A stretch of DNA of 64,000 bases, taken from the NCBI RefSeq assembly GCF_018919395.1, contig NZ_JAHLME010000004.1, positions 248,001 through 312,000 on the forward strand. The letters run 5' to 3'. The notes below the pieces were generated by a model that did not search any database, was not told where the DNA came from, and saw nothing but the letters and a program-made list of their open reading frames with translations. A program made the translations under genes and the position numbers. Below are positions 1 to 64,000 of the stretch, one piece after another. Within the stretch, counting starts at the first letter, position 1. Each line of letters starts with the position of its first letter. This DNA comes from Geomonas azotofigens. Lineage in GTDB: Bacteria; Desulfobacterota; Desulfuromonadia; Geobacterales; Geobacteraceae.

Positions 1-584
1 ATGTCCGCTTCCGGGTGAAGTCGGGCGAGATCCGCGAGCTGCTGTGGTCCGCCGACGTGATCGAGTACCAGGGGGAGGCGTGCCTGATCGCCATCTCCCG
101 CGACGTCACCGACCAGCGCCAGATGGAGCGGGAACTGCTGGAAAGCGACGCCCGCCTCTACATGAAGCACGAGGAGCTGAAGAACGTCTTCCACCAGATG
201 GAGGGGATCCGTCGCGAGTGGGAGGAGATCATGGACTGCATCTCCGACATGTTCATCCTGGCCGACCAGTTCGGCAAGATCCGGCGCTTCAACCGCGCCG
301 TGGAGACCTTCACCGGCATGGCGCACCGCGACATCGTCGGCAGGGACTGCCTCGCCTTCCTGGAGCAGCACGGCCTCAAGGAGCACCTGGAGTCCCCGGG
401 GATCGAACTGCTGCACAAGCCCAGCGGCAAATGGTTCGTGGTCAAGCGGCACGCCTTCCCCCCCGAGGTGGACGGCTCGGCGCGCGAGGTGGTTATCATT
501 AACGACACGACCACCATCGGCAGGCGTCAGCGAGGGCCGCAACCCGTCGATGACGTGCCGGCGCAGGTCCAGACGGCGGGGTGA
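1..584 (+). CDS. PAS-domain sensory protein, 5' truncated by the window edge
   Basis: The reading frame is open from base 3, so the gene begins outside the window; about 193 C-terminal residues are visible. It shows the end of one PAS/PAC unit (VIEYQGEACLIAISRDVTDQ, the typical PAC ending), a short helical linker, and a second PAS domain starting near EEIMDCISDMFILADQFGKI. No kinase, GGDEF or HTH domain follows, so the output domain lies upstream or is absent. The last 20 residues (after NDTTT) are Arg/Gly/Pro rich and unlike a PAS end, so a late frameshift is possible. PAS identity is clear; the role is unknown. Confidence 0.8.
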   Translation, partial: VRFRVKSGEIRELLWSADVIEYQGEACLIAISRDVTDQRQMERELLESDARLYMKHEELKNVFHQMEGIRREWEEIMDCISDMFILADQFGKIRRFNRAVETFTGMAHRDIVGRDCLAFLEQHGLKEHLESPGIELLHKPSGKWFVVKRHAFPPEVDGSAREVVIINDTTTIGRRQRGPQPVDDVPAQVQTAG

Positions 585-633
585 CAAACCCTCGGCAGAT
601 TAAAGGGTTACCTCCGTTCGGGCTCATTGGAAC

Positions 634-662
634 TTGACTTTGGAGGTGGGGCATGTTATACG
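634..662 (+). promoter_or_regulatory. Predicted sigma-70 promoter of the RlpA-like gene
   Basis: TTGACT at 634-639, then 17 bases, then TATACG at 657-662 (or TTATAC at 656 with 16 bases). A start near 669 would leave a leader of about 20 nt that contains the ribosome site AAAGGAGGT. This also argues against beginning the protein at the TTG at 634. Confidence 0.55.
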
Positions 663-690
663 AATGCCTCGCCCAACAAAGGAGGTGCGC

Positions 691-1152
691 ATGGCATCAT
701 CCGAGCGGAGCCGCAGGCTGGTGCGCGTAGTCGTGCTGGCCCTGATGCTCCTCCCGATCCACACGCTTCCCCTGCTGGCTGCAGAACAAGTAGCAAAACC
801 GGTAACACCCGCAGTAGAAAAGGCAGAATCGCAAGAAAAATCGGTGGTGAAAAAGCTGGTCGGCATAGCCTCATACTATGCCAAGAAGTTCCACGGAAGA
901 GCGACCACCTCGGGAGAGCGGTATCATCCGGAAAAGATGACCGCCGCCCATCAGAGTCTTCCGCTGGGGACCAAGGTTCTGGTCCGGAACCTCGCCAACG
1001 ATAAGGAAGTCACGGTTGTCGTCAACGACCGTTGCCGCAAGAAGGGGTTCCCCTTCATCGACCTGTCTCGGGCCGCGGCAAGGAAACTGGGTTTCCTCGG
1101 GGAAGGCAAGGCCAAGGTGGCCATCATCCCGCTGACCGAGGACGAATCCTAG
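691..1152 (+). CDS. rlpA: RlpA-like septal ring / peptidoglycan-acting lipoprotein-family protein
   Basis: A 153-residue exported protein. The start at 691 is chosen because AAAGGAGGT lies at 678-686. An N-terminal hydrophobic stretch (VRVVVLALMLLPIHTLPLLA) acts as signal peptide; no clear lipobox is seen. The double-psi beta-barrel follows: GIASYYAKKFHGRATTSGE, then LPLGTKVLVRNLAN and VVVNDRCR..FIDLSRAAARKLG, all diagnostic of RlpA. The C-terminal SPOR domain of E. coli RlpA is absent, as in many short homologues. The family binds or cleaves denuded glycan strands at septa. It is a single-gene unit between its own promoter and a terminator at 1184. Confidence 0.88.
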   Translation: MASSERSRRLVRVVVLALMLLPIHTLPLLAAEQVAKPVTPAVEKAESQEKSVVKKLVGIASYYAKKFHGRATTSGERYHPEKMTAAHQSLPLGTKVLVRNLANDKEVTVVVNDRCRKKGFPFIDLSRAAARKLGFLGEGKAKVAIIPLTEDES

Positions 1153-1183
1153 CAAAATCCAAATACAATCTGGGCGAACAGAG

Positions 1184-1217
1184 AAAAAGGCCGGGGGCAT
1201 TCCCCCGGCCTTTTTTC
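1184..1217 (+). terminator. Intrinsic terminator, bidirectional
   Basis: AAAAAGGCCGGGGG and CCCCCGGCCTTTTTT form a GC-rich stem flanked by A and T runs. It lies between convergent genes (RlpA-like plus, CFI-box protein minus) and can serve both. Confidence 0.9.
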
Positions 1218-1222
1218 TTTGC

Positions 1223-2323
1223 TCACGACGCGGCCCGTTCCTGGCTCCTGGTCTTGCCGCCTCGTCGCCTGGCCAGCACCGGGGCGAAGGGCAGGAGCAT
1301 GGCGGCGATGATTGCCGTGCCCGGAACGCGGAGCGCAAGCCAGGCGCATAAGACCAGGGGGGACAGTAAAAGACGCACCGGCGTCTTGAGCCAGGTGTGC
1401 TTTTCAATGAGTGCCGCCGCCTTCGGCGACTCGCGGTAGTACCAAGAGACGAAGCTGCGGCCGGCGGCATTGGTGAGGAGGTAGCGATCACGGAACTCGC
1501 GCAGCAGCCCGACCTGTGGCGCGAAAGGAGTGCCGTAGGCTGCGGTGGCGATGAAGCAGCCGCCACCCTTTAGGGAGACGTAGGGTTGGGGCGCAACCGG
1601 TGTCCCGGTCTGACGATTCGAGAGCGCGCTCAGTTGCAGGGGGCCCACCCCCTGGTGCACCTCCTCCGAGTAGTCGCTCTCGTTGAGGCTGCCGGGAGAG
1701 GAGGCGATGTTGGGGTCGACCACCGCGGTGACGACTATATAGTAGGTACGCTGTGCCATTGCGGATACGGCGACCGTGTAGCGGACCCCCGGGGTCAGGC
1801 CGGTGGCTTCACTGAGAATTCCTGACGAGGCGATCACGAATGGGGTCGCCAAGGTGTCGACGAAGGTAGGGGGGCGGTTGTCGTCCGCGAAATCGTAGGG
1901 GCTGTAATAGAGGCGGTAGCCGGTGGCGCCGGGCACCGTGCTGAAACCGACCATCAGGGCGCCGGCCAGCGGGTCGATCCCCTGGAGCACCGGGGCGACT
2001 GGCACCGGCAGTGCGGTGGTGGGGAGCCCGCTCAGGGTCGCGGTAACAACGCTTGCCGGCACGGTCAGCGGCGAAGTGCCTTCACCCGCATCAGTGCCGT
2101 CGTAGGTTCCGGAGAGGAGACCGTAGTAGATGCGGTAGGCCGTTATCCAGGTCGTCGGGGAGGGATCCCACCTGAGGGTGATGGTGTCGGGGGCGCTCAG
2201 GGTCGCGCTCAAGCCGGTGACCCTGTAGGGGGGACTCCCCGCGGCAAATGAGGTCGTGGGGGGGAGAAGGAGAGACAGGGCCAACAGTGCCGCTGAAAAA
2301 AAGGACGTCCGGGGAAGCTTCAT
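1223..2323 (-). CDS. Exported fibronectin type III protein with CFI-box C-terminal region
   Basis: A 366-residue protein with a signal peptide (residues 1-27, ending TTSFAA). Residues about 30-110 form a fibronectin III-like beta domain ([22 protein letters not shown], then TAYRIYYG), and a second FN3-like unit covers about 110-215 ([11 protein letters not shown], then [10 protein letters not shown]). The conserved [12 protein letters not shown] motif follows near residue 253, then [28 protein letters not shown] and a hydrophobic C-terminal helix. This CFI-box layout recurs in secreted proteins of Geobacter relatives and resembles a sorting or anchoring signal. GAAGGAGGG precedes the start. 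Function is unknown; cell-surface adhesion is an inference. Confidence 0.8.
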
Positions 2324-2435
2324 GATCCCTCCTTCGCCTCGTCACTCCAGCTGCCTACCAATGAGAAAGAGAACGCGCCCTCCTTAATACTAGGCGAATC
2401 CCCGTTCGGCGCAAGCAACAGGACCCGCCCAAACA

Positions 2436-2465
2436 AAATAAGGCAGCCCGGAGGCTGCCTTATTG
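2436..2465 (-). terminator. Intrinsic terminator of the large TPR gene
   Basis: Read on the minus strand, AATAAGGCAGCC and GGCTGCCTTATT pair perfectly around a 4-base loop and are followed by TTTGTTT. It lies directly after the stop of the TPR gene. Confidence 0.8.
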
Positions 2466-2492
2466 CTTTATACGACCTGCCAGGTAGGCGGG

Positions 2493-4430
2493 CTATTCTT
2501 CCTTGTGCTTCTTCTTGGAGGCGGACTTCTTCTTCGAGGAACCCTTTTTGGAGGACTTCTTCGAGGACTTCTCCTCCTTATCCTTGGACTTCTTCCCTTT
2601 CTTCCCCTTCTTGGACTTGCTCCCGCTCGATCCCTTGTGCTTGCGGAAGCTCCTTGGCTCGGGGTTGAACTCGTCCTTGATGTTGCTCAGAAGAACCTGC
2701 GCCTCTTCCAGTTCCGGGTCGGCCTTTCTGGCCGCCTCCAGGGATTCCTTGGCCTCGGCGATGTGGCCGTCCTTCATCTGCACGCGCCCCATGGCGTTCA
2801 GGGCCTTGGCGTGGTCGGGTTTCAGCTTCACCGCCTCCTTGTACTCGTCGGTGGCGGCGGTGTAGTTCTTCTGGAACTCGTAGACCAGCCCCAGCTTGTA
2901 GTGGGCGTTGGCGTCGTTGGGGGAGAGCTCCACCCCTTCCTTCAAGAGCTTGGCCAGGGAGTCGTAATTCTTGTTCTTGACGTAGATGGCGGTGAGGGCG
3001 GTGCGGGCCTCCTGGTCGTCCTTCTTAAGGCGCAGCACCTCCTGGTACTCGTTGGCCGCCTGGTCCATCTCGTTACGCTTGCGCAGGAGGTTGGCCAGCT
3101 CGCGGTGGGCTTCCAGCGACTCCGGGTCCAGCTTGATCGCGCCCTGGTAGGCGCTGATGGCGGAGTCGAGGTCCTTGGTGTTCACGAAGGCGCGGGCCAG
3201 TTTGAGCTGAGTCGCGGCGTCGCCGGGGTTCGCCTTGATGAGCGCCTGGTACTGCTCCAGCGCCTGCGGGAAGCTCCCCCTCAGCGTGTAGATCTCGGCC
3301 AGGCGCTGGCGTGCCTGCTGGTTGTCCGGCGTGCTGGCGAGCACCTGGCGGTATTCCACCACCGCCTCGTCAAGGAGCGCCTTGCGCTCGTAGATGCCGG
3401 CCAGGTTCAGGTGCAGCTGCGGGTTCTCACCCTTGTTCCGGATGGCGTCGCGGTAGTAGGACATCGCCTCGTCCTCGCGTCCCACCGACAGCAGGCAGTC
3501 GCCCAGGCGCTGCTGCGCCGCGGCATCGGCCGGCTCCTCGGCGATCCTCAGGCGATACTCGCTGATCGCCATCTCGTAGTCCTTGGCGTTCTTGTACTGG
3601 TCGGCGAGGGCCATGTGGTCGACCTTGGGCGTCTCCTTCACCTTGGGGGCGATGCCGGCCAGCACCCGCTCGTACTCGGCGCTCTTCTGGTCACCCTTGC
3701 GAAGGTACCCCTCGGCGAGCAGGCGGTGCACCTCCTTGTTGCCCGGCTCGGCGATGGCGGCCTGCTTCAGCTCGGTCACCGCCTTGTCGACCTCGCCCCG
3801 GGCGAGGAGCAGCGCCCCGAGCCCCAGGCGGGCCCTGGCGCTGCCGGGCTGGATGGCGAGCGCCTTTCTGTATTCGTCCTCGGCCTTTTGCTTCTGTCCC
3901 ACCGCGTCGTAGGAAACGGCCAGGTCGTTGTGCAGGGAGGCATCCTCGGGGAAGGCGGCGAGCGCCTCGGTATAGTGGAAGATGGCGAGCTGGTGCAGCT
4001 CCTTCTGGGCCAGGATGCGGGCCAGTCCCCCGTGGTAGCGCGGGTCGCCGGTCTTGAGCCCCTGCGAGAGCTCCACGGCGGCCTCCTCGCTGGCACCCTT
4101 CTGCAGGTGCAGGAGCCCCAGGTTGCCGCTGGCGGGGTAGAACTCCGGGTCCAGCGCCAGGGTCTCGCGGTACTCCTGGATGGCGGCGTCAATGTTGCCG
4201 CTGCGCTCGAAGGCGAGGGCCTTGAGGTATCGGCCGGGGGCGCCGGTGGGGCAAAGCTCCGCCACGCGCTTTTCGGCATCCTTTTTCTTTTGCTCGCTCG
4301 CCTGCGGGGGGAGTTCCAGGATGATCTTCTTCGCTTCCAGGCAGCTGTTGGTCGCGGGAAACGGCCAGCTGAAGCCGGTGCTGAACAGGGTCACCGCGAG
4401 AAGCGACGACAGTGCTGCGTATCTTTTCAT
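2493..4430 (-). CDS. Large exported TPR-repeat protein with lysine-rich tail
   Basis: The frame is open to 4628, but the first plausible start is the ATG at 4430, which opens a signal peptide (MKRYAALSSLLAVTLFSTGFS), giving 645 residues. The body is almost entirely tetratricopeptide repeats of 34 residues (for example DAAIQEYRETLALDPEFYPA and EVDKAVTELKQAAIAEPGNK), about 14 copies. The last 55 residues are an extremely basic, low-complexity Lys/Ser tail (many KK and SKK steps) with no similarity to the repeats. TPR arrays are protein-interaction scaffolds; a periplasmic or outer-membrane assembly role is likely but unproven. The tail could bind nucleic acid or polyanions. Confidence 0.85.
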   Translation of the reverse strand: MKRYAALSSLLAVTLFSTGFSWPFPATNSCLEAKKIILELPPQASEQKKKDAEKRVAELCPTGAPGRYLKALAFERSGNIDAAIQEYRETLALDPEFYPASGNLGLLHLQKGASEEAAVELSQGLKTGDPRYHGGLARILAQKELHQLAIFHYTEALAAFPEDASLHNDLAVSYDAVGQKQKAEDEYRKALAIQPGSARARLGLGALLLARGEVDKAVTELKQAAIAEPGNKEVHRLLAEGYLRKGDQKSAEYERVLAGIAPKVKETPKVDHMALADQYKNAKDYEMAISEYRLRIAEEPADAAAQQRLGDCLLSVGREDEAMSYYRDAIRNKGENPQLHLNLAGIYERKALLDEAVVEYRQVLASTPDNQQARQRLAEIYTLRGSFPQALEQYQALIKANPGDAATQLKLARAFVNTKDLDSAISAYQGAIKLDPESLEAHRELANLLRKRNEMDQAANEYQEVLRLKKDDQEARTALTAIYVKNKNYDSLAKLLKEGVELSPNDANAHYKLGLVYEFQKNYTAATDEYKEAVKLKPDHAKALNAMGRVQMKDGHIAEAKESLEAARKADPELEEAQVLLSNIKDEFNPEPRSFRKHKGSSGSKSKKGKKGKKSKDKEEKSSKKSSKKGSSKKKSASKKKHKEE

Positions 4431-4545
4431 GTAGGGCCCTTTTGCTTCGAGAGAACGTGTGGTGGGGGGCGCACGGCGCGGCGCCGGTGACTCGGCCCGG
4501 TGCAGCCGGGCACTGCCGGACACAGCGGCCCGGTGAGGTTGCCGG

Positions 4546-4574
4546 ATTATACACATCGGAACTAATAAATTCAA
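4546..4574 (-). promoter_or_regulatory. Predicted sigma-70 promoter of the large TPR gene
   Basis: On the minus strand TTGAAT (4574-4569), 17 bases, then TATAAT (4551-4546), a near-consensus promoter about 110 nt before the chosen start. It supports the start at 4430 because longer versions of the protein would begin upstream of or inside the promoter. Confidence 0.65.
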
Positions 4575-4664
4575 TTCCAAAACGATAATCATTAAGGATC
4601 CCGAGATCTTGAGGCCGCGAAGCCGCACGGGAAGAGGGGGGCTCCAAGGTTAAGGCGGATTACC

Positions 4665-4721
4665 TTGACTTTCATGATAAAGATGGTTAAATCATCTGCA
4701 CCGGCCACGGGGCCGGTTTTT
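4665..4721 (+). promoter_or_regulatory. Possible hsp20-lon promoter followed by a terminator-like leader hairpin
   Basis: TTGACT (4665-4670), 16 bases, TTAAAT (4687-4692). Just downstream, ACCGGCC (4700-4706) and GGCCGGT (4711-4717) form a 7-bp stem followed by TTTTTC. No plus-strand gene lies upstream, so the hairpin would sit at the start of the hsp20-lon leader. It could be an attenuator or a temperature-sensitive structure. Promoter and function are predictions. Confidence 0.4.
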
Positions 4722-4750
4722 CATTAAAAGCAGGGTAACAGAGGGGCGCG

Positions 4751-5191
4751 ATGGCGGTAATTCCCAAGGAACCTTTGGAATGGCTGAACCTGTTCCGCCA
4801 GCAGATGGACGAGATTTTCCGATTTCTCTCCACGCTGGAGGGGCGGGAGGGCTTCACCGACAAGGAACAGTCCCCGCTGGTCGACATCTACGAAACGGAC
4901 CGCACGTTCGTGGTGGAGGTGGAACTTCCCGGCTGCGCCCGCGGCGATATCACCCTGAGTCTATGCTGCTCCACCCTGGTGGTGGAGGGGACGGCACGGG
5001 ATGAAACCGACCCCGGCGCCACCTACACCTGCCTTGAGCGCGGCACCGGCCGCTTTTGCCGGGCCATCGAGGTTCCTCCCGGCGTCGACCTGGAGGGGGT
5101 ACGGGCGCAGTACCGGCGCGGTCTGCTCACGGTGGAGTTCCCCTGGTGCAAGGGGGAGAAGCCGCACATCCGCGAGATCCCGATTCAGTAA
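4751..5191 (+). CDS. Small heat-shock protein, Hsp20/alpha-crystallin family
   Basis: A 146-residue cytoplasmic holdase. Residues about 40-130 form the alpha-crystallin domain: PLVDIYETDRTFVVEVELPG, the strand motif TLVVEGTARDE, and the domain-ending AQYRRGLLTVEFPW (equivalent of the A-x-x-x-n-G-v-L motif). The N-terminal arm (PLEWLNLFRQQMDEIFRFL) is amphipathic, as usual. GAGGGG precedes the ATG. It lies 10 nt before lon, so chaperone and protease are probably co-transcribed, which fits heat-shock control. Unusual feature: two adjacent cysteines (LCCST) inside the domain. Confidence 0.9.
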   Translation: MAVIPKEPLEWLNLFRQQMDEIFRFLSTLEGREGFTDKEQSPLVDIYETDRTFVVEVELPGCARGDITLSLCCSTLVVEGTARDETDPGATYTCLERGTGRFCRAIEVPPGVDLEGVRAQYRRGLLTVEFPWCKGEKPHIREIPIQ

Positions 5192-5201
5192 GGAGAGGTA
5201 A

Positions 5202-7636
<2,435 letters not shown>

Positions 7637-7640
<4 letters not shown>

Positions 7641-8692
7641 AACTAGCCGAACTGGGCGAATTCGGCCTGATAGACAGGATCAAGGCAAACGTCGCCGCGT
7701 CCCCCTCGGTGCTTCTCGGCATCGGGGATGACGCGGCGGCGCTGTCTCCCACCCCCGGGCAGGTCACCCTGATCACCTCCGACATGCTGCTGGAGGGGGT
7801 CCACTTCGACCTCTCCTTCTGCGACCCGCACACCCTGGGCAGAAAATCCCTCTCCGTGAACCTTTCCGATGTCGCCGCCATGGGCGCCCGCCCGCGCCAC
7901 TTCCTGCTCGGCGTGGCGCTCCCCAAGGATGTCCCGCTTGAATTCATGGACGGCTTCATGGCCGGAATGCTGGAACAGGCGCAGCGCTACGGCGCGACCC
8001 TGGTGGGGGGGGACACCTGCGCCTCCAAGGGGGGGGTCGCCATCTCGGTGACCGCACTCGGCGAGCAGCGCCCGGAGCTGGTAGTGACGCGAAGCGGCGC
8101 GAGGCCCGGGGATCTCGTCTGCGTGACCGGAACGGTCGGGGACGCGGCGGCGGGACTGAAGCAGTTGTTTCAAGGGGTGCGGGACGGTTTCCTGGTGGCG
8201 CGGCAGCTGGATCCGACGCCGAGGGTGGAGGCGGGGGTGGCGCTCGCCGAGGCGGGCGTGGTTACCGCCATGATCGACGTGAGCGACGGGGTGCTGCAGG
8301 ACCTGGGGCACATCTGCGAGATGTCGGGGGTGGGGGCGCGCCTGGAATTGGCCCGGCTGCCGCTTTCCGAGCACTACCTGGCCTACTGCGAGGGCAGTCA
8401 TGCCCCCCTTGCCCCTTGGGAGAGGGACGGGGGTGAGGGCGCTGCTACCGGCAAGGAGTCTCCCGGTGACGATCCTTTCGCGCTGGCGCTGTCCGGCGGC
8501 GAGGACTACGAACTCCTCTTCTGCATACCCGCCGACAAGGAGGCCGAGGTGGCGGCGCTCTGCGCGAAGGTCGACCTCCCGGTCTCCGTGATCGGCGCGA
8601 TCACGGCGGAAAGCGGGATACAACTTGCCGCGCCGGACGGCTCACCCTACACGCCGCCGCGGCGCGGCTTCGATCACTTCGGCGCCGACTAG
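7637..8692 (+). CDS. thiL: Thiamine-monophosphate kinase with a repeat-derived insertion
   Basis: ThiL phosphorylates thiamine monophosphate to thiamine diphosphate. Motifs: GEFGLIDRI at the N-terminus, the Mg/ATP site LLGIGDDAAAL, LITSDMLLEGVHFD, SLSVNLSDVAAMGA, VGGDTCAS and the late ALSGGEDYELLF. The start is a TTG overlapping the lon stop. The 351 residues exceed the usual ~325; the excess is at about residues 256-279, between LAYCEG and DDPFALALSGGEDYE, where a GC-rich intergenic-type repeat (8403-8446) is translated as SHAPLAPWERDGGEGAATGK. The ATP-site motifs flanking it are intact, so activity is likely retained. Confidence 0.95.
8403..8446 (+). repeat. GC-rich dispersed repeat copy inside thiL
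   Basis: The core, 8406-8440, matches the intergenic repeat at 31789-31830 almost base for base (CCCCTTGCCCCTTGGGAGAG against CCCCTCGCCCTCCGGGAGAG, both then reading G-rich to GAGGGCGCTG). It keeps the thiL frame open. Confidence 0.75.
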
Positions 8693-9091
8693 CTAGTCCG
8701 CGCTGATCCTCACCGCCACCTTCCTCTCCCTCGGCCCATCGAACTCGCAGAAGTAGAGCGCCTGCCAGGTGCCCAAAAGGAGCCTGCCCCGGTCGATCAG
8801 GAGCCGCTGGCAGCTCCCCACCAGGGTCGACTTGACGTGGGCCGCCGAGTTCCCCTCGGCGTGGGTGAAGTAGTGCGCGTCCGGCACCAGCTGGTCCAGG
8901 CAGTTGGCGATGTCCCTTTTGACCGCCGGGTCCGCCCCCTCGTTCACCGTGACCCCCGCCGTCGTGTGCAGCACGAAGACATCGCAGCAGCCGCTCCCCA
9001 CCATGCTGGCCGCGATCAGCTCCTCCACCCGCGCGGTGATGTCGATCAGCTCCGTTCTCTCCCTGCTTTTCAATGTCAGGTACTGGATCAT
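8693..9091 (-). CDS. yjbQ: YjbQ family protein (UPF0047, secondary thiamine-phosphate synthase)
   Basis: A 132-residue protein with the full family signature: VFVLHTTAGVTVNEGADP, YFTHAEGNSAAHVKSTLVG, LLLGTWQALYFCEFDGPR. E. coli YjbQ has weak thiamine-phosphate synthase activity; the broader role is unclear. Conserved His/Glu residues probably hold a metal. It is convergent with thiL, a thiamine-pathway gene, with stops adjacent, an association that fits the proposed activity. No terminator is visible between them. Confidence 0.9.
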   Translation of the reverse strand: MIQYLTLKSRERTELIDITARVEELIAASMVGSGCCDVFVLHTTAGVTVNEGADPAVKRDIANCLDQLVPDAHYFTHAEGNSAAHVKSTLVGSCQRLLIDRGRLLLGTWQALYFCEFDGPRERKVAVRISAD

Positions 9092-9180
9092 CCTTCCCCC
9101 CCCCCCACGTCAAATTCGCAATCCACCAACCACGCCACGGGGACTGGCTCCGCAGCTGCCTGTCCCCTTACCCCTGCTGA

Positions 9181-9636
9181 CTATTTTCTAAAGAGGCTGT
9201 TCCGGATCTTGCCCAGGTACTTGTTGAGCGGGTTGCCCCTGGAAAGGAACGGGATGACCGGGGATTCGCGGTGTCCGAGCGTCTGCAGCAGCTTCATGAT
9301 CGCCTGGTTCTTGCCGACCCTGAGCCCGAGGTTGAGCGCCCTGATGGCCTCCTTCTTCCGACCGGCCACCAGGTACACCGTGCCCAGGCGCAGGAAATGC
9401 TCGGAATTGCGCGGCTCCCGCTTGATCGCTTCCTGGCACATGGCTACCGCCGTCCTCACGTTGCCCGTCGCCTGGACCAGGGCCAGGGCGTAGAGCGAAA
9501 GGTGGTCCGGGGTGCGCTGCCGCTCCAGGGCGGCCTGCAGGTAGCGCATCGCGGACGGGAAGCGCCGGGCGTCCAGCTCCTCCTGGCCGATGTGCACCAG
9601 TTCGCTTGTTTCCATTTGGGCAAGTTCGGGATTCAC
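9181..9636 (-). CDS. Small TPR-repeat protein
   Basis: A 151-residue cytoplasmic protein starting at GTG 9636 behind GGAGAG. Residues 10-110 contain about three TPR-like helical pairs (ALVQATGNVRTAVAMCQEAI, SEHFLRLGTVYLVAGRKKEAIRALNLGLRV). The basic C-terminus (SRGNPLNKYLGKIRNSLFRK) is not TPR. No signal peptide. It probably binds a partner protein; none is evident from the neighbours. A TATAGT hexamer upstream (9679-9674) may be its -10. Confidence 0.75.
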   Translation of the reverse strand: MNPELAQMETSELVHIGQEELDARRFPSAMRYLQAALERQRTPDHLSLYALALVQATGNVRTAVAMCQEAIKREPRNSEHFLRLGTVYLVAGRKKEAIRALNLGLRVGKNQAIMKLLQTLGHRESPVIPFLSRGNPLNKYLGKIRNSLFRK

Positions 9637-9782
9637 AGGGCTCTCCTGTCTGCTGCGTCAACATTAAGATGGGATACTATACCATTTAATTTGTGGCATG
9701 GGAAACGCGCAAGTTGCACCGGTGGTGGCTATGTACGCGTTATCCTTGGCTGCGGGCGACTGCGCCGCCGCGGCGGGCAGGG

Positions 9783-9811
9783 TTGAAAAAAAAAGGGATT
9801 TGTGTTCTAAT
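9783..9811 (+). promoter_or_regulatory. Predicted sigma-70 promoter placing folK on a leaderless transcript
   Basis: TTGAAA (9783-9788), exactly 17 bases, TCTAAT (9806-9811). Transcription would start near 9818-9820, at the GTG that opens folK. An in-frame TAA at 9808 prevents any upstream start, and no Shine-Dalgarno exists between. Confidence 0.65.
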
Positions 9812-9819
9812 CTGCGGCT

Positions 9820-10308
9820 GTGGAACATATCGCGTACATAGGGCTTGGGAGCAACATCGGCGACCGCGAGCTGAAGCTCCTGATGGCGATAGCCGAGCTC
9901 GGCAAGCTGCCGCAAACCAAGGTCACCGCCGTTTCCCCCTTCTACGAGACCGAGCCGGTCGGAGGGGTGCCCCAGGACAACTTCTACAACGCGGTGGTGC
10001 GCCTCAACACGGAACTGGCGCCGCTGGAGCTCCTGGATCGGCTGAAAAAGCTTGAGACGGAGGTGTTTCGGCGGGTGCCGTCGCAACGCTGGGGCGCACG
10101 CAGCATGGACCTCGATATCCTCCTCTACGGCGAGCTGGTCTTTGACTGCGCCGAGCTCACCGTCCCGCACTCGCGCCTGGCCGAGCGTCGTTTCGCCCTC
10201 CAGCCGCTGTCCGACATCGCACCCGACCTGGTGCACCCGACCCTGGGCAAACGCATCATAGAACTGTTGACCGAGCTGACCTCCCCCGAGACGGTGGTCA
10301 GGATCTAG
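9820..10308 (+). CDS. folK: 2-amino-4-hydroxy-6-hydroxymethyldihydropteridine pyrophosphokinase
   Basis: A 162-residue FolK that transfers pyrophosphate from ATP to the pterin in folate synthesis. Signatures: IAYIGLGSNIGDRE at the N-terminus, VSPFYETEPVGG, NFYNAVVRL, and the Mg/ATP motif RWGARSMDLDILLYG, then VPHSRLAERRFALQPL. The GTG start at 9820 is fixed by the in-frame stop at 9808 and by the family's N-terminus. It probably has no leader. It is followed after 8 bases by the YHS-like gene. Confidence 0.97.
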   Translation: MEHIAYIGLGSNIGDRELKLLMAIAELGKLPQTKVTAVSPFYETEPVGGVPQDNFYNAVVRLNTELAPLELLDRLKKLETEVFRRVPSQRWGARSMDLDILLYGELVFDCAELTVPHSRLAERRFALQPLSDIAPDLVHPTLGKRIIELLTELTSPETVVRI

Positions 10309-10316
10309 GGGGACGA

Positions 10317-10553
10317 GTGAAGTTTCTGATCTGGGCGTTGCTGGCGTACCTCGTGTACCGCATGTTCGTCGGCAAGTCGCCCCAAAAGATAGCGAAGCAG
10401 GAACCCGCCGCCGCCGAGACCTTCCAGGATCCGGTCTGCGGCGTGTACATAGCCGAGGCCGACGCGGTGGTCGGCAGGCTGGAGGGGAAGCGCTACCACT
10501 TCTGCTCCATGGACTGTCTGAAAAAATTCGAAGAGATGCAGCAGCGGCACTAA
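10317..10553 (+). CDS. Small membrane-anchored YHS/TRASH-like metal-binding protein
   Basis: 78 residues starting at GTG 10317. One N-terminal membrane helix ([19 protein letters not shown]), then a YHS-like domain: [32 protein letters not shown]. Three cysteines (PVCG, FCSMDC) match the metal-binding pattern of YHS/TRASH domains, often found with copper or mercury handling. Here it lies between folK and the transaldolase in one probable operon, which gives no metal clue. Function unknown. Confidence 0.75.
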
Positions 10554-10572
10554 CAACTCAACCGGAGGAAAG

Positions 10573-11217
10573 ATGAAGTTTTTTATCGACACAGCGGACG
10601 TTAAAGAGATTCGGGAGGCCAACGAACTGGGACTGGTGGACGGCGTCACCACCAACCCCTCCCTGATCGCCAAGAGCGGCCGGCGTTTTGAGGAAGTGAT
10701 CAAGGAGATCACCGAGATCGTGGACGGTCCGATCTCCGCGGAGGTCATCTCGCTCGAGCACGACGGCATGATCGCCGAGGCGGCCGAACTGGCCAAGATC
10801 CACCCCAACATCGTCATCAAGCTCCCGATGACCCCGGAAGGGCTCAAGGCGACCAAGACCCTGCACAAGCAGGGGATCAAGACCAACGTCACGCTGATCT
10901 TCACCCCGATGCAGGCCCTGCTCGCCGCCAAGGCCGGCGCCACCTACGTCTCCCCGTTCGTCGGCCGCCTGGACGACATCTCCCAGGACGGCATGGGGAT
11001 CATCGAAGAGATCAGGACCATCTTCGACAACTACGGCATGGACGCCCAGATCATCGTGGCCAGCATCAGGAACCCGGTGCACGTGCTCAACTCGGCACTG
11101 ATCGGCGCCGACGTCTGCACCATCCCCTACTCGGTCATGCTGCAGCTCGCCAAGCATCCGCTCACCGATGCCGGCATCAAGAAGTTCCTGGAAGACTGGG
11201 AGAAGGTTCCCAAGTAG
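10573..11217 (+). CDS. tal: Transaldolase, small TalC/fructose-6-phosphate aldolase type
   Basis: 214 residues, the length of the short FSA/TalC subfamily rather than the ~320-residue TalB. It starts [20 protein letters not shown] and [13 protein letters not shown]; the Schiff-base lysine lies in [12 protein letters not shown]; later motifs include [31 protein letters not shown]. It links the pentose phosphate pathway to glycolysis in the cytoplasm. CCGGAGGAAAG precedes the ATG. It ends the folK operon before the terminator at 11273. Transaldolase versus F6P aldolase activity cannot be settled from sequence. Confidence 0.93.
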
Positions 11218-11272
11218 ACCGCGGCGCGGGAGGCTCTCTCCCCGCGCAGTTCGGGTAACAAAGGCGTTACTG

Positions 11273-11302
11273 AGGGCGGGTCCTGGACCCGCCCTTGCTT
11301 TA
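11273..11302 (+). terminator. Intrinsic terminator after the transaldolase gene
   Basis: AGGGCGGGT and ACCCGCCCT pair around CCTGG and are followed by TGCTTTATT. It lies between the convergent transaldolase and DedA genes. Confidence 0.8.
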
Positions 11303-11312
11303 TTGGTGGGGG

Positions 11313-11924
11313 TTATTCGACGGGGTCCGCGTTCTTGCCGCGCTGCAGGCGGACGTAGACGGCGATGATCACCGCGCTGACGGCGAGGACGCCGATGACC
11401 GCCTGGTGCGAGTAGCGCATGATCAGCTCCTGGTTGGAGCCGATGAAGTAGCCGATGAAGGTGAGCACGGTGACCCAGATGCCGGCGCCAAGCAACGTGT
11501 AGAGCGAGAACTTGACGTGGTTCATGCCGGCCAGGCCGGCCGGGAGCGAGATCAGGTGGCGCACCACCGGCAGGAGCCTCCCGATGAAGGTCGAGATCTC
11601 GCCGTGGTCCTTGAAGAAGCGCTCCACCTTGGCGAATTTCTCCTCGGTGATGAAGACGTATTTGCCGTATTTGAGGACCAGCGGGCGGCCCAGGTAGTGC
11701 GCCGCGAAGTAGTTGGCGTAGGCGCCGATCAGGCTCCCCACGGTGCCGCAGACGATGGCCACGACCATGCTCATCTGCCCCTGCTGGGCCAGGTACCCGG
11801 CCGGCGGCATCACCAGCTCGCTGGGAATGGGGAAGACGGAACTCTCCAGGGCCATCAGGAGAAAGATCCCGGGGTACCCCAACGCTCCTATGGTTTCGAC
11901 CAGCCACTGTACCGCTGCATGCAT
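11313..11924 (-). CDS. DedA family membrane protein (VTT domain)
   Basis: A 203-residue inner-membrane protein with four to five hydrophobic segments. Family marks: LMALESSVFPIPSELVMPPAGYLA near the N-terminus and the basic loop FFKDHGEISTFIGRLLPVVRHLISLPAGLAGM. DedA proteins act in envelope homeostasis, with lipid scramblase-like or polyprenyl-phosphate recycling roles shown for some members. GGAGA precedes the ATG. Divergent from the pyrophosphatase gene. Confidence 0.92.
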   Translation of the reverse strand: MHAAVQWLVETIGALGYPGIFLLMALESSVFPIPSELVMPPAGYLAQQGQMSMVVAIVCGTVGSLIGAYANYFAAHYLGRPLVLKYGKYVFITEEKFAKVERFFKDHGEISTFIGRLLPVVRHLISLPAGLAGMNHVKFSLYTLLGAGIWVTVLTFIGYFIGSNQELIMRYSHQAVIGVLAVSAVIIAVYVRLQRGKNADPVE

Positions 11925-12068
11925 GCCTTACTCTCCTTTATCGCTTTCTTTGCCGGCGCCATTCTATACGGCGCGCGCCAAAAAAACGACTAATTTAATT
12001 TTTTTCCGTCTCGCGCTGAGGCGTCAGGGGTGAGCCCCGGGCCGCGCGGGACGCGCATGAAAGGAACC

Positions 12069-13715
12069 ATGGACAAACAGATTTTCGTTATCGGCCACAG
12101 AAACCCGGACACCGACTCGATCGCCTCGGCTCTCGCCTACGCCCACCTGAAGCGGGCGCTGGGAGACGAGCGGGTCACTGCCGCCATGGCCGGCAACTTG
12201 AACCCCCAGACCACCTGGCTCTTGGGACGGCTCGGCATCGAGGCGCCCTTGTACCTGGCCGACGTGCACCCCAAGGTGCGCGACGTGATCCACCGCACCC
12301 CGGTCACCGTCGCCGCGGACGCGCCGCTTTTGACCGCGCTGGAACAGTTCCACCACAACTCGATCAGGGTGCTCCCCGTGCTCGACGCCGCCGGCGTTCC
12401 CAAAGGGGTCATTCCGCTGAGAAAGATCGCCGAACGCTCGCTGGTGACCGGCGCCGACTCGCTGCGCCTGGTCTCCGCCTCGCTCGCCTCCTTGGCCGCC
12501 TGCCTCTCCGGGAGCTTTCTCTCCGGCAGCGCCGATACCGCCGTGGAAAGCCTGCACCTCTTCGTCGGGGCCATGGCCGAGGAATCGTTCGTGGACCGCA
12601 TCTCCGGTTTCGATCCCGCGACGCTGGTGGTGGTGACCGGCGATCGCACCTCGATCCAGACGGCCTCCATCGAGCGCGGCGTGCGCCTCTTGGTGGTTAC
12701 CGGCGGGCTGCCCGTGGCCGGGGACGTGGTGCGCCTGGCGCAGGCTCGCGGGGTCGCGCTCCTCTCCACGCCGCTGGACACCGCCGCCACCGTTTCCCGC
12801 TCCCGCCTGGCCGCTCCGGCGCTGGAGCTGGCCGTCCCGAACTTCGAGAGCGTCTCGGTGGGGGAGCCGCTGGGACGGCTGCGGGACAAGCTCCTGCACT
12901 CGGGAGAGAGCGCGGTGCTGGCGCTCGAGGAGGACGGCACCCTGGCGGGCGTCGCCACCAAGTCCTCGCTGTTCGCGCCGCTCCCCTATGCCTTGATCCT
13001 CGTGGATCACAACGAGCTTTCCCAGTCGGTGCCGGGCGCCGAGGACCTGGAGATCCTCGAGGTGATCGACCACCACAAGCTGGGGAACCCTCCCACCAGC
13101 AACCCGATTCCCTTCATCACCGCGCCGGTCGGGAGCACCTGCACCATCGTCGCCTCGCTCTACGAGGATCACGAGGTGGAGCCCCCCGCGCAGATCGCGG
13201 CGCTCCTCTTGGCGGGGATACTCTCCGATACCGTGATCCTCAAGTCCCCGACCACCACGGCCAGGGACCGTGCCACCGTGGCGCGGCTGGCCGCCGTCGC
13301 GGGGGTGGACTGGGAGTCCTTCGGCGCAGAGATCTTCGCCGCATCGGGGGCGCTTTCCGGGTACGGCAGCCCCGAGCGGGTGGTCGGTTCCGACTTCAAG
13401 CTCTTCAGCCAGGGCGAGCTGACCTTCGGCGTGGGCCAGGTCGAGGTGTTCGGCTTCGGCGAGTTCAACGAGATGAAGGCCGAACTGCGCAAGGCCCTCG
13501 CGGCGCGGCGCGAGAAGGAGGGGCTGGAACTGGCCGGGCTCATGGTCACCGACATCTCCAGCGAGAGCACCATGTTCATGATGGAGGGAGGTCAGGCCTT
13601 CACCCGTTTCATGGGGTACCCGCAGCCCGAGCCGCACATCTTCGAGATGAAGGGCGTCATGTCGCGCAAGAAGCAGCTGGTGCCGCACATGATCAAGGTC
13701 CTGGGAGGTCGCTAG
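12069..13715 (+). CDS. Family II manganese-dependent inorganic pyrophosphatase with CBS and DRTGG regulatory domains
   Basis: 548 residues from the ATG at 12069 (AAAGGA at 12060). The DHH catalytic core is split: IGHRNPDTDSIASALAYAHL at the N-terminus and VDHNELSQ, EVIDHHKL, FITAPVGSTCTIVASLY, LAGILSDTVILKSPTTT after the insert. Residues about 60-280 hold CBS repeats (IHRTPVTVAADAPLLTALEQFHHNSIRVLPVLD) flanking a DRTGG-like domain. The C-terminal DHHA2 domain ends MSRKKQLVPHMIKVL. The family hydrolyses pyrophosphate; CBS domains make it adenine-nucleotide regulated. It abuts the next gene. Confidence 0.92.
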   Translation: MDKQIFVIGHRNPDTDSIASALAYAHLKRALGDERVTAAMAGNLNPQTTWLLGRLGIEAPLYLADVHPKVRDVIHRTPVTVAADAPLLTALEQFHHNSIRVLPVLDAAGVPKGVIPLRKIAERSLVTGADSLRLVSASLASLAACLSGSFLSGSADTAVESLHLFVGAMAEESFVDRISGFDPATLVVVTGDRTSIQTASIERGVRLLVVTGGLPVAGDVVRLAQARGVALLSTPLDTAATVSRSRLAAPALELAVPNFESVSVGEPLGRLRDKLLHSGESAVLALEEDGTLAGVATKSSLFAPLPYALILVDHNELSQSVPGAEDLEILEVIDHHKLGNPPTSNPIPFITAPVGSTCTIVASLYEDHEVEPPAQIAALLLAGILSDTVILKSPTTTARDRATVARLAAVAGVDWESFGAEIFAASGALSGYGSPERVVGSDFKLFSQGELTFGVGQVEVFGFGEFNEMKAELRKALAARREKEGLELAGLMVTDISSESTMFMMEGGQAFTRFMGYPQPEPHIFEMKGVMSRKKQLVPHMIKVLGGR

Positions 13716-15554
13716 ATGAAGAAGTTCCTGGATCGGATCGCGCACGGGGTGCTGATCGGCGACGGTGCCATCGGGACCATGCTCTACGCCAAGGGGGTGG
13801 CCCCGGAGGCGAACTTCGAGCACCTGAACCTGGTGCGCCCGGAGCTGGTGCTGGAGCTGCACCGCGAGTACCTCTCCGCCGGCGCGCAGGTCATCGAGAC
13901 CAACACCTTCGGCGCCAACTGCGCCAAGCTCTCCGCCATCGGCCTGGGCGCCAAGGTTGCCGAGATCAACCGCAAGGGCGCGCAACTCGCCAGGAGCGCC
14001 GCCGACGGGCAGGACGTGTTCGTGGCAGGCTCCATCGGGCCGCTCGGGCGCGGCAAGAGCGAACTGTCGCCCGAGCAGATAGCCGAGTGCTTCCGGGTGC
14101 AATCGGCCGCCTTGGCCGAGGGTGGCGTTGACCTCCTGATCCTGGAGACCTTCTCGGAGCTGGACGAGCTCCTGGCCGCGCTGGCGGCAGCCAAGGAGAC
14201 CGGGCTGCCGGTGGTGGCGAACCTTGCCTTTGGCGAGGGGGGGCGGCTGCCGGGAGGCACCTCCGCCGAGGGGGCCGCGCGTGCGCTCGCCGCCGCCGGT
14301 GCCGATGTCGTGGGTGCCAACTGCGGCGCCGGTCCGCTGGAACTGCTTGCCACCGTGAAGCGCATCGCCGCCGCCTGCTCCCTGCCGGTGGCCGCCTACC
14401 CCAACAGCGGCTTCCCAGAGTACATCGACGGTCGCTATATCTACCGCACCACCCCCGAATACTTCGCCGATCGCGCCGAAGAGCTGGTTGCCGCCGGCGC
14501 GACCCTGGTGGGCGGCTGTTGCGGCACCACCCCGGAGCACATCCGGGTCATGGCCGCCAGGCTGCAGGACGCCGTCAGCGTACCGGCTCCCCCCCGGCAG
14601 CCAGTGTCCGAAGCGGGACGTGAGGAACTTCCGGTTCGACCTCTGCCGCAACCCGCGGTCAGCTTCCTGGATCGTTGGGGGACAGAGCCCGTGATCACCG
14701 TGGAGCTCGATCCCCCCAAGGGGCTCGACTGCGCCAAGGTGCTGGCCGGGAGCCGCGCGCTCAAGGAGGCCGGCGCCCACGCCATCAACCTGGCCGAGAA
14801 CCCGCTGGCCCGCGTGCGCATGGGTAACCTGGCGCTCGCCTCGCTGATCCGCCGCGAGGCCGGCATCGAGGTGATCGCCCACGTCACCTGCCGCGACCGC
14901 AACCTGATCGGCATGCAGTCCGAGCTGATGGGGGCGAGCCTTTTGGGGGTAACTTCCATCCTGGCCGTCACCGGCGACCCGGCGAGCCTCGGCGACGAGG
15001 CGGGCGCGTCATCGGTCTTCGATCTCAACTCCTTCACGCTGATCAAGCTCCTGAGCGACCTGAACAGCGGGGTGAACGCCCTGGGCAACCCCATCGGATC
15101 CGGCACCGGTTTCACCATCGGCGCCGCCTTCAACCCGAACACCCAGAGCATGGAGGTGCAGGTCCGGCGGCTGGCGAAGAAGGTGGGGAACGGCGCCCGC
15201 TTCGCCCAGACCCAGCCCATCTACGACATCGCCCGTTTCCATGACATGATGGAGCAGACCGCGCACCTGGGCATCCCGGTTCTCCCCGGCGTGCTGCCGC
15301 TCGTTTCCGGCAGGAACGCCGAATTCCTGCACAACGAGGTCCCCGGCATCGTCATCCCGGATGAGATAAGGAAGCGCATGGCAGGCAAGAGCGGCGACGA
15401 AGGTGTCGCCGAAGGTCTCGCTATCGCCAAGGAATTCATCGATGCCGCCAGTACCCGGGCCGGTGGTTTCTACATCATGCCGCCCTTTGGCAAATACGAG
15501 ATCGCGGTAGAGCTGGTGCGTTACATCAAGGATCGGCGCACGCCGCGCCCATAG
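13716..15554 (+). CDS. Bifunctional homocysteine S-methyltransferase / methylenetetrahydrofolate reductase
   Basis: 612 residues in two modules. The N-terminal homocysteine methyltransferase barrel (1-290) carries the zinc ligands Cys69 (NTFGANC) and Cys268-Cys269 (VGGCCGTTPEHI). The C-terminal flavin TIM barrel of MTHFR (about 325-612) has VELDPPKGLDCAKVL, CRDRNLIGMQSELMGA, LAVTGDPA, and RFAQTQPIYDI. Such fusions (YitJ type) make 5-methyl-THF and transfer its methyl group or act on S-methylmethionine. GGGAGGT overlaps the previous stop. Methyl donor preference is not visible in sequence. Confidence 0.93.
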   Translation: MKKFLDRIAHGVLIGDGAIGTMLYAKGVAPEANFEHLNLVRPELVLELHREYLSAGAQVIETNTFGANCAKLSAIGLGAKVAEINRKGAQLARSAADGQDVFVAGSIGPLGRGKSELSPEQIAECFRVQSAALAEGGVDLLILETFSELDELLAALAAAKETGLPVVANLAFGEGGRLPGGTSAEGAARALAAAGADVVGANCGAGPLELLATVKRIAAACSLPVAAYPNSGFPEYIDGRYIYRTTPEYFADRAEELVAAGATLVGGCCGTTPEHIRVMAARLQDAVSVPAPPRQPVSEAGREELPVRPLPQPAVSFLDRWGTEPVITVELDPPKGLDCAKVLAGSRALKEAGAHAINLAENPLARVRMGNLALASLIRREAGIEVIAHVTCRDRNLIGMQSELMGASLLGVTSILAVTGDPASLGDEAGASSVFDLNSFTLIKLLSDLNSGVNALGNPIGSGTGFTIGAAFNPNTQSMEVQVRRLAKKVGNGARFAQTQPIYDIARFHDMMEQTAHLGIPVLPGVLPLVSGRNAEFLHNEVPGIVIPDEIRKRMAGKSGDEGVAEGLAIAKEFIDAASTRAGGFYIMPPFGKYEIAVELVRYIKDRRTPRP

Positions 15555-15582
15555 TTCCCATAATTCCCATAATCAAAGCTTT

Positions 15583-15596
15583 TTGACCTGTATCAA
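15583..15596 (+). promoter_or_regulatory. FNR/CRP-family-like operator
   Basis: TTGACCTGTATCAA matches the Fnr-type palindrome TTGAT-N4-ATCAA at 9 of 10 fixed positions. It lies 27 bases before the start of the siroheme reductase-like gene. A Crp/Fnr-family regulator (such as HcpR or Fnr) is the likely ligand. Prediction only. Confidence 0.5.
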
Positions 15597-15622
15597 TTTC
15601 AATGGAGACAAAGGAGCAGAAG

Positions 15623-16309
15623 ATGAACACCAAGGACATCCTGGAAAAAGGCGCCATCCTGCAGCGTGACCGCGAGACCTACGCCATCGCCCCGCACATC
15701 CCGGGCGGCTTCACGGACACCGCCACCCTGAGAAAGATCTGCGACGTGGCCGACAAGTACAGCCTGGAAGTGAAGCTGACCTCGGCCCAGCGCATCGCCA
15801 TGTTCGGCGTCAAGGAAGAGGATATCGACGCGGTCTGGGCCGATCTCGCCCAGACCCCCGGCGCGGCCATCGGCCTGTGCGTCAGGAGCATCAAGATCTG
15901 CCCGGGCACCCAGTGGTGCAAGCGGGCGGTGCTCGATTCCGCGTCGCTCGGGCTCAAGCTGGACAAGATCTACCACGCCATGGAACTCCCCAACAAGATG
16001 AAGATGGGCGTTTCTGGCTGCCTCCTCGCCTGCTCCGAATCCGGCGTCAAGGACATCGGCATCGTCGGCCACAACAAGGGGTGGCGCATCCTGGTGGGGG
16101 GCAACTCCGGCCCCAGGCCCCGCCTGGCAGAGCTGTTGGTGGACAACATCCAGACCGAGGAAGAGGTGCTGGAGATCGTGGCCAAGGTGGTGGAAGTCTA
16201 CAAGAACGACCCGCAGCAGGGACGTCTGGGCAGGCTGATCGAGGAGAAGGGGATCGAAGCGTTCAGGGCAGCCGTGCTCGGCACCCAGGACGCCGCGGTC
16301 GGGAAGTGA
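15623..16309 (+). CDS. Small sulfite/nitrite reductase-like siroheme [4Fe-4S] protein
   Basis: About 228 residues, starting at the second ATG (15623) because AAAGGAG lies 6 bases upstream. It has one ferredoxin-like half domain (PHIPGGFTDTATLRKICDVADKY, LTSAQRIAMFGV) and the siroheme/4Fe-4S half with CPGTQWC and GCLLAC, that is C-x5-C...C-x3-C. This is the monomeric low-spin, assimilatory-type architecture known from sulfate reducers, far shorter than CysI or NirA. A partner reductase is not adjacent. Substrate may be sulfite, nitrite or another; the upstream Fnr-like site suggests an anaerobic or nitrosative cue. Confidence 0.85.
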   Translation: MNTKDILEKGAILQRDRETYAIAPHIPGGFTDTATLRKICDVADKYSLEVKLTSAQRIAMFGVKEEDIDAVWADLAQTPGAAIGLCVRSIKICPGTQWCKRAVLDSASLGLKLDKIYHAMELPNKMKMGVSGCLLACSESGVKDIGIVGHNKGWRILVGGNSGPRPRLAELLVDNIQTEEEVLEIVAKVVEVYKNDPQQGRLGRLIEEKGIEAFRAAVLGTQDAAVGK

Positions 16310-16359
16310 TATGAACGCGGTATTTTTGAATGAAACAGGACTGCGCGCGGGAGGTACCC

Positions 16360-17127
16360 GTGGCGCTTATTGAGGACGCGCTCTTCACGCGCATCAAGAA
16401 CCGGGTCGGCAGGGCCATCCACGACTTCGACCTGATCTCGGAGGGGGACCGCATCGCCGTCGCGGTCTCGGGGGGCAAGGACTCCTACTCCATGCTGCAC
16501 ATGCTGGACACGCTGCGCCGGCGCGCCCCGATCCGTTACGAACTGGTCGCCATCAACATCGACTCCGGCTACCGCGGCTACCGCGCCGATATCATCGAGG
16601 AGCACCTGAAGGAGCACGGCTTCACCTATCACATGGAGAAGACCGAGCACTACGACATCATCTCGGAGAAGCGGCGCCCCAACTCCTCCTACTGCTCCAT
16701 CTGCGCAAGGCTCAAACGCGGCACGCTCTACACCCTGGCCCAGCAGATGGGGTGCAACAAGCTGGCCCTTGGTCACCACATGGACGACTTCATCGAGACG
16801 CTGCTTTTGAACCAGTTCTTCGTCGGCTCTCTGAAAGCGATGGCCCCGAGCATGCTGGCCGACAACGGCGTCACCACGGTGATCAGGCCCCTGGTCTACG
16901 TCCCGGAGAAGGAGATTATCCCGTTCTCCCGCAACAACCGCTTCCCCGTGGTCTGCTGCTGTTGTCCGGTCTGCGGCACGGCGGACTTGCAGCGCAAGAA
17001 GATGAAGGAGTTGTTGGAGACCTTGGAGCGGGACAACCCCCTGGTGAAGAAGAGCCTTTTGAAGGCCTTGTCCAACGTCCACCCGCGCCACTTGCTGGAC
17101 AAGGGCTTGACCAGGATACCTTCCTGA
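16360..17127 (+). CDS. ttcA: tRNA 2-thiocytidine biosynthesis protein TtcA-like ATPase
   Basis: 255 residues from GTG 16360, preferred over the upstream ATG at 16330 because GGGAGGT lies at 16349. PP-loop motif AVAVSGGKDSYSML, then VAINIDSGYRG, SSYCSICARLKRG and LALGHHMDDFIETLLLN. Two CxxC motifs (YCSIC and CCPVC) fit the [4Fe-4S] cluster ligands of the TtcA/TtuA group. It thiolates a tRNA base using ATP. TtcA (C32) against another position cannot be resolved. A minus-strand frame with a good ribosome site overlaps its 3' end. Confidence 0.9.
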   Translation: MALIEDALFTRIKNRVGRAIHDFDLISEGDRIAVAVSGGKDSYSMLHMLDTLRRRAPIRYELVAINIDSGYRGYRADIIEEHLKEHGFTYHMEKTEHYDIISEKRRPNSSYCSICARLKRGTLYTLAQQMGCNKLALGHHMDDFIETLLLNQFFVGSLKAMAPSMLADNGVTTVIRPLVYVPEKEIIPFSRNNRFPVVCCCCPVCGTADLQRKKMKELLETLERDNPLVKKSLLKALSNVHPRHLLDKGLTRIPS

Positions 17128-17210
17128 CGCAGATCGGCGATGATGTCCTTCACCGTCAGGTGTCCGCAGTAGACGACGATTCCCACAGCTCCTATGACCA
17201 TCGGTTCCAT
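16896..17210 (-). CDS. Hypothetical protein, antisense to the end of ttcA
   Basis: An ATG at 17210 lies 5 bases after a perfect GGAGGT, stronger than many real starts here. The first 28 codons, outside ttcA, read like protein (MEPMVIGAVGIVVYCGHLTV, then KDIIADLRQEGI). The remaining 76 codons run antisense to ttcA and look less natural, so this may be a remnant whose true 3' end has been lost, or a short N-terminal gene fragment. I do not recognise the family. Confidence 0.3.
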   Translation of the reverse strand: MEPMVIGAVGIVVYCGHLTVKDIIADLRQEGILVKPLSSKWRGWTLDKAFKRLFFTRGLSRSKVSNNSFIFLRCKSAVPQTGQQQQTTGKRLLRENGIISFSGT

Positions 17211-17304
17211 ATGCTACCTCCGCTTTCCTTGATGATACGACGGTAGCATGTGGTCGCGACAAAATAAGTCGCAACATATACGCAAGGCGAAACAGGTGAG
17301 GTTC

Positions 17305-18297
17305 ATGGCGGAAAAAAAAGTGCAGCAGGTCAGGATGGCAGTACAGTGGGGCTTTCTTCTTTTCTCTCTCTACCTGGGAGTGACCTTCTACCGCTTCGTG
17401 CTCCATTTCAGAAGCGGCGGCGCCACCCCGTTCGTGGCGCGTCCCGACGGTGTGGAGGCGTTTCTCCCCATTTCCGGTCTGGTGAGTCTCAAGGGGTGGA
17501 TGACCCTCGGGAGCATCAATGACGTGCACCCGGCGGCGCTGGTGGTGCTCCTGACCGTGATCGCCGTGTCGCTGTTGTTGAAGCGTTCCTTCTGCTCCTG
17601 GGTCTGCCCCGTGTCCACCATCACCGAGGTGTGCTGGAAGGTGGGGACCAAGCTGTTCGGCAAGAACTTCAAGGTCTGGCTCTGGCTGGACTGGCTGCTG
17701 CGTCCCATCAAGTACCTGCTGCTCGCCTTCTTCCTGTTCTCGATCCTGGTGATCATGGCGCCCGACAGCGTCGCCTCCTTCATCACCGGCGACTACAACA
17801 AGATGGCCGACGTGAAGATGCTCGACTTCTTCGTGAACCTGTCCGGTACGCCGCTCGTGGTGATCGGCGTGTTGCTGGCCCTTTCGTTTCTGTTCAAGAA
17901 CCCGTTCTGTCGTTTCCTCTGCCCGTACGGTGCGCTGCTCGGCCTGGTGTCGCGCCTGTCACCGGTCAAGGTGCAGCGCAACCAGAGCGCCTGCATCAAC
18001 TGCGGCGGCTGCACCAAGGCCTGCCCCTCCTACATCGACGTCATGCACCAGGAGAGGGTCTGCTCCGAGGAGTGTGTCGGCTGCCTGCGCTGCGTGAGCG
18101 CCTGCCCGAAACCCGAGGCGCTGCAGATGAAGGCGAAGAACGGCAAGGTGATACCGGGCATGGTCTACGCCGCCCTGGTAGTGGCAGTGTTCATCGGCGG
18201 CACCCTCATCGGCCGGGCCACCGGCCACTGGCACAGTTCGATCACGAAAAGCGACTACCAGCGTCTCATCACCGCGCCGCCGGTGGACCACCCGTAA
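17305..18297 (+). CDS. NapH/CcoG-like polytopic 4Fe-4S ferredoxin membrane protein
   Basis: 330 residues from ATG 17305 (GGTGAG upstream). Membrane helices at about 10-30, 70-90, 125-150, 175-195 and near 300. Two short FCSWVCPVSTITE and FCRFLCPYGALLG motifs (C-x3-CP), characteristic of NapH/NosR/RdxA-type proteins, sit between helices, followed by two cytoplasmic 4Fe-4S ferredoxin clusters (CINCGGCTKACPSY, CVGCLRCVSACPKP). These proteins pass electrons through or at the membrane, often to quinone-linked reductases or in cofactor maturation. No periplasmic reductase gene is adjacent, so the acceptor is unknown. Confidence 0.87.
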   Translation: MAEKKVQQVRMAVQWGFLLFSLYLGVTFYRFVLHFRSGGATPFVARPDGVEAFLPISGLVSLKGWMTLGSINDVHPAALVVLLTVIAVSLLLKRSFCSWVCPVSTITEVCWKVGTKLFGKNFKVWLWLDWLLRPIKYLLLAFFLFSILVIMAPDSVASFITGDYNKMADVKMLDFFVNLSGTPLVVIGVLLALSFLFKNPFCRFLCPYGALLGLVSRLSPVKVQRNQSACINCGGCTKACPSYIDVMHQERVCSEECVGCLRCVSACPKPEALQMKAKNGKVIPGMVYAALVVAVFIGGTLIGRATGHWHSSITKSDYQRLITAPPVDHP

Positions 18298-18346
18298 GGT
18301 AGATCCAAGAGAGAGCGGGAGCGTTCGCCCCCGCGGAGCACAAGGT

Positions 18347-18440
18347 ACCCTCCCCCGGAGGGGGAGGGACAGGGAGGGGGACGCGCAGCGGCTCTTACAG
18401 TCTTCCCCCCTCCCAACCTCCCCCCTCCAGGGGGAGGAGC
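18347..18440. repeat. Inverted pair of GC-rich dispersed repeats
   Basis: Arm one (18347-18381) runs CCTCCCCCGGAGGGGGAGGG onward to CAGGGAGGGGG. Arm two (18402-18440) is an inverted relative of the same unit. The pair sits in the 258-base gap between convergent genes, before the terminator, a REP/BIME-like placement. Confidence 0.75.
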
Positions 18441-18452
18441 TGGAACAACAAA

Positions 18453-18484
18453 AAGAGGGGACGGTATCTCTACCGTCCCCTCTT
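18453..18484. terminator. Bidirectional intrinsic terminator
   Basis: AAGAGGGGACGGTA and TACCGTCCCCTCTT form a perfect 14-bp stem with a TCTC loop between convergent genes (NapH-like plus, DksA-like minus). Confidence 0.85.
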
Positions 18485-18555
18485 GGTATTTCTAGCACCG
18501 GCCGGGTAAAAAAGGCTAATGCCCGATTAACCCGCCGCTGTTACTGTCTTGCCTG

Positions 18556-18975
18556 TTACCCTTCCTCTTCCTCGCCCAGCGCGATCTCGCGGTAGGCGCG
18601 GTCCTCTTCGAAGCGCTTGGTCTGTGCCTGCTGCTTCTCCAGGTCCGCCTTGCACTTGACGCAGTGGCGGGCAAAGGGGACGATCTTCAGCCTCCCGATG
18701 GGGATTTCTTCCTCGCACTCCTCGCAGATGCCGTACTCGCCTTCTTCCAGACGCAGTAAAGCCTCGTCGATATTGCGCAATTTCTCGCGCTCCCGGTCGC
18801 CCAGCAAAAGACCGAGTTCACGGTCGCGCTCGCTGGAAGCCTGGTCATAGATGTCGCCGCTCGGCTCGTTGATCGGTGCATCGGAACCGGACTTGACAGT
18901 CTTGTTAATCTCTTTAAGCGTCTCCTCTTTCATTTTGAGGAGCATCGCTTTCATTTCTTCGGGTTTTTCGGTCAT
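18556..18975 (-). CDS. DksA/TraR family zinc-finger protein
   Basis: 139 residues starting at ATG 18975; a longer frame to 19032 lacks a better start. A helical coiled-coil N-terminus (EMKAMLLKMKEETLKEINKT, DREREKLRNIDEALLRLEEG) leads to a zinc finger CEEC-x17-CVKC, the DksA C4 pattern. The family binds the RNA polymerase secondary channel and modulates initiation with ppGpp. It ends a probable lolA-yajQ-rimO-dksA transcript. Several DksA-like paralogues occur in related genomes, so I give no numbered symbol. Confidence 0.9.
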   Translation of the reverse strand: MTEKPEEMKAMLLKMKEETLKEINKTVKSGSDAPINEPSGDIYDQASSERDRELGLLLGDREREKLRNIDEALLRLEEGEYGICEECEEEIPIGRLKIVPFARHCVKCKADLEKQQAQTKRFEEDRAYREIALGEEEEG

Positions 18976-19058
18976 GTATAAACTATCTCCGTTTGAGTCA
19001 TTGTCCCGCAAAGCGACGCAATAATACAGCAATAGCGGTCGGTGTCAAGACTAAAAGC

Positions 19059-20405
19059 CTAGTCGATGATCTCCCCAATCAGGTCGTAATCAGAGGAATC
19101 AGTGATCTTCAATCTCACTATGTCACCGACGTTGGCGTTGCCTGCGGTGATGTACACTTGGCCGTCCACATCGGGCGCCTGACGGGAGGAACGTCCCTTC
19201 AGGAGCAGTTCGGTTTCCTCGCTGTACCCCTCGACCAGCACGTCCTCCTCGCTGTCGACCAGGGTGCGGTTGTGCTTGAAGGAGACCCGGGCCTGGGTGC
19301 GCATCAGCTTCTTGTGCCGCTCGCGCTTGACCCGCTCGGAGACCTGCTCCGGCATGTCCGCCGCCGGGGTCCCCTCCTCGCGGGAGTAGCAGAACACGCC
19401 GAGACGGTCGAAGCGGGTCTCCTCGACGAACTGCAAAAGCTTCTTGAAGTCGTCGTTGGTCTCGCCGGGGAAACCGACGATGAGCGAGGTGCGGATGGCG
19501 ATGTCCGGGATCTCGCGGCGCAGCTTGGCGATCAGGGTGCGGATCTCCTCCTCGCCGCTTCTCCGTTTCATGTTCTTCAGCACCGGGTCGGAGATGTGCT
19601 GGATGGGGAGGTCCAGGTACTTGCACACCTTGGGCTCGTTCTTGATCAGCTCGATCAGCGAGTCCCTGACCCCGTCCGGGTAGGCGTAGAGGAGCCTGAT
19701 CCACTTGAGCCCTTCCAGCTTGGCCAGTTCCTGGACCAGGAGCTCGAGGCTCGGCTGTTCCGGGAGGTCGCGGCCGTAGGCGGTGATGTCCTGGGCGATC
19801 AGGTTCAGTTCCTTCACCCCGCCGGCCACGAGCGTCTTGGCCTCGGCCATGAGCGTCGCGAAGGGGCGGGAGCGGTGCGCGCCGCGCAGGGACGGGATCA
19901 CGCAGTAGGAGCAGTTGTTGGAGCACCCTTCCGCGATCTTCAGGTAGGCCGTGTAGTGGGGCGAGGACTGCAGGCGCGGCAGTTCGTCGTTGTAGACGAA
20001 GTTGGGGTCGCCGGTGTAGCAGAGCTGGGTGTCGGTCCCTTTCTTCTCGGCGATGATTTCCGCGATGCGCGGGTAGTCGCCGGTGCCGATGAAGATGTCC
20101 ACCTCGGGGAGTTCCTTGGCGAGCTCCTCCTGGTAGCGCTGCGGCAGGCAGCCGGTCACGATCAGGAGCTTGCAGCGCGCGTCGTGCTTTCGGTCCGCCA
20201 GGTCGAGGATGGTGTCGATGCTCTCCTGCTTGGCCTCCTTGATGAAGGAGCAGGTGTTCACCACGATGATGTCCGCCTGCATCTCATCGGTGGTGACCTC
20301 GTACTCGTCCCTGGAGAGGTAGCCCAGCATCACCTCGGCGTCCACCAGGTTCTTCGGGCAGCCCAGGCTCACCAGGCTCACTTTTTCCTTAATCTTCTGG
20401 TTCAA
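19059..20405 (-). CDS. rimO: Ribosomal protein S12 methylthiotransferase RimO
   Basis: 448 residues from a TTG start behind GAGGGG. The UPF0004 domain starts [20 protein letters not shown] with cysteines also in NTCSFIKEA and VTGCLPQRY. The radical SAM cluster motif is CSNNCSYC. The C-terminal TRAM domain covers about 375-448. LGCPKNLVD with TRAM marks RimO rather than MiaB. It adds a methylthio group to the conserved aspartate of ribosomal protein S12 and carries two iron-sulfur clusters. It follows yajQ by 16 bases. Confidence 0.96.
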
Positions 20406-20421
20406 AAAATTCCCCTCTTGA

Positions 20422-20907
20422 TCAGCTTCTGAAGTTGACGAACTGCATGTCGATGTCGAGATCCTTCCCTTTGAGAATCCGGATCACTTCCTGGAGGTCG
20501 TCGATGTTCTTGCCGGTGACCCGGACCTGGTCGTCCTGGATCTGGCTTTGTACCTTGAGCTTGGTTTCCTTGATGACGGCGCCGATCTCCTTGGCCTTCT
20601 CCTTGGAAATCCCCATCTGCAGGGTGATGATCTGGCGCACCATGCCGCCGGAGGCCTGCTCCACCTTGCCGTACTGCAGCGCCTTGGGCGAGATGTTGCG
20701 CTTGACGAACTTGGACTGCAGGATGTCGATCACCGCCTTCAGCTTGAAGTCGTCCTCGGACAGGACCTTGATGCTTTCCTTCTCCAGGGTCACCTCGCTC
20801 TTGGACCCCTTGAAGTCGTAGCGCTGCCCGATCTCCTTCACGGTCTGGTTGATGGCGTTGTCGACCTCCTGCAGGTCGACCTTGGAAACGATGTCGAATG
20901 ACGGCAT
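20422..20907 (-). CDS. yajQ: YajQ family nucleotide (c-di-GMP)-binding protein
   Basis: 161 residues, the usual length. It starts [20 protein letters not shown] and contains [22 protein letters not shown]-like and [18 protein letters not shown] motifs. Some YajQ proteins bind c-di-GMP and act with transcription factors; others bind nucleotides or tRNA. Several c-di-GMP proteins are encoded elsewhere in this window. It sits between lolA and rimO in one run of minus-strand genes. Confidence 0.93.
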
Positions 20908-20915
20908 AAAACCCC

Positions 20916-21623
20916 CTATCTCTTTATAACCTGGACCCCCGAGGGGATCTTGAAGCTGAACTTGCCGCTGGAGATGCCGCGGTTGGTCTTCACGTTGCTG
21001 AAATCCATCCGGGTGGTGTTGCCGGTCTGGTCCACCACGGTGGAGGAGAGCACCGGGAACGGCGTGCCGGGGTGCCCCTTGGCGACGAAGCTCTCCACCG
21101 CGTCGCCGGAAATGGTCAAAAGGAGCTTGGCCATGGCCGGGCTCTTCTTGTGCGGGGTGAGCTCCAGCTGATAGTTGCCGTTCTTGTCCTTTTGCTCCGC
21201 GGCGAAAGCGATGCTGAAATCCTTGGAAACCTGCCCCAGGCCGGAGAGGTAGTTCATGGCGATGCCGTTACTCGCCTCCATGAGCTGCGCCAGGTCCATC
21301 ACCATGACCTGCTTCTGGTCCGGGATGTAGTACCAGACGGTCTTGCCGTTGGAGACGATCTGCTGCTTGGGCTTTGAGTAGTTGAAGCGGAACATGGACT
21401 CCTTGCCCCCGCCCTTCTTCAGCAGGAGCTCGCCGGCACCCTTCTCCTCGCGCTTCATGACCTTTATGCCGCTTCTCTGGCTGAAGTCGGCCTGCAGGTC
21501 GTTGAGCGAGCCGTACCCCTGCTCGATGGTGCGCACCACCTGGGCGAGTTCGGCGCAAAGGGCGGCGCCGGCGTTGAGGGCGATCAGGGCGAGACACAGG
21601 ACGGCGGTTCTGGCGATTTTCAT
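20916..21623 (-). CDS. lolA: Outer-membrane lipoprotein carrier LolA
   Basis: 235 residues with a signal peptide ([23 protein letters not shown]). The mature part matches Lol[61 protein letters not shown] as successive short motifs, and a C-terminal beta region. It ferries lipoproteins from LolCDE to the outer membrane through the periplasm. First gene of the lolA-yajQ-rimO-dksA run; the 119-base gap to the che genes shows no clear terminator. Confidence 0.9.
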
Positions 21624-21742
21624 ATCTTCGACCTCTGAAAGTAGTGAAGGTCTCGGGCTTGGTGCTCGGGACCCTCAAGGTGCCTAAGTGGCGGCAGTTT
21701 GACCGGGCATTCTGACATACAACCGGGTAAGGTGCAACCTTT

Positions 21743-22342
21743 TCATTGCTCCAGCGCGCCCAGCAGCGCCCCCAGCGACGCGGGCGCGGGAATGAGGAAG
21801 ATGCTCCCGCCGCACAGGGAATCGGAGACCGAGAACATGGCGTCGATCATCACCACCGCATCGTCGCCGTCGGCGCGGTCCAGGGCGTGGGTCAGGACGT
21901 CGCTGCCCAGGCCGTTACTCAGCGCGGGGACCGAGGGGAGCAGGGTCATCTTGAGCGAGTTGCCCAGCGCGTTCAGGCAGGCCGATGCCAGGATGTTGCC
22001 CACCTCCATCAGGGTGGCCCGCTCCATCTCGGAAAGCGGTTCCCCCTCCTTGGGCCCTTTCCCCAGCAACAGCTCCAGGATGCGCTGCGCGTTCTCCCGG
22101 ATGAGCAGGATCAGGATGCTGCCGCGCACGTTGCCCAGGATCTGCAGCTGCAGCGCGATCACCTCCTGCGAGCCGAGCAGGTGGGAGACGCCTGAGCCTT
22201 CCAGCACCTGGATGCGGGGCACCTGGATGCTCACCCCCTTGCCCATCAACTGGGACAGGGCGACGGCGGCGTGCTGCATGCCGGTGCTGCACACGTGGGT
22301 GAGGGCGGCCATTGCGCCGTCGTGCAAGTCGTGATGGGCCAT
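21743..22342 (-). CDS. cheC: CheC-family chemotaxis phosphatase, one active site degenerate
   Basis: 199 residues. The second CheC motif is intact: LSEMERATLMEVGNILASAC, with the E-x2-N pair, and a proline downstream (LLPSVP). The first copy, ALTHVCSTGMQHAAVALSQL, lacks the E/N pair although its scaffold and the following SIQVP are kept. CheC dephosphorylates CheY-P, stimulated by CheD in Bacillus. It is last in the che operon, starting after GGAGG. With one site left it may be a weaker phosphatase or adaptor. Confidence 0.8.
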   Translation of the reverse strand: MAHHDLHDGAMAALTHVCSTGMQHAAVALSQLMGKGVSIQVPRIQVLEGSGVSHLLGSQEVIALQLQILGNVRGSILILLIRENAQRILELLLGKGPKEGEPLSEMERATLMEVGNILASACLNALGNSLKMTLLPSVPALSNGLGSDVLTHALDRADGDDAVVMIDAMFSVSDSLCGGSIFLIPAPASLGALLGALEQ

Positions 22343-22405
22343 GCTAGCCTCCGCAGGTAAGCCGTTGCCGGTGCGGGCGACGGCGGCTAAGAGTCGGGAA
22401 ACGGT

Positions 22406-24037
22406 TCACAGCAATCCGGCCAGGTCGAGTATGGCGACGATCTCGCCGTCGCCCAGGGTGGCGCCGCCGGCGACGCCGGCCATCTTGGCGAGCGGCCGCC
22501 CCAGTTGCTTCACGAACAGCTCGTGCTGGCCGAGGAGCCGATCCACCACGATGCCGACCCGGCGTCCGCGCGCCTCGGTGACGAAGAGGGGGAGGATGCC
22601 GTCCGGGAAGCGCCCCAGCGGCAGCCCCAGCACGCGGTTCAGCGACAACAGCGGGATCGCCTCGTCGTCGAGCTGGAATATCTGCCGCTTGCCCATGGTC
22701 TCGATCTGGCGCCGGGACAGCTCCACGGTGCGCTGCACCGCGTTCACCGGAATCGCCGCCTTCACCTGGCCGACCTGCACCACGAGCGCGTGGATGATGG
22801 CGATGGTGAGCGGGAGCCTGAGCGTGATGGTGGTGCCCACGCCCGGCTCGGACTCGATGCCCAGGGTCCCCCCGAGCTTCTGGATGGCGGCGTTGACCGC
22901 GTCCATCCCCACCCCGCGGCCGGAGATGTCGGTCACCTCCTTGGCGGTGGAGAAGCCGGGGATGCAGGAGAGCATGAGCGCCTGGCGCGGCGACAGGAGC
23001 TCTCCCTCTTCCGGCGTCAGGATACCCTTGGCGATGGCGGCCGCGATCATGGTCGCGGGCTCCATGCCCCGGCCGTCGTCGCGCACGGTGATCTGGATGC
23101 GGTCGCGGTCCCGGCTCACGGCGAGCCGCACCGTGCCGCGGACCGGCTTGCCGGCCCGCTCCCGCTCGCCGCTCTCCTCGATGCCGTGGTCCACGGCGTT
23201 TCTCAGGATGTGGTTCAGGGGATCGACGAGCTGCTCCAGCATACCGCGGTCCAGGCCGATCTCGCGGCCGGTCAGTTCGAAATGGATCTCCTTGCCGCTT
23301 TTCTTGGCCACCGAGCGCACCGAACGCTGGAAGCGGTCGCTGATCGCCTCGAAGGGCATCAGGCGCACCTTCATCACCTCGTCGTGCAGGGAGCGCAAAA
23401 GCTTCGCGGTCTCGGAGATGGCGTCGTTGAGCGCCGGGGAGGCGAGCTCGCCGGCTATGTTCAAGAGACGCTGCTTGTTGGTGACCAGTTCGCCGGTCAG
23501 GTTGATCAGGTGGTCCAAAAGCTCCGTCTTCACCCGCACCGTGCCCCCCGCCTCGCCGGCAGGTTCCTTGGCCCGTTCCGCCTCGGCGGCGGGGGGAGGG
23601 GGGAGGTCGGGGGCGGGGGGAGACGGCTCCGACCGGGCGCCCCGCTTCTCCTTGGGGGGCGCGGGGGTGTAGATCGCCAGACGCTGGGCGTAATCGTCGG
23701 TGGGAAGGGCGGAGGGGCGCTCCTGCTCCACGTCCTTAAGCAGCACGTCGATCAGGTCGACCCCCTCAAGGAGCAGGTCGGCCACGCCGGCGTCGAAGGC
23801 GACGGCGCCGTCACGCACCCGGGCCATCAGGTCCTCCATGCTGTGGGCCACCACCACCACGTCGCCGTACTCCATGGAGGCCGCCATCCCCTTCAGCGAG
23901 TGCGCGCCGCGGAACAACGCGTCCACGGCGCTGCGCTCCCCGGGGGACTGCTCGAGGGCCACCACCTGCTCCGCGATGGTACGCAGGTACTCCCGGGATT
24001 CCGAGAGAAACAGCGCCTTGTACTGCGACATGTCCAT
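22406..24037 (-). CDS. cheA: Chemotaxis histidine kinase CheA
   Basis: 543 residues, shorter than the ~650 of E. coli. HPt domain with phospho-acceptor His46 (FRGAHSLKGMA), Pro-rich linker (about 120-160), dimerisation domain, HATPase (DPLNHILRNAVDHGIE, DDGRGM, GRGVGMDAVN, GTTITLRLPLT) and a C-terminal CheW-like regulatory domain. The CheY-binding P2 domain is absent, replaced by a Pro/Ala linker, which should change phosphotransfer kinetics. It lies 4 bases after cheY in the same operon. Confidence 0.95.
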   Translation of the reverse strand: MDMSQYKALFLSESREYLRTIAEQVVALEQSPGERSAVDALFRGAHSLKGMAASMEYGDVVVVAHSMEDLMARVRDGAVAFDAGVADLLLEGVDLIDVLLKDVEQERPSALPTDDYAQRLAIYTPAPPKEKRGARSEPSPPAPDLPPPPAAEAERAKEPAGEAGGTVRVKTELLDHLINLTGELVTNKQRLLNIAGELASPALNDAISETAKLLRSLHDEVMKVRLMPFEAISDRFQRSVRSVAKKSGKEIHFELTGREIGLDRGMLEQLVDPLNHILRNAVDHGIEESGERERAGKPVRGTVRLAVSRDRDRIQITVRDDGRGMEPATMIAAAIAKGILTPEEGELLSPRQALMLSCIPGFSTAKEVTDISGRGVGMDAVNAAIQKLGGTLGIESEPGVGTTITLRLPLTIAIIHALVVQVGQVKAAIPVNAVQRTVELSRRQIETMGKRQIFQLDDEAIPLLSLNRVLGLPLGRFPDGILPLFVTEARGRRVGIVVDRLLGQHELFVKQLGRPLAKMAGVAGGATLGDGEIVAILDLAGLL

Positions 24038-24041
24038 TCGG

Positions 24042-24407
24042 TTACCCCTGGGCCACTTCCCTGAGTACCCGGGTCACCAGCTCCGGGTTGAACGGCTTCA
24101 GTATGAAGGCCTTGGCGCCGGCCTCGGTAGCGGCGGCGGTGAGCGCCTCCTGGCCGATGGCCGAGCACATCACCACGCGGGCGGCGGCGTCGTAGGCCAT
24201 GATCTCCTGCAGCGCCTCGATCCCCGTCTTGTTGGGCATCACGATGTCCAGGGTGACCAGGTCGGGGAGGCACTCCTTGTATTTCTGCACCGCCTCCACG
24301 CCGTCTGATGCCTCGTCGGCTATCTCGTAACCCTCCTCCACGAGGATGTCGCGCAGCATTTTCCTCATGAAAAGGGAATCGTCAACTATCATGACCTTCA
24401 AGGCCAT
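24042..24407 (-). CDS. cheY: Chemotaxis response regulator CheY
   Basis: 121-residue stand-alone receiver. Acidic pair Asp9-Asp10 (MIVDDSLFMRK), phospho-acceptor Asp54 (VTLDIVMPNKTG), Thr/Ser switch in VVMCSAIGQ and Lys in FILKPFN. The start at 24407 has AGGAGGT upstream, and its ATG overlaps the cheW stop. It is phosphorylated by the adjacent CheA and signals to a motor or other output. Confidence 0.95.
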   Translation of the reverse strand: MALKVMIVDDSLFMRKMLRDILVEEGYEIADEASDGVEAVQKYKECLPDLVTLDIVMPNKTGIEALQEIMAYDAAARVVMCSAIGQEALTAAATEAGAKAFILKPFNPELVTRVLREVAQG

Positions 24408-24859
24408 CAGGTACCTCCTGGTTTGGCATTGTTGGGGGCGCATTCCTGCAGTTCCTGCTCCAGGCCGCTTAACAGCGTCTCCAGCCTGAGCAGCCGCACG
24501 TTCCCCTGCGGCGTCTCCAAAAGCGCCTCGGTGAGCGGATCGTCGTGGCTGCTGGCGCCGGTGATACTGCTGGCGTCAAGGATGGACCCTACCGCGTCCA
24601 CCTTGAGGGCAAGGTGGGCGAGCCTGGTGTCGATCACCAGGAGTTTGCCCGGCAGCGGGCGGCTCTTAAGGCGCAGGTACCCGGCCAGGTCGACCAGCGC
24701 GGTCAGGTTGCCGTGGAAGTTGATCAACCCCAGGTAGTGCGGCGGGGCGCCGGCGACGGGGTAGCACTGCTGCGGCTCCATCACCTCGCAGACCTCCTGC
24801 AGGTTCAGGGCGAAGAGTTCCCGCGCCACGCTGAAGAGGAGCAGGCGCTGGGCGGTCAC
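24407..24859 (-). CDS. cheW: CheW-like coupling protein
   Basis: 150 residues with the CheW fold: [65 protein letters not shown]. It couples the adjacent receptor to CheA. The last 40 residues (after DAVGSI) are more variable than usual. The stop shares bases with the cheY start and the start overlaps the mcp stop by 4 bases, so translation is coupled. Confidence 0.88.
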
Positions 24860-26142
24860 GCCTCGGGCTCCGGTGCCGGTTCCGGCCCGACCTGGAAGCG
24901 CTCCACCGAGCGCAGCAGCTCGTCGGCGAGTTTCGCCAGTTCCTGGGTCTGGTACACCATCTCCTGCATCGCCGAGTGCTGCTCCTCGGTGGCGGCGGAG
25001 ACCTCCTCGGTGGAGGCCGCGTTGTCCTCGGCCACCTTGGCGATCTCGTCCACCATGCTCACCATCTTGGCGGCGCCGGTGGTCTGCATCTGCGACAGGT
25101 CGGCGATGGAGTTCGCCTTCCGCTCGGTTTCGACGACGGTGGCCAGGATCTCCTTGAAGGCGTCCGCGGTGGTGTCCAGGTTCTTCTTGCCGACGATGAT
25201 GCCGCGCGAGCTGTCGGTGATGGTCTCCTGCACGCGGCGGCTCTCCACCTTCACCAGGTCGATCAGTTCTACGATGTCGGTGGCGCTTTTCGCGCTGCCG
25301 TCGGCGAGCTTTCTCACCTCCTCGGCCACCACGCCGAACCCCTTGCCGTACTCACCGGCGCGGGCCGCCTCGATGGAGGCGTTCAGGGCGAGCAGGTTGG
25401 TCTGGCGGGACATCTCCACGATGAAGTCGGCGATCTTCCCCACCTGCTGCAGCTTCCCGTTCAGGTCCATGAACTGCATGCTGATCAGCTCGACGGAATC
25501 GAAGAAGCTCTTCAGCCGCTCCACCGAGTCGTTGGCGAGCTCGCCCCCTTTTTGCGCGGTGAGGCTCGTCTCCCGCGCCGCCTTGGCGGTCTCCTTGGCC
25601 CGGCGCGCCACCAGGTCGACCGAGATCGCCATCTCGTGGATCACCTTCGCGCTCTTGGAGAGCATTTCCGCCTGGTTCTCGGCCCCTCCCGAGATGCTCT
25701 CGATGGCCTGCGCCACCTCCTCGGTGGAGGCGTTGATCTCGAGGGCGCTGGAAGAGAGGGTGCGTGACGACTCGGAGACCTGCTCGGAGGTATGCCGGAT
25801 CTGGCGCACCAGGGTGCGCAGGTTCTCCTGCATGGTGTTGATGGAGAGCGCCATGGAGTGGGTCTCGTCGGGGAAGCGGGTGGCCGGGAAGTCCAGGTCG
25901 CGGGAGAGGTCCCCCTGGCTGATCGACTCGGTGGCCCCGGTCAAAAGCGAGATGTTCTTGGTGAAGCTCTTGGAGAAGAAGGAACCCAGGATGAGCCCCA
26001 CCGTGAGCGCCACCACGTAGGAGAGGACGCTGCTCAGTTCGGGGGAGTATTGCAGGTGCTGCACCGCGGAGGGAACGAAGGCGACGGCGGCGACCACGGC
26101 CAGAAAGCCGAGGATGAACTTGTAGCCGATCTGGATGTACAT
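24856..26142 (-). CDS. Methyl-accepting chemotaxis protein without a large periplasmic domain
   Basis: 428 residues. Two membrane helices (about 8-28 and 38-60) are separated by only ~10 residues, so there is no extracellular ligand domain; sensing must be through the membrane or partners. A HAMP-like segment ([20 protein letters not shown]) leads to the signalling domain with the receptor tip region near [20 protein letters not shown] and [16 protein letters not shown]. The C-terminus is a short Pro/Glu tail without the NWETF pentapeptide. It lies between cheR and cheW. Confidence 0.92.
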
Positions 26143-26181
26143 GGGGGATTGCTCCTTTTCCTGCTCGAAAAATCGGTGGGG

Positions 26182-27060
26182 CTATAGGGCCCGGTAGATC
26201 CGTTCCACCGGACAGATGGTCCGGAAGCGCTTGCGGGCCGTGCCGAAAAGGGTCTCGGCCTTGCCCAGCACCAGGTAGCCTCCGGGGGAGAGGGCGTCGG
26301 CGAAGCCGTTCAGGATGGTCTCCTGCCGCTCCCTCTCGAAATAGATCAGCACGTTGCGGCACAGGATCAGCTCGCACGGGTCCCACCCCTGCCGGTGGTT
26401 CAGGTCCGCGTGCTCGAAAAGGACCTGGCCGCGGATCTCGTCGCACAGACGGTAGCGCCCCCCTTCCGGCGCGAAACAGCGCTCCCGGATCCCCGGGGGG
26501 ACCTCGGCCAGCCGGTCCGGGTGGTACAGCCCTTCCCGCGCCTGCTCCAGGATGGCGTTGTCCACGTCCACACCCACGATGGAGACGCGACCCGCGGCGA
26601 CCGCGTTGGCGAAGCGATCCTTCATGAGCAGCGCCAGGGTGTAGGGTTCCTCTCCGCCGGCGCACCCGACGCTCAGCGCCCGCAGCCGTTCGCGCTCATC
26701 GAGGAGCTGCGGCAGGATTTCCTCGCCCAGCTTTGCGAAGACCGTGGGATTTCTGAAGAAGTGGGAGACGTGGATGGTGAGCACCCGGAGCAGGTGGTCC
26801 TGTTCAGCCGTGCTCTGGGTGAGGAGTTCGCCGTAGGCCTCGGGGGAGGGGGAGTGGGTGGCGCGCACGCGGATGTGAATGCGGCGCTTGACGCATTTGT
26901 CCTTGTAGCCGTCCAGGGTAAACCCCGAGCGAGCCTTGAGGATGCGCCCAATGACCTCGAAAGTGTCAGGGGCGATATCCGGTTCGACGCTGCCGGTTAT
27001 GCCGCTAAGCATGTGCCGCGCCGCGGGCGTTTGCCGCCGACCGCCTTCTTTCCGGTGCAA
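26182..27060 (-). CDS. cheR: CheR-type protein-glutamate methyltransferase
   Basis: Up to 292 residues. N-terminal helical CheR domain (FEVIGRILKARSGFTLDGYK, CVKRRIHIRVRA), then the SAM-dependent methylase: TFFRNP-equivalent HVSHFFRNPTVF, LSVGCAGGEEPYTLALLM, and CELILCRNVLIYFERERQ. It methylates receptor glutamates. Start uncertain: TTG 27060 opens the longest frame, ATG 27012 (MLSGITGS) also fits and neither has a clear ribosome site. First gene of the che operon; a (GTGAAG)9 tract lies about 135 bases upstream. Confidence 0.9.
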   Translation of the reverse strand: MHRKEGGRRQTPAARHMLSGITGSVEPDIAPDTFEVIGRILKARSGFTLDGYKDKCVKRRIHIRVRATHSPSPEAYGELLTQSTAEQDHLLRVLTIHVSHFFRNPTVFAKLGEEILPQLLDERERLRALSVGCAGGEEPYTLALLMKDRFANAVAAGRVSIVGVDVDNAILEQAREGLYHPDRLAEVPPGIRERCFAPEGGRYRLCDEIRGQVLFEHADLNHRQGWDPCELILCRNVLIYFERERQETILNGFADALSPGGYLVLGKAETLFGTARKRFRTICPVERIYRAL

Positions 27061-27194
27061 CCGAGGCCATCTGAACCCCTAAGGTGATGAGGATGCTGCC
27101 CAAATGGAGAATGGATAGCATAAGTGCGGCTCAACAGTCAATGAGGACGTCCACTTGCGCTAAAAAAGGAGTGCGCCGAAGGGGCGAAGGGCAG

Positions 27195-27248
27195 GTGAAG
27201 GTGAAGGTGAAGGTGAAGGTGAAGGTGAAGGTGAAGGTGAAGGTGAAG
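27195..27248. repeat. Perfect hexanucleotide microsatellite (GTGAAG)9
   Basis: Nine exact tandem copies of GTGAAG, 54 bases, in the 272-base gap between cheR and the aminotransferase. Relative to cheR the strand reads CTTCAC. It is outside any supported gene. Confidence 0.95.
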
Positions 27249-27286
27249 GATGCCACCTGCGCCGCCGAGGGGGGCGCGACAACGTT

Positions 27287-27323
27287 CCCTCCCCCCGGAG
27301 GGGGAGGGACAGGGAGGGGGGCG
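27287..27323 (+). repeat. GC-rich dispersed repeat copy
   Basis: CCCTCCCCCCGGAGGGGGAG followed by GGACAGGGAGGGGGGC, near-identical to the first arm at 18347-18381. It ends just before the aminotransferase stop. Confidence 0.75.
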
Positions 27324-27332
27324 CCGACCCCG

Positions 27333-28637
27333 CTAGGAGGCGAGGTAGGCGGCGATGTTCTCGGTCAGGGTGCGGTAGATCTTGCGGCACTCCTCCTCGT
27401 CGCGCTCGAGGAGCGTCACGCGGAAGCCCAAAAGCTCGGTGTTGAAGGAGGAGAGCGGCACCACGCAGATGCCGGTGTGGGCGAGGATGTAGTAGACGAA
27501 GCGCTTGTCGGGCGCGACGCCCGGCTGGTTCACGATCCCCTCCACCAGGGCCTTAATCTCCGGGTTCTGGATCGGCAGGCTCTGGGTGTGGTTCAAGACG
27601 CCCGGCTTGAAGGGGACCGCCATGTAGAAGGCGCCGTTGGTGCGGTTCACCGACAGCTCGGGGACCTTGGACAGCGCGTCGTACATGATGTTGCTCATCT
27701 TCTCGTAGCGGCCGATGCGCTCCTTGAGGTAGTTGTGGTACTCCGGGTGCTTCATCACGGCGGGGAGGCAGCGCTGCGGCAGCGTGGTGGAGCAGACCTC
27801 GTTCATCTTGGAGGAGAGGATGGAGTTGACGAACTTCTTGAAGCGCGGGTCGCGCTCGCCGTTGTAGACCTCGATCCAGCCGCAGCGCGAGCCGGGCCAG
27901 GGGAGTTCCTTGGAGATCCCCTTCATGGCGATGGCCGGCACGTCGCCGATCACGTCGGAGATGGGGACGGTGTGCTCGCCGTTGTAGACGATGTTGCTGT
28001 AGACCTCGTCGGCGATCAGGAACAGGTCGTACTTCTTGGCGATGGCCACGATCTGCTTGAGCACCTCGGGGGGGTAGACCATGCCGGTCGGGTTGTCCGG
28101 GTTGATGATCATGACGCCCGAGATCTGCGGGTTGTACTTCACGTGGCATTCCAGGTCTTCCATGTCCGGGTACCAGTTGTCCTCGGGCTTCAGGCGGTAG
28201 CAGACCGGGACCGCGTTGGCGTGGGCCGCTTCGCCGATGGAGTGGGTGGTGTAGGTCGGCGACGGCATCAGCACGCGGCTCTCGGCCCTGAGGTTGCCGT
28301 ACACCTTGGCGATGGCGTCGCCCAGGCCGTTGAAGAAGATGATGTCGTCCGGGGTGATCTGCGCACCGCCCCGCTTGTTGGTGATGCTGCAGATGAACTC
28401 GCGGGTCTCCAGGACGCCGCGGGTCGGGCAGTAGGCGTAGCTTTCGTCGTGCATCGCCTCGGCCGCAACGATCTCCTTCATCCAGAGCGGGATGGTCTCT
28501 CCCTTGACGATGGGGTCCCCGATGTTCTCCCAGTTGATCTTCACCCCGAGGCGCTGCACTTTTTCAGCCACGGTGACGATGTTTCGGATTTCGTAGGTAA
28601 GTTCTCCCGCGCCGGGAGTGACTATCTCGTTGCGCAT
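27333..28637 (-). CDS. PLP-dependent class I/II aminotransferase
   Basis: 434 residues. Fold-type I motifs: NIGDPI, FFNGLGDAIAKVYGNL, MIINPDNPTGMVYPPEVL, LIADEVYSNIVYNGE, and the PLP lysine in AMKGISKELPWPGSRCGW. Length and motifs place it near the alanine/aspartate aminotransferases (AlaA-like); the substrate cannot be set from sequence. GGGGAAAAG precedes the ATG. Upstream is a structured leader ending in an intrinsic terminator, suggesting control by attenuation. Confidence 0.9.
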   Translation of the reverse strand: MRNEIVTPGAGELTYEIRNIVTVAEKVQRLGVKINWENIGDPIVKGETIPLWMKEIVAAEAMHDESYAYCPTRGVLETREFICSITNKRGGAQITPDDIIFFNGLGDAIAKVYGNLRAESRVLMPSPTYTTHSIGEAAHANAVPVCYRLKPEDNWYPDMEDLECHVKYNPQISGVMIINPDNPTGMVYPPEVLKQIVAIAKKYDLFLIADEVYSNIVYNGEHTVPISDVIGDVPAIAMKGISKELPWPGSRCGWIEVYNGERDPRFKKFVNSILSSKMNEVCSTTLPQRCLPAVMKHPEYHNYLKERIGRYEKMSNIMYDALSKVPELSVNRTNGAFYMAVPFKPGVLNHTQSLPIQNPEIKALVEGIVNQPGVAPDKRFVYYILAHTGICVVPLSSFNTELLGFRVTLLERDEEECRKIYRTLTENIAAYLAS

Positions 28638-28688
28638 TCTTTTCCCCCTGATGTGTATGTATCTGCCGGACTAAAGCGAATTTTGTAT

Positions 28689-28808
28689 AAAAAAAGGCCG
28701 TGGGGGTCCCCCACGGCCTTCAGTAGAAATCTAATTTTCTAATCAGCAGTGGCGGCTCTAGAAGTGTCTGGCCGCTGCTGCCGCGTGGACGGTGCCACGT
28801 GATGTAAC
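28689..28808 (-). ncRNA. Candidate structured leader or small RNA ending in an intrinsic terminator
   Basis: On the minus strand a TATACT box (28820-28815) would start RNA near 28808. The predicted RNA folds into CGTGG/CCACG, then a stem CAGCAG..CGGC / GCCG..CTGCTG (28780-28744), then AGAAA/TTTCT, then a strong terminator AAGGCCGTGGGG/CCCCACGGCCTT followed by seven Ts (28689-28720). It ends 52 bases before the aminotransferase start. The upstream gene stops at 28880, so the terminator may end that transcript instead. The -35 is weak. No known RNA family was recognised. Confidence 0.45.
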
Positions 28809-28879
28809 GTTGTTAGTATACATGACGCCTCAAATAACATGCAGGGATTTCAATGTCAATGCTTTTTCTGTTTGGCGAC

Positions 28880-29443
28880 CTACTTGAGCGACACGGTGAG
28901 CCTGCCGTCGGGGTCGCGCCAGCGCAGCCACCCTGCCGGCGCCTCGATCCTGGCCCACTCCTTTTCCACCTCCACCACCCTGACCTCCCGGTCCCGGGAC
29001 AGCGGCGCCAAGGTGCTCGCCTCGCCGCCGGGGGAGAGCCGAAGCTGGTACCATTCCTTCTTCAGCCCGGGGAGGAGCCGCACGGTCCGTCCGGGGAGAA
29101 AATCGCGCCACTCGCGGTATTCCCAGCCGCGCGCCTGCGCGAGCCACCCCTGGCGTCCCGCCTCGTCCAGCGCCACCCTGACCCAGGCGCCGCGCCGCTC
29201 GTTCGCCGCCAAAAGCGGCTCCGCGTCGTCCCCGGCGAGCCGCGGCAGCGCCTGCGGCGTCGTGTCGGCCACCCGCTGTACCCCCGGCTCCTGGTACAGG
29301 GCCAGGCTCTCCGGCTGCCACCCCGCCCCCTGCTTGAGGATCAAGACGCCGCACCCGCTGTAGGGGCGCGGCACGGGGAGGGCGGCCAGGGCCGCCGTCG
29401 CGGCGCCGGCCAGAAAGAGGGCGCAGATCAAAAATGCTTTCAC
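28880..29443 (-). CDS. Exported protein of unknown function with SH3-like beta segments
   Basis: 187 residues from GTG 29443. This GTG overlaps the stop of the upstream VOC gene (GTGA), with GGAG just before, so the two are translationally coupled. Signal peptide VKAFLICALFLAGAATAALA. Two segments look like bacterial SH3 units: RRGAWVRVALDEAGRQGWLA and DREVRVVEVEKEWARIEAPA, then GWLRWRDPDGRL. A Cys at GCGVLILKQG may be structural. A role at the cell wall is possible but unproven. Confidence 0.7.
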   Translation of the reverse strand: MKAFLICALFLAGAATAALAALPVPRPYSGCGVLILKQGAGWQPESLALYQEPGVQRVADTTPQALPRLAGDDAEPLLAANERRGAWVRVALDEAGRQGWLAQARGWEYREWRDFLPGRTVRLLPGLKKEWYQLRLSPGGEASTLAPLSRDREVRVVEVEKEWARIEAPAGWLRWRDPDGRLTVSLK

Positions 29444-29793
29444 ATCTCCACCAGGGCGAACTCGTTGCCGTCCGGGTCGGCGACAACCGCCATTTTGCCC
29501 CACGGGCTCTTCTCCAGCGGCTCGGTGAAGCGTACCCCCTCCCGGGTGAGCCGGGCGTAGAGCTCCTCCAGCCCCTTCACCGTGAAGGTGATGCCGGTGT
29601 GGCGCCCGACCAGTTTCTGCGCCGCCTCGTGCATGGCCAGCGACACGCCCAGGGCGGTCCCCTCCGTGGGGAGGAACTCCATCATGTACTCGGTCTCCTG
29701 CCCGGCGGGAAGCCCCAGCTGCTCCCGATAAAAACGGCGCGCGGCCTTGATGTCCTTGACAAATACAACAATATTCTTAATTTTTTCTACCAT
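29440..29793 (-). CDS. Glyoxalase/bleomycin-resistance (VOC) fold protein
   Basis: 117 residues, starting at ATG 29793. Two beta-alpha-beta-beta-beta units: KNIVVFVKDIKAARRFYREQLGL..EYMMEFL and HTGITFTVKGLEELYARLTREGV..GKMAVVADPDGNEFALVEM. The ending DPDGNEFALVE is typical of metal-binding VOC proteins. Specific reaction (lyase, dioxygenase or binding) is unknown. Long frames extending to 31104 are antisense to the thiolase and not genuine. Co-transcribed with the SH3-like gene. Confidence 0.85.
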   Translation of the reverse strand: MVEKIKNIVVFVKDIKAARRFYREQLGLPAGQETEYMMEFLPTEGTALGVSLAMHEAAQKLVGRHTGITFTVKGLEELYARLTREGVRFTEPLEKSPWGKMAVVADPDGNEFALVEM

Positions 29794-29910
29794 GAAAACC
29801 GCCTTGAGTGATATGTTGTGACAGCGTTCTAATACATAGCAGAGTGGGCGGGCGCTGGCAAGGCTATTCAATGCCGCACGGCGGCGGGACGCCCCTTGCA
29901 GGAGGGATCC

Positions 29911-31512
29911 GTGACGCAGCAATTCAAACCCAGGGAGGTCTACGTCGCCTCCTCGTACGCGGCGCCGGTGGGGCGCTACAACGGCCGGGAGCGCGAGGCG
30001 CTGAGCTTCCTGGAGATGGCCGAGAAGGCCGGCGAGGTCTTCGCCGGGAGCCGGATCCGCCGCTCCGAGGTGGGCGCCGTCGTGGTCGGCTGCCAGAACC
30101 CGGTCGCCTTCTCCGGCGTGGACAACACCGCCGCCAAGATCGCCGGTGTGCTCGGCATCTCCGGGGCCAAGTCGGTACTGATCGATACCGCCTCCTCCTC
30201 CGGCGCGTCGGCGCTTGAGTACGCCTACCTGCAGATCGCCTCCGGGCGCTGCGACCACGTGCTCGCCATCGGCATCCAGAAGATGAGCGACGTCTCCACC
30301 GGCCAGGCGACCCGCATCGTCGCCGGGGTGATCGACAGGGAGGAGGCCGAGTTCGGGCTCTCCATGCCCGCCTGCGGCGCCCTGGTGGCGCGCTCGCTGA
30401 TCGAGCGGCTCAAGCTCTCCACCGAGGAGTGGACCGCCTTCTCCGCGCTGTTGACCCAGCGGGCGCACCGCTTCGCCGCCAGAAACCCCGACGCCCACCT
30501 CAATTTCGAGATCCCGCTCGAGGAGTACTACCGCCAGATCGTCACCGGCAAGAACTACCGCTACTGGTGGCCCCTGCGCTACCACGACTTCTGCCCCATG
30601 TCCGACGGGGTGGCCGCGGTGCTCCTCTCCGCGACGCCGCACGAGGTGATCGTCTCCGGGGTGGGGAGCGCCACCGACATCCCCACCATCGCCGACCGCC
30701 CCTACTTCCACAGCTTCCCCGCCACGGTGCGCGCCGCCGCCGAGGCCTACGCCATGGCCGGCATCAGGAAGATCACCGACTTCGCCGGCAAGATCCACGT
30801 CAACATGCACGACCCCTTCAATGGCTTCGGCCCGATCAACATGGTGGACCTGGGCTTCGTCCCCCGGCGCCGCATCCTCGAGGCGCTCCTGAACGACGAA
30901 CTGACCGGCGAGTTCGGCAGTTTCCCCACCAACATCACCGGCGGCCTCAAGGGGCGCGGCCATCCGCTGGGGGCCACCGGCATGATCCAAATCGTGGAGA
31001 ACCACCGCCTGATCACCGGCGGCCGCTTCCAGATGGGGCTCGCCCACTCCATCGGCGGGCCGATCAACAACAACGTGGTGACGCTTCTGGAGCGCACCAG
31101 CCATTACCGCCAGCGCTCCCGCCCCGAGCTCTCCCCCTGGGGACTCCCCCCGCTGGGGCGCATGAAGCCCAAGAACCTGAGCGTCAACGAGCTTTTAAAC
31201 GGCGAGCCGGTGCAGGGGCGCTTCGTCGCCGCCACCACCCGCTTCGACTTCAAGACCGGCGACCCGGAAGGGATCATCCTGATCGTCTCCTGCCTGGCCT
31301 ACGGCCAGCGCTACTCCTTCCTGTTCGGCGTGGGGGGGGAGCACTACGCCGAGATCGTGCAGCTGAAGTCGGGCGAGCCGGTGAGCCTGGAGCGAAGCGG
31401 CGAGGAGATCCTGGTGAACCGCATCCCGGTCAAGAAGTTCTACCGGCGCACCATGGACGGGGTGCTGGAGCTGGCCGGCAGCGGCTGGAAGAAGCTCACC
31501 GGCAACGGCTAG
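29911..31512 (+). CDS. Thiolase-superfamily protein with Ser in place of the nucleophilic Cys, plus C-terminal domain
   Basis: 533 residues from GTG 29911 behind AGGAGGG. Residues 1-400 are an SCP2-type thiolase fold: VLIDTASSSGASALEYAYLQ, IGIQKMSD, NMHDPFNGFGPINMVDLGF and the CoA-loop GRGHPLGATG. In catalytic thiolases the first motif reads A-C-A-S-G; here the Cys is Ser. Residues about 430-533 form an extra beta-rich domain (GEPVQGRFVAATTRFDF, IILIVSCLAYGQRYSFLFGV) resembling an OB/DUF35-type partner but without its zinc cysteines. It may bind acyl-CoA, or act as a retro-aldolase like Ltp2, rather than as a thiolase. Confidence 0.82.
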   Translation: MTQQFKPREVYVASSYAAPVGRYNGREREALSFLEMAEKAGEVFAGSRIRRSEVGAVVVGCQNPVAFSGVDNTAAKIAGVLGISGAKSVLIDTASSSGASALEYAYLQIASGRCDHVLAIGIQKMSDVSTGQATRIVAGVIDREEAEFGLSMPACGALVARSLIERLKLSTEEWTAFSALLTQRAHRFAARNPDAHLNFEIPLEEYYRQIVTGKNYRYWWPLRYHDFCPMSDGVAAVLLSATPHEVIVSGVGSATDIPTIADRPYFHSFPATVRAAAEAYAMAGIRKITDFAGKIHVNMHDPFNGFGPINMVDLGFVPRRRILEALLNDELTGEFGSFPTNITGGLKGRGHPLGATGMIQIVENHRLITGGRFQMGLAHSIGGPINNNVVTLLERTSHYRQRSRPELSPWGLPPLGRMKPKNLSVNELLNGEPVQGRFVAATTRFDFKTGDPEGIILIVSCLAYGQRYSFLFGVGGEHYAEIVQLKSGEPVSLERSGEEILVNRIPVKKFYRRTMDGVLELAGSGWKKLTGNG

Positions 31513-31522
31513 CGGGTTTGCC

Positions 31523-31550
31523 TTGACACCCTGATCCGGATCGGTATAGT
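31523..31550 (+). promoter_or_regulatory. Strong predicted sigma-70 promoter
   Basis: TTGACA (31523-31528), 16 bases, TATAGT (31545-31550), 55 bases before the ATG of a 53-residue membrane protein. It lies right after the thiolase stop, so the small gene is probably transcribed on its own. Confidence 0.7.
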
Positions 31551-31604
31551 AGCCAGCCGGTCCGGCTCCCCGGGCGACCGCAAAAGGTAAGGAGCACCTG
31601 CAAC

Positions 31605-31766
31605 ATGACCCTGCTGTTCAAGATCCTGGGCGTAATCTTCGCCCTTTTCATCGTGCTGTTCGTTTTCATCGTGATCGAGGAGTCCTTCCTGGGTGGTCGC
31701 CGCAGAAGGAAACTGGAGCGCAAGGCGCGGGCCGAACAGGCCGCGCGGGACGAGGAAGTAAAGTAA
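31605..31766 (+). CDS. 53-residue single-pass membrane protein
   Basis: ATG at 31605 with AAGGAG at 31588-31593. It begins MTLLFKILGVIFALFIVLFV, one long membrane helix, followed by IEESFLGGRRRRKLERKARA and a short acidic end (ARDEEVK). The Arg/Lys-rich part after the helix predicts a cytoplasmic C-terminus. A strong promoter and ribosome site make this a real gene despite its size. Function unknown; such proteins often regulate a membrane partner. Confidence 0.7.
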   Translation: MTLLFKILGVIFALFIVLFVFIVIEESFLGGRRRRKLERKARAEQAARDEEVK

Positions 31767-31788
31767 CTAGTACCCGTAGCCGGTCCCA

Positions 31789-31903
31789 TTTCCCCTCGCC
31801 CTCCGGGAGAGGGGCAGGGGGGAGGGCGCTGCCGTGAGCGGGATGTCACGCGTGGCACCTCCCTCACCCGCACTTCGGGCGCCCTCTTTCGGGGGGAGAG
31901 TGA
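31789..31903. repeat. Inverted pair of GC-rich dispersed repeats
   Basis: One arm (31789-31830) reads CCCCTCGCCCTCCGGGAGAG then GGGCAGGGGGGAGGGCGCT; the other (31856-31903) is a diverged inverted relative ending TTTCGGGGGGAGAGTG. The first arm is the closest match to the copy inside thiL. Confidence 0.7.
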
Positions 31904-31988
31904 ACACGCTGGCCTTTCTCCCTTCTTCTGGGGCGTGCTGCGCTGGAGTGGTTCGGGGACGCAGGCTTTCCGGGCTGTCGGAGGCGTT

Positions 31989-32600
31989 ATGGGTGACGCG
32001 GTGAAGGTGGTCGCCATCGTGGGGAGCTACCGCAAGGGAGGGATGGTCGACCAGGTCGTGGACGAAGTCCTCGCCGGTGCGGCCCAGGCCGGCGCGGAGG
32101 TCGAGAAGGTCTACCTCCTCGATACCCATGTCGAGTTCTGCACCAACTGCCGGCTCTGCACCCAGACGCCGGGAGGCGCGCGCGGCATCTGCCCGATCGC
32201 CGACGAGATGGCGCGGGTACTCGACCTGGTGGAGGGGTGCCAGGCGCTGGTGCTCGCCTCGCCGACCAACTTCGGCTCGGTCACCGCGCTGACCAAGCGC
32301 TTCGTGGAGCGTCTGGTCTGCTACGCCTACTGGCCCTGGGGCGTGCCCGCTCCCACGGTGCGCAGCAAGGAGAAACCCAGGCGTGCGGTGCTGGTTGCGG
32401 CGAGCGCGGCGCCTGGCTTACTGGCGCGGCTCTTCACGCCGGTCGTGAAGACGCTCAGGCAGAGCGCGGAACTGCTGGGGGCGAGTTGCGTGGGGACCGT
32501 CTTCGTGGGGCTCGCGGCGAAGGAAGAGCGCCAGGGGGCGGGGCGGCGGACGCTGGAGAAGGCGCGCCTGCTCGGACAAAGGCTGGTGACGCGGCGCTAG
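31989..32600 (+). CDS. Flavodoxin-fold NAD(P)H-dependent FMN reductase / iron-sulfur flavoprotein-like
   Basis: 203 residues from ATG 31989 (GGAGG just upstream). FMN-binding loop AIVGSYRKGGMVDQVVDEVL, then EKVYLLDTHVEFCTNCRLCT with a clustered CTNCRLC..ICPIADEM cysteine pattern as in iron-sulfur flavoproteins, and LASPTNFGSVTALTKRFVER for the isoalloxazine. The four cysteines could bind an iron-sulfur cluster or be structural. Electron donor and acceptor are unknown. Confidence 0.82.
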   Translation: MGDAVKVVAIVGSYRKGGMVDQVVDEVLAGAAQAGAEVEKVYLLDTHVEFCTNCRLCTQTPGGARGICPIADEMARVLDLVEGCQALVLASPTNFGSVTALTKRFVERLVCYAYWPWGVPAPTVRSKEKPRRAVLVAASAAPGLLARLFTPVVKTLRQSAELLGASCVGTVFVGLAAKEERQGAGRRTLEKARLLGQRLVTRR

Positions 32601-33033
32601 CGCACGGGGTTGTCTCGGGAGGGACTAGCGGGGAGCGGACATGGTGAAGCCGTCCGCGCGTCCCCAGAGGTGGCGCGGGCGCCTGGCCTGCACGCGGGAC
32701 GGCGAATCGGCGCGCCCCCGGGCCAAAAGGTGCGGCAAGGCGGCTGCGGCTGCAAGAAGGGGTGCCGGGGCTGCGGCTGTTGCCGGGTTCAAAAATGTCG
32801 ATGCTGCCACTGTTTTCTGCCTCATGTCTTCCTCCCGCTACGGCCTGTCGAACCTTGGGACAAGCAAGAGGCGTTCCCTGCCGCTAACCGCTTGAAATAG
32901 TTGCATCGGACTCGGCGGGAGCGGCTTTTTTGACCGTCGTTTTTTTGACTTTTGGTCCCCGGGAGGCGGAAAATTGACGCGCGGAGGCTCCGGTCGGTGC
33001 GTCGGGAACGCCTCCTCCCTCATGAGTATCTCG
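32601..33033. other. Gap with ambiguous short frames, no supported gene
   Basis: Three frames compete over 32610-32900. The minus frame 32825-32625 has the best ribosome site (GGGAGGAA, 5 bases before ATG) and gives an Ala-rich 66-mer starting MRQKTVAASTFLNPATAAAP. A plus frame encodes a striking Cys-rich run (GCGCKKGCRGCGCC), and another plus frame (ATG 32641, GGGGAG upstream) is Arg/Ala rich. They are mutual shadows. None resembles a known family, so none is called. Confidence 0.4.
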
Positions 33034-33063
33034 TTGATTTTTTCCCGACAACTTTAGTATAGT
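33034..33063 (+). promoter_or_regulatory. Predicted promoter of the def-fmt operon
   Basis: TTGATT (33034-33039), 18 bases, TATAGT (33058-33063); the def ATG follows 34 bases later. Confidence 0.55.
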
Positions 33064-33097
33064 GACCCGGATAGCCCCCAAGCCAAAGGAAGGACAT

Positions 33098-33616
33098 ATG
33101 GTACGAAAAATATTGACCTATCCGGACCCGGAGCTGAAGAAACGCTCCCTGCCGGTTGCCGTGATCACTGACAAGACCCGCGAACTGGTGCGGGACATGG
33201 CCGAGACCATGTACGACGCCCCCGGCGTAGGCCTGGCCGCTCCGCAGATCGGGGTGCACCAGCGCATCGTGGTGATCGACGTCTCGAGCCAGGAAGAGGA
33301 CCCCGAACTGATCGTCGCCATCAACCCCGAGATCGTCCACGCCGAAGGCGAGGCCTACGAGGAGGAGGGGTGCCTGTCGGTCCCCAAATTCTCGGCCAAC
33401 GTGCGCCGCCACGCCCGCGTGGTGGTGAAGATGCTGAACCTCGACGGCGAGGAGGTGGTGATCCGCGCCGATGACCTCTTGGCTATCGCCTTCCAGCACG
33501 AGATCGACCACCTGGACGGCGTCCTCTTCATAGACCACCTCTCCCCGCTCAAGAAGGGGCTTTTCCGCAAGCGCTACCAGCGCGCCCTGGAAGAGGCAAA
33601 GGAGCAGCTTCGATGA
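33098..33616 (+). CDS. def: Peptide deformylase
   Basis: 172 residues from ATG 33098 with AAGGAAGG upstream. All three PDF motifs: GVGLAAPQIG, EEGCLSVP (metal Cys) and QHEIDHLDGVLF (HExxH). It removes the N-formyl group from nascent proteins using Fe2+ or another metal. Its last 4 bases overlap the fmt start (ATGA), so the formylating and deformylating enzymes are coupled. Confidence 0.97.
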   Translation: MVRKILTYPDPELKKRSLPVAVITDKTRELVRDMAETMYDAPGVGLAAPQIGVHQRIVVIDVSSQEEDPELIVAINPEIVHAEGEAYEEEGCLSVPKFSANVRRHARVVVKMLNLDGEEVVIRADDLLAIAFQHEIDHLDGVLFIDHLSPLKKGLFRKRYQRALEEAKEQLR

Positions 33617-34569
33617 CCGGTTTGCGCATCATCTTCATGGGAACTCCCGAATTCGCCTGCCCGACCCTGCGCACCCTGATCGAGCGCGGTGAGAACGTCG
33701 TGGCCGTGGTCACCCAGCCCGACCGTCCCAAGGGGAGGGGACAGCAGACCCTGCCGCCGCCGGTGAAGGTGGTGGCCCAGGAGCACGGCATCCCGGTGCT
33801 GCAGCCGGTCAAGGTGCGCCTGCCCGAGTCCATCGAGGAGATCCGCGCCCTTGAGCCGGACCTGATCGTCGTGGTCGCCTTCGGGCAGATCCTCCCCAAG
33901 GCGCTTTTGGACATCCCCAAGCACGGCTGCATCAACGTGCACGCCTCGCTTTTGCCGCGCTACCGTGGCGCCGCGCCGCTCAACTGGTGCATCATCAACG
34001 GCGAGGACGAGACCGGGGTGACCACCATGATGATGGACGTCGGCCTCGACACCGGCGACATGCTCTTGAAGAGCGCCACCCCGATCGACCCGGACGAGGA
34101 CACCCAGAGCCTGCACGACCGCATGTCGCAGCTGGGCGCCAAGCTCCTCGCGGAGACCCTGGACCGCCTGGTCGCCGGCGAGCTGACCCCGGAGAAGCAG
34201 GACGACTCGCTCACCTGCTACGCCCCGATGATGAAGAAGGAGGACGGCCTCATCGACTGGACCAGGAGCGCCCGTGACATCAAGAACCAGGTGCGCGGCA
34301 TGACCCCCTGGCCCGGCGCCTTCAGCTTCCTCGACGACAAGCTCTTGAAGGTGTACAAGGTGCAGACCGCCGCCGGAACGGGCAACCCGGGCGAGGTGGT
34401 CGCCGCCGGCCGCGACGGCATCGAGGTCGCCTGCGGCGAGGGGAGCCTCCTGATCCGCGAACTGCAGCTGGAAGGGAAGAAACGGATGGCGGCCGGGGAT
34501 TTCCTCGCCGGCTACAAGGTGCCGGCGGGCTCGCTGCTGGGCAGGAAGGACTGCGCAGTTGGGGCGTAA
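33613..34569 (+). CDS. fmt: Methionyl-tRNA formyltransferase
   Basis: 318 residues. N-terminal Rossmann domain RIIFMGTPEFACPTLRTLIE, VTQPDRPKGRGQ, then the formyl-THF and catalytic motif CINVHASLLPRYRGAAPLNW (Asn/His), IMxG-like TTMMMDVGLDTGDMLL with catalytic Asp, and the C-terminal OB-like tRNA domain. It formylates initiator Met-tRNA. Translationally coupled to def; its end overlaps the DUF116 gene. Confidence 0.97.
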   Translation: MTGLRIIFMGTPEFACPTLRTLIERGENVVAVVTQPDRPKGRGQQTLPPPVKVVAQEHGIPVLQPVKVRLPESIEEIRALEPDLIVVVAFGQILPKALLDIPKHGCINVHASLLPRYRGAAPLNWCIINGEDETGVTTMMMDVGLDTGDMLLKSATPIDPDEDTQSLHDRMSQLGAKLLAETLDRLVAGELTPEKQDDSLTCYAPMMKKEDGLIDWTRSARDIKNQVRGMTPWPGAFSFLDDKLLKVYKVQTAAGTGNPGEVVAAGRDGIEVACGEGSLLIRELQLEGKKRMAAGDFLAGYKVPAGSLLGRKDCAVGA

Positions 34570-35329
34570 GGGGTCTTACCAGAAGCCGCCCCAGAAGCGG
34601 CTCTTCGTGGCCCTGATGGGGGTGACCTGCCTGTTGGTGGTCGGGCTCATCTACCTCGGGTGGTACATCCCGACCATGGGACTCGCCAACATCCACCCGG
34701 ACCTGCCGCGCGTGGTGGGGACCATCTTCGCGGTCCTCTCCGGCATTGCGGTCCTAGGGACCGCCCTCTTGGTGCTCACCACGGCCCTTGGCAAGGACAT
34801 CCTCGGCACCAGGTTCATGCGCGGGGTGGTGATCAAGTTCCTGCTCCCGCTCATCGAGCAGATCGGCAAGCTGTGCGGCATCTCCAAGGACACCATCCGC
34901 CAGTCCTTCGTGGCCATGAACAACTCCCTGGTCATCTCGCAGCGCCTGAAGATCAAGGCGGACCGGATCCTGATCCTGCTCCCCCACTGCCTGCAGCTCG
35001 CGGAGTGCGAGATCAAGGTCACCGGCGAAATCGACAAGTGCCTGCGCTGCGGCCGCTGCGACATCATGGGGCTCGCCGACCTGGCCCGCAAGTACCATGT
35101 CGACATCTCCGTGGCGACCGGCGGCACGCTGGCGCGCAAGGTGATCATCGAGAAGCGCCCCAAGCTGGTCCTGGCGGTCGCCTGCGAGCGCGACCTCACC
35201 TCCGGCATCAAGGACTGCTACCCCCTCCCGGTGATCGGGGTGCTCAACGATCGCCCCTTCGGCCCCTGCTTCAACACCCGCGTCGACGTCGACAAGATCG
35301 ACGCCGCGCTCCGCTCGGTGCTGGCCTAG
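34559..35329 (+). CDS. DUF116 membrane protein with cysteine cluster
   Basis: 256 residues from TTG 34559 (GGAAGGA upstream), overlapping the fmt stop by 11 bases. Two membrane helices (about 18-38 and 52-76) precede a cytoplasmic DUF116 domain with ILLPHCLQLAECEIKV and the cluster CLRCGRCD, then VACERDLTSGIKDCYPLPVIGVLNDRPFGPC. The cysteines suggest an iron-sulfur or metal site. DUF116 genes commonly follow def-fmt in this group, hinting at a link with N-terminal processing or envelope biogenesis, but no function is established. Confidence 0.9.
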   Translation: MGRKGSYQKPPQKRLFVALMGVTCLLVVGLIYLGWYIPTMGLANIHPDLPRVVGTIFAVLSGIAVLGTALLVLTTALGKDILGTRFMRGVVIKFLLPLIEQIGKLCGISKDTIRQSFVAMNNSLVISQRLKIKADRILILLPHCLQLAECEIKVTGEIDKCLRCGRCDIMGLADLARKYHVDISVATGGTLARKVIIEKRPKLVLAVACERDLTSGIKDCYPLPVIGVLNDRPFGPCFNTRVDVDKIDAALRSVLA

Positions 35330-35370
35330 CCGCCGCCCCGGCGGCCACCGCACTGAGCCCAGAGTCCGCC

Positions 35371-36300
35371 ATGCGTCTTTTCCGCTTCCTGCTTATTTTC
35401 CTCCCGCTGCTCACTGCCGCTCCGCGCGCCGCCAACGCCCAGCAGATCACCGAGTACCGCGCGCTGCGCGAGCCGGTCGCCGACCGCTCGGGGCGCCCGC
35501 TTTGGGCCGTGCGAAGCTTCAAGGAGGATGGGGTGCCGCACCGCCTGGTGGCGGATCCGGCCACCCTGCAGAACTACGATATCCCGGCGGCGGAACTGGT
35601 TGCCAGGAGAGACGGCGATGCCGGCTTCTCTGCCACCCGGCTGGGACGGGCGGTGCAGCGTTATACCGCTCCCCCGTACCGGCTGCAAAACGGCGGTGCC
35701 ACCCGCGCCGATACCGGCGCCGACGGCTTTTTCCTCACCGTCGATCTCTGCCCCTCGAAGCGCCCCTTCGAGCGCGAGCTGTTCGAGGCGGCCGAGGCGC
35801 TCGTGAAGGGGAAGGCGGTCCCGGTGGCGGTGATGGTCTCCGGTCTCTGGCTCGAGAGCCACCCCGAGGAGGTCGCCTATCTTAAGGGGGAGGTCGCCGC
35901 GGAACGGTTGGCGGTCACCTGGGTGAACCACTCCTGGCATCACCACTACGACCCGAAGGTCCCCCTGGCCGGGAACTTCCTGCTCGCCCCCGGAACCGAC
36001 CTGCGCGCCGAGGTGCTGCAGGTGGAGCAGGAGCTGCTCTCGCGCGGCCTCGTCCCCTCCCCCTTCTTCCGCTTTCCCGGGCTCGTTTCCGACGGCGCCG
36101 CCATGAAGCTCTTGGCCGAGCTCTCGCTGGTGCCGGTCGGTGCCGATGCCTGGCTCGCCAAGGGAGAGCCGCCCCGGCGCGGCAGCTTCATCCTGGTGCA
36201 CGGCAACGGCAACGAGCCCAAAGGGATCAAGCTGGCGCTGCCGCTCTTGAAGGGGACGGGGGTGCACCTTTTGCCGCTTGCCGCCGCCTTCGCCGACTGA
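35371..36300 (+). CDS. Exported polysaccharide deacetylase-like protein (NodB-type fold)
   Basis: 309 residues. Signal peptide MRLFRFLLIFLPLLTAAPRAANA. Residues 120-309 keep deacetylase landmarks: FFLTVDLCPSKRPFERELF (the metal Asp pair is TVD rather than TFDD), VNHSWHHHYD (H-x3-H-type metal histidines) and PFFRFPGLVSDGA (RFP motif), ending in a FILVHGNGNEP loop. The first acidic motif is atypical, so activity is likely but unproven. No strong ribosome site. Follows the def-fmt-DUF116 operon by 41 bases. Confidence 0.78.
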   Translation: MRLFRFLLIFLPLLTAAPRAANAQQITEYRALREPVADRSGRPLWAVRSFKEDGVPHRLVADPATLQNYDIPAAELVARRDGDAGFSATRLGRAVQRYTAPPYRLQNGGATRADTGADGFFLTVDLCPSKRPFERELFEAAEALVKGKAVPVAVMVSGLWLESHPEEVAYLKGEVAAERLAVTWVNHSWHHHYDPKVPLAGNFLLAPGTDLRAEVLQVEQELLSRGLVPSPFFRFPGLVSDGAAMKLLAELSLVPVGADAWLAKGEPPRRGSFILVHGNGNEPKGIKLALPLLKGTGVHLLPLAAAFAD

Positions 36301-36402
36301 TCGCGCTCCCGCTCGGCGCCATAACCCGCGGCCCCCGCCGCACTTCCGCCGGCCGGCCCCGGCCTTGACGCCGCTCCAGCCGGTCCTGACACGAGGTAGG
36401 TC

Positions 36403-37269
36403 ATGAAGACTCTTCTTCTTGCAGTCATAGCCCTCGCCCTGGTCGTCATCCCGCTCTCCCCCCGCTACGCCGCCGGCGCCTCCCCCAAACGGGCGGTCGC
36501 CGTCTCCTTCGCCCCCGTGCTCAATACCCCTGATTTCGCCGGCAGCTTCGGCGGCAAGATCCAGCTCGATCCCTGCCGCGGGGTGCGCCCCATAGAGTTC
36601 ATCGCCCTGCCGGGCACGCTCTTCACCGTGGAGGGGGAGCTGGAGCAAAACGGCGTCAAGGTGCTGCGGGTGACCAGCAGCGATTACCCCTACCCCTCCA
36701 AAACAGGGTTGTTCGTGGACGCCCGCTTTGTTGAGATGGCGGGGGGCGACGCCAAGGAGCGCCGTCCTCACCTCCCGGAGTTGGCGGAAATCCAGAAACG
36801 CCTGTTGGCTGCGCTGGGCAAGCCCTACGTCTGGGGCGGCAACGTGAAGGACGGCGTTCCGCTTGTGCGCACGTACTACCCGCAGGGGGACCCGCTGGCG
36901 GGGGTGGACTGCTCGGGTCTTCTCTACCAGGCTACCGACGGCTTCACCCCCAGGAATACCTCCACCCTGATCGGCTACGGCGAGGCGGTCCCGGTGGCGG
37001 GGCTCTCCGCCGAGGCGATCGCGCGCAAGCTCAAGCCACTGGACCTCCTGGTCTGGAACGGACACGTGATGGTGGTGCTCGACGACGAATCGATCATCGA
37101 AAGCAGGATGGGGTGCGGCGGGAAGCCGAGCGGGGTGATGATCACGCCCAGGCAGGAGCTCGTCAGGCAGATCATGAAAACGAGAAAGCCCGCGGACAGC
37201 TTCCCGAAAGGGAGCGCCGGGGCGAAGAGTTTCGTGGTGCGGAGATGGTTCCCCGCCGGGGGGAGATGA
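36403..37269 (+). CDS. Exported NlpC/P60 peptidase
   Basis: 288 residues with a signal peptide (MKTLLLAVIALALVVIPLS). An N-terminal SH3-like region (about 30-120) precedes the cysteine peptidase: LGKPYVWGGNVKDG, catalytic Cys in GVDCSGLLYQ, His in LVWNGHVMVVLD, then the third polar residue in SIIESRMG. The family cleaves D-Glu-gamma-diamino acid bonds in peptidoglycan peptides. GAGGTAGG precedes the ATG. Convergent with the HD-GYP gene. Confidence 0.88.
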   Translation: MKTLLLAVIALALVVIPLSPRYAAGASPKRAVAVSFAPVLNTPDFAGSFGGKIQLDPCRGVRPIEFIALPGTLFTVEGELEQNGVKVLRVTSSDYPYPSKTGLFVDARFVEMAGGDAKERRPHLPELAEIQKRLLAALGKPYVWGGNVKDGVPLVRTYYPQGDPLAGVDCSGLLYQATDGFTPRNTSTLIGYGEAVPVAGLSAEAIARKLKPLDLLVWNGHVMVVLDDESIIESRMGCGGKPSGVMITPRQELVRQIMKTRKPADSFPKGSAGAKSFVVRRWFPAGGR

Positions 37270-37275
37270 GGCGCC

Positions 37276-38313
37276 CTAGGCCAGGGCGCGCACGAGGTTG
37301 AGGTCGATCCGCTTCGGGTCGGGATGAGCGAGCGGGGCGTCCCCGAGTACTTCCTCGGAAGAGGGGAGGGGGCCCTGCGGGACCACCTGGAGGAAGACCT
37401 CCACGATGCCCGGGTCGAGCGCTGCGCCGCTCATGGAGCGGACCATCTCCCGGGCCTCGGCCAGGGGGTAGCGCTTGCGGTAGGAGCGGTCCATGGTGAG
37501 CGCGTCGTAGATGTCCGCCACGGAGACGATGCGCGCCTCCAGGGGGATCTCCTCCCCTTTCAGTCCCAAGGGGTAGCCGGTGCCGTCGTACTTCTCGTGG
37601 TGGTGGCGGATGATGTTCTTGGCCAGCTCCGAGAGCCTCGCCTTCTCGGCAAGGTCGGCGCCCCAGTCCGTGTGCAGCTTCATGGTCTCGAACTCGTCGT
37701 CGTTCAGGCGCCCGCTGCCGTTTAGGATCACCTCGGAGATGCCGATCTTGCCGCAGTCGTGCAGCCAGCTGCCGTACTTGATCTGGCGCAGGGTGTCCTT
37801 GGAGAGCCCCATCGCGTCGGCGATCAGGAGGGCGTAGACCGCCACCCGGTCGCAGTGCCCCTTGGTGCTGGGGTCCTTGAGCTCGATGGTCTGGGCGAGG
37901 GAGCGCAGCACCGCCTCGTCCTCCCGCCTCATGGCCTGCACGGTCCGGTAGCGCCTGAGCCCCTCCCGTACCACGTCCAGGATCTCCTGCTCCTTCCACG
38001 GCTTCAAGAGGTAGCGGAACACCTCCGAGTTGTTGATGGCGGCAAGCGCGGTGGCGAGGTCGACGTAGGAGGAGATGAGCACCTTGACGGTGTCCGGGGA
38101 AAGCTGGCGCAGTTCGGAGAGAAAGTCGAGGCCGGACATGCCCGGCATGCGGTTGTCCGAGACCACCACGGCGATCTCGTGCTCCCGGAACAGCTCCAGG
38201 GCCTCAGCCGCGTCGCCGGCGGTGAGCAGCTCGATCCCCTGTGCCTTGAACAGGTCGACGGAGGCCTGCAGTATCAGCTTGTTGTCATCCACGAATAGTA
38301 CTTCAGCCGCCAT
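37276..38313 (-). CDS. Response regulator with HD-GYP c-di-GMP phosphodiesterase domain
   Basis: 345 residues from ATG 38313 (AGGGA 7 bases upstream; an ATG two codons earlier is less well placed). REC domain with EVLFVDDNK and phospho-Asp in VVVSDNRMPGMSG, then HD-GYP: HCDRVAVYALLIADAMGL, WLHDCGKIGI, HHHEKYDGTGYPLGLKGEEI, DIYDALTMDRSYRK. The HHE..DGTGYP motif marks an active class. It hydrolyses c-di-GMP under phosphorelay control. No kinase is adjacent in the same unit. Confidence 0.93.
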   Translation of the reverse strand: MAAEVLFVDDNKLILQASVDLFKAQGIELLTAGDAAEALELFREHEIAVVVSDNRMPGMSGLDFLSELRQLSPDTVKVLISSYVDLATALAAINNSEVFRYLLKPWKEQEILDVVREGLRRYRTVQAMRREDEAVLRSLAQTIELKDPSTKGHCDRVAVYALLIADAMGLSKDTLRQIKYGSWLHDCGKIGISEVILNGSGRLNDDEFETMKLHTDWGADLAEKARLSELAKNIIRHHHEKYDGTGYPLGLKGEEIPLEARIVSVADIYDALTMDRSYRKRYPLAEAREMVRSMSGAALDPGIVEVFLQVVPQGPLPSSEEVLGDAPLAHPDPKRIDLNLVRALA

Positions 38314-38552
38314 CGACATATCCCTCGCTCACAAGTCATCGCACAAAAGCAGGTCCACCGGCAGGTCGCGCCACGAAGGCGTCGTCCAAAGCCGATGCAT
38401 GGTATTCCTTCATGAATTTCTTGTCAAGGGGCGTCGCAGGCGGAGCGGTTCATCGAGCGGTTCCACCCTGGCTCCACGTGGGCCGGCTCCGACGACAGGC
38501 GGCTTCTGCTTGAGAAGGATGCGGCTGGCCCGAGGCGGGCACCGTGAGCGGG

Positions 38553-39212
38553 TTACTCCGAAGCATCCATGTTCATCCGGTACGTCCCGTATTTGATCCG
38601 GGTCAGCACGTTCTTTTCCAGCATGATCTGGAACGTCGCGACGACGGTCGGCTTGCTGGCGCTCAAGGCCTCCGCCACCTCGTCGTAGGTGCCATGGAAC
38701 GTGTTGTCAGCGTCAAGATGGTTGAGCACGTACTCCATGATTTCGGCACGCCTGCCGCCGAGGGTATCGAGGATCTTGAGGACGAACTCCTTCTTTTCCA
38801 CCCCGTTGTTCGACTCTTTGCCCTCGGTCACCTTCTTGGTAGCTATGTCGGAGAGGAGTTCCAGCATGTCGTGGAAGTTGAACGGCTTCAAAAGGTAGCC
38901 GTCAGCCTTGTAGCGAAAGGCGTCGAGCAGGTACTCCGACTCCGAATGGGCCGAAACCATGACTACCGCAACGGCTGGGTCTTTCTGCTTTATGGTGCTG
39001 AGCAGATCAATCCCGGACAGGCCGGGCATGCGGATGTCGGTGAGCACGATGTCCGGGTGATGCTCTTCCAGCGCATGCAGGGCCTCATCGGCGCTGCCGA
39101 CACAGACCGTGTTTTTGCAGAAACTGCTCAACACCATTTTCATCTGCTCCCTGGCAGTCTCCTCGTCGTCCACAAAAAGAATCGTCATTTCCTGCAACGC
39201 GGTTACGTTCAC
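38553..39212 (-). CDS. Response regulator with RepL-like winged-helix output
   Basis: 219 residues from GTG 39212 (AAGGGGGA upstream, overlapping the kinase stop region). REC domain: ILFVDDEETAREQM, phospho-Asp in IVLTDIRMPGLSG, VSAHSESE, Lys in YLLKPFNF. The C-terminal ~75 residues look like a winged helix (EIMEYVLNHLDADNTFHGTY, DEVAEALSASKPTVVATFQI, LTRIKYGTYRMN), similar to RepL/Crp-type HTH domains, so this is probably a transcription factor. It pairs with the kinase one base upstream. Confidence 0.85.
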   Translation of the reverse strand: MNVTALQEMTILFVDDEETAREQMKMVLSSFCKNTVCVGSADEALHALEEHHPDIVLTDIRMPGLSGIDLLSTIKQKDPAVAVVMVSAHSESEYLLDAFRYKADGYLLKPFNFHDMLELLSDIATKKVTEGKESNNGVEKKEFVLKILDTLGGRRAEIMEYVLNHLDADNTFHGTYDEVAEALSASKPTVVATFQIMLEKNVLTRIKYGTYRMNMDASE

Positions 39213-39213
39213 A

Positions 39214-40944
39214 CTATCCCCCTTCGGTTATTCTGGCGAATTGAACACAGATGCAGGCTCCCTGCAGCACGTTACCCTGCAGTTCAAAGGAGCGATTCTC
39301 CGCCCAGACCTTGCCCTGGTCAAGATTGCTGACAATCTGGTGGCACAGGTAGAGCCCGAGCCCGGTGCCGTCGCCCTTGTCCTTGGTTGTCACGTACGGC
39401 TCGAAAACACGCTTGAGCAGATGCTCCGGAATCCCCCCACCGTTGTCCTGGAAGGTTACCGTCACCAGGCCCCCCGCCTCCTCCCGGCAGGAAAGCAGGA
39501 TGAACCGCTCACCCGTCACCAGGGATAGCTGGTCCCGGGCATTCAGCAGCACATTGATGGTCAGCTGCACCAGGTCGTTGACGAATCCCATGGTCTGCAC
39601 CGGCGTGGTGATCCGGTTTTCGATGGTGATCTTGCTTTGTTCCATGACGGGTGCCACCATCGAGATGGCCCGCTCGACCGAGGCTTGAAGTTCGATCACG
39701 GTCCGGCTGCTGCCCGACATCAGCAGGGAGCGCCAGTCATCTATGATGTTGGACATGTACTGAATGTTCTGGTTCGCCAGGGTGATCTGGCTGGCGAGCA
39801 GGGCGTCGTCCAGTTTCCCGAACTGGTTCTGCAGCCCGATGTTCTGGACGATCAGCGAAAGGTTGTAGAGTGGTTGCCGCCACTGATGTCCGATATGTCC
39901 CAGCATCTCGCCGAGGGCGCACTGTTTCGAGCGTTGGGCCAGCATGGTACCCTGCTCGGTGATGATGCGTTCGTACTTTCTGAACCCGACCATGTTGATA
40001 CACAGCATCACGCATGCGGTGATGGCGAAGAACAGCAGCCAGACGTAGAAATAGCCCCAGTGCCGAAGCCGCAGTTCGGTCATGTCGTAGGCGACCAGGT
40101 ACTTGCCGACTTCGCGGCCTGCGTTGTCGCGCAGGACCTGAGACGTACTGACCAGGTAATACCGGTCTCCGATTTGTATGTCGTTTCTGGTTCGCCTGAA
40201 ATCGATCCTGTCTTTGAACTGGCTGAAGAACTCGGCGTCGTTGGCCTTCAGCCTCCGGTAGTAGTCATACACGAACTCGGCAGAATTTGTCTTATATCCG
40301 TTGCTGGAGTCGAGTAGTTTCCCCTTGGAAAAGATGGCCGTCCTGACGTCGTTGAAGAACCATTTGAGGTTGTAGTGGAAAAATGACACGTCCACCCCTA
40401 CCTCGATGGTGCCGACCACGTTGGCAAGGGCGTCCCTCACCGGAAGCACCGTGCAGAAGTAGAGGGGGACGATATTCGTCTCATACCCGTACGAGTATTT
40501 CTTAGTGGTGAAGACTTCCTTGCCGACGCTCGGATGGAATTTGGTCGGGTCATGGGAGATCGATGGCGGTGTCATGTGAAATCTGAGGTTTCCGTTGCCG
40601 TCATAGATAAGCACTGAAATGACGGGGACGTACCGTTTGCCGAAATCTTGAAACACCGGCTCGGCCGCCTTTTGGAGGGACTCCTCGTCGCCTGCTTTCA
40701 ACAGTTCGGCAAAGTGCTTCTCCTGTGCGATCGCGGTTACGTAGTTGACCAGCCGCGAGCAGAGGTACTCGGACTCGCTGTCGTGCGCATTCTTGATGAA
40801 ACTGTTGATCTTGTTGGCGAAGTAGGCGTAGTCGGAAGTCCTTTTGTGCAGATCCATGAGGGAAAAGAAGCAGAACATGCAGAAGAGCAGGACGTAGGTG
40901 ACGATCACGATGCGCTTCTTGCTGGCTTCCAGAAACCTTTTCAC
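39214..40944 (-). CDS. Membrane sensor histidine kinase with Cache-like periplasmic domain
   Basis: 576 residues from GTG 40944. Helix 1 (about 11-30) and helix 2 (about 287-309) enclose a ~255-residue periplasmic domain with double-Cache features (VISVLIYDGNGNLRFHMTPP, VRDALANVVGTIEVGVDVSFFH). The H-box is LGHIGHQWRQPLYNLSL, the HWRQPL type; N-box INVLLNARDQ; G-boxes DNGGGIPE and GDGTGLGLYLC. It phosphorylates the downstream RepL-like regulator. The long upstream gap to the assT operon carries AAACCAAA-type motifs on both sides; the ligand is unknown. Confidence 0.92.
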   Translation of the reverse strand: MKRFLEASKKRIVIVTYVLLFCMFCFFSLMDLHKRTSDYAYFANKINSFIKNAHDSESEYLCSRLVNYVTAIAQEKHFAELLKAGDEESLQKAAEPVFQDFGKRYVPVISVLIYDGNGNLRFHMTPPSISHDPTKFHPSVGKEVFTTKKYSYGYETNIVPLYFCTVLPVRDALANVVGTIEVGVDVSFFHYNLKWFFNDVRTAIFSKGKLLDSSNGYKTNSAEFVYDYYRRLKANDAEFFSQFKDRIDFRRTRNDIQIGDRYYLVSTSQVLRDNAGREVGKYLVAYDMTELRLRHWGYFYVWLLFFAITACVMLCINMVGFRKYERIITEQGTMLAQRSKQCALGEMLGHIGHQWRQPLYNLSLIVQNIGLQNQFGKLDDALLASQITLANQNIQYMSNIIDDWRSLLMSGSSRTVIELQASVERAISMVAPVMEQSKITIENRITTPVQTMGFVNDLVQLTINVLLNARDQLSLVTGERFILLSCREEAGGLVTVTFQDNGGGIPEHLLKRVFEPYVTTKDKGDGTGLGLYLCHQIVSNLDQGKVWAENRSFELQGNVLQGACICVQFARITEGG

Positions 40945-41310
40945 TGTGGCGTCCCCCCTTTACTCCCGAGCGCGACCCGGTCCCCCTGGCGTGCAACCCG
41001 GATTTCCAGTCGCAGCACCCCGCCTCAAAATCGGTTTAGTTTACTTCAGTATTACAAACGATGTAAACCAAAAAGTAGGCAAAGGTTCACCTCTCCCTGA
41101 AAGCCCCCCCTTCCCGGCTATTTTGACCCATCCACGGTGCTGGAAGAGTGTCATAGCCATATTTCATCCCACTCATAGCCACACCATGCCGCCTTCACAA
41201 TTCTTTGTTTTTACTGGGCTGAGACAGGGCTTTCAGCCCCGTTGCCAGTAGGGATAGGCCCTGTGAGACACGGTGTCGCGGTCTGTGCGAAAATAATTTT
41301 ACAAAACTGC
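40945..41310. other. AT-richer intergenic region with several inverted repeats
   Basis: No coding frame is supported in the 614 bases between the divergent kinase and dsbL. GTTTAC (41039-41044) and GTAAAC (41063-41068) may flank the kinase promoter. A compact fold is possible at 41213-41277: ACTGG/CCAGT outside GGGCTGA/TCAGCCC, with ACAGGGC/GCCCTGT and GACAC/GTGTC nearby. No known RNA family or riboswitch was recognised. Confidence 0.4.
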
Positions 41311-41442
41311 TTGACAGCGTGCTTTTGGTTTTGTTAAATAAACTAAAAACGTGTTTATGACTTTAATCAAAACCAAATCCAGGGTAAAAGCGTACTTTGC
41401 GCGGACAAATCAGCTTTAGGTGTATTTAACGAAACCAAAAGC
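41311..41442 (+). promoter_or_regulatory. Predicted promoter and operator array of the assT operon
   Basis: TTGACA (41311-41316), 17 bases, TTAAAT (41334-41339). GCTTTTGGTTTTGTTAA (41321-41337) covers the spacer and -10; its inverted partner TTAACGAAACCAAAAGC lies at 41426-41442 (16 of 17 bases pair). A third, weaker copy TTAATCAAAACCAAATCC sits at 41363-41380. This looks like cooperative or looping binding sites for a dedicated regulator; none is encoded next to the operon. Confidence 0.6.
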
Positions 41443-41558
41443 GACAACACACCAGCCAGCATGCAGAGAAAGGAGGGACGCTACGGATCGGATGTCACAC
41501 GAGAGGAAACGGGGCCAGGATCAGCAGTAACAACCATACGCTACAAAGGAGAGAGATC

Positions 41559-42221
41559 ATGTTCAAGTTCGCAAAAACCATCGTCAAGAGTTTCGCGCTG
41601 GTAGCCCTTCTCGCCGGCACCAGCTTCGCCTTCACCGAGGGGACCGACTACGTCAAGCTGGCCAAGCCGATCCCGAACGCCCAGGGGACCCTGATCAAGG
41701 TGTTCAGCTACGACTGCCCCTTCTGCTACAAGTACGACAAGAAGATCACTCCGAACCTGGTTCCCAAGCTGCCGGGCGATCTGAAGTTCCGCCCCTTCCA
41801 CCTGAAAACCAAGGGCAAGTACGGCGTCCAGGGGAGCGAGCTCTTCGCCGTGCTGCTGCTCAAGGATCAGAAGGCCGGCCTCTCCGACCGCGATCTTTAC
41901 ACCGAAAAGTCCCTCCTAAAAAAGGCCAAGATGGCCTACTACACCGCCTACCACGACAAGAAGGAGCGCTGGGATGCGGGCCCCGACGCCTACCTTAAGA
42001 CCGGTCTCGACGCAGTCGGCATGACCAGGGCCGATTTCGACAAGGCGAAGAACGACCCCCAGGTCAAGGCGCTGCTCAAAGAGTGGGACCAGTCCTATGA
42101 CGTCGCCAAGGTTCAGGGCGTACCGGGCTTCGTCGTCAACGGAAAGTACCTCATCATGACCAAGAGCATCACCTCGATAGACGGCATGGTTAAGCTCATC
42201 AACGAGTTGAAGACCAAATAA
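41559..42221 (+). CDS. dsbL: DsbL-type periplasmic thiol oxidase (DsbA family)
   Basis: 220 residues with signal peptide MFKFAKTIVKSFALVALLAG. Thioredoxin fold with active site Cys53-Pro-Phe-Cys56 (VFSYDCPFCYKYD) and cis-Pro loop VQGVPGFVVNGKYL. CPFC, rather than the CPHC of DsbA, is the signature of DsbL, the oxidase dedicated to arylsulfate sulfotransferase in uropathogenic E. coli. The dsbL-dsbI-assT order here supports that call. AAGGAGAG precedes the ATG. First gene of the operon. Confidence 0.9.
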   Translation: MFKFAKTIVKSFALVALLAGTSFAFTEGTDYVKLAKPIPNAQGTLIKVFSYDCPFCYKYDKKITPNLVPKLPGDLKFRPFHLKTKGKYGVQGSELFAVLLLKDQKAGLSDRDLYTEKSLLKKAKMAYYTAYHDKKERWDAGPDAYLKTGLDAVGMTRADFDKAKNDPQVKALLKEWDQSYDVAKVQGVPGFVVNGKYLIMTKSITSIDGMVKLINELKTK

Positions 42222-42232
42222 GGAGACTCGTC

Positions 42233-42940
42233 GTGAAACTCTCAGAAATGATAGGCAACTTGAGGTCGGACCCGGTACGAACCATCAGCCAGTGGCAGGA
42301 CAGGCGGTTTCTCTGGGTGTTCATGGCGGTGCTCAGCCTGTTCATGGTCATCCTGGCCCACTCCGTGTTCCAGATCTGGCTCTACATGAGACCCTGCGAA
42401 CAGTGCGTCTACATAAGGCTCGCCTTCTTCGCCATGGCCTTCGGCGGCATCGTTGCCGCCATCAACCCCTCGAACCCGGGCTTGAAGATCGTCGGCTACC
42501 TGTGCGCCATCTGGGGGAGCTTCAAAGGGGTCCTCTACAGCATAAAGCTCAACAAGATCCACCATGCCGCCCACAGCGACGACCTCTTCGGCGTGCAGGG
42601 GTGCTCCCCGGAGCCGACCTTCCCGTTCCACCTGCCGCTGGACAAGTGGTCTCCGGAATGGTTCAAGCCGACGGGCGACTGCGGTTACGACAATCCCATC
42701 ATTCCCGACGGAGTCCAACTGAGCTCCATGCAGAAGGCGATCACCGACTTCTATGCCGACGGGTGGTACCTCTGGCCCCCCGCCCACTTCGGGAACATGG
42801 CGCAGTGCACCGTCATCACCTTCGGCGTCATCCTCCTCTTCCTGGTGGTGGCGGCGGCCTGCTGGGTCGTGACACTGGTGCGCAAGCGCCAGGCTGCAAC
42901 GCAGGATGCAAGCTCCACATGCCCCGGCAGATTGGCATAA
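42233..42940 (+). CDS. dsbI: DsbI/DsbB-family quinone-linked disulfide oxidoreductase
   Basis: 235 residues from GTG 42233 (AAGGAGAC upstream, 11 bases after dsbL). Four membrane helices (about 30-52, 60-80, 85-105, 190-215). First periplasmic Cys pair RPCEQCVYIRLAFFAM; the long second loop carries GCSPEPTFPFHLP and GDCGYDN, the pair that re-oxidises DsbL. It hands electrons to quinone in the inner membrane. The large second loop is typical of DsbI rather than classical DsbB. Confidence 0.9.
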   Translation: MKLSEMIGNLRSDPVRTISQWQDRRFLWVFMAVLSLFMVILAHSVFQIWLYMRPCEQCVYIRLAFFAMAFGGIVAAINPSNPGLKIVGYLCAIWGSFKGVLYSIKLNKIHHAAHSDDLFGVQGCSPEPTFPFHLPLDKWSPEWFKPTGDCGYDNPIIPDGVQLSSMQKAITDFYADGWYLWPPAHFGNMAQCTVITFGVILLFLVVAAACWVVTLVRKRQAATQDASSTCPGRLA

Positions 42941-42999
42941 CGACAAAGTTCCCGGAAAGGCGGCATGTCCGCCTCACCCAACGACAAAAGGAGAACAGT

Positions 43000-44877
43000 A
43001 TGAACTGTCGAAAAGCAGCAGCAGTGAAAACCGGAAGAATGGCGCGACTCGTTTTGTGCTCTGCGATGCTCGGAGCTGCAATCCCGACCATGGCTTTCGC
43101 AATCGGTGGGGCGAGCGGCGCGAAAGTCGACTACCAGGTACAGGGGAAACTGGGCGAGGTGGTCATGAACCCCTATGACCTCGCCCCGTTGACCGCGGTC
43201 ATCAAAAATGGCGGCTACGTCATCAAGGATGTCACGGTCCGCATCGTCCCGAAAAAAGACGGGCAGGAAATCAAGTACCAGGTCGCCAACAAGCACCTGC
43301 TGACCCACGGCGGTATCCCGGTATTTGGCCTCTACGCCGACTATGTCAACACGGTGGAGATCGAATACTCAAAGCTGTTCAACGGGAAATGGGAGCAGGC
43401 CAAGGAAAGCTACACCCTCTACGCCCCTCCCGTGTACTCGGAGCCGAACGCGACCAAGACGCTGAAGGCCGCCCTCTTCTCCGGGGCCGAGGTCAAGAAG
43501 GTCGACAAGAAGTTCAGCGACCGGCTCTATTTCGTGAACAACTTCCTGCACAAGGCGGGCAAAGGGACCAGGGCGGTCTGGAACAACCCCACGGGCGGCG
43601 CCCTGGAGTGGAACTACTATCCGCAGAACTTCATCGTCGACACCAAGGGTGAAGTCCGCTGGTACATGAAGGCCGATACCATCTATGACCTAAAATCGAT
43701 CTACAACGCTGGCGTCATGATGGGCTTCAAGCAGAACAACGACGGCGCCATGAGCTGGGGCTTCGGCCAGCGCTACGTGAAGTACGACATCATGGGCAAG
43801 GAAGTCTTCAACCGTGAGCTGCCCGCCGGTTACAACGACTTCTCCCACTCCATGGACAACTCCCCCAACGGCAACTACTTCCTCCGCGTGGCGAGCTCCA
43901 ACCTGAAGCGGGCCGACGGCAGAAACGTCCGCACCGTGCGCGACGTTATCATCGAGGTGGAACCGGCAACCGGCCTGGTCAAGGACGAGTGGCGCCTCTT
44001 CGACATCCTCGACCCATATCGCGACGTCAACATGAAGGTTCTCGACCAGGGGGCTGTGTGCCTCAACATCGACGCCAGCAAGGCAGGCCACACCATGACC
44101 GCCGAGGAACTCGCCAAGCAGGACGCAAGCGACAAGTTCGGCGACATCGTCGGCGTCGGACCGGGCAGGAACTGGGCGCACGTGAACAGCGTCGACCATG
44201 ACGCCGAGGACGACTCCATCATCATCAGCTCCCGCCACCAGTCGGCGGTCGTGAAGATCGGCCGCGACAAGCAGGTGAAGTGGATTCTCGGCAGCCCCGA
44301 GGGGTGGAAGAAGGAATACCAGGGCAAGTTCCTGACCCCGGTTGACTCCAAGGGGAACAAGATCGTATGCGAGGCCGGCGGCTCCAAGTGCCCCGGTTAC
44401 GAGAACGACGAGGGTGGTTTCGACTGGACCTGGACGCAGCACACCGCGTTCAAGATCGACAGCAAGTCCAAGGGCGACATCCTCTACCTGAGCGTCTTCG
44501 ACAACGGCGACAGCCGCGGCATGGAGCAGCCGGCCCTGCCGAGCATGAAGTACTCGCGCGCCGTCATCTACAAGATCGACCAGAAGAAGATGACCATCGA
44601 GCAGGTCTGGGAGTTCGGCAAAGAACGCGGCAACGGCTGGTACAGCCCGGTGACCTCACTCACCGAATACCAGACCGACAAGGACTCCGTGTTCGTCTAC
44701 TCGGCAACAGCCGGCGCCGATTTCGACATCACCACCGGTGCGTTCAAGAGCGACCCGAACCCCTACATCATGGAGTTCAACTACGGCTCCAAAGAGCCTG
44801 CCGTTGAGATCCAGCTGAAGGACACCACCGGCTACCAGGCCATGCCGTTCAGCGTGGACAAGGCCTTCACCAAGTAA
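43000..44877 (+). CDS. assT: Periplasmic PAPS-independent arylsulfate sulfotransferase
   Basis: 625 residues with a signal peptide (ending IPTMAFA). Strong AssT motifs: NWAHVNSVDHDAEDDSIIIS, SSRHQSAVVKIGRDKQVKWI, and DWTWTQHTAFKID with the His near 481 that matches the transient sulfo-histidine of E. coli AssT; His near 394 and Arg-His near 412-413 match its other active-site residues. A C-x6-C pair (VCEAGGSKCPG) fits the disulfide made by DsbL. It moves sulfate from one phenol to another without PAPS. AAAAGGAG precedes the ATG. The natural donor is unknown. Confidence 0.94.
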   Translation: MNCRKAAAVKTGRMARLVLCSAMLGAAIPTMAFAIGGASGAKVDYQVQGKLGEVVMNPYDLAPLTAVIKNGGYVIKDVTVRIVPKKDGQEIKYQVANKHLLTHGGIPVFGLYADYVNTVEIEYSKLFNGKWEQAKESYTLYAPPVYSEPNATKTLKAALFSGAEVKKVDKKFSDRLYFVNNFLHKAGKGTRAVWNNPTGGALEWNYYPQNFIVDTKGEVRWYMKADTIYDLKSIYNAGVMMGFKQNNDGAMSWGFGQRYVKYDIMGKEVFNRELPAGYNDFSHSMDNSPNGNYFLRVASSNLKRADGRNVRTVRDVIIEVEPATGLVKDEWRLFDILDPYRDVNMKVLDQGAVCLNIDASKAGHTMTAEELAKQDASDKFGDIVGVGPGRNWAHVNSVDHDAEDDSIIISSRHQSAVVKIGRDKQVKWILGSPEGWKKEYQGKFLTPVDSKGNKIVCEAGGSKCPGYENDEGGFDWTWTQHTAFKIDSKSKGDILYLSVFDNGDSRGMEQPALPSMKYSRAVIYKIDQKKMTIEQVWEFGKERGNGWYSPVTSLTEYQTDKDSVFVYSATAGADFDITTGAFKSDPNPYIMEFNYGSKEPAVEIQLKDTTGYQAMPFSVDKAFTK

Positions 44878-44891
44878 CCGTCCTGCAAAAA

Positions 44892-44927
44892 CGCCTCAGG
44901 TTGAAGGATCTCCTTCAGCCTGAGGCG
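44892..44927 (+). other. Long intercistronic hairpin after assT
   Basis: CGCCTCAGGTTGAAGGA (44892-44908) pairs with TCCTTCAGCCTGAGGCG (44911-44927) over 17 positions with one G-T wobble. No T-run follows, so it is not a standard terminator. It probably stabilises the assT mRNA end or lowers expression of the downstream genes. Confidence 0.7.
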
Positions 44928-44974
44928 CCGCACGATTCCACCGCCCGGGAAAACGCATCAGAGAGGTTGTCACC

Positions 44975-45481
44975 ATGAAACGATTGGTCCGCTACATCTG
45001 CGCCTGCCTTATGACCCTGATGGTACTTGCCGTGTCGGCGCCGGGCAAAGCCCAGGATGATACCGCCCCGGTCCGGATCGGCGCGCCGGCCCCGGAGTTC
45101 AGGCTGCCCGCGCTCGCGGGCGAAGGCAAAAGTCTCGCCCAGTACCGCGGCAAGATCGTCCTCGTGAACTTCTGGGCTTCCTGGTGCCCCTACTGCCGCG
45201 ACGAGATGCCCTCCATGGACCGGCTGGTCAAGGCCTTCCCCAAGGGGGACCTGGTGGTCCTCGCGGTGAACGTCGAGAAAAAGCTCCCGGAAAGGTTTCG
45301 CAAGCTCCCGTTCACCTTCGATTTTCTCAGCGACGCCAACGGGTTCGTGCAGCAGCGGTACGGGGCAAACCGCCTGCCCGACACCTTCATCGTGGACCGC
45401 AAGGGAGTCCTGCGGCAAAGGGTGACCGGCGGGATCGCGTGGGATTCCCCACAAATTGTCAGTTATCTGAAGTCGCTGTAG
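44975..45481 (+). CDS. TlpA/ResA-like periplasmic thioredoxin
   Basis: 168 residues with a signal peptide (MKRLVRYICACLMTLMVLAVSAPGKAQ; two Cys lie inside it). APAPEFRLPALAGEGKSL leads to the active site VNFWASWCPYCRDEMPSM (Cys71-Pro-Tyr-Cys74), with the cis-Pro strand NRLPDTFIVDRKGVL. TlpA/ResA proteins reduce specific periplasmic disulfides using electrons from CcdA or DsbD; the next gene is CcdA-like. No strong promoter is seen, so it is probably read with assT through the hairpin. Confidence 0.88.
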   Translation: MKRLVRYICACLMTLMVLAVSAPGKAQDDTAPVRIGAPAPEFRLPALAGEGKSLAQYRGKIVLVNFWASWCPYCRDEMPSMDRLVKAFPKGDLVVLAVNVEKKLPERFRKLPFTFDFLSDANGFVQQRYGANRLPDTFIVDRKGVLRQRVTGGIAWDSPQIVSYLKSL

Positions 45482-45494
45482 CGGAGGGACCGTC

Positions 45495-46247
45495 ATGACC
45501 TTTTTCGGCTCGGACATCACCTTCTGGATCGCATTCTCGGCGGGCTTTCTCTCCTTCTTTTCTCCTTGCGTGCTGCCGCTGATCCCCTCCTACATCACCT
45601 ACATCACGGGGCTCTCCTTCGGACAGTTACAGGACGCCCATCCGGCGAGGAAGGTGCGCCTGACCGTCCTCATCCATTCGGTCGCCTTCGTCCTCGGATT
45701 CTCCGTGGTCTTCATCGGCATGGGGGCCCTCGCCGGGGTTGCCTCCTCCACCTTCCAGTCGGTCATGAAGGACGGACTGGTCTGGCTGCAGCGCGCGGGC
45801 GGGGTGCTGATCTTCCTCTTCGGCGTCCACATGTCCGGCCTATTCCATTTCGGGCTCCTGCTCGGGGACAAAAGAATCCAGCTGCATAGCAAACCGGGCG
45901 GAGTTGCGGGGACCTTCCTCGTCGGGATCGCCTTCGCCGCCGGCTGGACCCCTTGCATCGGCCCGATCCTCGGTGCCATCCTCGCCATGGCTGCCGGCAC
46001 TTCCGGTTCCGCCGGCAAGAGCATGTTCCTCTTGGGGAGCTACGCGGCGGGACTGGGTATTCCCTTCATCGTCTCGGGCCTGCTCTTTCATGGTTTTCTC
46101 GATTTCTTCAAACGCTTCAGGGTTCATATCAGGAAGATGGAGTTCTTCACCGGTCTGCTGCTCATGGTCGTGGGGAGCCTGCTCTTCTTCGGCCTCTTCA
46201 ATGCCATGAGCACCGCGCTCTACCAATGGCTCCCGGTCGGCGCCTGA
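45495..46247 (+). CDS. ccdA: CcdA/DsbD-type thiol electron transporter
   Basis: 250 residues, six membrane helices. The two redox cysteines sit in FFSPCVLPLIPSY (Cys25) and GWTPCIGPILGAIL, the paired CPC/TPC motifs of CcdA. It carries thiol electrons from cytoplasmic thioredoxin to periplasmic thioredoxin-like partners, here most likely the adjacent TlpA. CcdA often serves cytochrome c maturation, but no ccs or ccm genes are near. Begins 13 bases after the tlpA stop. Confidence 0.92.
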   Translation: MTFFGSDITFWIAFSAGFLSFFSPCVLPLIPSYITYITGLSFGQLQDAHPARKVRLTVLIHSVAFVLGFSVVFIGMGALAGVASSTFQSVMKDGLVWLQRAGGVLIFLFGVHMSGLFHFGLLLGDKRIQLHSKPGGVAGTFLVGIAFAAGWTPCIGPILGAILAMAAGTSGSAGKSMFLLGSYAAGLGIPFIVSGLLFHGFLDFFKRFRVHIRKMEFFTGLLLMVVGSLLFFGLFNAMSTALYQWLPVGA

Positions 46248-46273
46248 ATTGATACGCGAAAAGGTACATCACC

Positions 46274-46711
46274 ATGAAAATTCTGATACTTACCGTCTCC
46301 CTCCTTATCCTCGGCAGCCTGGCTGCCCTAGCCGCCAGCCAGGTTCGCTACGCCCCGCTGACTCCGGAGCTTGTTTCGTCAGGGGTGAAAATCATCGACA
46401 TCCGCACGGAAAAGGAGTGGCGGGAAACCGGCGTCGTGAAGGGCACCCTCGGCCTCACCTTTTTCCGGGAGGACAAGAGTTACGATGCCGACGCCTTTCT
46501 GGCGACGCTGAAGCGACACGTCACCCCCAACGAGAGGATCGCCATACTCTGCAGGACTGGGAATCGTTCCGACAAGGTCAGCCGGTACCTGGTGCAGCAC
46601 GGCTTCACCTCCGTAACGAACCTCGGCGGCGGGGTGACCAGGGCGAAAGAGGCAGGCATCAGGCTGGTGCCTTATACGCAGGACAACGTCTTATTCACCG
46701 CGGTTCGGTAA
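46274..46711 (+). CDS. Exported single-domain rhodanese
   Basis: 145 residues with a signal peptide (MKILILTVSLLILGSLAALAAS). Rhodanese fold with IIDIRTEKEWRETGVVKG and the active loop AILCRTGNRSDKVSRYL; catalytic Cys93 and the CRTGNRS loop size fit sulfur (not phosphate) chemistry. It would transfer sulfane sulfur in the periplasm and form a Cys-persulfide that the TlpA/CcdA route could reduce. 26 bases after ccdA. Confidence 0.88.
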   Translation: MKILILTVSLLILGSLAALAASQVRYAPLTPELVSSGVKIIDIRTEKEWRETGVVKGTLGLTFFREDKSYDADAFLATLKRHVTPNERIAILCRTGNRSDKVSRYLVQHGFTSVTNLGGGVTRAKEAGIRLVPYTQDNVLFTAVR

Positions 46712-46745
46712 GCAACCGACGCGACACAGATCAAAGGAGCACGTC

Positions 46746-47660
46746 ATGAATTTCAGCAAGCGTATCATTCCGCTTTCCCTCGCGGCACTTTGCACCTGCG
46801 CCGGTCTTTCCTGGGGTGCTGATGCCCCTGCCGTCCCCCAGCCCTTCGGGCCGGCCATCTCCGCCTTCGGTCCCGCCGGCACCGGTTTTCCGGTGGGGAA
46901 GCTTGGTCTCCTGCTCAACTATCAATACTGCGAGACGGACGGTGTGCGTAAGGGGGGGAGCGAGGTAAACGAAAATGTCAGGCTGACCAAGAATGTCGGG
47001 GTGGTGAAACTCCGCTACGGCATCACCGAGGGGCTCGACGTCCGTACGGCGACCCCCCTCTATGACGTCTATAAAAAGAGCCTGGTTACCGGCAGGGGGG
47101 AGCACCTGGGCTGGATCGGCGATACCGCGATCGCCCTGCACAAGGTGCTCTTGAATCAGGCTAAGGGCGCACCGTTCGACCTGGCGGTGGACGTCGGCCT
47201 CGTGGTGCCGACGACTGATGTCAGCAGCAAGAGCGTCGATTTCGTCGGCAACGGCGCCTGGGGTACCGGCGGTGCCGTCGGTCTCACCTACTCGACAGGT
47301 TCGCACCGCATCGACCAGGAGGTCCATGTCTACACCTTCACCGAGGGGGCTCACGACTACCGTAAGCCCATGTACGTCCGGAGTACGACCGCCTGGGGCT
47401 ACGCCGTGAACAACAATTTCGACATGGGGGCTGAATCCCAGTTCGACTGGAATGACCAGAGCGAGAAGAACGGCAAGAACCAGAAGGATTCGAAGAACGA
47501 GTGGTACGCAGGCCCGAAGGTGGCGTTCAAGTACAAGCCGGCCGGGTTCGCGGCGGGCTTGGCGGCCATGTTCCCCATGGCGCGCTGGTACGAGGCCAAT
47601 ACCCCCTCCGAGGGGTTCCGGATCGAGTTGAAGTTGAGCAAGACCTTCGACCTGTTGTAG
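46746..47660 (+). CDS. Outer-membrane beta-barrel, transporter-like
   Basis: 304 residues. Signal peptide MNFSKRIIPLSLAALCTCAGLSWG. The mature protein alternates short beta segments with polar turns: KLGLLLNYQYCE, VVKLRYGITEGLDVRTATPL, DTAIALHKVLLNQ, DLAVDVGLVVPTTD, and a terminal strand SEGFRIELKLSKTFDLL ending in Leu, as in barrel proteins. It resembles the MetA-pathway/phenol degradation-type porin group, which would suit import of aryl sulfates or phenols. AAAGGAG precedes the ATG. Confidence 0.75.
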   Translation: MNFSKRIIPLSLAALCTCAGLSWGADAPAVPQPFGPAISAFGPAGTGFPVGKLGLLLNYQYCETDGVRKGGSEVNENVRLTKNVGVVKLRYGITEGLDVRTATPLYDVYKKSLVTGRGEHLGWIGDTAIALHKVLLNQAKGAPFDLAVDVGLVVPTTDVSSKSVDFVGNGAWGTGGAVGLTYSTGSHRIDQEVHVYTFTEGAHDYRKPMYVRSTTAWGYAVNNNFDMGAESQFDWNDQSEKNGKNQKDSKNEWYAGPKVAFKYKPAGFAAGLAAMFPMARWYEANTPSEGFRIELKLSKTFDLL

Positions 47661-47674
47661 AGGGGTACCTGGTG

Positions 47675-48166
47675 ATGGCGTCGCGCAGCGGTGGGCAAAT
47701 GGTGACGGGAAACGTGAGCGAACAGGAGTGGCAACCGAGTCGGAACATCGAGTGCGGACATGACAGCAGGTACGTCAAGGTCGTGGCCGTGCTGGACCGT
47801 CTGCTCACCGACGCCGACCATGGCCGGATGCAAAACGTCGGGAAGGGGCTCCAGCATCTCCTTGCCAACACACTTGACTTGGCCGAGTCGGAAAACAGGG
47901 CTATGCGCGAGATCGGCTACCCCGAGTGGGTGGAGCACGAACAGGATCATCATCTGCTTTGCACGACCATCGCCAGTCTTTGCTGGCGATGGTCCCGATC
48001 CCGCCACTGTGGGCAAGGCCTCCATGAACTGCGTGCTCTCGTGCTCCGTCACATCCGTAGTCATGACCAGAGGTTTGAGCGGTACCTGCGTGGCAACGCA
48101 GCTCCCGGCGAGAGCCGTCCACGCGGAGCCGCGGCATCGGACCCGGGTATGACGGCAAGGGCGTGA
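47675..48166 (+). CDS. Degenerate bacteriohemerythrin-like protein
   Basis: About 163 residues from ATG 47675 (AGAGGGG upstream; ATG 47699 is an alternative). The four-helix scaffold is recognisable: YPEWVEHEQDHHLL keeps the H-x3-H pair and LVLRHIRSHDQRFERYL keeps the His/Asp pair of the last helix. Two ligand sites are changed: the first helix has GHDSRYVKV where hemerythrins have D-x-x-H, and the HFxxE His is Leu (LDLAESENRAM). It probably binds one iron or none. An exact 12-bp inverted repeat (47965-47994) lies inside the coding region. Likely the last gene of the assT run. Confidence 0.65.
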   Translation: MASRSGGQMVTGNVSEQEWQPSRNIECGHDSRYVKVVAVLDRLLTDADHGRMQNVGKGLQHLLANTLDLAESENRAMREIGYPEWVEHEQDHHLLCTTIASLCWRWSRSRHCGQGLHELRALVLRHIRSHDQRFERYLRGNAAPGESRPRGAAASDPGMTARA

Positions 48167-48217
48167 CCGGCGCCAGGCCCGTGCCGTATCCCGCCGTGGT
48201 AAATCGCAGCTGTGGTA

Positions 48218-49624
48218 TTACTCGGCGCAGCAGGAGAGTTGGGTCAGGTCGCGGTTGAAGGCCTGGGCGCACAGGCGCAGTCCTTCGCCCATGGAGGGGT
48301 AGACGTGCAGGGTGTCGGCGAGTTCGGCGACGGTCATGCGGCAACGGATGGCCAGCGCCGCCTCGTTGATGATGTCGGCGCCGCGATGCAGGCAGAGATG
48401 GACGCCGAGGATGCGGTCGGTGCCGCGGTCGGCGACGATCTTCACCACGCCGTCCAGTGCCCCGGTGACGTGGGCCTTGGGGATGGCGGAGGCGGGTATG
48501 GTCTGGCTCTCGACATCGAAGCCGGCCTGCCGCGCCGCCTCCTCGCCGTACCCCACCATGGCCACCTCGGGGTCGGTGAAGATGGCCATGGGGAGGCTCT
48601 GGTAGTCGAGCCGGCAGTGGCAGCCGGTTTCCAGCATGTTGTCCACCGCGGCGATCCCCTCGCGCGCCCCGACCGTGGCGATCTGCATACCGCCGGTTAC
48701 GTCGCCGGCCGCCCAGATGCCCGGCGCGGAGGTGCGCATCTCGCCGTCTACCTTGATGAAGCCGCGCGGGTCGAGTTCCACCCCGGCCCGCTCAAGGCCG
48801 ATCCCTTCGGTGGCGGGGGCGGTGCCCACCGCCAGGAGGAGCTGCTGCGAGAAGAACTGGTGCGGCTCGCCGTCGATGAGCGCCTCGATCCGGACCCCTT
48901 CGCCCTCGCGCGCCACCGAGCAGATGGCGGCGCCCACCACCACGCGCATCCCCTCGGTCTCAAGTGCCTGTTGCAGCGCCAGTGCCGGCTCCGGCTCCAC
49001 GGCGGGAAGCACGCGGGCGCCGTGCTCCAGGATCGTGACCGGAACCCCCAGCCGGTGAAACATCTGCCCCAGTTCCAGCGCGATGACGCCGCCGCCGATC
49101 ACGATGAGCGACTGCGGCAGGGTCTTCAAGAGGAGCGCGCTCTTGCTGGTCAGGTGCGGGGTGCGCTCCAGCCCCGGGATCTTCGGCACGCGGGGGTGCC
49201 CGCCGGTGGCGACCAGGATGCGGTCGCTCTCGATGACCCGATCCTCCACCTGCACCTTGCCCGGCGCGACGAAGACCGCCTTCCCCTTAATGAGCGACAG
49301 TTCCGGGAGCTGCGCCAGCACGTCCAGGTATTTCTTCTGCCTAAGTTCCTGCACCACGGCGAACTTGTGCCCGTCGAGGGTGGTGTAGTCGACGCCGTCG
49401 CGCCTGACACCGAGCCCCAGGCGTTCGCCCAGCTCTGCCTCGTGCCGGAACAGGGCGCAGTGGATCAGGGTCTTGGACGGGATGCAGCCCCAGTTGATGC
49501 AGGTCCCCCCCAGCACGCTACGCTCGATCATGATGGAGCGCGCCCCCCGCTCCTTGGCCCTCAGCGCCGCGGCGAAAGCGGTGGAACCCGATCCTAATAT
49601 GACAATCTCCCCTGTCGTACTCAT
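48218..49624 (-). CDS. merA: Mercuric reductase-like flavoprotein disulfide reductase (MerA family)
   Basis: 468 residues from ATG 49624 (GGGGTGA upstream). FAD site VILGSGSTAFAAALRA, redox pair Cys42-x4-Cys47 (LGGTCINWGCIPSK), NAD(P)H site LIVIGGGVIALELGQM, FAD loop GIWAAGDVTGG and a C-terminal dimer domain ending LTQLSCCAE. The vicinal CC near the C-terminus is the hallmark of MerA, delivering Hg(II) to the active site of the other subunit. The N-terminal metal-binding NmerA domain is missing, and no merR/T/P genes are adjacent. Confidence 0.88.
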   Translation of the reverse strand: MSTTGEIVILGSGSTAFAAALRAKERGARSIMIERSVLGGTCINWGCIPSKTLIHCALFRHEAELGERLGLGVRRDGVDYTTLDGHKFAVVQELRQKKYLDVLAQLPELSLIKGKAVFVAPGKVQVEDRVIESDRILVATGGHPRVPKIPGLERTPHLTSKSALLLKTLPQSLIVIGGGVIALELGQMFHRLGVPVTILEHGARVLPAVEPEPALALQQALETEGMRVVVGAAICSVAREGEGVRIEALIDGEPHQFFSQQLLLAVGTAPATEGIGLERAGVELDPRGFIKVDGEMRTSAPGIWAAGDVTGGMQIATVGAREGIAAVDNMLETGCHCRLDYQSLPMAIFTDPEVAMVGYGEEAARQAGFDVESQTIPASAIPKAHVTGALDGVVKIVADRGTDRILGVHLCLHRGADIINEAALAIRCRMTVAELADTLHVYPSMGEGLRLCAQAFNRDLTQLSCCAE

Positions 49625-49772
49625 GTGAATCACCCCACTGCTTAGTTTACCGTTCCGGGGGCGACCGGTAAACAGAAGAATTCACCGGTTTTTTCCAGCC
49701 CCCCATTCCGGCGTCCCCGCCGTGAGCCTCCTCCGCACGCCCGTTTTTTCCCGTTTTTACGGGTGATATTCC

Positions 49773-49845
49773 TTGACAGCGCCGTGCGCGCTGTTGTAAT
49801 CTGGCGAGCCTAACTGTTTGGATACAGTAAACTTTTTTATCCAAA
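49773..49845 (+). promoter_or_regulatory. Predicted glyQS promoter and leader hairpin
   Basis: TTGACA (49773-49778), 16 bases, TGTAAT (49795-49800). The leader then holds TTTGGATA (49817) and TATCCAAA (49838), an 8-bp hairpin. No T-box specifier or antiterminator was recognised. Confidence 0.6.
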
Positions 49846-49886
49846 AAGCTGCACCACTTGAAATATACGATTTGATCGGAGGCGGC

Positions 49887-50764
<878 letters not shown>

Positions 50765-50765
<1 letters not shown>

Positions 50766-52828
50766 TGGCTAAGGATCTGTTCCTTGAGATAGGTTGCGAG
50801 GAGATTCCGGCCGGCTTCGTCCCCAAGGCGATGGCCGACATGGAAGCCCTCATGAAACGCGAGCTGGAGACGGCCCGCATCGAGTTCGCCGAGATCGTGA
50901 CGCTGGGCACCCCGCGCCGCCTGGTGCTGGCGGTGAAGGGTATCGCCGAGCGCCAGCCCGACGCGGAACTGACCGCGATGGGGCCGGCCAAAAGCGCCGC
51001 CTACGACGCCGACGGCAACCCGACCAAGGCCGCCCAGGGCTTCGCCCGCGGCCAGGGTGTCGAGGTCGCCGACCTGAAGGTGGTCATGACCCCGAAAGGG
51101 GAGTACTTGGCCGCGGTGAAGAGCGAGGTCGGCCGCGACACCGCCGAACTCCTCCCCGAGATGCTGCCGCGCCTGATCGGCAACATCCCCTTCAAGAAGT
51201 CCATGCGTTGGGCCGACTTCGACGTCCGCTTCGCCCGTCCGATCCACTGGATCGTGGCGCTCTACGGCGGCACCGTGGTTCCCTTCGCCTTCGGCAACAT
51301 CGAAAGCGGGAGCGCCTCGCGCGGCCACCGCTTCATGGCCAATACCACCTTCCCGGTGCGCGACTTCGCCCACTACCTGGAGGAGTGCGAGCGCCACTTC
51401 GTGATCCCCGATCCGGAGAAGAGAAAGGCCATCATCCGCCAGGAGATCGACCGGGTGGCGCGCCAGGCCAAGGGTAACGTGCTCCCCGACGAGGCGCTCC
51501 TCGAGCAGGTCTCCTTCCTGGTCGAGTACCCCTCCGCGGTGCACGGCACCTTCTCCCCCGACTTCCTGGTGGTGCCGCGCGAGGTCTTGATCACCTCGAT
51601 GCGCGAGCACCAGCGTTACTTCTCCCTGGTGGACGACCAGGGGCGGCTCCTCCCCGGGTTCATCACCATCAACAACACCCTGACCGAGGACCCGCAGGTG
51701 GTGGTGAAGGGGAACGAGCGCGTGCTCCGGGCCCGCCTCTCCGACGCCCGCTTCTTCTTCGACGAGGACCACAAGGTGAAGCTCGAGACCCGCGTGGAGA
51801 GCCTCAAGAGCGTGGTCTACCAGGCGAAGCTCGGCACCTCCTACGAGAAGATGGAGCGTTTCCGCGAACTGGCCAAGGGGCTCGCGCAGCGGCACAACCC
51901 GGCGGTTGCCGACAAAGCCGCCCGCGCCGCCACCCTGTGCAAGGCCGACCTCGTCTCCGGCATGGTAGGCGAGTTCCCCGAGGTGCAGGGGATCATGGGG
52001 CGCGAGTACGCCCTGCATGACGGCGAGGACGCCGCGGTCGCCAACGCCATCGCGGAGCACTACCTGCCGACCCAGGCTGGCGGCGAGCTCCCCGCTTCCG
52101 ACATCGGCGCCTTCGTGTCGCTGGCGGACAAGACCGACACCATCTGCGGCTGCTTCAGCGTGGGGCTCATCCCCACCGGTTCCGCCGATCCCTACGCCCT
52201 GCGCCGCTCGGCGCTGGGGATCATCAACATCATCCTGGACAAGAAGTATCGCGAGCCCCTTTCCGGGCTGATCAAGGCGTCCCTGGACCTCTTGGCCGGC
52301 AAGGCCAACCGTCCCGTGGAGCAGGTCTACCAGGACGTGCTCGACTTCTTCCGCGGCCGTTTCGTGAACCTGATGGCGGACCGCTACCCCTCCGATGTGG
52401 TGGACGCGGTGGTCTCGGTCTCCTTCGACGACCTGGTCGAGGCGGCGGCCAAGATCCAGGCGCTCGCCGAGTTCAGAAAGCGCGACGACTTCGCCGCGCT
52501 GGCAGGCGCCTTCAAGCGCGTCGGCAACATCGTCAAGGAGGGGGTCGATACGCAGGTCTCCACCGCCCTGTTCCAGGAGTCGGCCGAGGGTGCGCTCTAC
52601 GAGGCGCAGCAGCAGGTAAAGCAGAAGGTTGACGCGGCGCTTTCCGGCGCGGACTACCTCGCCGCACTGACCGAGATCGCCACCCTGAAGCCGGCGGTCG
52701 ACCTCTTCTTCGACAAGGTCATGGTCATGGCGGAGGACGAGAAGGTGCGCGGCAACCGGCTGGCCCTGTTGACCTCGATCGCGCGGCTCTTCGGGAGCCT
52801 GGCCGACTTCGCGAGGTTGTCGGCATGA
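50765..52828 (+). CDS. glyS: Glycyl-tRNA synthetase beta subunit
   Basis: 687 residues. Starts MAKDLFLEIGCEEIPAGFVP behind AAAGGAGGT. Marker segments: TLGTPRRLVLAVKGIAERQ, MRWADFDVRFARPIHWIVAL, FLVVPREVLITSMREHQRYF, SDARFFFDEDHKVKLE, and the C-terminal tRNA-binding DALR region FFDKVMVMAEDEKVRGNRLAL. It recognises the tRNA and is needed for activity of GlyQ. The TGA overlaps an ATG opening a 25-codon frame. Confidence 0.98.
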
Positions 52829-52902
52829 AACGACTGCGACAGCTGAACCCGGGATGCAGCACCCTGGAGCAGGCCGTCGCGGCGAAACCACGCAAAATCT
52901 GA
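52825..52902 (+). CDS. Possible 25-residue micro-ORF coupled to glyS
   Basis: ATGA overlap with the glyS stop; encodes MKRLRQLNPGCSTLEQAVAA then KPRKI, a basic peptide. It ends 9 bases before the terminator stem. No family is known and it may be chance. Confidence 0.25.
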   Translation: MKRLRQLNPGCSTLEQAVAAKPRKI

Positions 52903-52911
52903 CGCTCACGT

Positions 52912-52955
52912 AAACAGCCGTCCGGGTGCAACTCCCGGCGGCTGTTTGCCTTTTT
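52912..52955 (+). terminator. Intrinsic terminator of glyQS
   Basis: AAACAGCCG (52912-52920) pairs with CGGCTGTTT (52939-52947), with an inner CCGGG/CCCGG stem, then GCCTTTTT. Confidence 0.88.
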
Positions 52956-53013
52956 CGGTTTATGTGTATACTTTAAGCTCCAAATTTATTAACAACATCT
53001 AAGGAGGGTGCAC

Positions 53014-55749
<2,736 letters not shown>

Positions 55750-55796
55750 TCCGGCAGGCGCCACGGCAGGGGCGTCGCAAGGCAGCCGGAGAAGCC

Positions 55797-55878
55797 TTGA
55801 CACGCTGAATGTAAACGTGTAATAGCGAATAGCGCGTTCTTAAGACGCCAAGAGGGGCGGCCGGGACCCCGGCCGCCC
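55797..55878 (+). promoter_or_regulatory. Promoter and stable leader hairpin of the cold-shock gene
   Basis: TTGACA (55797-55802), 17 bases, TAATAG (55820-55825). A leader of about 80 nt contains GGGCGGCCGG / CCGGCCGCCC (55855-55878), a very stable stem ending 34 bases before the ATG. Cold-shock genes often use structured leaders; the function here is inferred. Confidence 0.65.
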
Positions 55879-55912
55879 TGAACAAGACAACGAGCGGTAC
55901 AGGAGAAAAGTA

Positions 55913-56113
55913 ATGGCAAACGGTGTGGTGAAATGGTTCAACGACGCTAAGGGGTTTGGCTTCATCGAGCAGGAGAACGGTGCGGATGTCTTCGTGCACT
56001 TCTCCGCCATCCAGGGGGACGGCTTCAAGTCCCTGGCCGAGGGAGACTCGGTGAGCTTTGACGTGGTCCAGGGCGCCAAGGGGCCCCAGGCCGCCAATGT
56101 GGTCAGGAACTAG
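55913..56113 (+). CDS. Cold-shock protein, CspA family
   Basis: 66 residues, one cold-shock domain. RNP1-like KGFGFIE and RNP2-like DVFVHFSAI motifs, starting [16 protein letters not shown] and ending GPQAANVV. It binds single-stranded RNA or DNA and melts secondary structure. CAGGAGAAAAG precedes the ATG. It has its own promoter, leader hairpin and terminator. Confidence 0.96.
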
Positions 56114-56135
56114 CTTCCCTGCCGAGCTTTGATCC

Positions 56136-56163
56136 GGCCCCGAATCCGTTCGGGGCCTTTTTA
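56136..56163 (+). terminator. Intrinsic terminator of the cold-shock gene
   Basis: GGCCCCGAA / TTCGGGGCC with loop TCCG, followed by TTTTTAATT. Confidence 0.92.
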
Positions 56164-56195
56164 ATTCCGCCCCCCGGGGCGACCGGTGCCAGCGC

Positions 56196-56645
56196 ATGCG
56201 TATCAACGAAAAATCGGACTCCCGCAGCATAGCCAAGAAGGAGAAGGGACCGGCGCCCAAGAGCGTCGCCGGAGCCGGCGCACCGCTGTTCGCCGGCCGG
56301 CTGACCGCCGTCGCCAAGGCGAGCGCCGAGTACCAGGGCGAACTGCAGCGCCTGAAGGACGAGATCGACAAGGCGGGGGACGTCCTGGAGCAGGAACCGA
56401 CCATCGCCAACTTCAAGGTGTTCCGGGAACTGATCGGCACCATGGCCCGCAAGGTCTCCGCCGAGGCCTACCGCATCGAGATGCTGAGCGGCGGGGTTAC
56501 CGGGCGCAGCCACGAGGTGATCGCCGTCGTCGACAAGGAGGCCGACCTCCTCTACCACCTGGTGATGCGGGAGCAGAAGGACCACATCCGCATCGTGGCC
56601 CAGATCATCAAGATCAAGGGGCTGGTGGTCGACTTCCTGCTCTAG
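56196..56645 (+). CDS. YaaR family (DUF327) protein
   Basis: 149 residues, cytoplasmic, no membrane segment. A disordered basic start (MRINEKSDSRSIAKKEKGPA) precedes a helical domain: LQRLKDEIDKAGDVLEQEPT, NFKVFRELIGTMARKVSAEAYRIE, DLLYHLVMREQKDHIRIVAQIIKIKGLVVDFLL, which matches YaaR across its length. Function is unknown; the family occurs in flagellated bacteria. No clear promoter or strong ribosome site upstream. Confidence 0.8.
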   Translation: MRINEKSDSRSIAKKEKGPAPKSVAGAGAPLFAGRLTAVAKASAEYQGELQRLKDEIDKAGDVLEQEPTIANFKVFRELIGTMARKVSAEAYRIEMLSGGVTGRSHEVIAVVDKEADLLYHLVMREQKDHIRIVAQIIKIKGLVVDFLL

Positions 56646-56719
56646 CACCGGTCCGTTCGATCCCCCGTAGCTACCCGTTTTCCGCCGTACCCCCGCTCCC
56701 GCTTTTACCGATAAAGTAC

Positions 56720-56746
56720 TCAAGATCACACCCCGAAAACCGATAA
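56720..56746 (+). promoter_or_regulatory. Predicted sigma-28 (FliA) promoter
   Basis: TCAAGATC (56720-56727), exactly 11 bases, ACCGATAA (56739-56746), close to TAAAGTTT-N11-GCCGATAA. It lies 90 bases before the PBP/GGDEF-EAL pair. A second ACCGATAA at 56707 lacks a -35. Confidence 0.55.
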
Positions 56747-56836
56747 AACAGTAGGGTTGACGGTGGCCGTTTCGCCACCCCTCTCGCATTCCCGTGCAGG
56801 TCCCCCACTTCCATCTAGTTTGACAGGAGAGCAACC

Positions 56837-57667
56837 ATGGCATCTTTCGTCAAGGCAGTTTTGGCCGTCGCGGCCGTCCTCGCCACCCTCGTGTCCCCCC
56901 CGACTGCCTCCGCAGCGGAAACCCTCAGGATCAACGGCACCGGCAGCGGTTTGGTGGTGATAAAGCCGCTGGCTGAGGCGTTCCAGAAGGAAAACCGCGG
57001 CATCGTGATCGAAATGGAGAAGAGCCTCGGGAGTTCCGCCGCCATCAAGGCGGTATCCCACCACGCGCTGGACCTCGCCGTCTCGGGACGCGCGCTCAAG
57101 CCGGCCGAGAGCGCCGAAGGGCTCATCCAGCAGGAGTGGGGCAAGACCCCGCTGGCGGTGCTCGCCAACCGCGGGGTGCGCTCGAAGGATGTGACGCTGA
57201 AGGAACTGGCGGCGATGTATGCCGGCAGCACCCCCAAGTGGCCCGGCGGCGAACTGGTCCGGGTGGTGCTGCGCCCCAACGAGGACACCGACACCAAGCT
57301 GGCCCGCTCCATGTCGCCGGAGATGGACCGTGGCCTCAGCGCTGCCCAGGGTCGCAAGGACATGCTCCTCGGCATCACCGACAACGAGGCCTACGACTTC
57401 GTCAAGAAGACCGAAGGGGCGGTGGCGTTGATGGCGCTGACGCTGGCGCTCGCCGAGCCGAACTCGGTGAACGTCCTAAAGCTCGACGGGGTGCAGCCGA
57501 GCGTCGCCAGCGTCTCCTCGGGCAAGTACCGCTTCGTCAAGGAGATGCACCTGGTCACCCGGAAAGATGCCCCTGCCGCGGTCGCCAAGTTCGTCAAGTT
57601 CCTCAACTCGAAGAAGGGGCGTTCCATCGCCGCTAGACACGGCCTGCACGTCACCGGGGTGAAATGA
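56837..57667 (+). CDS. PstS-like periplasmic binding protein
   Basis: 276 residues with a signal peptide (MASFVKAVLAVAAVLATLVS...ASA). Phosphate-binding-like fold: ETLRINGTGSGLVVIKPLAE (the GSG loop), EMEKSLGSSAAIKAVSHHALDLAVSGRAL, and a C-terminal HLVTRKDAPAAVAKFVKFLNSKKG. No transporter permease or ATPase follows; instead the stop overlaps (ATGA) the start of a membrane GGDEF-EAL protein, so it probably serves as its ligand sensor. The ligand may be phosphate or another oxyanion. Confidence 0.85.
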   Translation: MASFVKAVLAVAAVLATLVSPPTASAAETLRINGTGSGLVVIKPLAEAFQKENRGIVIEMEKSLGSSAAIKAVSHHALDLAVSGRALKPAESAEGLIQQEWGKTPLAVLANRGVRSKDVTLKELAAMYAGSTPKWPGGELVRVVLRPNEDTDTKLARSMSPEMDRGLSAAQGRKDMLLGITDNEAYDFVKKTEGAVALMALTLALAEPNSVNVLKLDGVQPSVASVSSGKYRFVKEMHLVTRKDAPAAVAKFVKFLNSKKGRSIAARHGLHVTGVK

Positions 57668-59895
57668 TCAGGCACAGCCAGTCCATACGCCGCAGCACCA
57701 CCCTGACCGCGGGGATCCTCTCCGCGGTGCTGACCGTGGTGCCGCCTGCGATCTACTTCGTGATGGCCTTCTCGCACATGACCGGGGTCATCGAGACGGA
57801 GGGGGAGATCAATGCGCGCGTGGTGGGGACGCTGGTGGTGGCCAACCCGAGGATGTGGGAGTTCGAGGAACTGCGCCTGAATGAGCTCCTGGCGCGGCGC
57901 TCCACGGAGACCGCGGAGAAGCGGGTCCTGTACAACCTGAAAGGGCAGGTGATCGCGGAGAGCTCGGACAAGATGCTGCCGCCGCTTCTTTCCAAGACCT
58001 TCCCGGTGCACGATGCGGGGCACCAGGTGGCCAACCTGGTGGTGTCGCGCTCGCTGGCCCCGACCCTCATGGTGACCGCGCTGCTCTTCTGCCTGGGGGC
58101 TCTTGCCGCCGGCTTCACCTTCTTCCGGCTGCGTACCGTGCCGCTGCGGGCCATCGAGAATGCCTACCGCAGCCTGAAACAAAGCGAGGAGAAGTACCGC
58201 TCGGTGTACGAGTCCCTCAACGAGGGGCTGGCCCTGTACCGGACCGTCCCCGGCAGCGGAACCGACATCGACCTGGTCCTGGCGGACATGAACCCGGCCG
58301 CCTCCTCCGTCTTCGGCTTCGGACGGGACGACATCGGCAAGAGCATCCTGCAGGTGCAGGGGGGGCTTTTCGCGCCGGTCCGGGAGGCGCTTCAGGGGGC
58401 GCCGGCCGAGGTGAGCCTGGAGCTGACACAGGAAGGGGCGGGTCGGGTCTTTGTCGTGAACGCCTTCCCGATGGGGGATGGCATGGTGGCGACCCTTTTG
58501 GAGGACGTCACCGAGAAGAAGCGGAGCGCGGAACAGCTCGAGCATCTCGCCTACTACGACAGCCTCACCGGGCTCTTGAACCGGCGCATGCTGCTGGACC
58601 GGATGGAGCACACCATCGGCATCGCGCAGCGCGAGGGGCTCAAGATGGCAACCCTCTTCTTCGACTTGAACGGCTTCAAGCCGATCAACGACACCATGGG
58701 GCACGAGGCGGGAGACCAGATCCTGATCGAGGTCGGGCGGCGCCTGAAGAGCTCGGTGCGCAAGAAGGACACCCTGGCGCGGCTGGGGGGGGACGAGTTC
58801 GTGGTGGTGGCGACCCTCGACACGGAGGACAACGCGAGCTGCATCGCGCAGAACCTGCTCAGGAAACTCTCCCCGGTGTACGAGGTTGGCGGGCGGGAGG
58901 TCTACGTTGGCGCCAGCATCGGCATCTCGGTCTACCCCGACGACGGCACCACCCCGGAGACCCTGCTCAAAAATGCCGACATCGCCATGTACAACGCCAA
59001 GAAACCGGGCGTCGAATTCTGCTTCTACAGCGCCCAGATGAACCAGAAGCTGCAGGAACGGACGCGGCTTGAGTTCGAGCTCTGGATGGCGCTGGAACGG
59101 GAGGAGTTCTTCCTGGAGTACCAGCCCATCATGGATGCCCGTACCGGCAGGATCGCCGCGGTGGAGGCGCTGGTGCGCTGGATGAGCCCGGAAAAGGGGC
59201 GGGTGATGCCCGATTCCTTCATCCCGCTCGCCGAGGCCACCGGGATCATCATCCCGCTGGGGGAGTGGGTGCTGAAGACCGCCTGTACCAAGCTCAGGCA
59301 ATGGCTCGATGCGGGGTGCCTGCCGCTCAGGATGTCGGTGAACATCTCGGGGTGTCAATTCATGCGCAGCGAGCTGTGCCGGCTGGTCGAGGAGGCGGCA
59401 GAGCAAACAGGCGTGGACCTGGCCCTCCTGGAACTGGAACTCACCGAGACCTGCCTGGTCAAGGACGTGGAGGAGACGGCCGCCAAGCTCTGGCACCTGA
59501 AGGGGCTCAACGTCTCCATCGGCATCGACGATTTCGGCACCGGCTATTCCTCGCTGCAATACTTGAAGAACTTCCCCATCGATCACCTGAAGATCGACCG
59601 CGCCTTCATCAGGAACGTCTGCGAGCTACCGGACGAGCGCGCCATCGTGGACGCCATCATCGGCATCGCCAAGGCGATGGAACTGCACGTGATCGCCGAG
59701 GGGGTTGAGACCCTGGACCAGGCAGAGTACCTGGCGCACCGGGGCTGCGACGAACTGCAGGGGTACTACTACCACCGCCCGCTCTCCGAGGAGCGGCTGC
59801 TCGAGGTGCTGCGGCAGGAGCGGGAACGTTTCGAGCAGGGATCGGGGGCGGGTGATGCCGTCATCGTCGGGGCGGTGCCGACGCAGCCGGTGTGA
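57664..59895 (+). CDS. Membrane PAS-GGDEF-EAL c-di-GMP signalling protein
   Basis: 743 residues. Two membrane helices (about 14-38 and 137-158) frame a ~100-residue periplasmic segment that could contact the PBP encoded by the overlapping gene. A PAS-like domain (RSVYESLNEGLALYRTVPGS, ADMNPAASSVFGF) leads to GGDEF (RLGGDEFVVVATL, intact, with DLNGFKPINDTMGHEAGDQIL) and EAL (AVEALVRWMSPEKG, LTETCLVKD, IDDFGTGYSSLQYLK, HVIAEGVET). Both catalytic motifs are intact, so synthesis and hydrolysis are both possible. Confidence 0.93.
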   Translation: MIRHSQSIRRSTTLTAGILSAVLTVVPPAIYFVMAFSHMTGVIETEGEINARVVGTLVVANPRMWEFEELRLNELLARRSTETAEKRVLYNLKGQVIAESSDKMLPPLLSKTFPVHDAGHQVANLVVSRSLAPTLMVTALLFCLGALAAGFTFFRLRTVPLRAIENAYRSLKQSEEKYRSVYESLNEGLALYRTVPGSGTDIDLVLADMNPAASSVFGFGRDDIGKSILQVQGGLFAPVREALQGAPAEVSLELTQEGAGRVFVVNAFPMGDGMVATLLEDVTEKKRSAEQLEHLAYYDSLTGLLNRRMLLDRMEHTIGIAQREGLKMATLFFDLNGFKPINDTMGHEAGDQILIEVGRRLKSSVRKKDTLARLGGDEFVVVATLDTEDNASCIAQNLLRKLSPVYEVGGREVYVGASIGISVYPDDGTTPETLLKNADIAMYNAKKPGVEFCFYSAQMNQKLQERTRLEFELWMALEREEFFLEYQPIMDARTGRIAAVEALVRWMSPEKGRVMPDSFIPLAEATGIIIPLGEWVLKTACTKLRQWLDAGCLPLRMSVNISGCQFMRSELCRLVEEAAEQTGVDLALLELELTETCLVKDVEETAAKLWHLKGLNVSIGIDDFGTGYSSLQYLKNFPIDHLKIDRAFIRNVCELPDERAIVDAIIGIAKAMELHVIAEGVETLDQAEYLAHRGCDELQGYYYHRPLSEERLLEVLRQERERFEQGSGAGDAVIVGAVPTQPV

Positions 59896-59914
59896 GCCGG
59901 CGGAGGGGAAAACG

Positions 59915-59949
59915 AAAAAAGGGGGCTCGCAAGAGTCCCCTTTTTTTTT
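59915..59949. terminator. Bidirectional intrinsic terminator
   Basis: AAAAAAGGGGGCTC and GAGTCCCCTTTTTT with loop GCAA; A and T runs on both sides. It can end the GGDEF-EAL transcript and the minus-strand zinc-ribbon/FAH transcript. Confidence 0.9.
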
Positions 59950-59970
59950 CTGGTTAAGGCTGATCTCACG

Positions 59971-60008
59971 CCACCCCCTCTCCCGGGAGAGGGGAGGTGG
60001 GAGGTGTG
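59971..60008. repeat. GC-rich dispersed repeat copy
   Basis: CCACCCCCTCTCCCGGGAGA then GGGGAGGTGGGAGGTG, another member of the family at 18347, 27287 and 31789. It lies between the terminator and the zinc-ribbon gene. Confidence 0.65.
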
Positions 60009-60023
60009 TGGTGGGATCTTCCT

Positions 60024-60167
60024 TTACTTGCAGCCGCACCCTTTGGAGTTGTCTCCGCTCAGGGGAAGCTTCTTGCCGCACTTCTGGCACCGCCAGAAGA
60101 GGCCACCTCAACCGGGCATGAGGATCATGAGCCCCTGGCAATCGGGGCAGCTTTTCTCGTTGCTCAT
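60024..60167 (-). CDS. Zinc-ribbon mini-protein with an in-frame UGA (possible selenoprotein)
   Basis: ATG 60167 has a perfect AGGAGG 7 bases upstream. The frame reads MSNEKSCPDCQGLMILMPG, then TGA at 60110-60108 (codon 20), then GGLFWRCQKCGKKLPLSGDN SKGCGCK to TAA. The two halves together make one zinc ribbon (CPDC...CQKC, as in topoisomerase C-terminal fingers) with a GCGCK tail; neither half alone makes sense. Eight bases after the UGA, CTTCTGGC-GGT-GCCAGAAG forms a perfect 8-bp stem with a GGU loop, like a bacterial SECIS. It could be a selenocysteine codon, readthrough, or a nonsense mutation (from TGG or CGA). Follows the FAH gene by 31 bases. Confidence 0.6.
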
Positions 60168-60198
60168 ATGCAAACCTCCTTTGTTGGCTAAAGCCTCT

Positions 60199-60855
60199 CT
60201 AGCGGACCGAAACGGCGATGCTCCCCACCCCGGCGATCTCGGCCACGACGCGGTCGCCGCTCTTGATCGGGCCGACCCCCGCGGGCGTGCCGGTCAGCAC
60301 CAGGTCCCCCGGCTCCAGCGTGAAGATGGAGGAGAGGTAGCTCAACAGCTCGGGGATGCGGTGGATCATGAGATCCGTACCGCCATCCTGGCGCTTCTCG
60401 CCGTTCACGGTGAGCGTGATGCGCAACTGGTGCGGGTCGGCCACCTGCGCTGCCGGGACGAACGGGGAGAGGGGGCAGGCGGTGTCGAACCCCTTGGCGA
60501 TGTCCCAGGGAAGCCCCTTCTTCTTGAGCTCCGCCTGCACGTCCCTGAGGGTCAGGTCGATGGCGACGGCGTAACCCGCCAGGTAGGAGAGGGCGTCGGC
60601 GGCGGGAATGTCGCGTCCCTTCCTGCCGATCAAAAGCGCCAGCTCGGCCTCGTGGTGGCAGTCGCTGGAATAGGCGGGGATCACGATCTCTTCCCCCGCG
60701 CCGATGACGCTGGTGGCGGGCTTGGTGAAGATCACCGGGCGTTCCGGGGTCTCGTTGCCGAGCTCCTTGATGTGGTCCGCGTAGTTGCGCCCGATGCAGA
60801 GGATCTTGCCGATCCGTACCGGCTCCGCGCTTCCGATCAGTTGTGCCGTCTTCAT
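60199..60855 (-). CDS. Fumarylacetoacetate hydrolase family protein
   Basis: 218 residues from ATG 60855 (AGGAGA upstream). FAH C-terminal-type domain: KILCIGRNYADHIKELGNE, PVIFTKPATSVIGAGEEIVIP, CHHEAELALLIGRKGRDI (metal Glu pair), GYAVAIDLTLRDVQAELKKKG, KGFDTACPLSPFV, LTGTPAGVGPIKSGD. Members include acylpyruvases, oxaloacetate decarboxylases and maleylpyruvate-type hydrolases; the short single-domain form suggests acylpyruvase or oxaloacetate decarboxylase activity, but the substrate cannot be fixed. Confidence 0.92.
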   Translation of the reverse strand: MKTAQLIGSAEPVRIGKILCIGRNYADHIKELGNETPERPVIFTKPATSVIGAGEEIVIPAYSSDCHHEAELALLIGRKGRDIPAADALSYLAGYAVAIDLTLRDVQAELKKKGLPWDIAKGFDTACPLSPFVPAAQVADPHQLRITLTVNGEKRQDGGTDLMIHRIPELLSYLSSIFTLEPGDLVLTGTPAGVGPIKSGDRVVAEIAGVGSIAVSVR

Positions 60856-60866
60856 GGTTCTCCTCT

Positions 60867-61820
60867 TCAGGCCGCCCTGACCTCGCTGGCAAGCCGGCAT
60901 CCCTGCCAGCTGCCGCGCCTTCTCAGCTCGTTGATCACGGCGTACCACATCTGGTTGTTTTTCAGGTTCCAATTGGGGGCGACCCGGATGGAAAGCGGCG
61001 CCGACCCGTACAGCCTTTGCACCGCGACCCGCGCCGGGAGCTCCTCCAGGAAGTCGCAGGCGGTCGCCACGTACTCGTCGATGCCGATCGGCTGCCAGCT
61101 CCCGTCCCGGTACATCTCGGCGAGCCTCGTGTTCTCCACCGCGTGCAGCTGGTGCAGCTTGACGGAGTTGACCGGCAGCGACGCGATCAGGCGCGCGGTC
61201 TTCAAAAAGCCGCTCCTGGTCTCCCCGGGGAAGCCGTAGATCAGGTGGGTGCAGATCTCCAGGCCGCGGCCGGAAAGCCGCTCCACCGCGTCCAGGTACT
61301 CGGCCAGGGTGTGCCCGCGGTTGATCCGGGAGAGGATGGCGTCATCCATCGACTGCAGCCCGAGCTCCACGCAGACGTAGTGCTCGCGCGCCAGGTCGGT
61401 CAGAAGCTCGATGGCGCCGGGGGAGAGCGAGTCGGGGCGGGTCCCCACCGAGATGCCGAGCACGTCGGGGTGGGCCAGGGCGCGCCGGTACAGCTCCGCG
61501 AGCTTCTCCACCGGCCCGTAGGTGTTGGTGTACTTCTGGAAATAGACGATGAACTTGTCGCTGCCGAGGCGTTCGCGGTGGTAGGCCATCCCCGCGGCCA
61601 TCTGCTCCTCGACCGGGATCAGGGCCTGGGTCTCCTTGGGGGAGAAGGAACTGTTGTCGCAGTAGATGCACCCGCCGGTGCCGCGGCTGCCGTCGCGGTT
61701 GGGGCAGGTGAAGCCGCCGTCGACGTTCACCTTGCTGACGCGGCAGCCGAAGCGGCGCCTGAGGTAGGAGCCGTAGGAGTTGATGCGCAGTTCGCTATGG
61801 ATCGGTTCGCCGACGGTCAT
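60867..61820 (-). CDS. TIGR01212 family radical SAM protein (YhcC-like)
   Basis: 317 residues. Starts INSYGSYLRRRFGCRVSKVNVDGGFTCPN; the cluster cysteines lie in FTCPNRDGSRGTGGCIYCDN, the widened C-x11-C-x2-C pattern of this family. Later motifs: GTRPDSLSP, VELGLQSMDDAILSRINRGH, THLIYGFPGETRSGF, LHQLHAVENTRLAEMY. The enzyme's reaction is unknown. Adjacent to thiE with no gap, so co-transcribed with the thiamine genes. Confidence 0.93.
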   Translation of the reverse strand: MTVGEPIHSELRINSYGSYLRRRFGCRVSKVNVDGGFTCPNRDGSRGTGGCIYCDNSSFSPKETQALIPVEEQMAAGMAYHRERLGSDKFIVYFQKYTNTYGPVEKLAELYRRALAHPDVLGISVGTRPDSLSPGAIELLTDLAREHYVCVELGLQSMDDAILSRINRGHTLAEYLDAVERLSGRGLEICTHLIYGFPGETRSGFLKTARLIASLPVNSVKLHQLHAVENTRLAEMYRDGSWQPIGIDEYVATACDFLEELPARVAVQRLYGSAPLSIRVAPNWNLKNNQMWYAVINELRRRGSWQGCRLASEVRAA

Positions 61821-62480
61821 CTAGTCGTTGTGCTCCTCGAGCGGGGGGAGCAGGGCCAGGAGCTTCTTGGCGGCCTCGCGCGGCTCCGGCGCGGAGAGTA
61901 TGGCGGAGATGAGGGCGATGCCGCGCACATCGCCGGCGACGGCCTCGGCACAGTTGTCCAGGTTCACCCCCCCCAGGGCGAACACCGGGATCTGCAGCAT
62001 CTGCGCCACCTTGTTCAGTTTCTCGATCCCCACCGGCTCGCCGTACTCGGCCTTGCTGGGGGTGTAGTAGACCGGGCCGAAGGTGATGAAATCGGCGCCC
62101 ATCTCCTGGGCGGTGATGGCCTGGGTCTGGTTGTGGCAGGATACCCCGATCAGCTTGCGCTCGCCCAGAAGCCGCCGCACCTTGTACAGCGGCAGGCTGG
62201 AGCTCCCGATGTGGACGCCGTCGGCGTCGACCGCCAGCGCCACGTCCACCCGGTCGTTCACGAAGAGCTTGGCGCCGTAGCGCGAGGTGAGGCGGCGCAG
62301 CTCCTGGGCCGTCTCGTAGAGTTCCTTGGTGCTGGTCCCCTTGTCCCTCAGCTGCACGGCGCGCACGCCCCCCCTCAAGGCCTCCTCGACCACGAACTCC
62401 AGGTTGCGCCCGAGGGTCTCGCCGCGCCCGGTGATCAGGTAGAGGTTGAAGTCTATCCAGGGGGAGTCGAGTCCTCTCAC
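61821..62480 (-). CDS. thiE: Thiamine-phosphate synthase
   Basis: 219 residues from GTG 62480, overlapping the thiG stop (GTGA). TIM-barrel motifs: [90 protein letters not shown]. It joins HMP-PP and thiazole phosphate. The longer upstream frame is a shadow of thiG. Confidence 0.96.
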
Positions 62481-63259
62481 GCGATCAGCCCCGCCAGCGG
62501 GGAGGATGCGGTGGCGTAGAGCTTCCTCGGGATGCGGCCGGCGCGGTAGGCGAGCCTGCCTGCCCTGACCGCGAGGTTCATCGCCTCGGCCATGGCGACC
62601 GGGTCCTGGGCACCGGCGATGGCGGTGTTCATGAGTACGCCGTCGCAGCCAAGCTCCATGGCGATGGCCGCGTCCGATGCGGTGCCGACGCCGGCATCCA
62701 CGATCACCGGGACCTTGACGGTCTCCAGGATGATCTGGATGTTGTACGGGTTGCGGATGCCGAGGCCCGAGCCGATGGGGGCCCCCAGCGGCATCACCGC
62801 GGCGCACCCCATGTCCTCCAGCTTCTTGCAGATGATGGGGTCGTCGCTCGTGTAGGGGAGCACGGTGAATCCCTCGGCGATCAGCACCTTGGCCGCCTTC
62901 AGGAGCTCCTCGTTGTTGGGGAAGAGCGTTTTCTCGTCACCGAGCACCTCGAGCTTGACGAAGTCGGAGAGCCCCGCCTCGCGGGCGAGCCGGCAGGTGC
63001 GGATGGCGTCCTCGGCGGTGTAGCAGCCGGCGGTGTTGGGGAGCAGGGTGTATTTCTTCAGGTCGATGTGGTCTAGGAGGGATTCCTTGCTCCGGTCCGA
63101 GATGTTCACCCTTCTCACCGCCACGGTGATGATCTGGGCGCCGGAGACCTCGATGGCGCGCACCATCTGCTGGAAGTCGGCGTACTTGCCGGTCCCCACC
63201 ATGAGGCGGGAGTCGAATTCGCGTCCTGCGATGACGAGCTTGTCACTTGTTAAAGGCAT
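62477..63259 (-). CDS. thiG: Thiazole synthase
   Basis: About 260 residues from ATG 63259 (GGAGAACA upstream; GTG 63262 is adjacent). [19 protein letters not shown], then ITVAVRRVN with its neighbouring Lys-rich [20 protein letters not shown] (Schiff-base region), [49 protein letters not shown]. It builds the thiazole ring from DXP, a dehydroglycine and ThiS thiocarboxylate. No thiH or thiO lies next to it, so the glycine source enzyme is elsewhere. Confidence 0.97.
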
Positions 63260-63366
63260 CACTGTTCTCCAATCGGTAGCGTCTTGTCAGATGGTCGGCT
63301 CGGTCCGGCGGCAGCGGGACCGGAAGGTGAGCGGGAGACGAGCGGACGGCCCGCGGCGGGAGATCT

Positions 63367-63576
63367 CTAGCCGCGGACGGCGCCCCCTCCCACGAAATGG
63401 ACGATCTCCAGGGCGTCCCCCTCCTTGAGCCGGGTGGTCTCGTACTGCGCCTTGGGGAGGATGTCCAGGTTCAGCTCGACCGCGACGCGGCGCGGGTCGA
63501 TGCCGAGGGAGACCAGGTACTGCTGAACCGTGAGGGGATCGATCGATACGGCTTCGCCGTTGGTGGTGATGTTCAC
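63367..63576 (-). CDS. thiS: Sulfur carrier protein ThiS with C-terminal extension
   Basis: 69 residues from GTG 63576 (CGGAG upstream). Ubiquitin-like fold: VNITTNGEAVSIDPLTVQQY, VAVELNLDILPKAQYETTRL, EGDALEIVHFVGGG. ThiS normally ends at Gly-Gly, which becomes the thiocarboxylate; here AVRG follows VGGG before the stop. Either a protease removes four residues, as for some other ThiS-like carriers, or the extension is tolerated some other way. It heads the thiS-thiG-thiE run. Confidence 0.88.
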   Translation of the reverse strand: MNITTNGEAVSIDPLTVQQYLVSLGIDPRRVAVELNLDILPKAQYETTRLKEGDALEIVHFVGGGAVRG

Positions 63577-63650
63577 TGCGGCTCCGGTACTGCGTGACGT
63601 TGAGGCTGGCCGGGCCGGACCGCGGTAAGAGCCGGGCCTGACCCGACCGT

Positions 63651-63679
63651 AAACTAACAATACGGCCCCTCGCTGTCAA
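63651..63679 (-). promoter_or_regulatory. Predicted promoter of the thiS-thiG-thiE operon
   Basis: On the minus strand TTGACA (63679-63674), 17 bases, TAGTTT (63656-63651). A leader of about 70 nt has no recognisable TPP riboswitch. Confidence 0.55.
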
Positions 63680-63715
63680 TCGTTTTCTTCCGCGCAGTTA
63701 AGCTCCGTGCGGGGT

Positions 63716-63752
63716 CCCGGGAGGGGGAGGGGGGAGGGGAGGGGGGAGGGGA
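63716..63752 (+). other. G-tract cluster with G-quadruplex potential
   Basis: Six runs of 3-6 G separated by single A (GGGAGGGGGAGGGGGGAGGG onward) on the plus strand, between the kinase stop and the thiS promoter. It partly resembles the GC-rich repeat family but lacks its palindrome. Confidence 0.7.
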
Positions 63753-63774
63753 AATGCCGGGTTTGTATACGGCT

Positions 63775-64000
63775 TCAGGCGCTTGCCGGTCCGGCCGGGT
63801 GTTGCCCCGTCGCCGGGGTCGGCGGGGAGGACGCGGCGGCTTCCGCCTCCGGCATGGGAAGCAGGATGGTGAAGGTGGTCCCGGCCCCCTCCTGGCTTTG
63901 CACCTCGATATGTCCGCCGTGCTCCTGGATGATGCCGTAGGATACCGACAGCCCGAGGCCGGTCCCCTTGTTGGACTTGGTGGTGAAGAAGGGGTCGAAA
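63775..64000 (-). CDS. Sensor histidine kinase, C-terminal part only
   Basis: The minus frame enters from the right edge and ends at TGA 63777-63775; 74 residues are visible. It is the end of an HATPase domain: [20 protein letters not shown] (F and G2 boxes), [30 protein letters not shown], then a Pro/Ala tail. This is the typical ending of NtrB-like or PAS-linked kinases. The sensor and H-box lie outside the window. Confidence 0.88.

Follow-up and report, generated by a model that had tools for sequence, protein, structure and literature searches.

A 47-codon gene with an in-frame UGA

The minus strand of the window (by which we mean the whole 64,000-nucleotide stretch of Geomonas azotofigens DNA that was analysed) carries a short gene that opens with an ATG at position 60167, closes with a TAA at 60026–60024 and contains a single in-frame stop codon, the TGA of codon 20 (Table 1). 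If this codon is read as selenocysteine (Sec, U), the read-through product is the 47-residue protein MSNEKSCPDCQGLMILMPGUGGLFWRCQKCGKKLPLSGDNSKGCGCK. A hairpin begins 8 nt past the UGA; its perfectly paired arms (CUUCUGGC, 60099–60092, and GCCAGAAG, 60088–60081) enclose a GGU loop (60091–60089) that starts 16 nt past the UGA. A preliminary description, which named no strand, had claimed an AGGAGG ribosome binding site seven bases before the ATG, a TGA at codon 20 and a perfect 8-bp stem with a GGU loop at this distance from the UGA, and direct reading of the minus strand found every one of these features, at the positions given in Table 1.

Table 1 Features at and around the locus.
Feature	Position	Strand	Basis
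Gene for the putative selenoprotein	60024..60167	minus	47 codons plus TAA; frame read directly, and homologues
In-frame UGA, codon 20, very probably read as selenocysteine	60108..60110	minus	TGA in all intact homologues; 49/49 distinct genes in the codon table
Ribosome binding site AGGAGG	60175..60180	minus	7 nt before the ATG; read directly
SECIS-like hairpin, 8-bp stem CUUCUGGC/GCCAGAAG, GGU loop	60081..60099	minus	Folding; invariance, including at synonymous sites; model constraints (PMC13188914)
FAA_hydrolase-family gene, 218 aa, directly upstream	60199..60855	minus	PF01557, E=2.8e-66
Radical SAM protein gene, next upstream	60867..61820	minus	PF04055 and PF16199; synteny
Terminator-like hairpin between the convergent selenoprotein and GGDEF/EAL genes	59914..59947		Consensus match only

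The gene is probably co-transcribed with the FAA_hydrolase-family gene, which lies directly upstream in 45 of the 49 distinct Geobacterales loci that could be evaluated, and this also holds for loci with no adjacent radical SAM gene. The latter gene comes next upstream in many Geobacteraceae and, as judged by synteny, not in the other families. In seven genomes that keep the FAA-hydrolase gene and have no copy of the selenoprotein gene, neither a remnant nor a Cys version was found downstream of it.

The preliminary description had noted that no selA, selB or selC gene lies in this window; in the genome as a whole selA, selB, selC and selD are all present outside it, and provide SelA, a full-length SelB, SelD and a tRNA-Sec with a UCA anticodon. 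The selD gene of this genome is itself a TGA gene, and its TGA is followed, at a nearly equal distance, by an 8-bp stem with a 3-nt GGC loop. The selD SECIS and the hairpin studied here are thus alike in stem length and in having a 3-nt loop that begins with GG and starts 16–17 nt past the UGA, whereas their stem sequences are unrelated. Within the window, a weak selD-like match at 7694–8395 (73.8 bits, below the cut-off, with no TGA) is probably a different protein from the ATP-binding superfamily to which SelD belongs. Elsewhere in the Geobacteraceae, tRNA-Sec and full-length selB genes both occur in two copies in three genomes without the small selenoprotein (G016, G024 and G036), with one copy of each on a shared contig, and a second Sec-decoding system is possible in these organisms.

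Conservation of the UGA and of the hairpin behind it

Within the genus, homologues of the gene were found in 15 of 19 genomes, each with exactly one internal TGA, at codon 20. The remaining four genomes have selB and tRNA-Sec and contain neither the gene nor a remnant of it; it is therefore dispensable. Across the class, 56 of 277 genomes gave a full match, every one of them carrying the TGA, and no full-length match without it was found. Scanning some 85,000 species genomes yielded 44 loci: one lies on a Methylomirabilota contig (L095), and the others come from relatives within the Geobacterales (Geomonas, Citrifermentans, Geotalea, Oryzomonas, Trichlorobacter, Geobacter, a Pelobacter-labelled bin and others). 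Together these searches place a TGA at the same codon, at all intact loci, in about 50 distinct genes from the Geobacterales and that one contig. One copy, from Geotalea toluenoxydans (L096, 4001–4143, and L038), lacks one base just after the TGA, which breaks the frame and marks either an assembly error or a pseudogene. Several weak matches (L024, L039 and L048–L052) were rejected as relatives, being unrelated or ordinary CXXC proteins with no TGA at the site.

This distribution bears directly on a doubt raised in the preliminary description, namely that mutation of TGG or CGA to TGA would give the same picture. On this account the TGA would have arisen recently in an otherwise ordinary zinc-ribbon gene; a sequencing error in such a gene is a related possibility. 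Both sense codons are one base away from TGA, and a single genome would look the same under either account. However, intact homologues from several families and from independent assemblies all have the TGA, and inspection of codon 20 revealed no sense codon in any of them, whether for Cys, Trp, Arg or another residue. Mutation or error is accordingly rejected, and we regard it as almost inconceivable.

Taken alone, the hairpin is only moderately unusual by comparison with chance. A 33-nt piece containing it has a more stable fold than 199 of 200 shuffled versions (z = -2.7), and a longer piece around it folds unremarkably (z = -0.5). Moreover, when codons common in the locality were drawn at random for the peptide GGLFWRCQKC, an 8-bp stem arose at that spot in about 25% of draws. 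Because the folding signal is weak by itself and codon bias accounts for this proportion, we do not treat folding as the main evidence. Chance is instead ruled out by the presence of the TGA in every intact homologue together with the absence of any synonymous change in the stem codons.

In 49 distinct Geobacterales genes, codons 23–29 read CTC TTC TGG CGG TGC CAG AAG, and the sole exception is one gene in which CTC has become CAC, with the paired third-base C retained. Adjacent invariant residues do vary synonymously: C7, C10 and C30 use TGC or TGT (39:10), G21 uses three codons and G31 four. The genes in this codon table were chosen by protein pattern, and the invariance of the codons is therefore not an artefact of selection. 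A count of changes on a tree built from the neighbouring FAH protein gave none at the third positions of the stem codons, as compared with 4–13 at nearby invariant codons that have synonyms; the genes for this count, equal in number (49), were chosen by a DNA pattern of which the stem forms part. As no stem pair varies among the homologues, there are no compensatory changes and covariation is uninformative, and synonymous invariance was used in its place.

The hairpin also fits the bacterial SECIS model, the constraints of which, as quoted in PMC13188914, are a loop of 3–9 nt, a stem of 4–16 bp, a G within the first two loop positions, a distance of 16–37 nt from the UGA and a minimum free energy of at most -7.5. 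With its 3-nt GGU loop, 8-bp stem, 16-nt spacing and energy of -10.9 to -16.7 kcal/mol, it lies within all of these limits; the preliminary description had noted that published models allow roughly this geometry. A search of the region against Rfam returned nothing on the hairpin, and only weak sub-threshold matches elsewhere in the stretch.

Two other readings would leave the UGA without selenocysteine. UGA normally stops translation, and the region past it is constrained at the RNA level, as a regulatory hairpin would be; codon 20 might then be a true stop that ends a 19-residue peptide or leader, with the downstream conservation reflecting an RNA element or a separate product. However, codons 30–47 keep their amino acids while their third positions change (as at C30 and G31), and the C-terminal Cys pair persists. 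This is constraint on a protein in the same frame; in addition, the sister family NF041197, discussed below, has Cys at the equivalent codon. We accordingly consider a true stop very improbable. Still less probable, in our estimation, is SECIS-independent decoding by a near-cognate tRNA, for example as Trp: no bacterial stop codon is leakier than UGA, but read-through of this kind would not require a SECIS-type hairpin to be free of synonymous change, and the genome has the machinery for Sec. Selenocysteine is the clear reading when the conserved UGA, the constraint on the hairpin and its fit to the SECIS model, and the presence of SelA, SelB, tRNA-Sec and SelD are considered together, and sequence comparison further shows constraint on the protein both before and after the UGA. 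The 47-residue protein is thus, as the preliminary description had proposed, very probably a real selenoprotein with Sec at codon 20, and comparison of the sequences suggests that insertion would be SelB-dependent. In the mechanism we envisage, SelB carrying Sec-tRNA(Sec) would bind the hairpin right after the UGA, and selenocysteine would be put in at residue 20 to give a 47-residue zinc ribbon.

Predicted structure and possible role

An AlphaFold model of the protein, made without zinc, is zinc-ribbon-like, with strands at residues 13–19 and 22–27 (pLDDT 74.6, pTM 0.51). In the model two CXXC knuckles flank a beta-hairpin, as is characteristic of a zinc ribbon; according to the preliminary description, the two halves of the frame make one such domain only if the TGA is read. 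C7 and C10, together with C27 and C30, are the likely zinc ligands. Given the positions of the two strands, Sec20 falls in the turn of the hairpin, and we have moderate confidence that it sits between the CXXC knuckles and off the ligand positions. The best fold matches, all with E above 0.001, were to the ribbons of Rpb9-type RNA polymerase subunits, topoisomerase I and ZifS. These ribbons share the two CXXC knuckles and the beta-hairpin; unlike them, the protein described here is predicted to have Sec in the hairpin turn, and it has a C-terminal Cys pair and stands alone at 47 residues. The Cys pair (C44 and C46 here) is found in 48 of 49 Geobacterales genes, and it is plausible that it partners Sec20 in a Se–S bond.

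These features raise the possibility that the four CXXC cysteines would hold zinc, that Sec at the hairpin tip would carry out redox chemistry or bind soft metals or electrophiles, and that the C-terminal Cys pair would act as the partner of Sec; each of these steps is a guess. As the most likely role we tentatively suggest that of a small protein, centred on Sec, which would act in redox chemistry or bind soft metals or electrophiles and would be produced together with an enzyme of the FAA-hydrolase family. The fuller proposal, with Sec at the zinc-ribbon tip, away from the metal and partnered by the C-terminal Cys pair, serving the enzyme encoded next door, is possible and put forward with similar reserve. 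Were this so, Sec would be put to use in a way that fits neither the thioredoxin-like nor the zinc-ligand pattern, and in a lineage for which no Cys version was found. With its unvarying hairpin and its conserved FAA-hydrolase neighbour, the locus offers direct handles on what Sec does at such a position.

Relation to the NF041197 family

The preliminary description had cautioned that no zinc-ribbon cysteine lines up with the UGA position. This is correct, and a selenoprotein family with the same architecture has already been catalogued, namely NF041197 (dual CXXC motif small (seleno)protein). The Geobacterales proteins have the spacing CX2C-X9-U-X6-CX2C in 50 of 50 genes, and resemble NF041197 in this spacing (CX2C-X9-[U/C]-X6-CX2C), in the position of Sec, in small size and in occurring in the same phylum. 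In a sample from that phylum, precisely the equivalent position holds Cys or UGA in the members of NF041197. Profile–profile comparison gave a probability of 96% (E=2.9e-9 over 31 columns), and all 22 aligned members matched NF041197, weakly, with no other model scoring better.

The identical spacing and the profile similarity would also be expected of a plain NF041197 orthologue that forms no separate branch. We consider this unlikely, although clearly less so than the alternatives to selenocysteine weighed above. The protein scores 24.3 bits against a curated cut-off of 40, and no genome of the class, and hence no Geobacterales genome, reaches that cut-off. A 2026 review lists the NF041197 family twice, as OS_HP3 (RxU) and as hypothetical protein DW of deep-Sep (GxU) (PMC13188914); the Geobacterales genes have neither of these motifs, their sequence being PGUGGLFWRCQKC, and in place of the conserved acidic tail of NF041197 (LDxxxExxL) they have a short tail that ends in the Cys pair. 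Furthermore, Cys replaces Sec in many NF041197 members, whereas the class search found no Cys homologue within the Geobacterales branch; Sec/Cys pairing is thus seen only by way of this distant sister family. On these comparisons the Geobacterales proteins are best called a Sec-only sister branch of NF041197, of the same broad kind.

The branch is apparently unreported: our literature search found no paper naming the gene, the small zinc-ribbon selenoprotein does not appear in the 2006 selenoprotein lists for G. sulfurreducens and G. metallireducens, and neither species has a record among the titled matches of the species-genome scan. Its parent kind is known but unstudied, so that the family is not wholly new. 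Such genes, being short, interrupted by a stop codon and without close Cys homologues, would escape surveys that rely on Cys/Sec pairs, and the locus contributes a well-supported branch of selenoproteins that is not captured by curated models.

The Methylomirabilota relative (L095, around 4001–4117), which belongs to a different phylum, is of a GDU type, with an identical SECIS stem, a GUU loop and a longer C-terminus, and lies beside a starch-synthase-like gene and a metallo-beta-lactamase-fold gene; it is possibly a product of horizontal transfer or a link to NF041197. The NF041197 members sampled from the phylum (L112–L141) are a mosaic of Cys and Sec forms, and in several of the genomes there are two copies, of which one has a much lower score; these weaker-scoring copies may represent a further subfamily.
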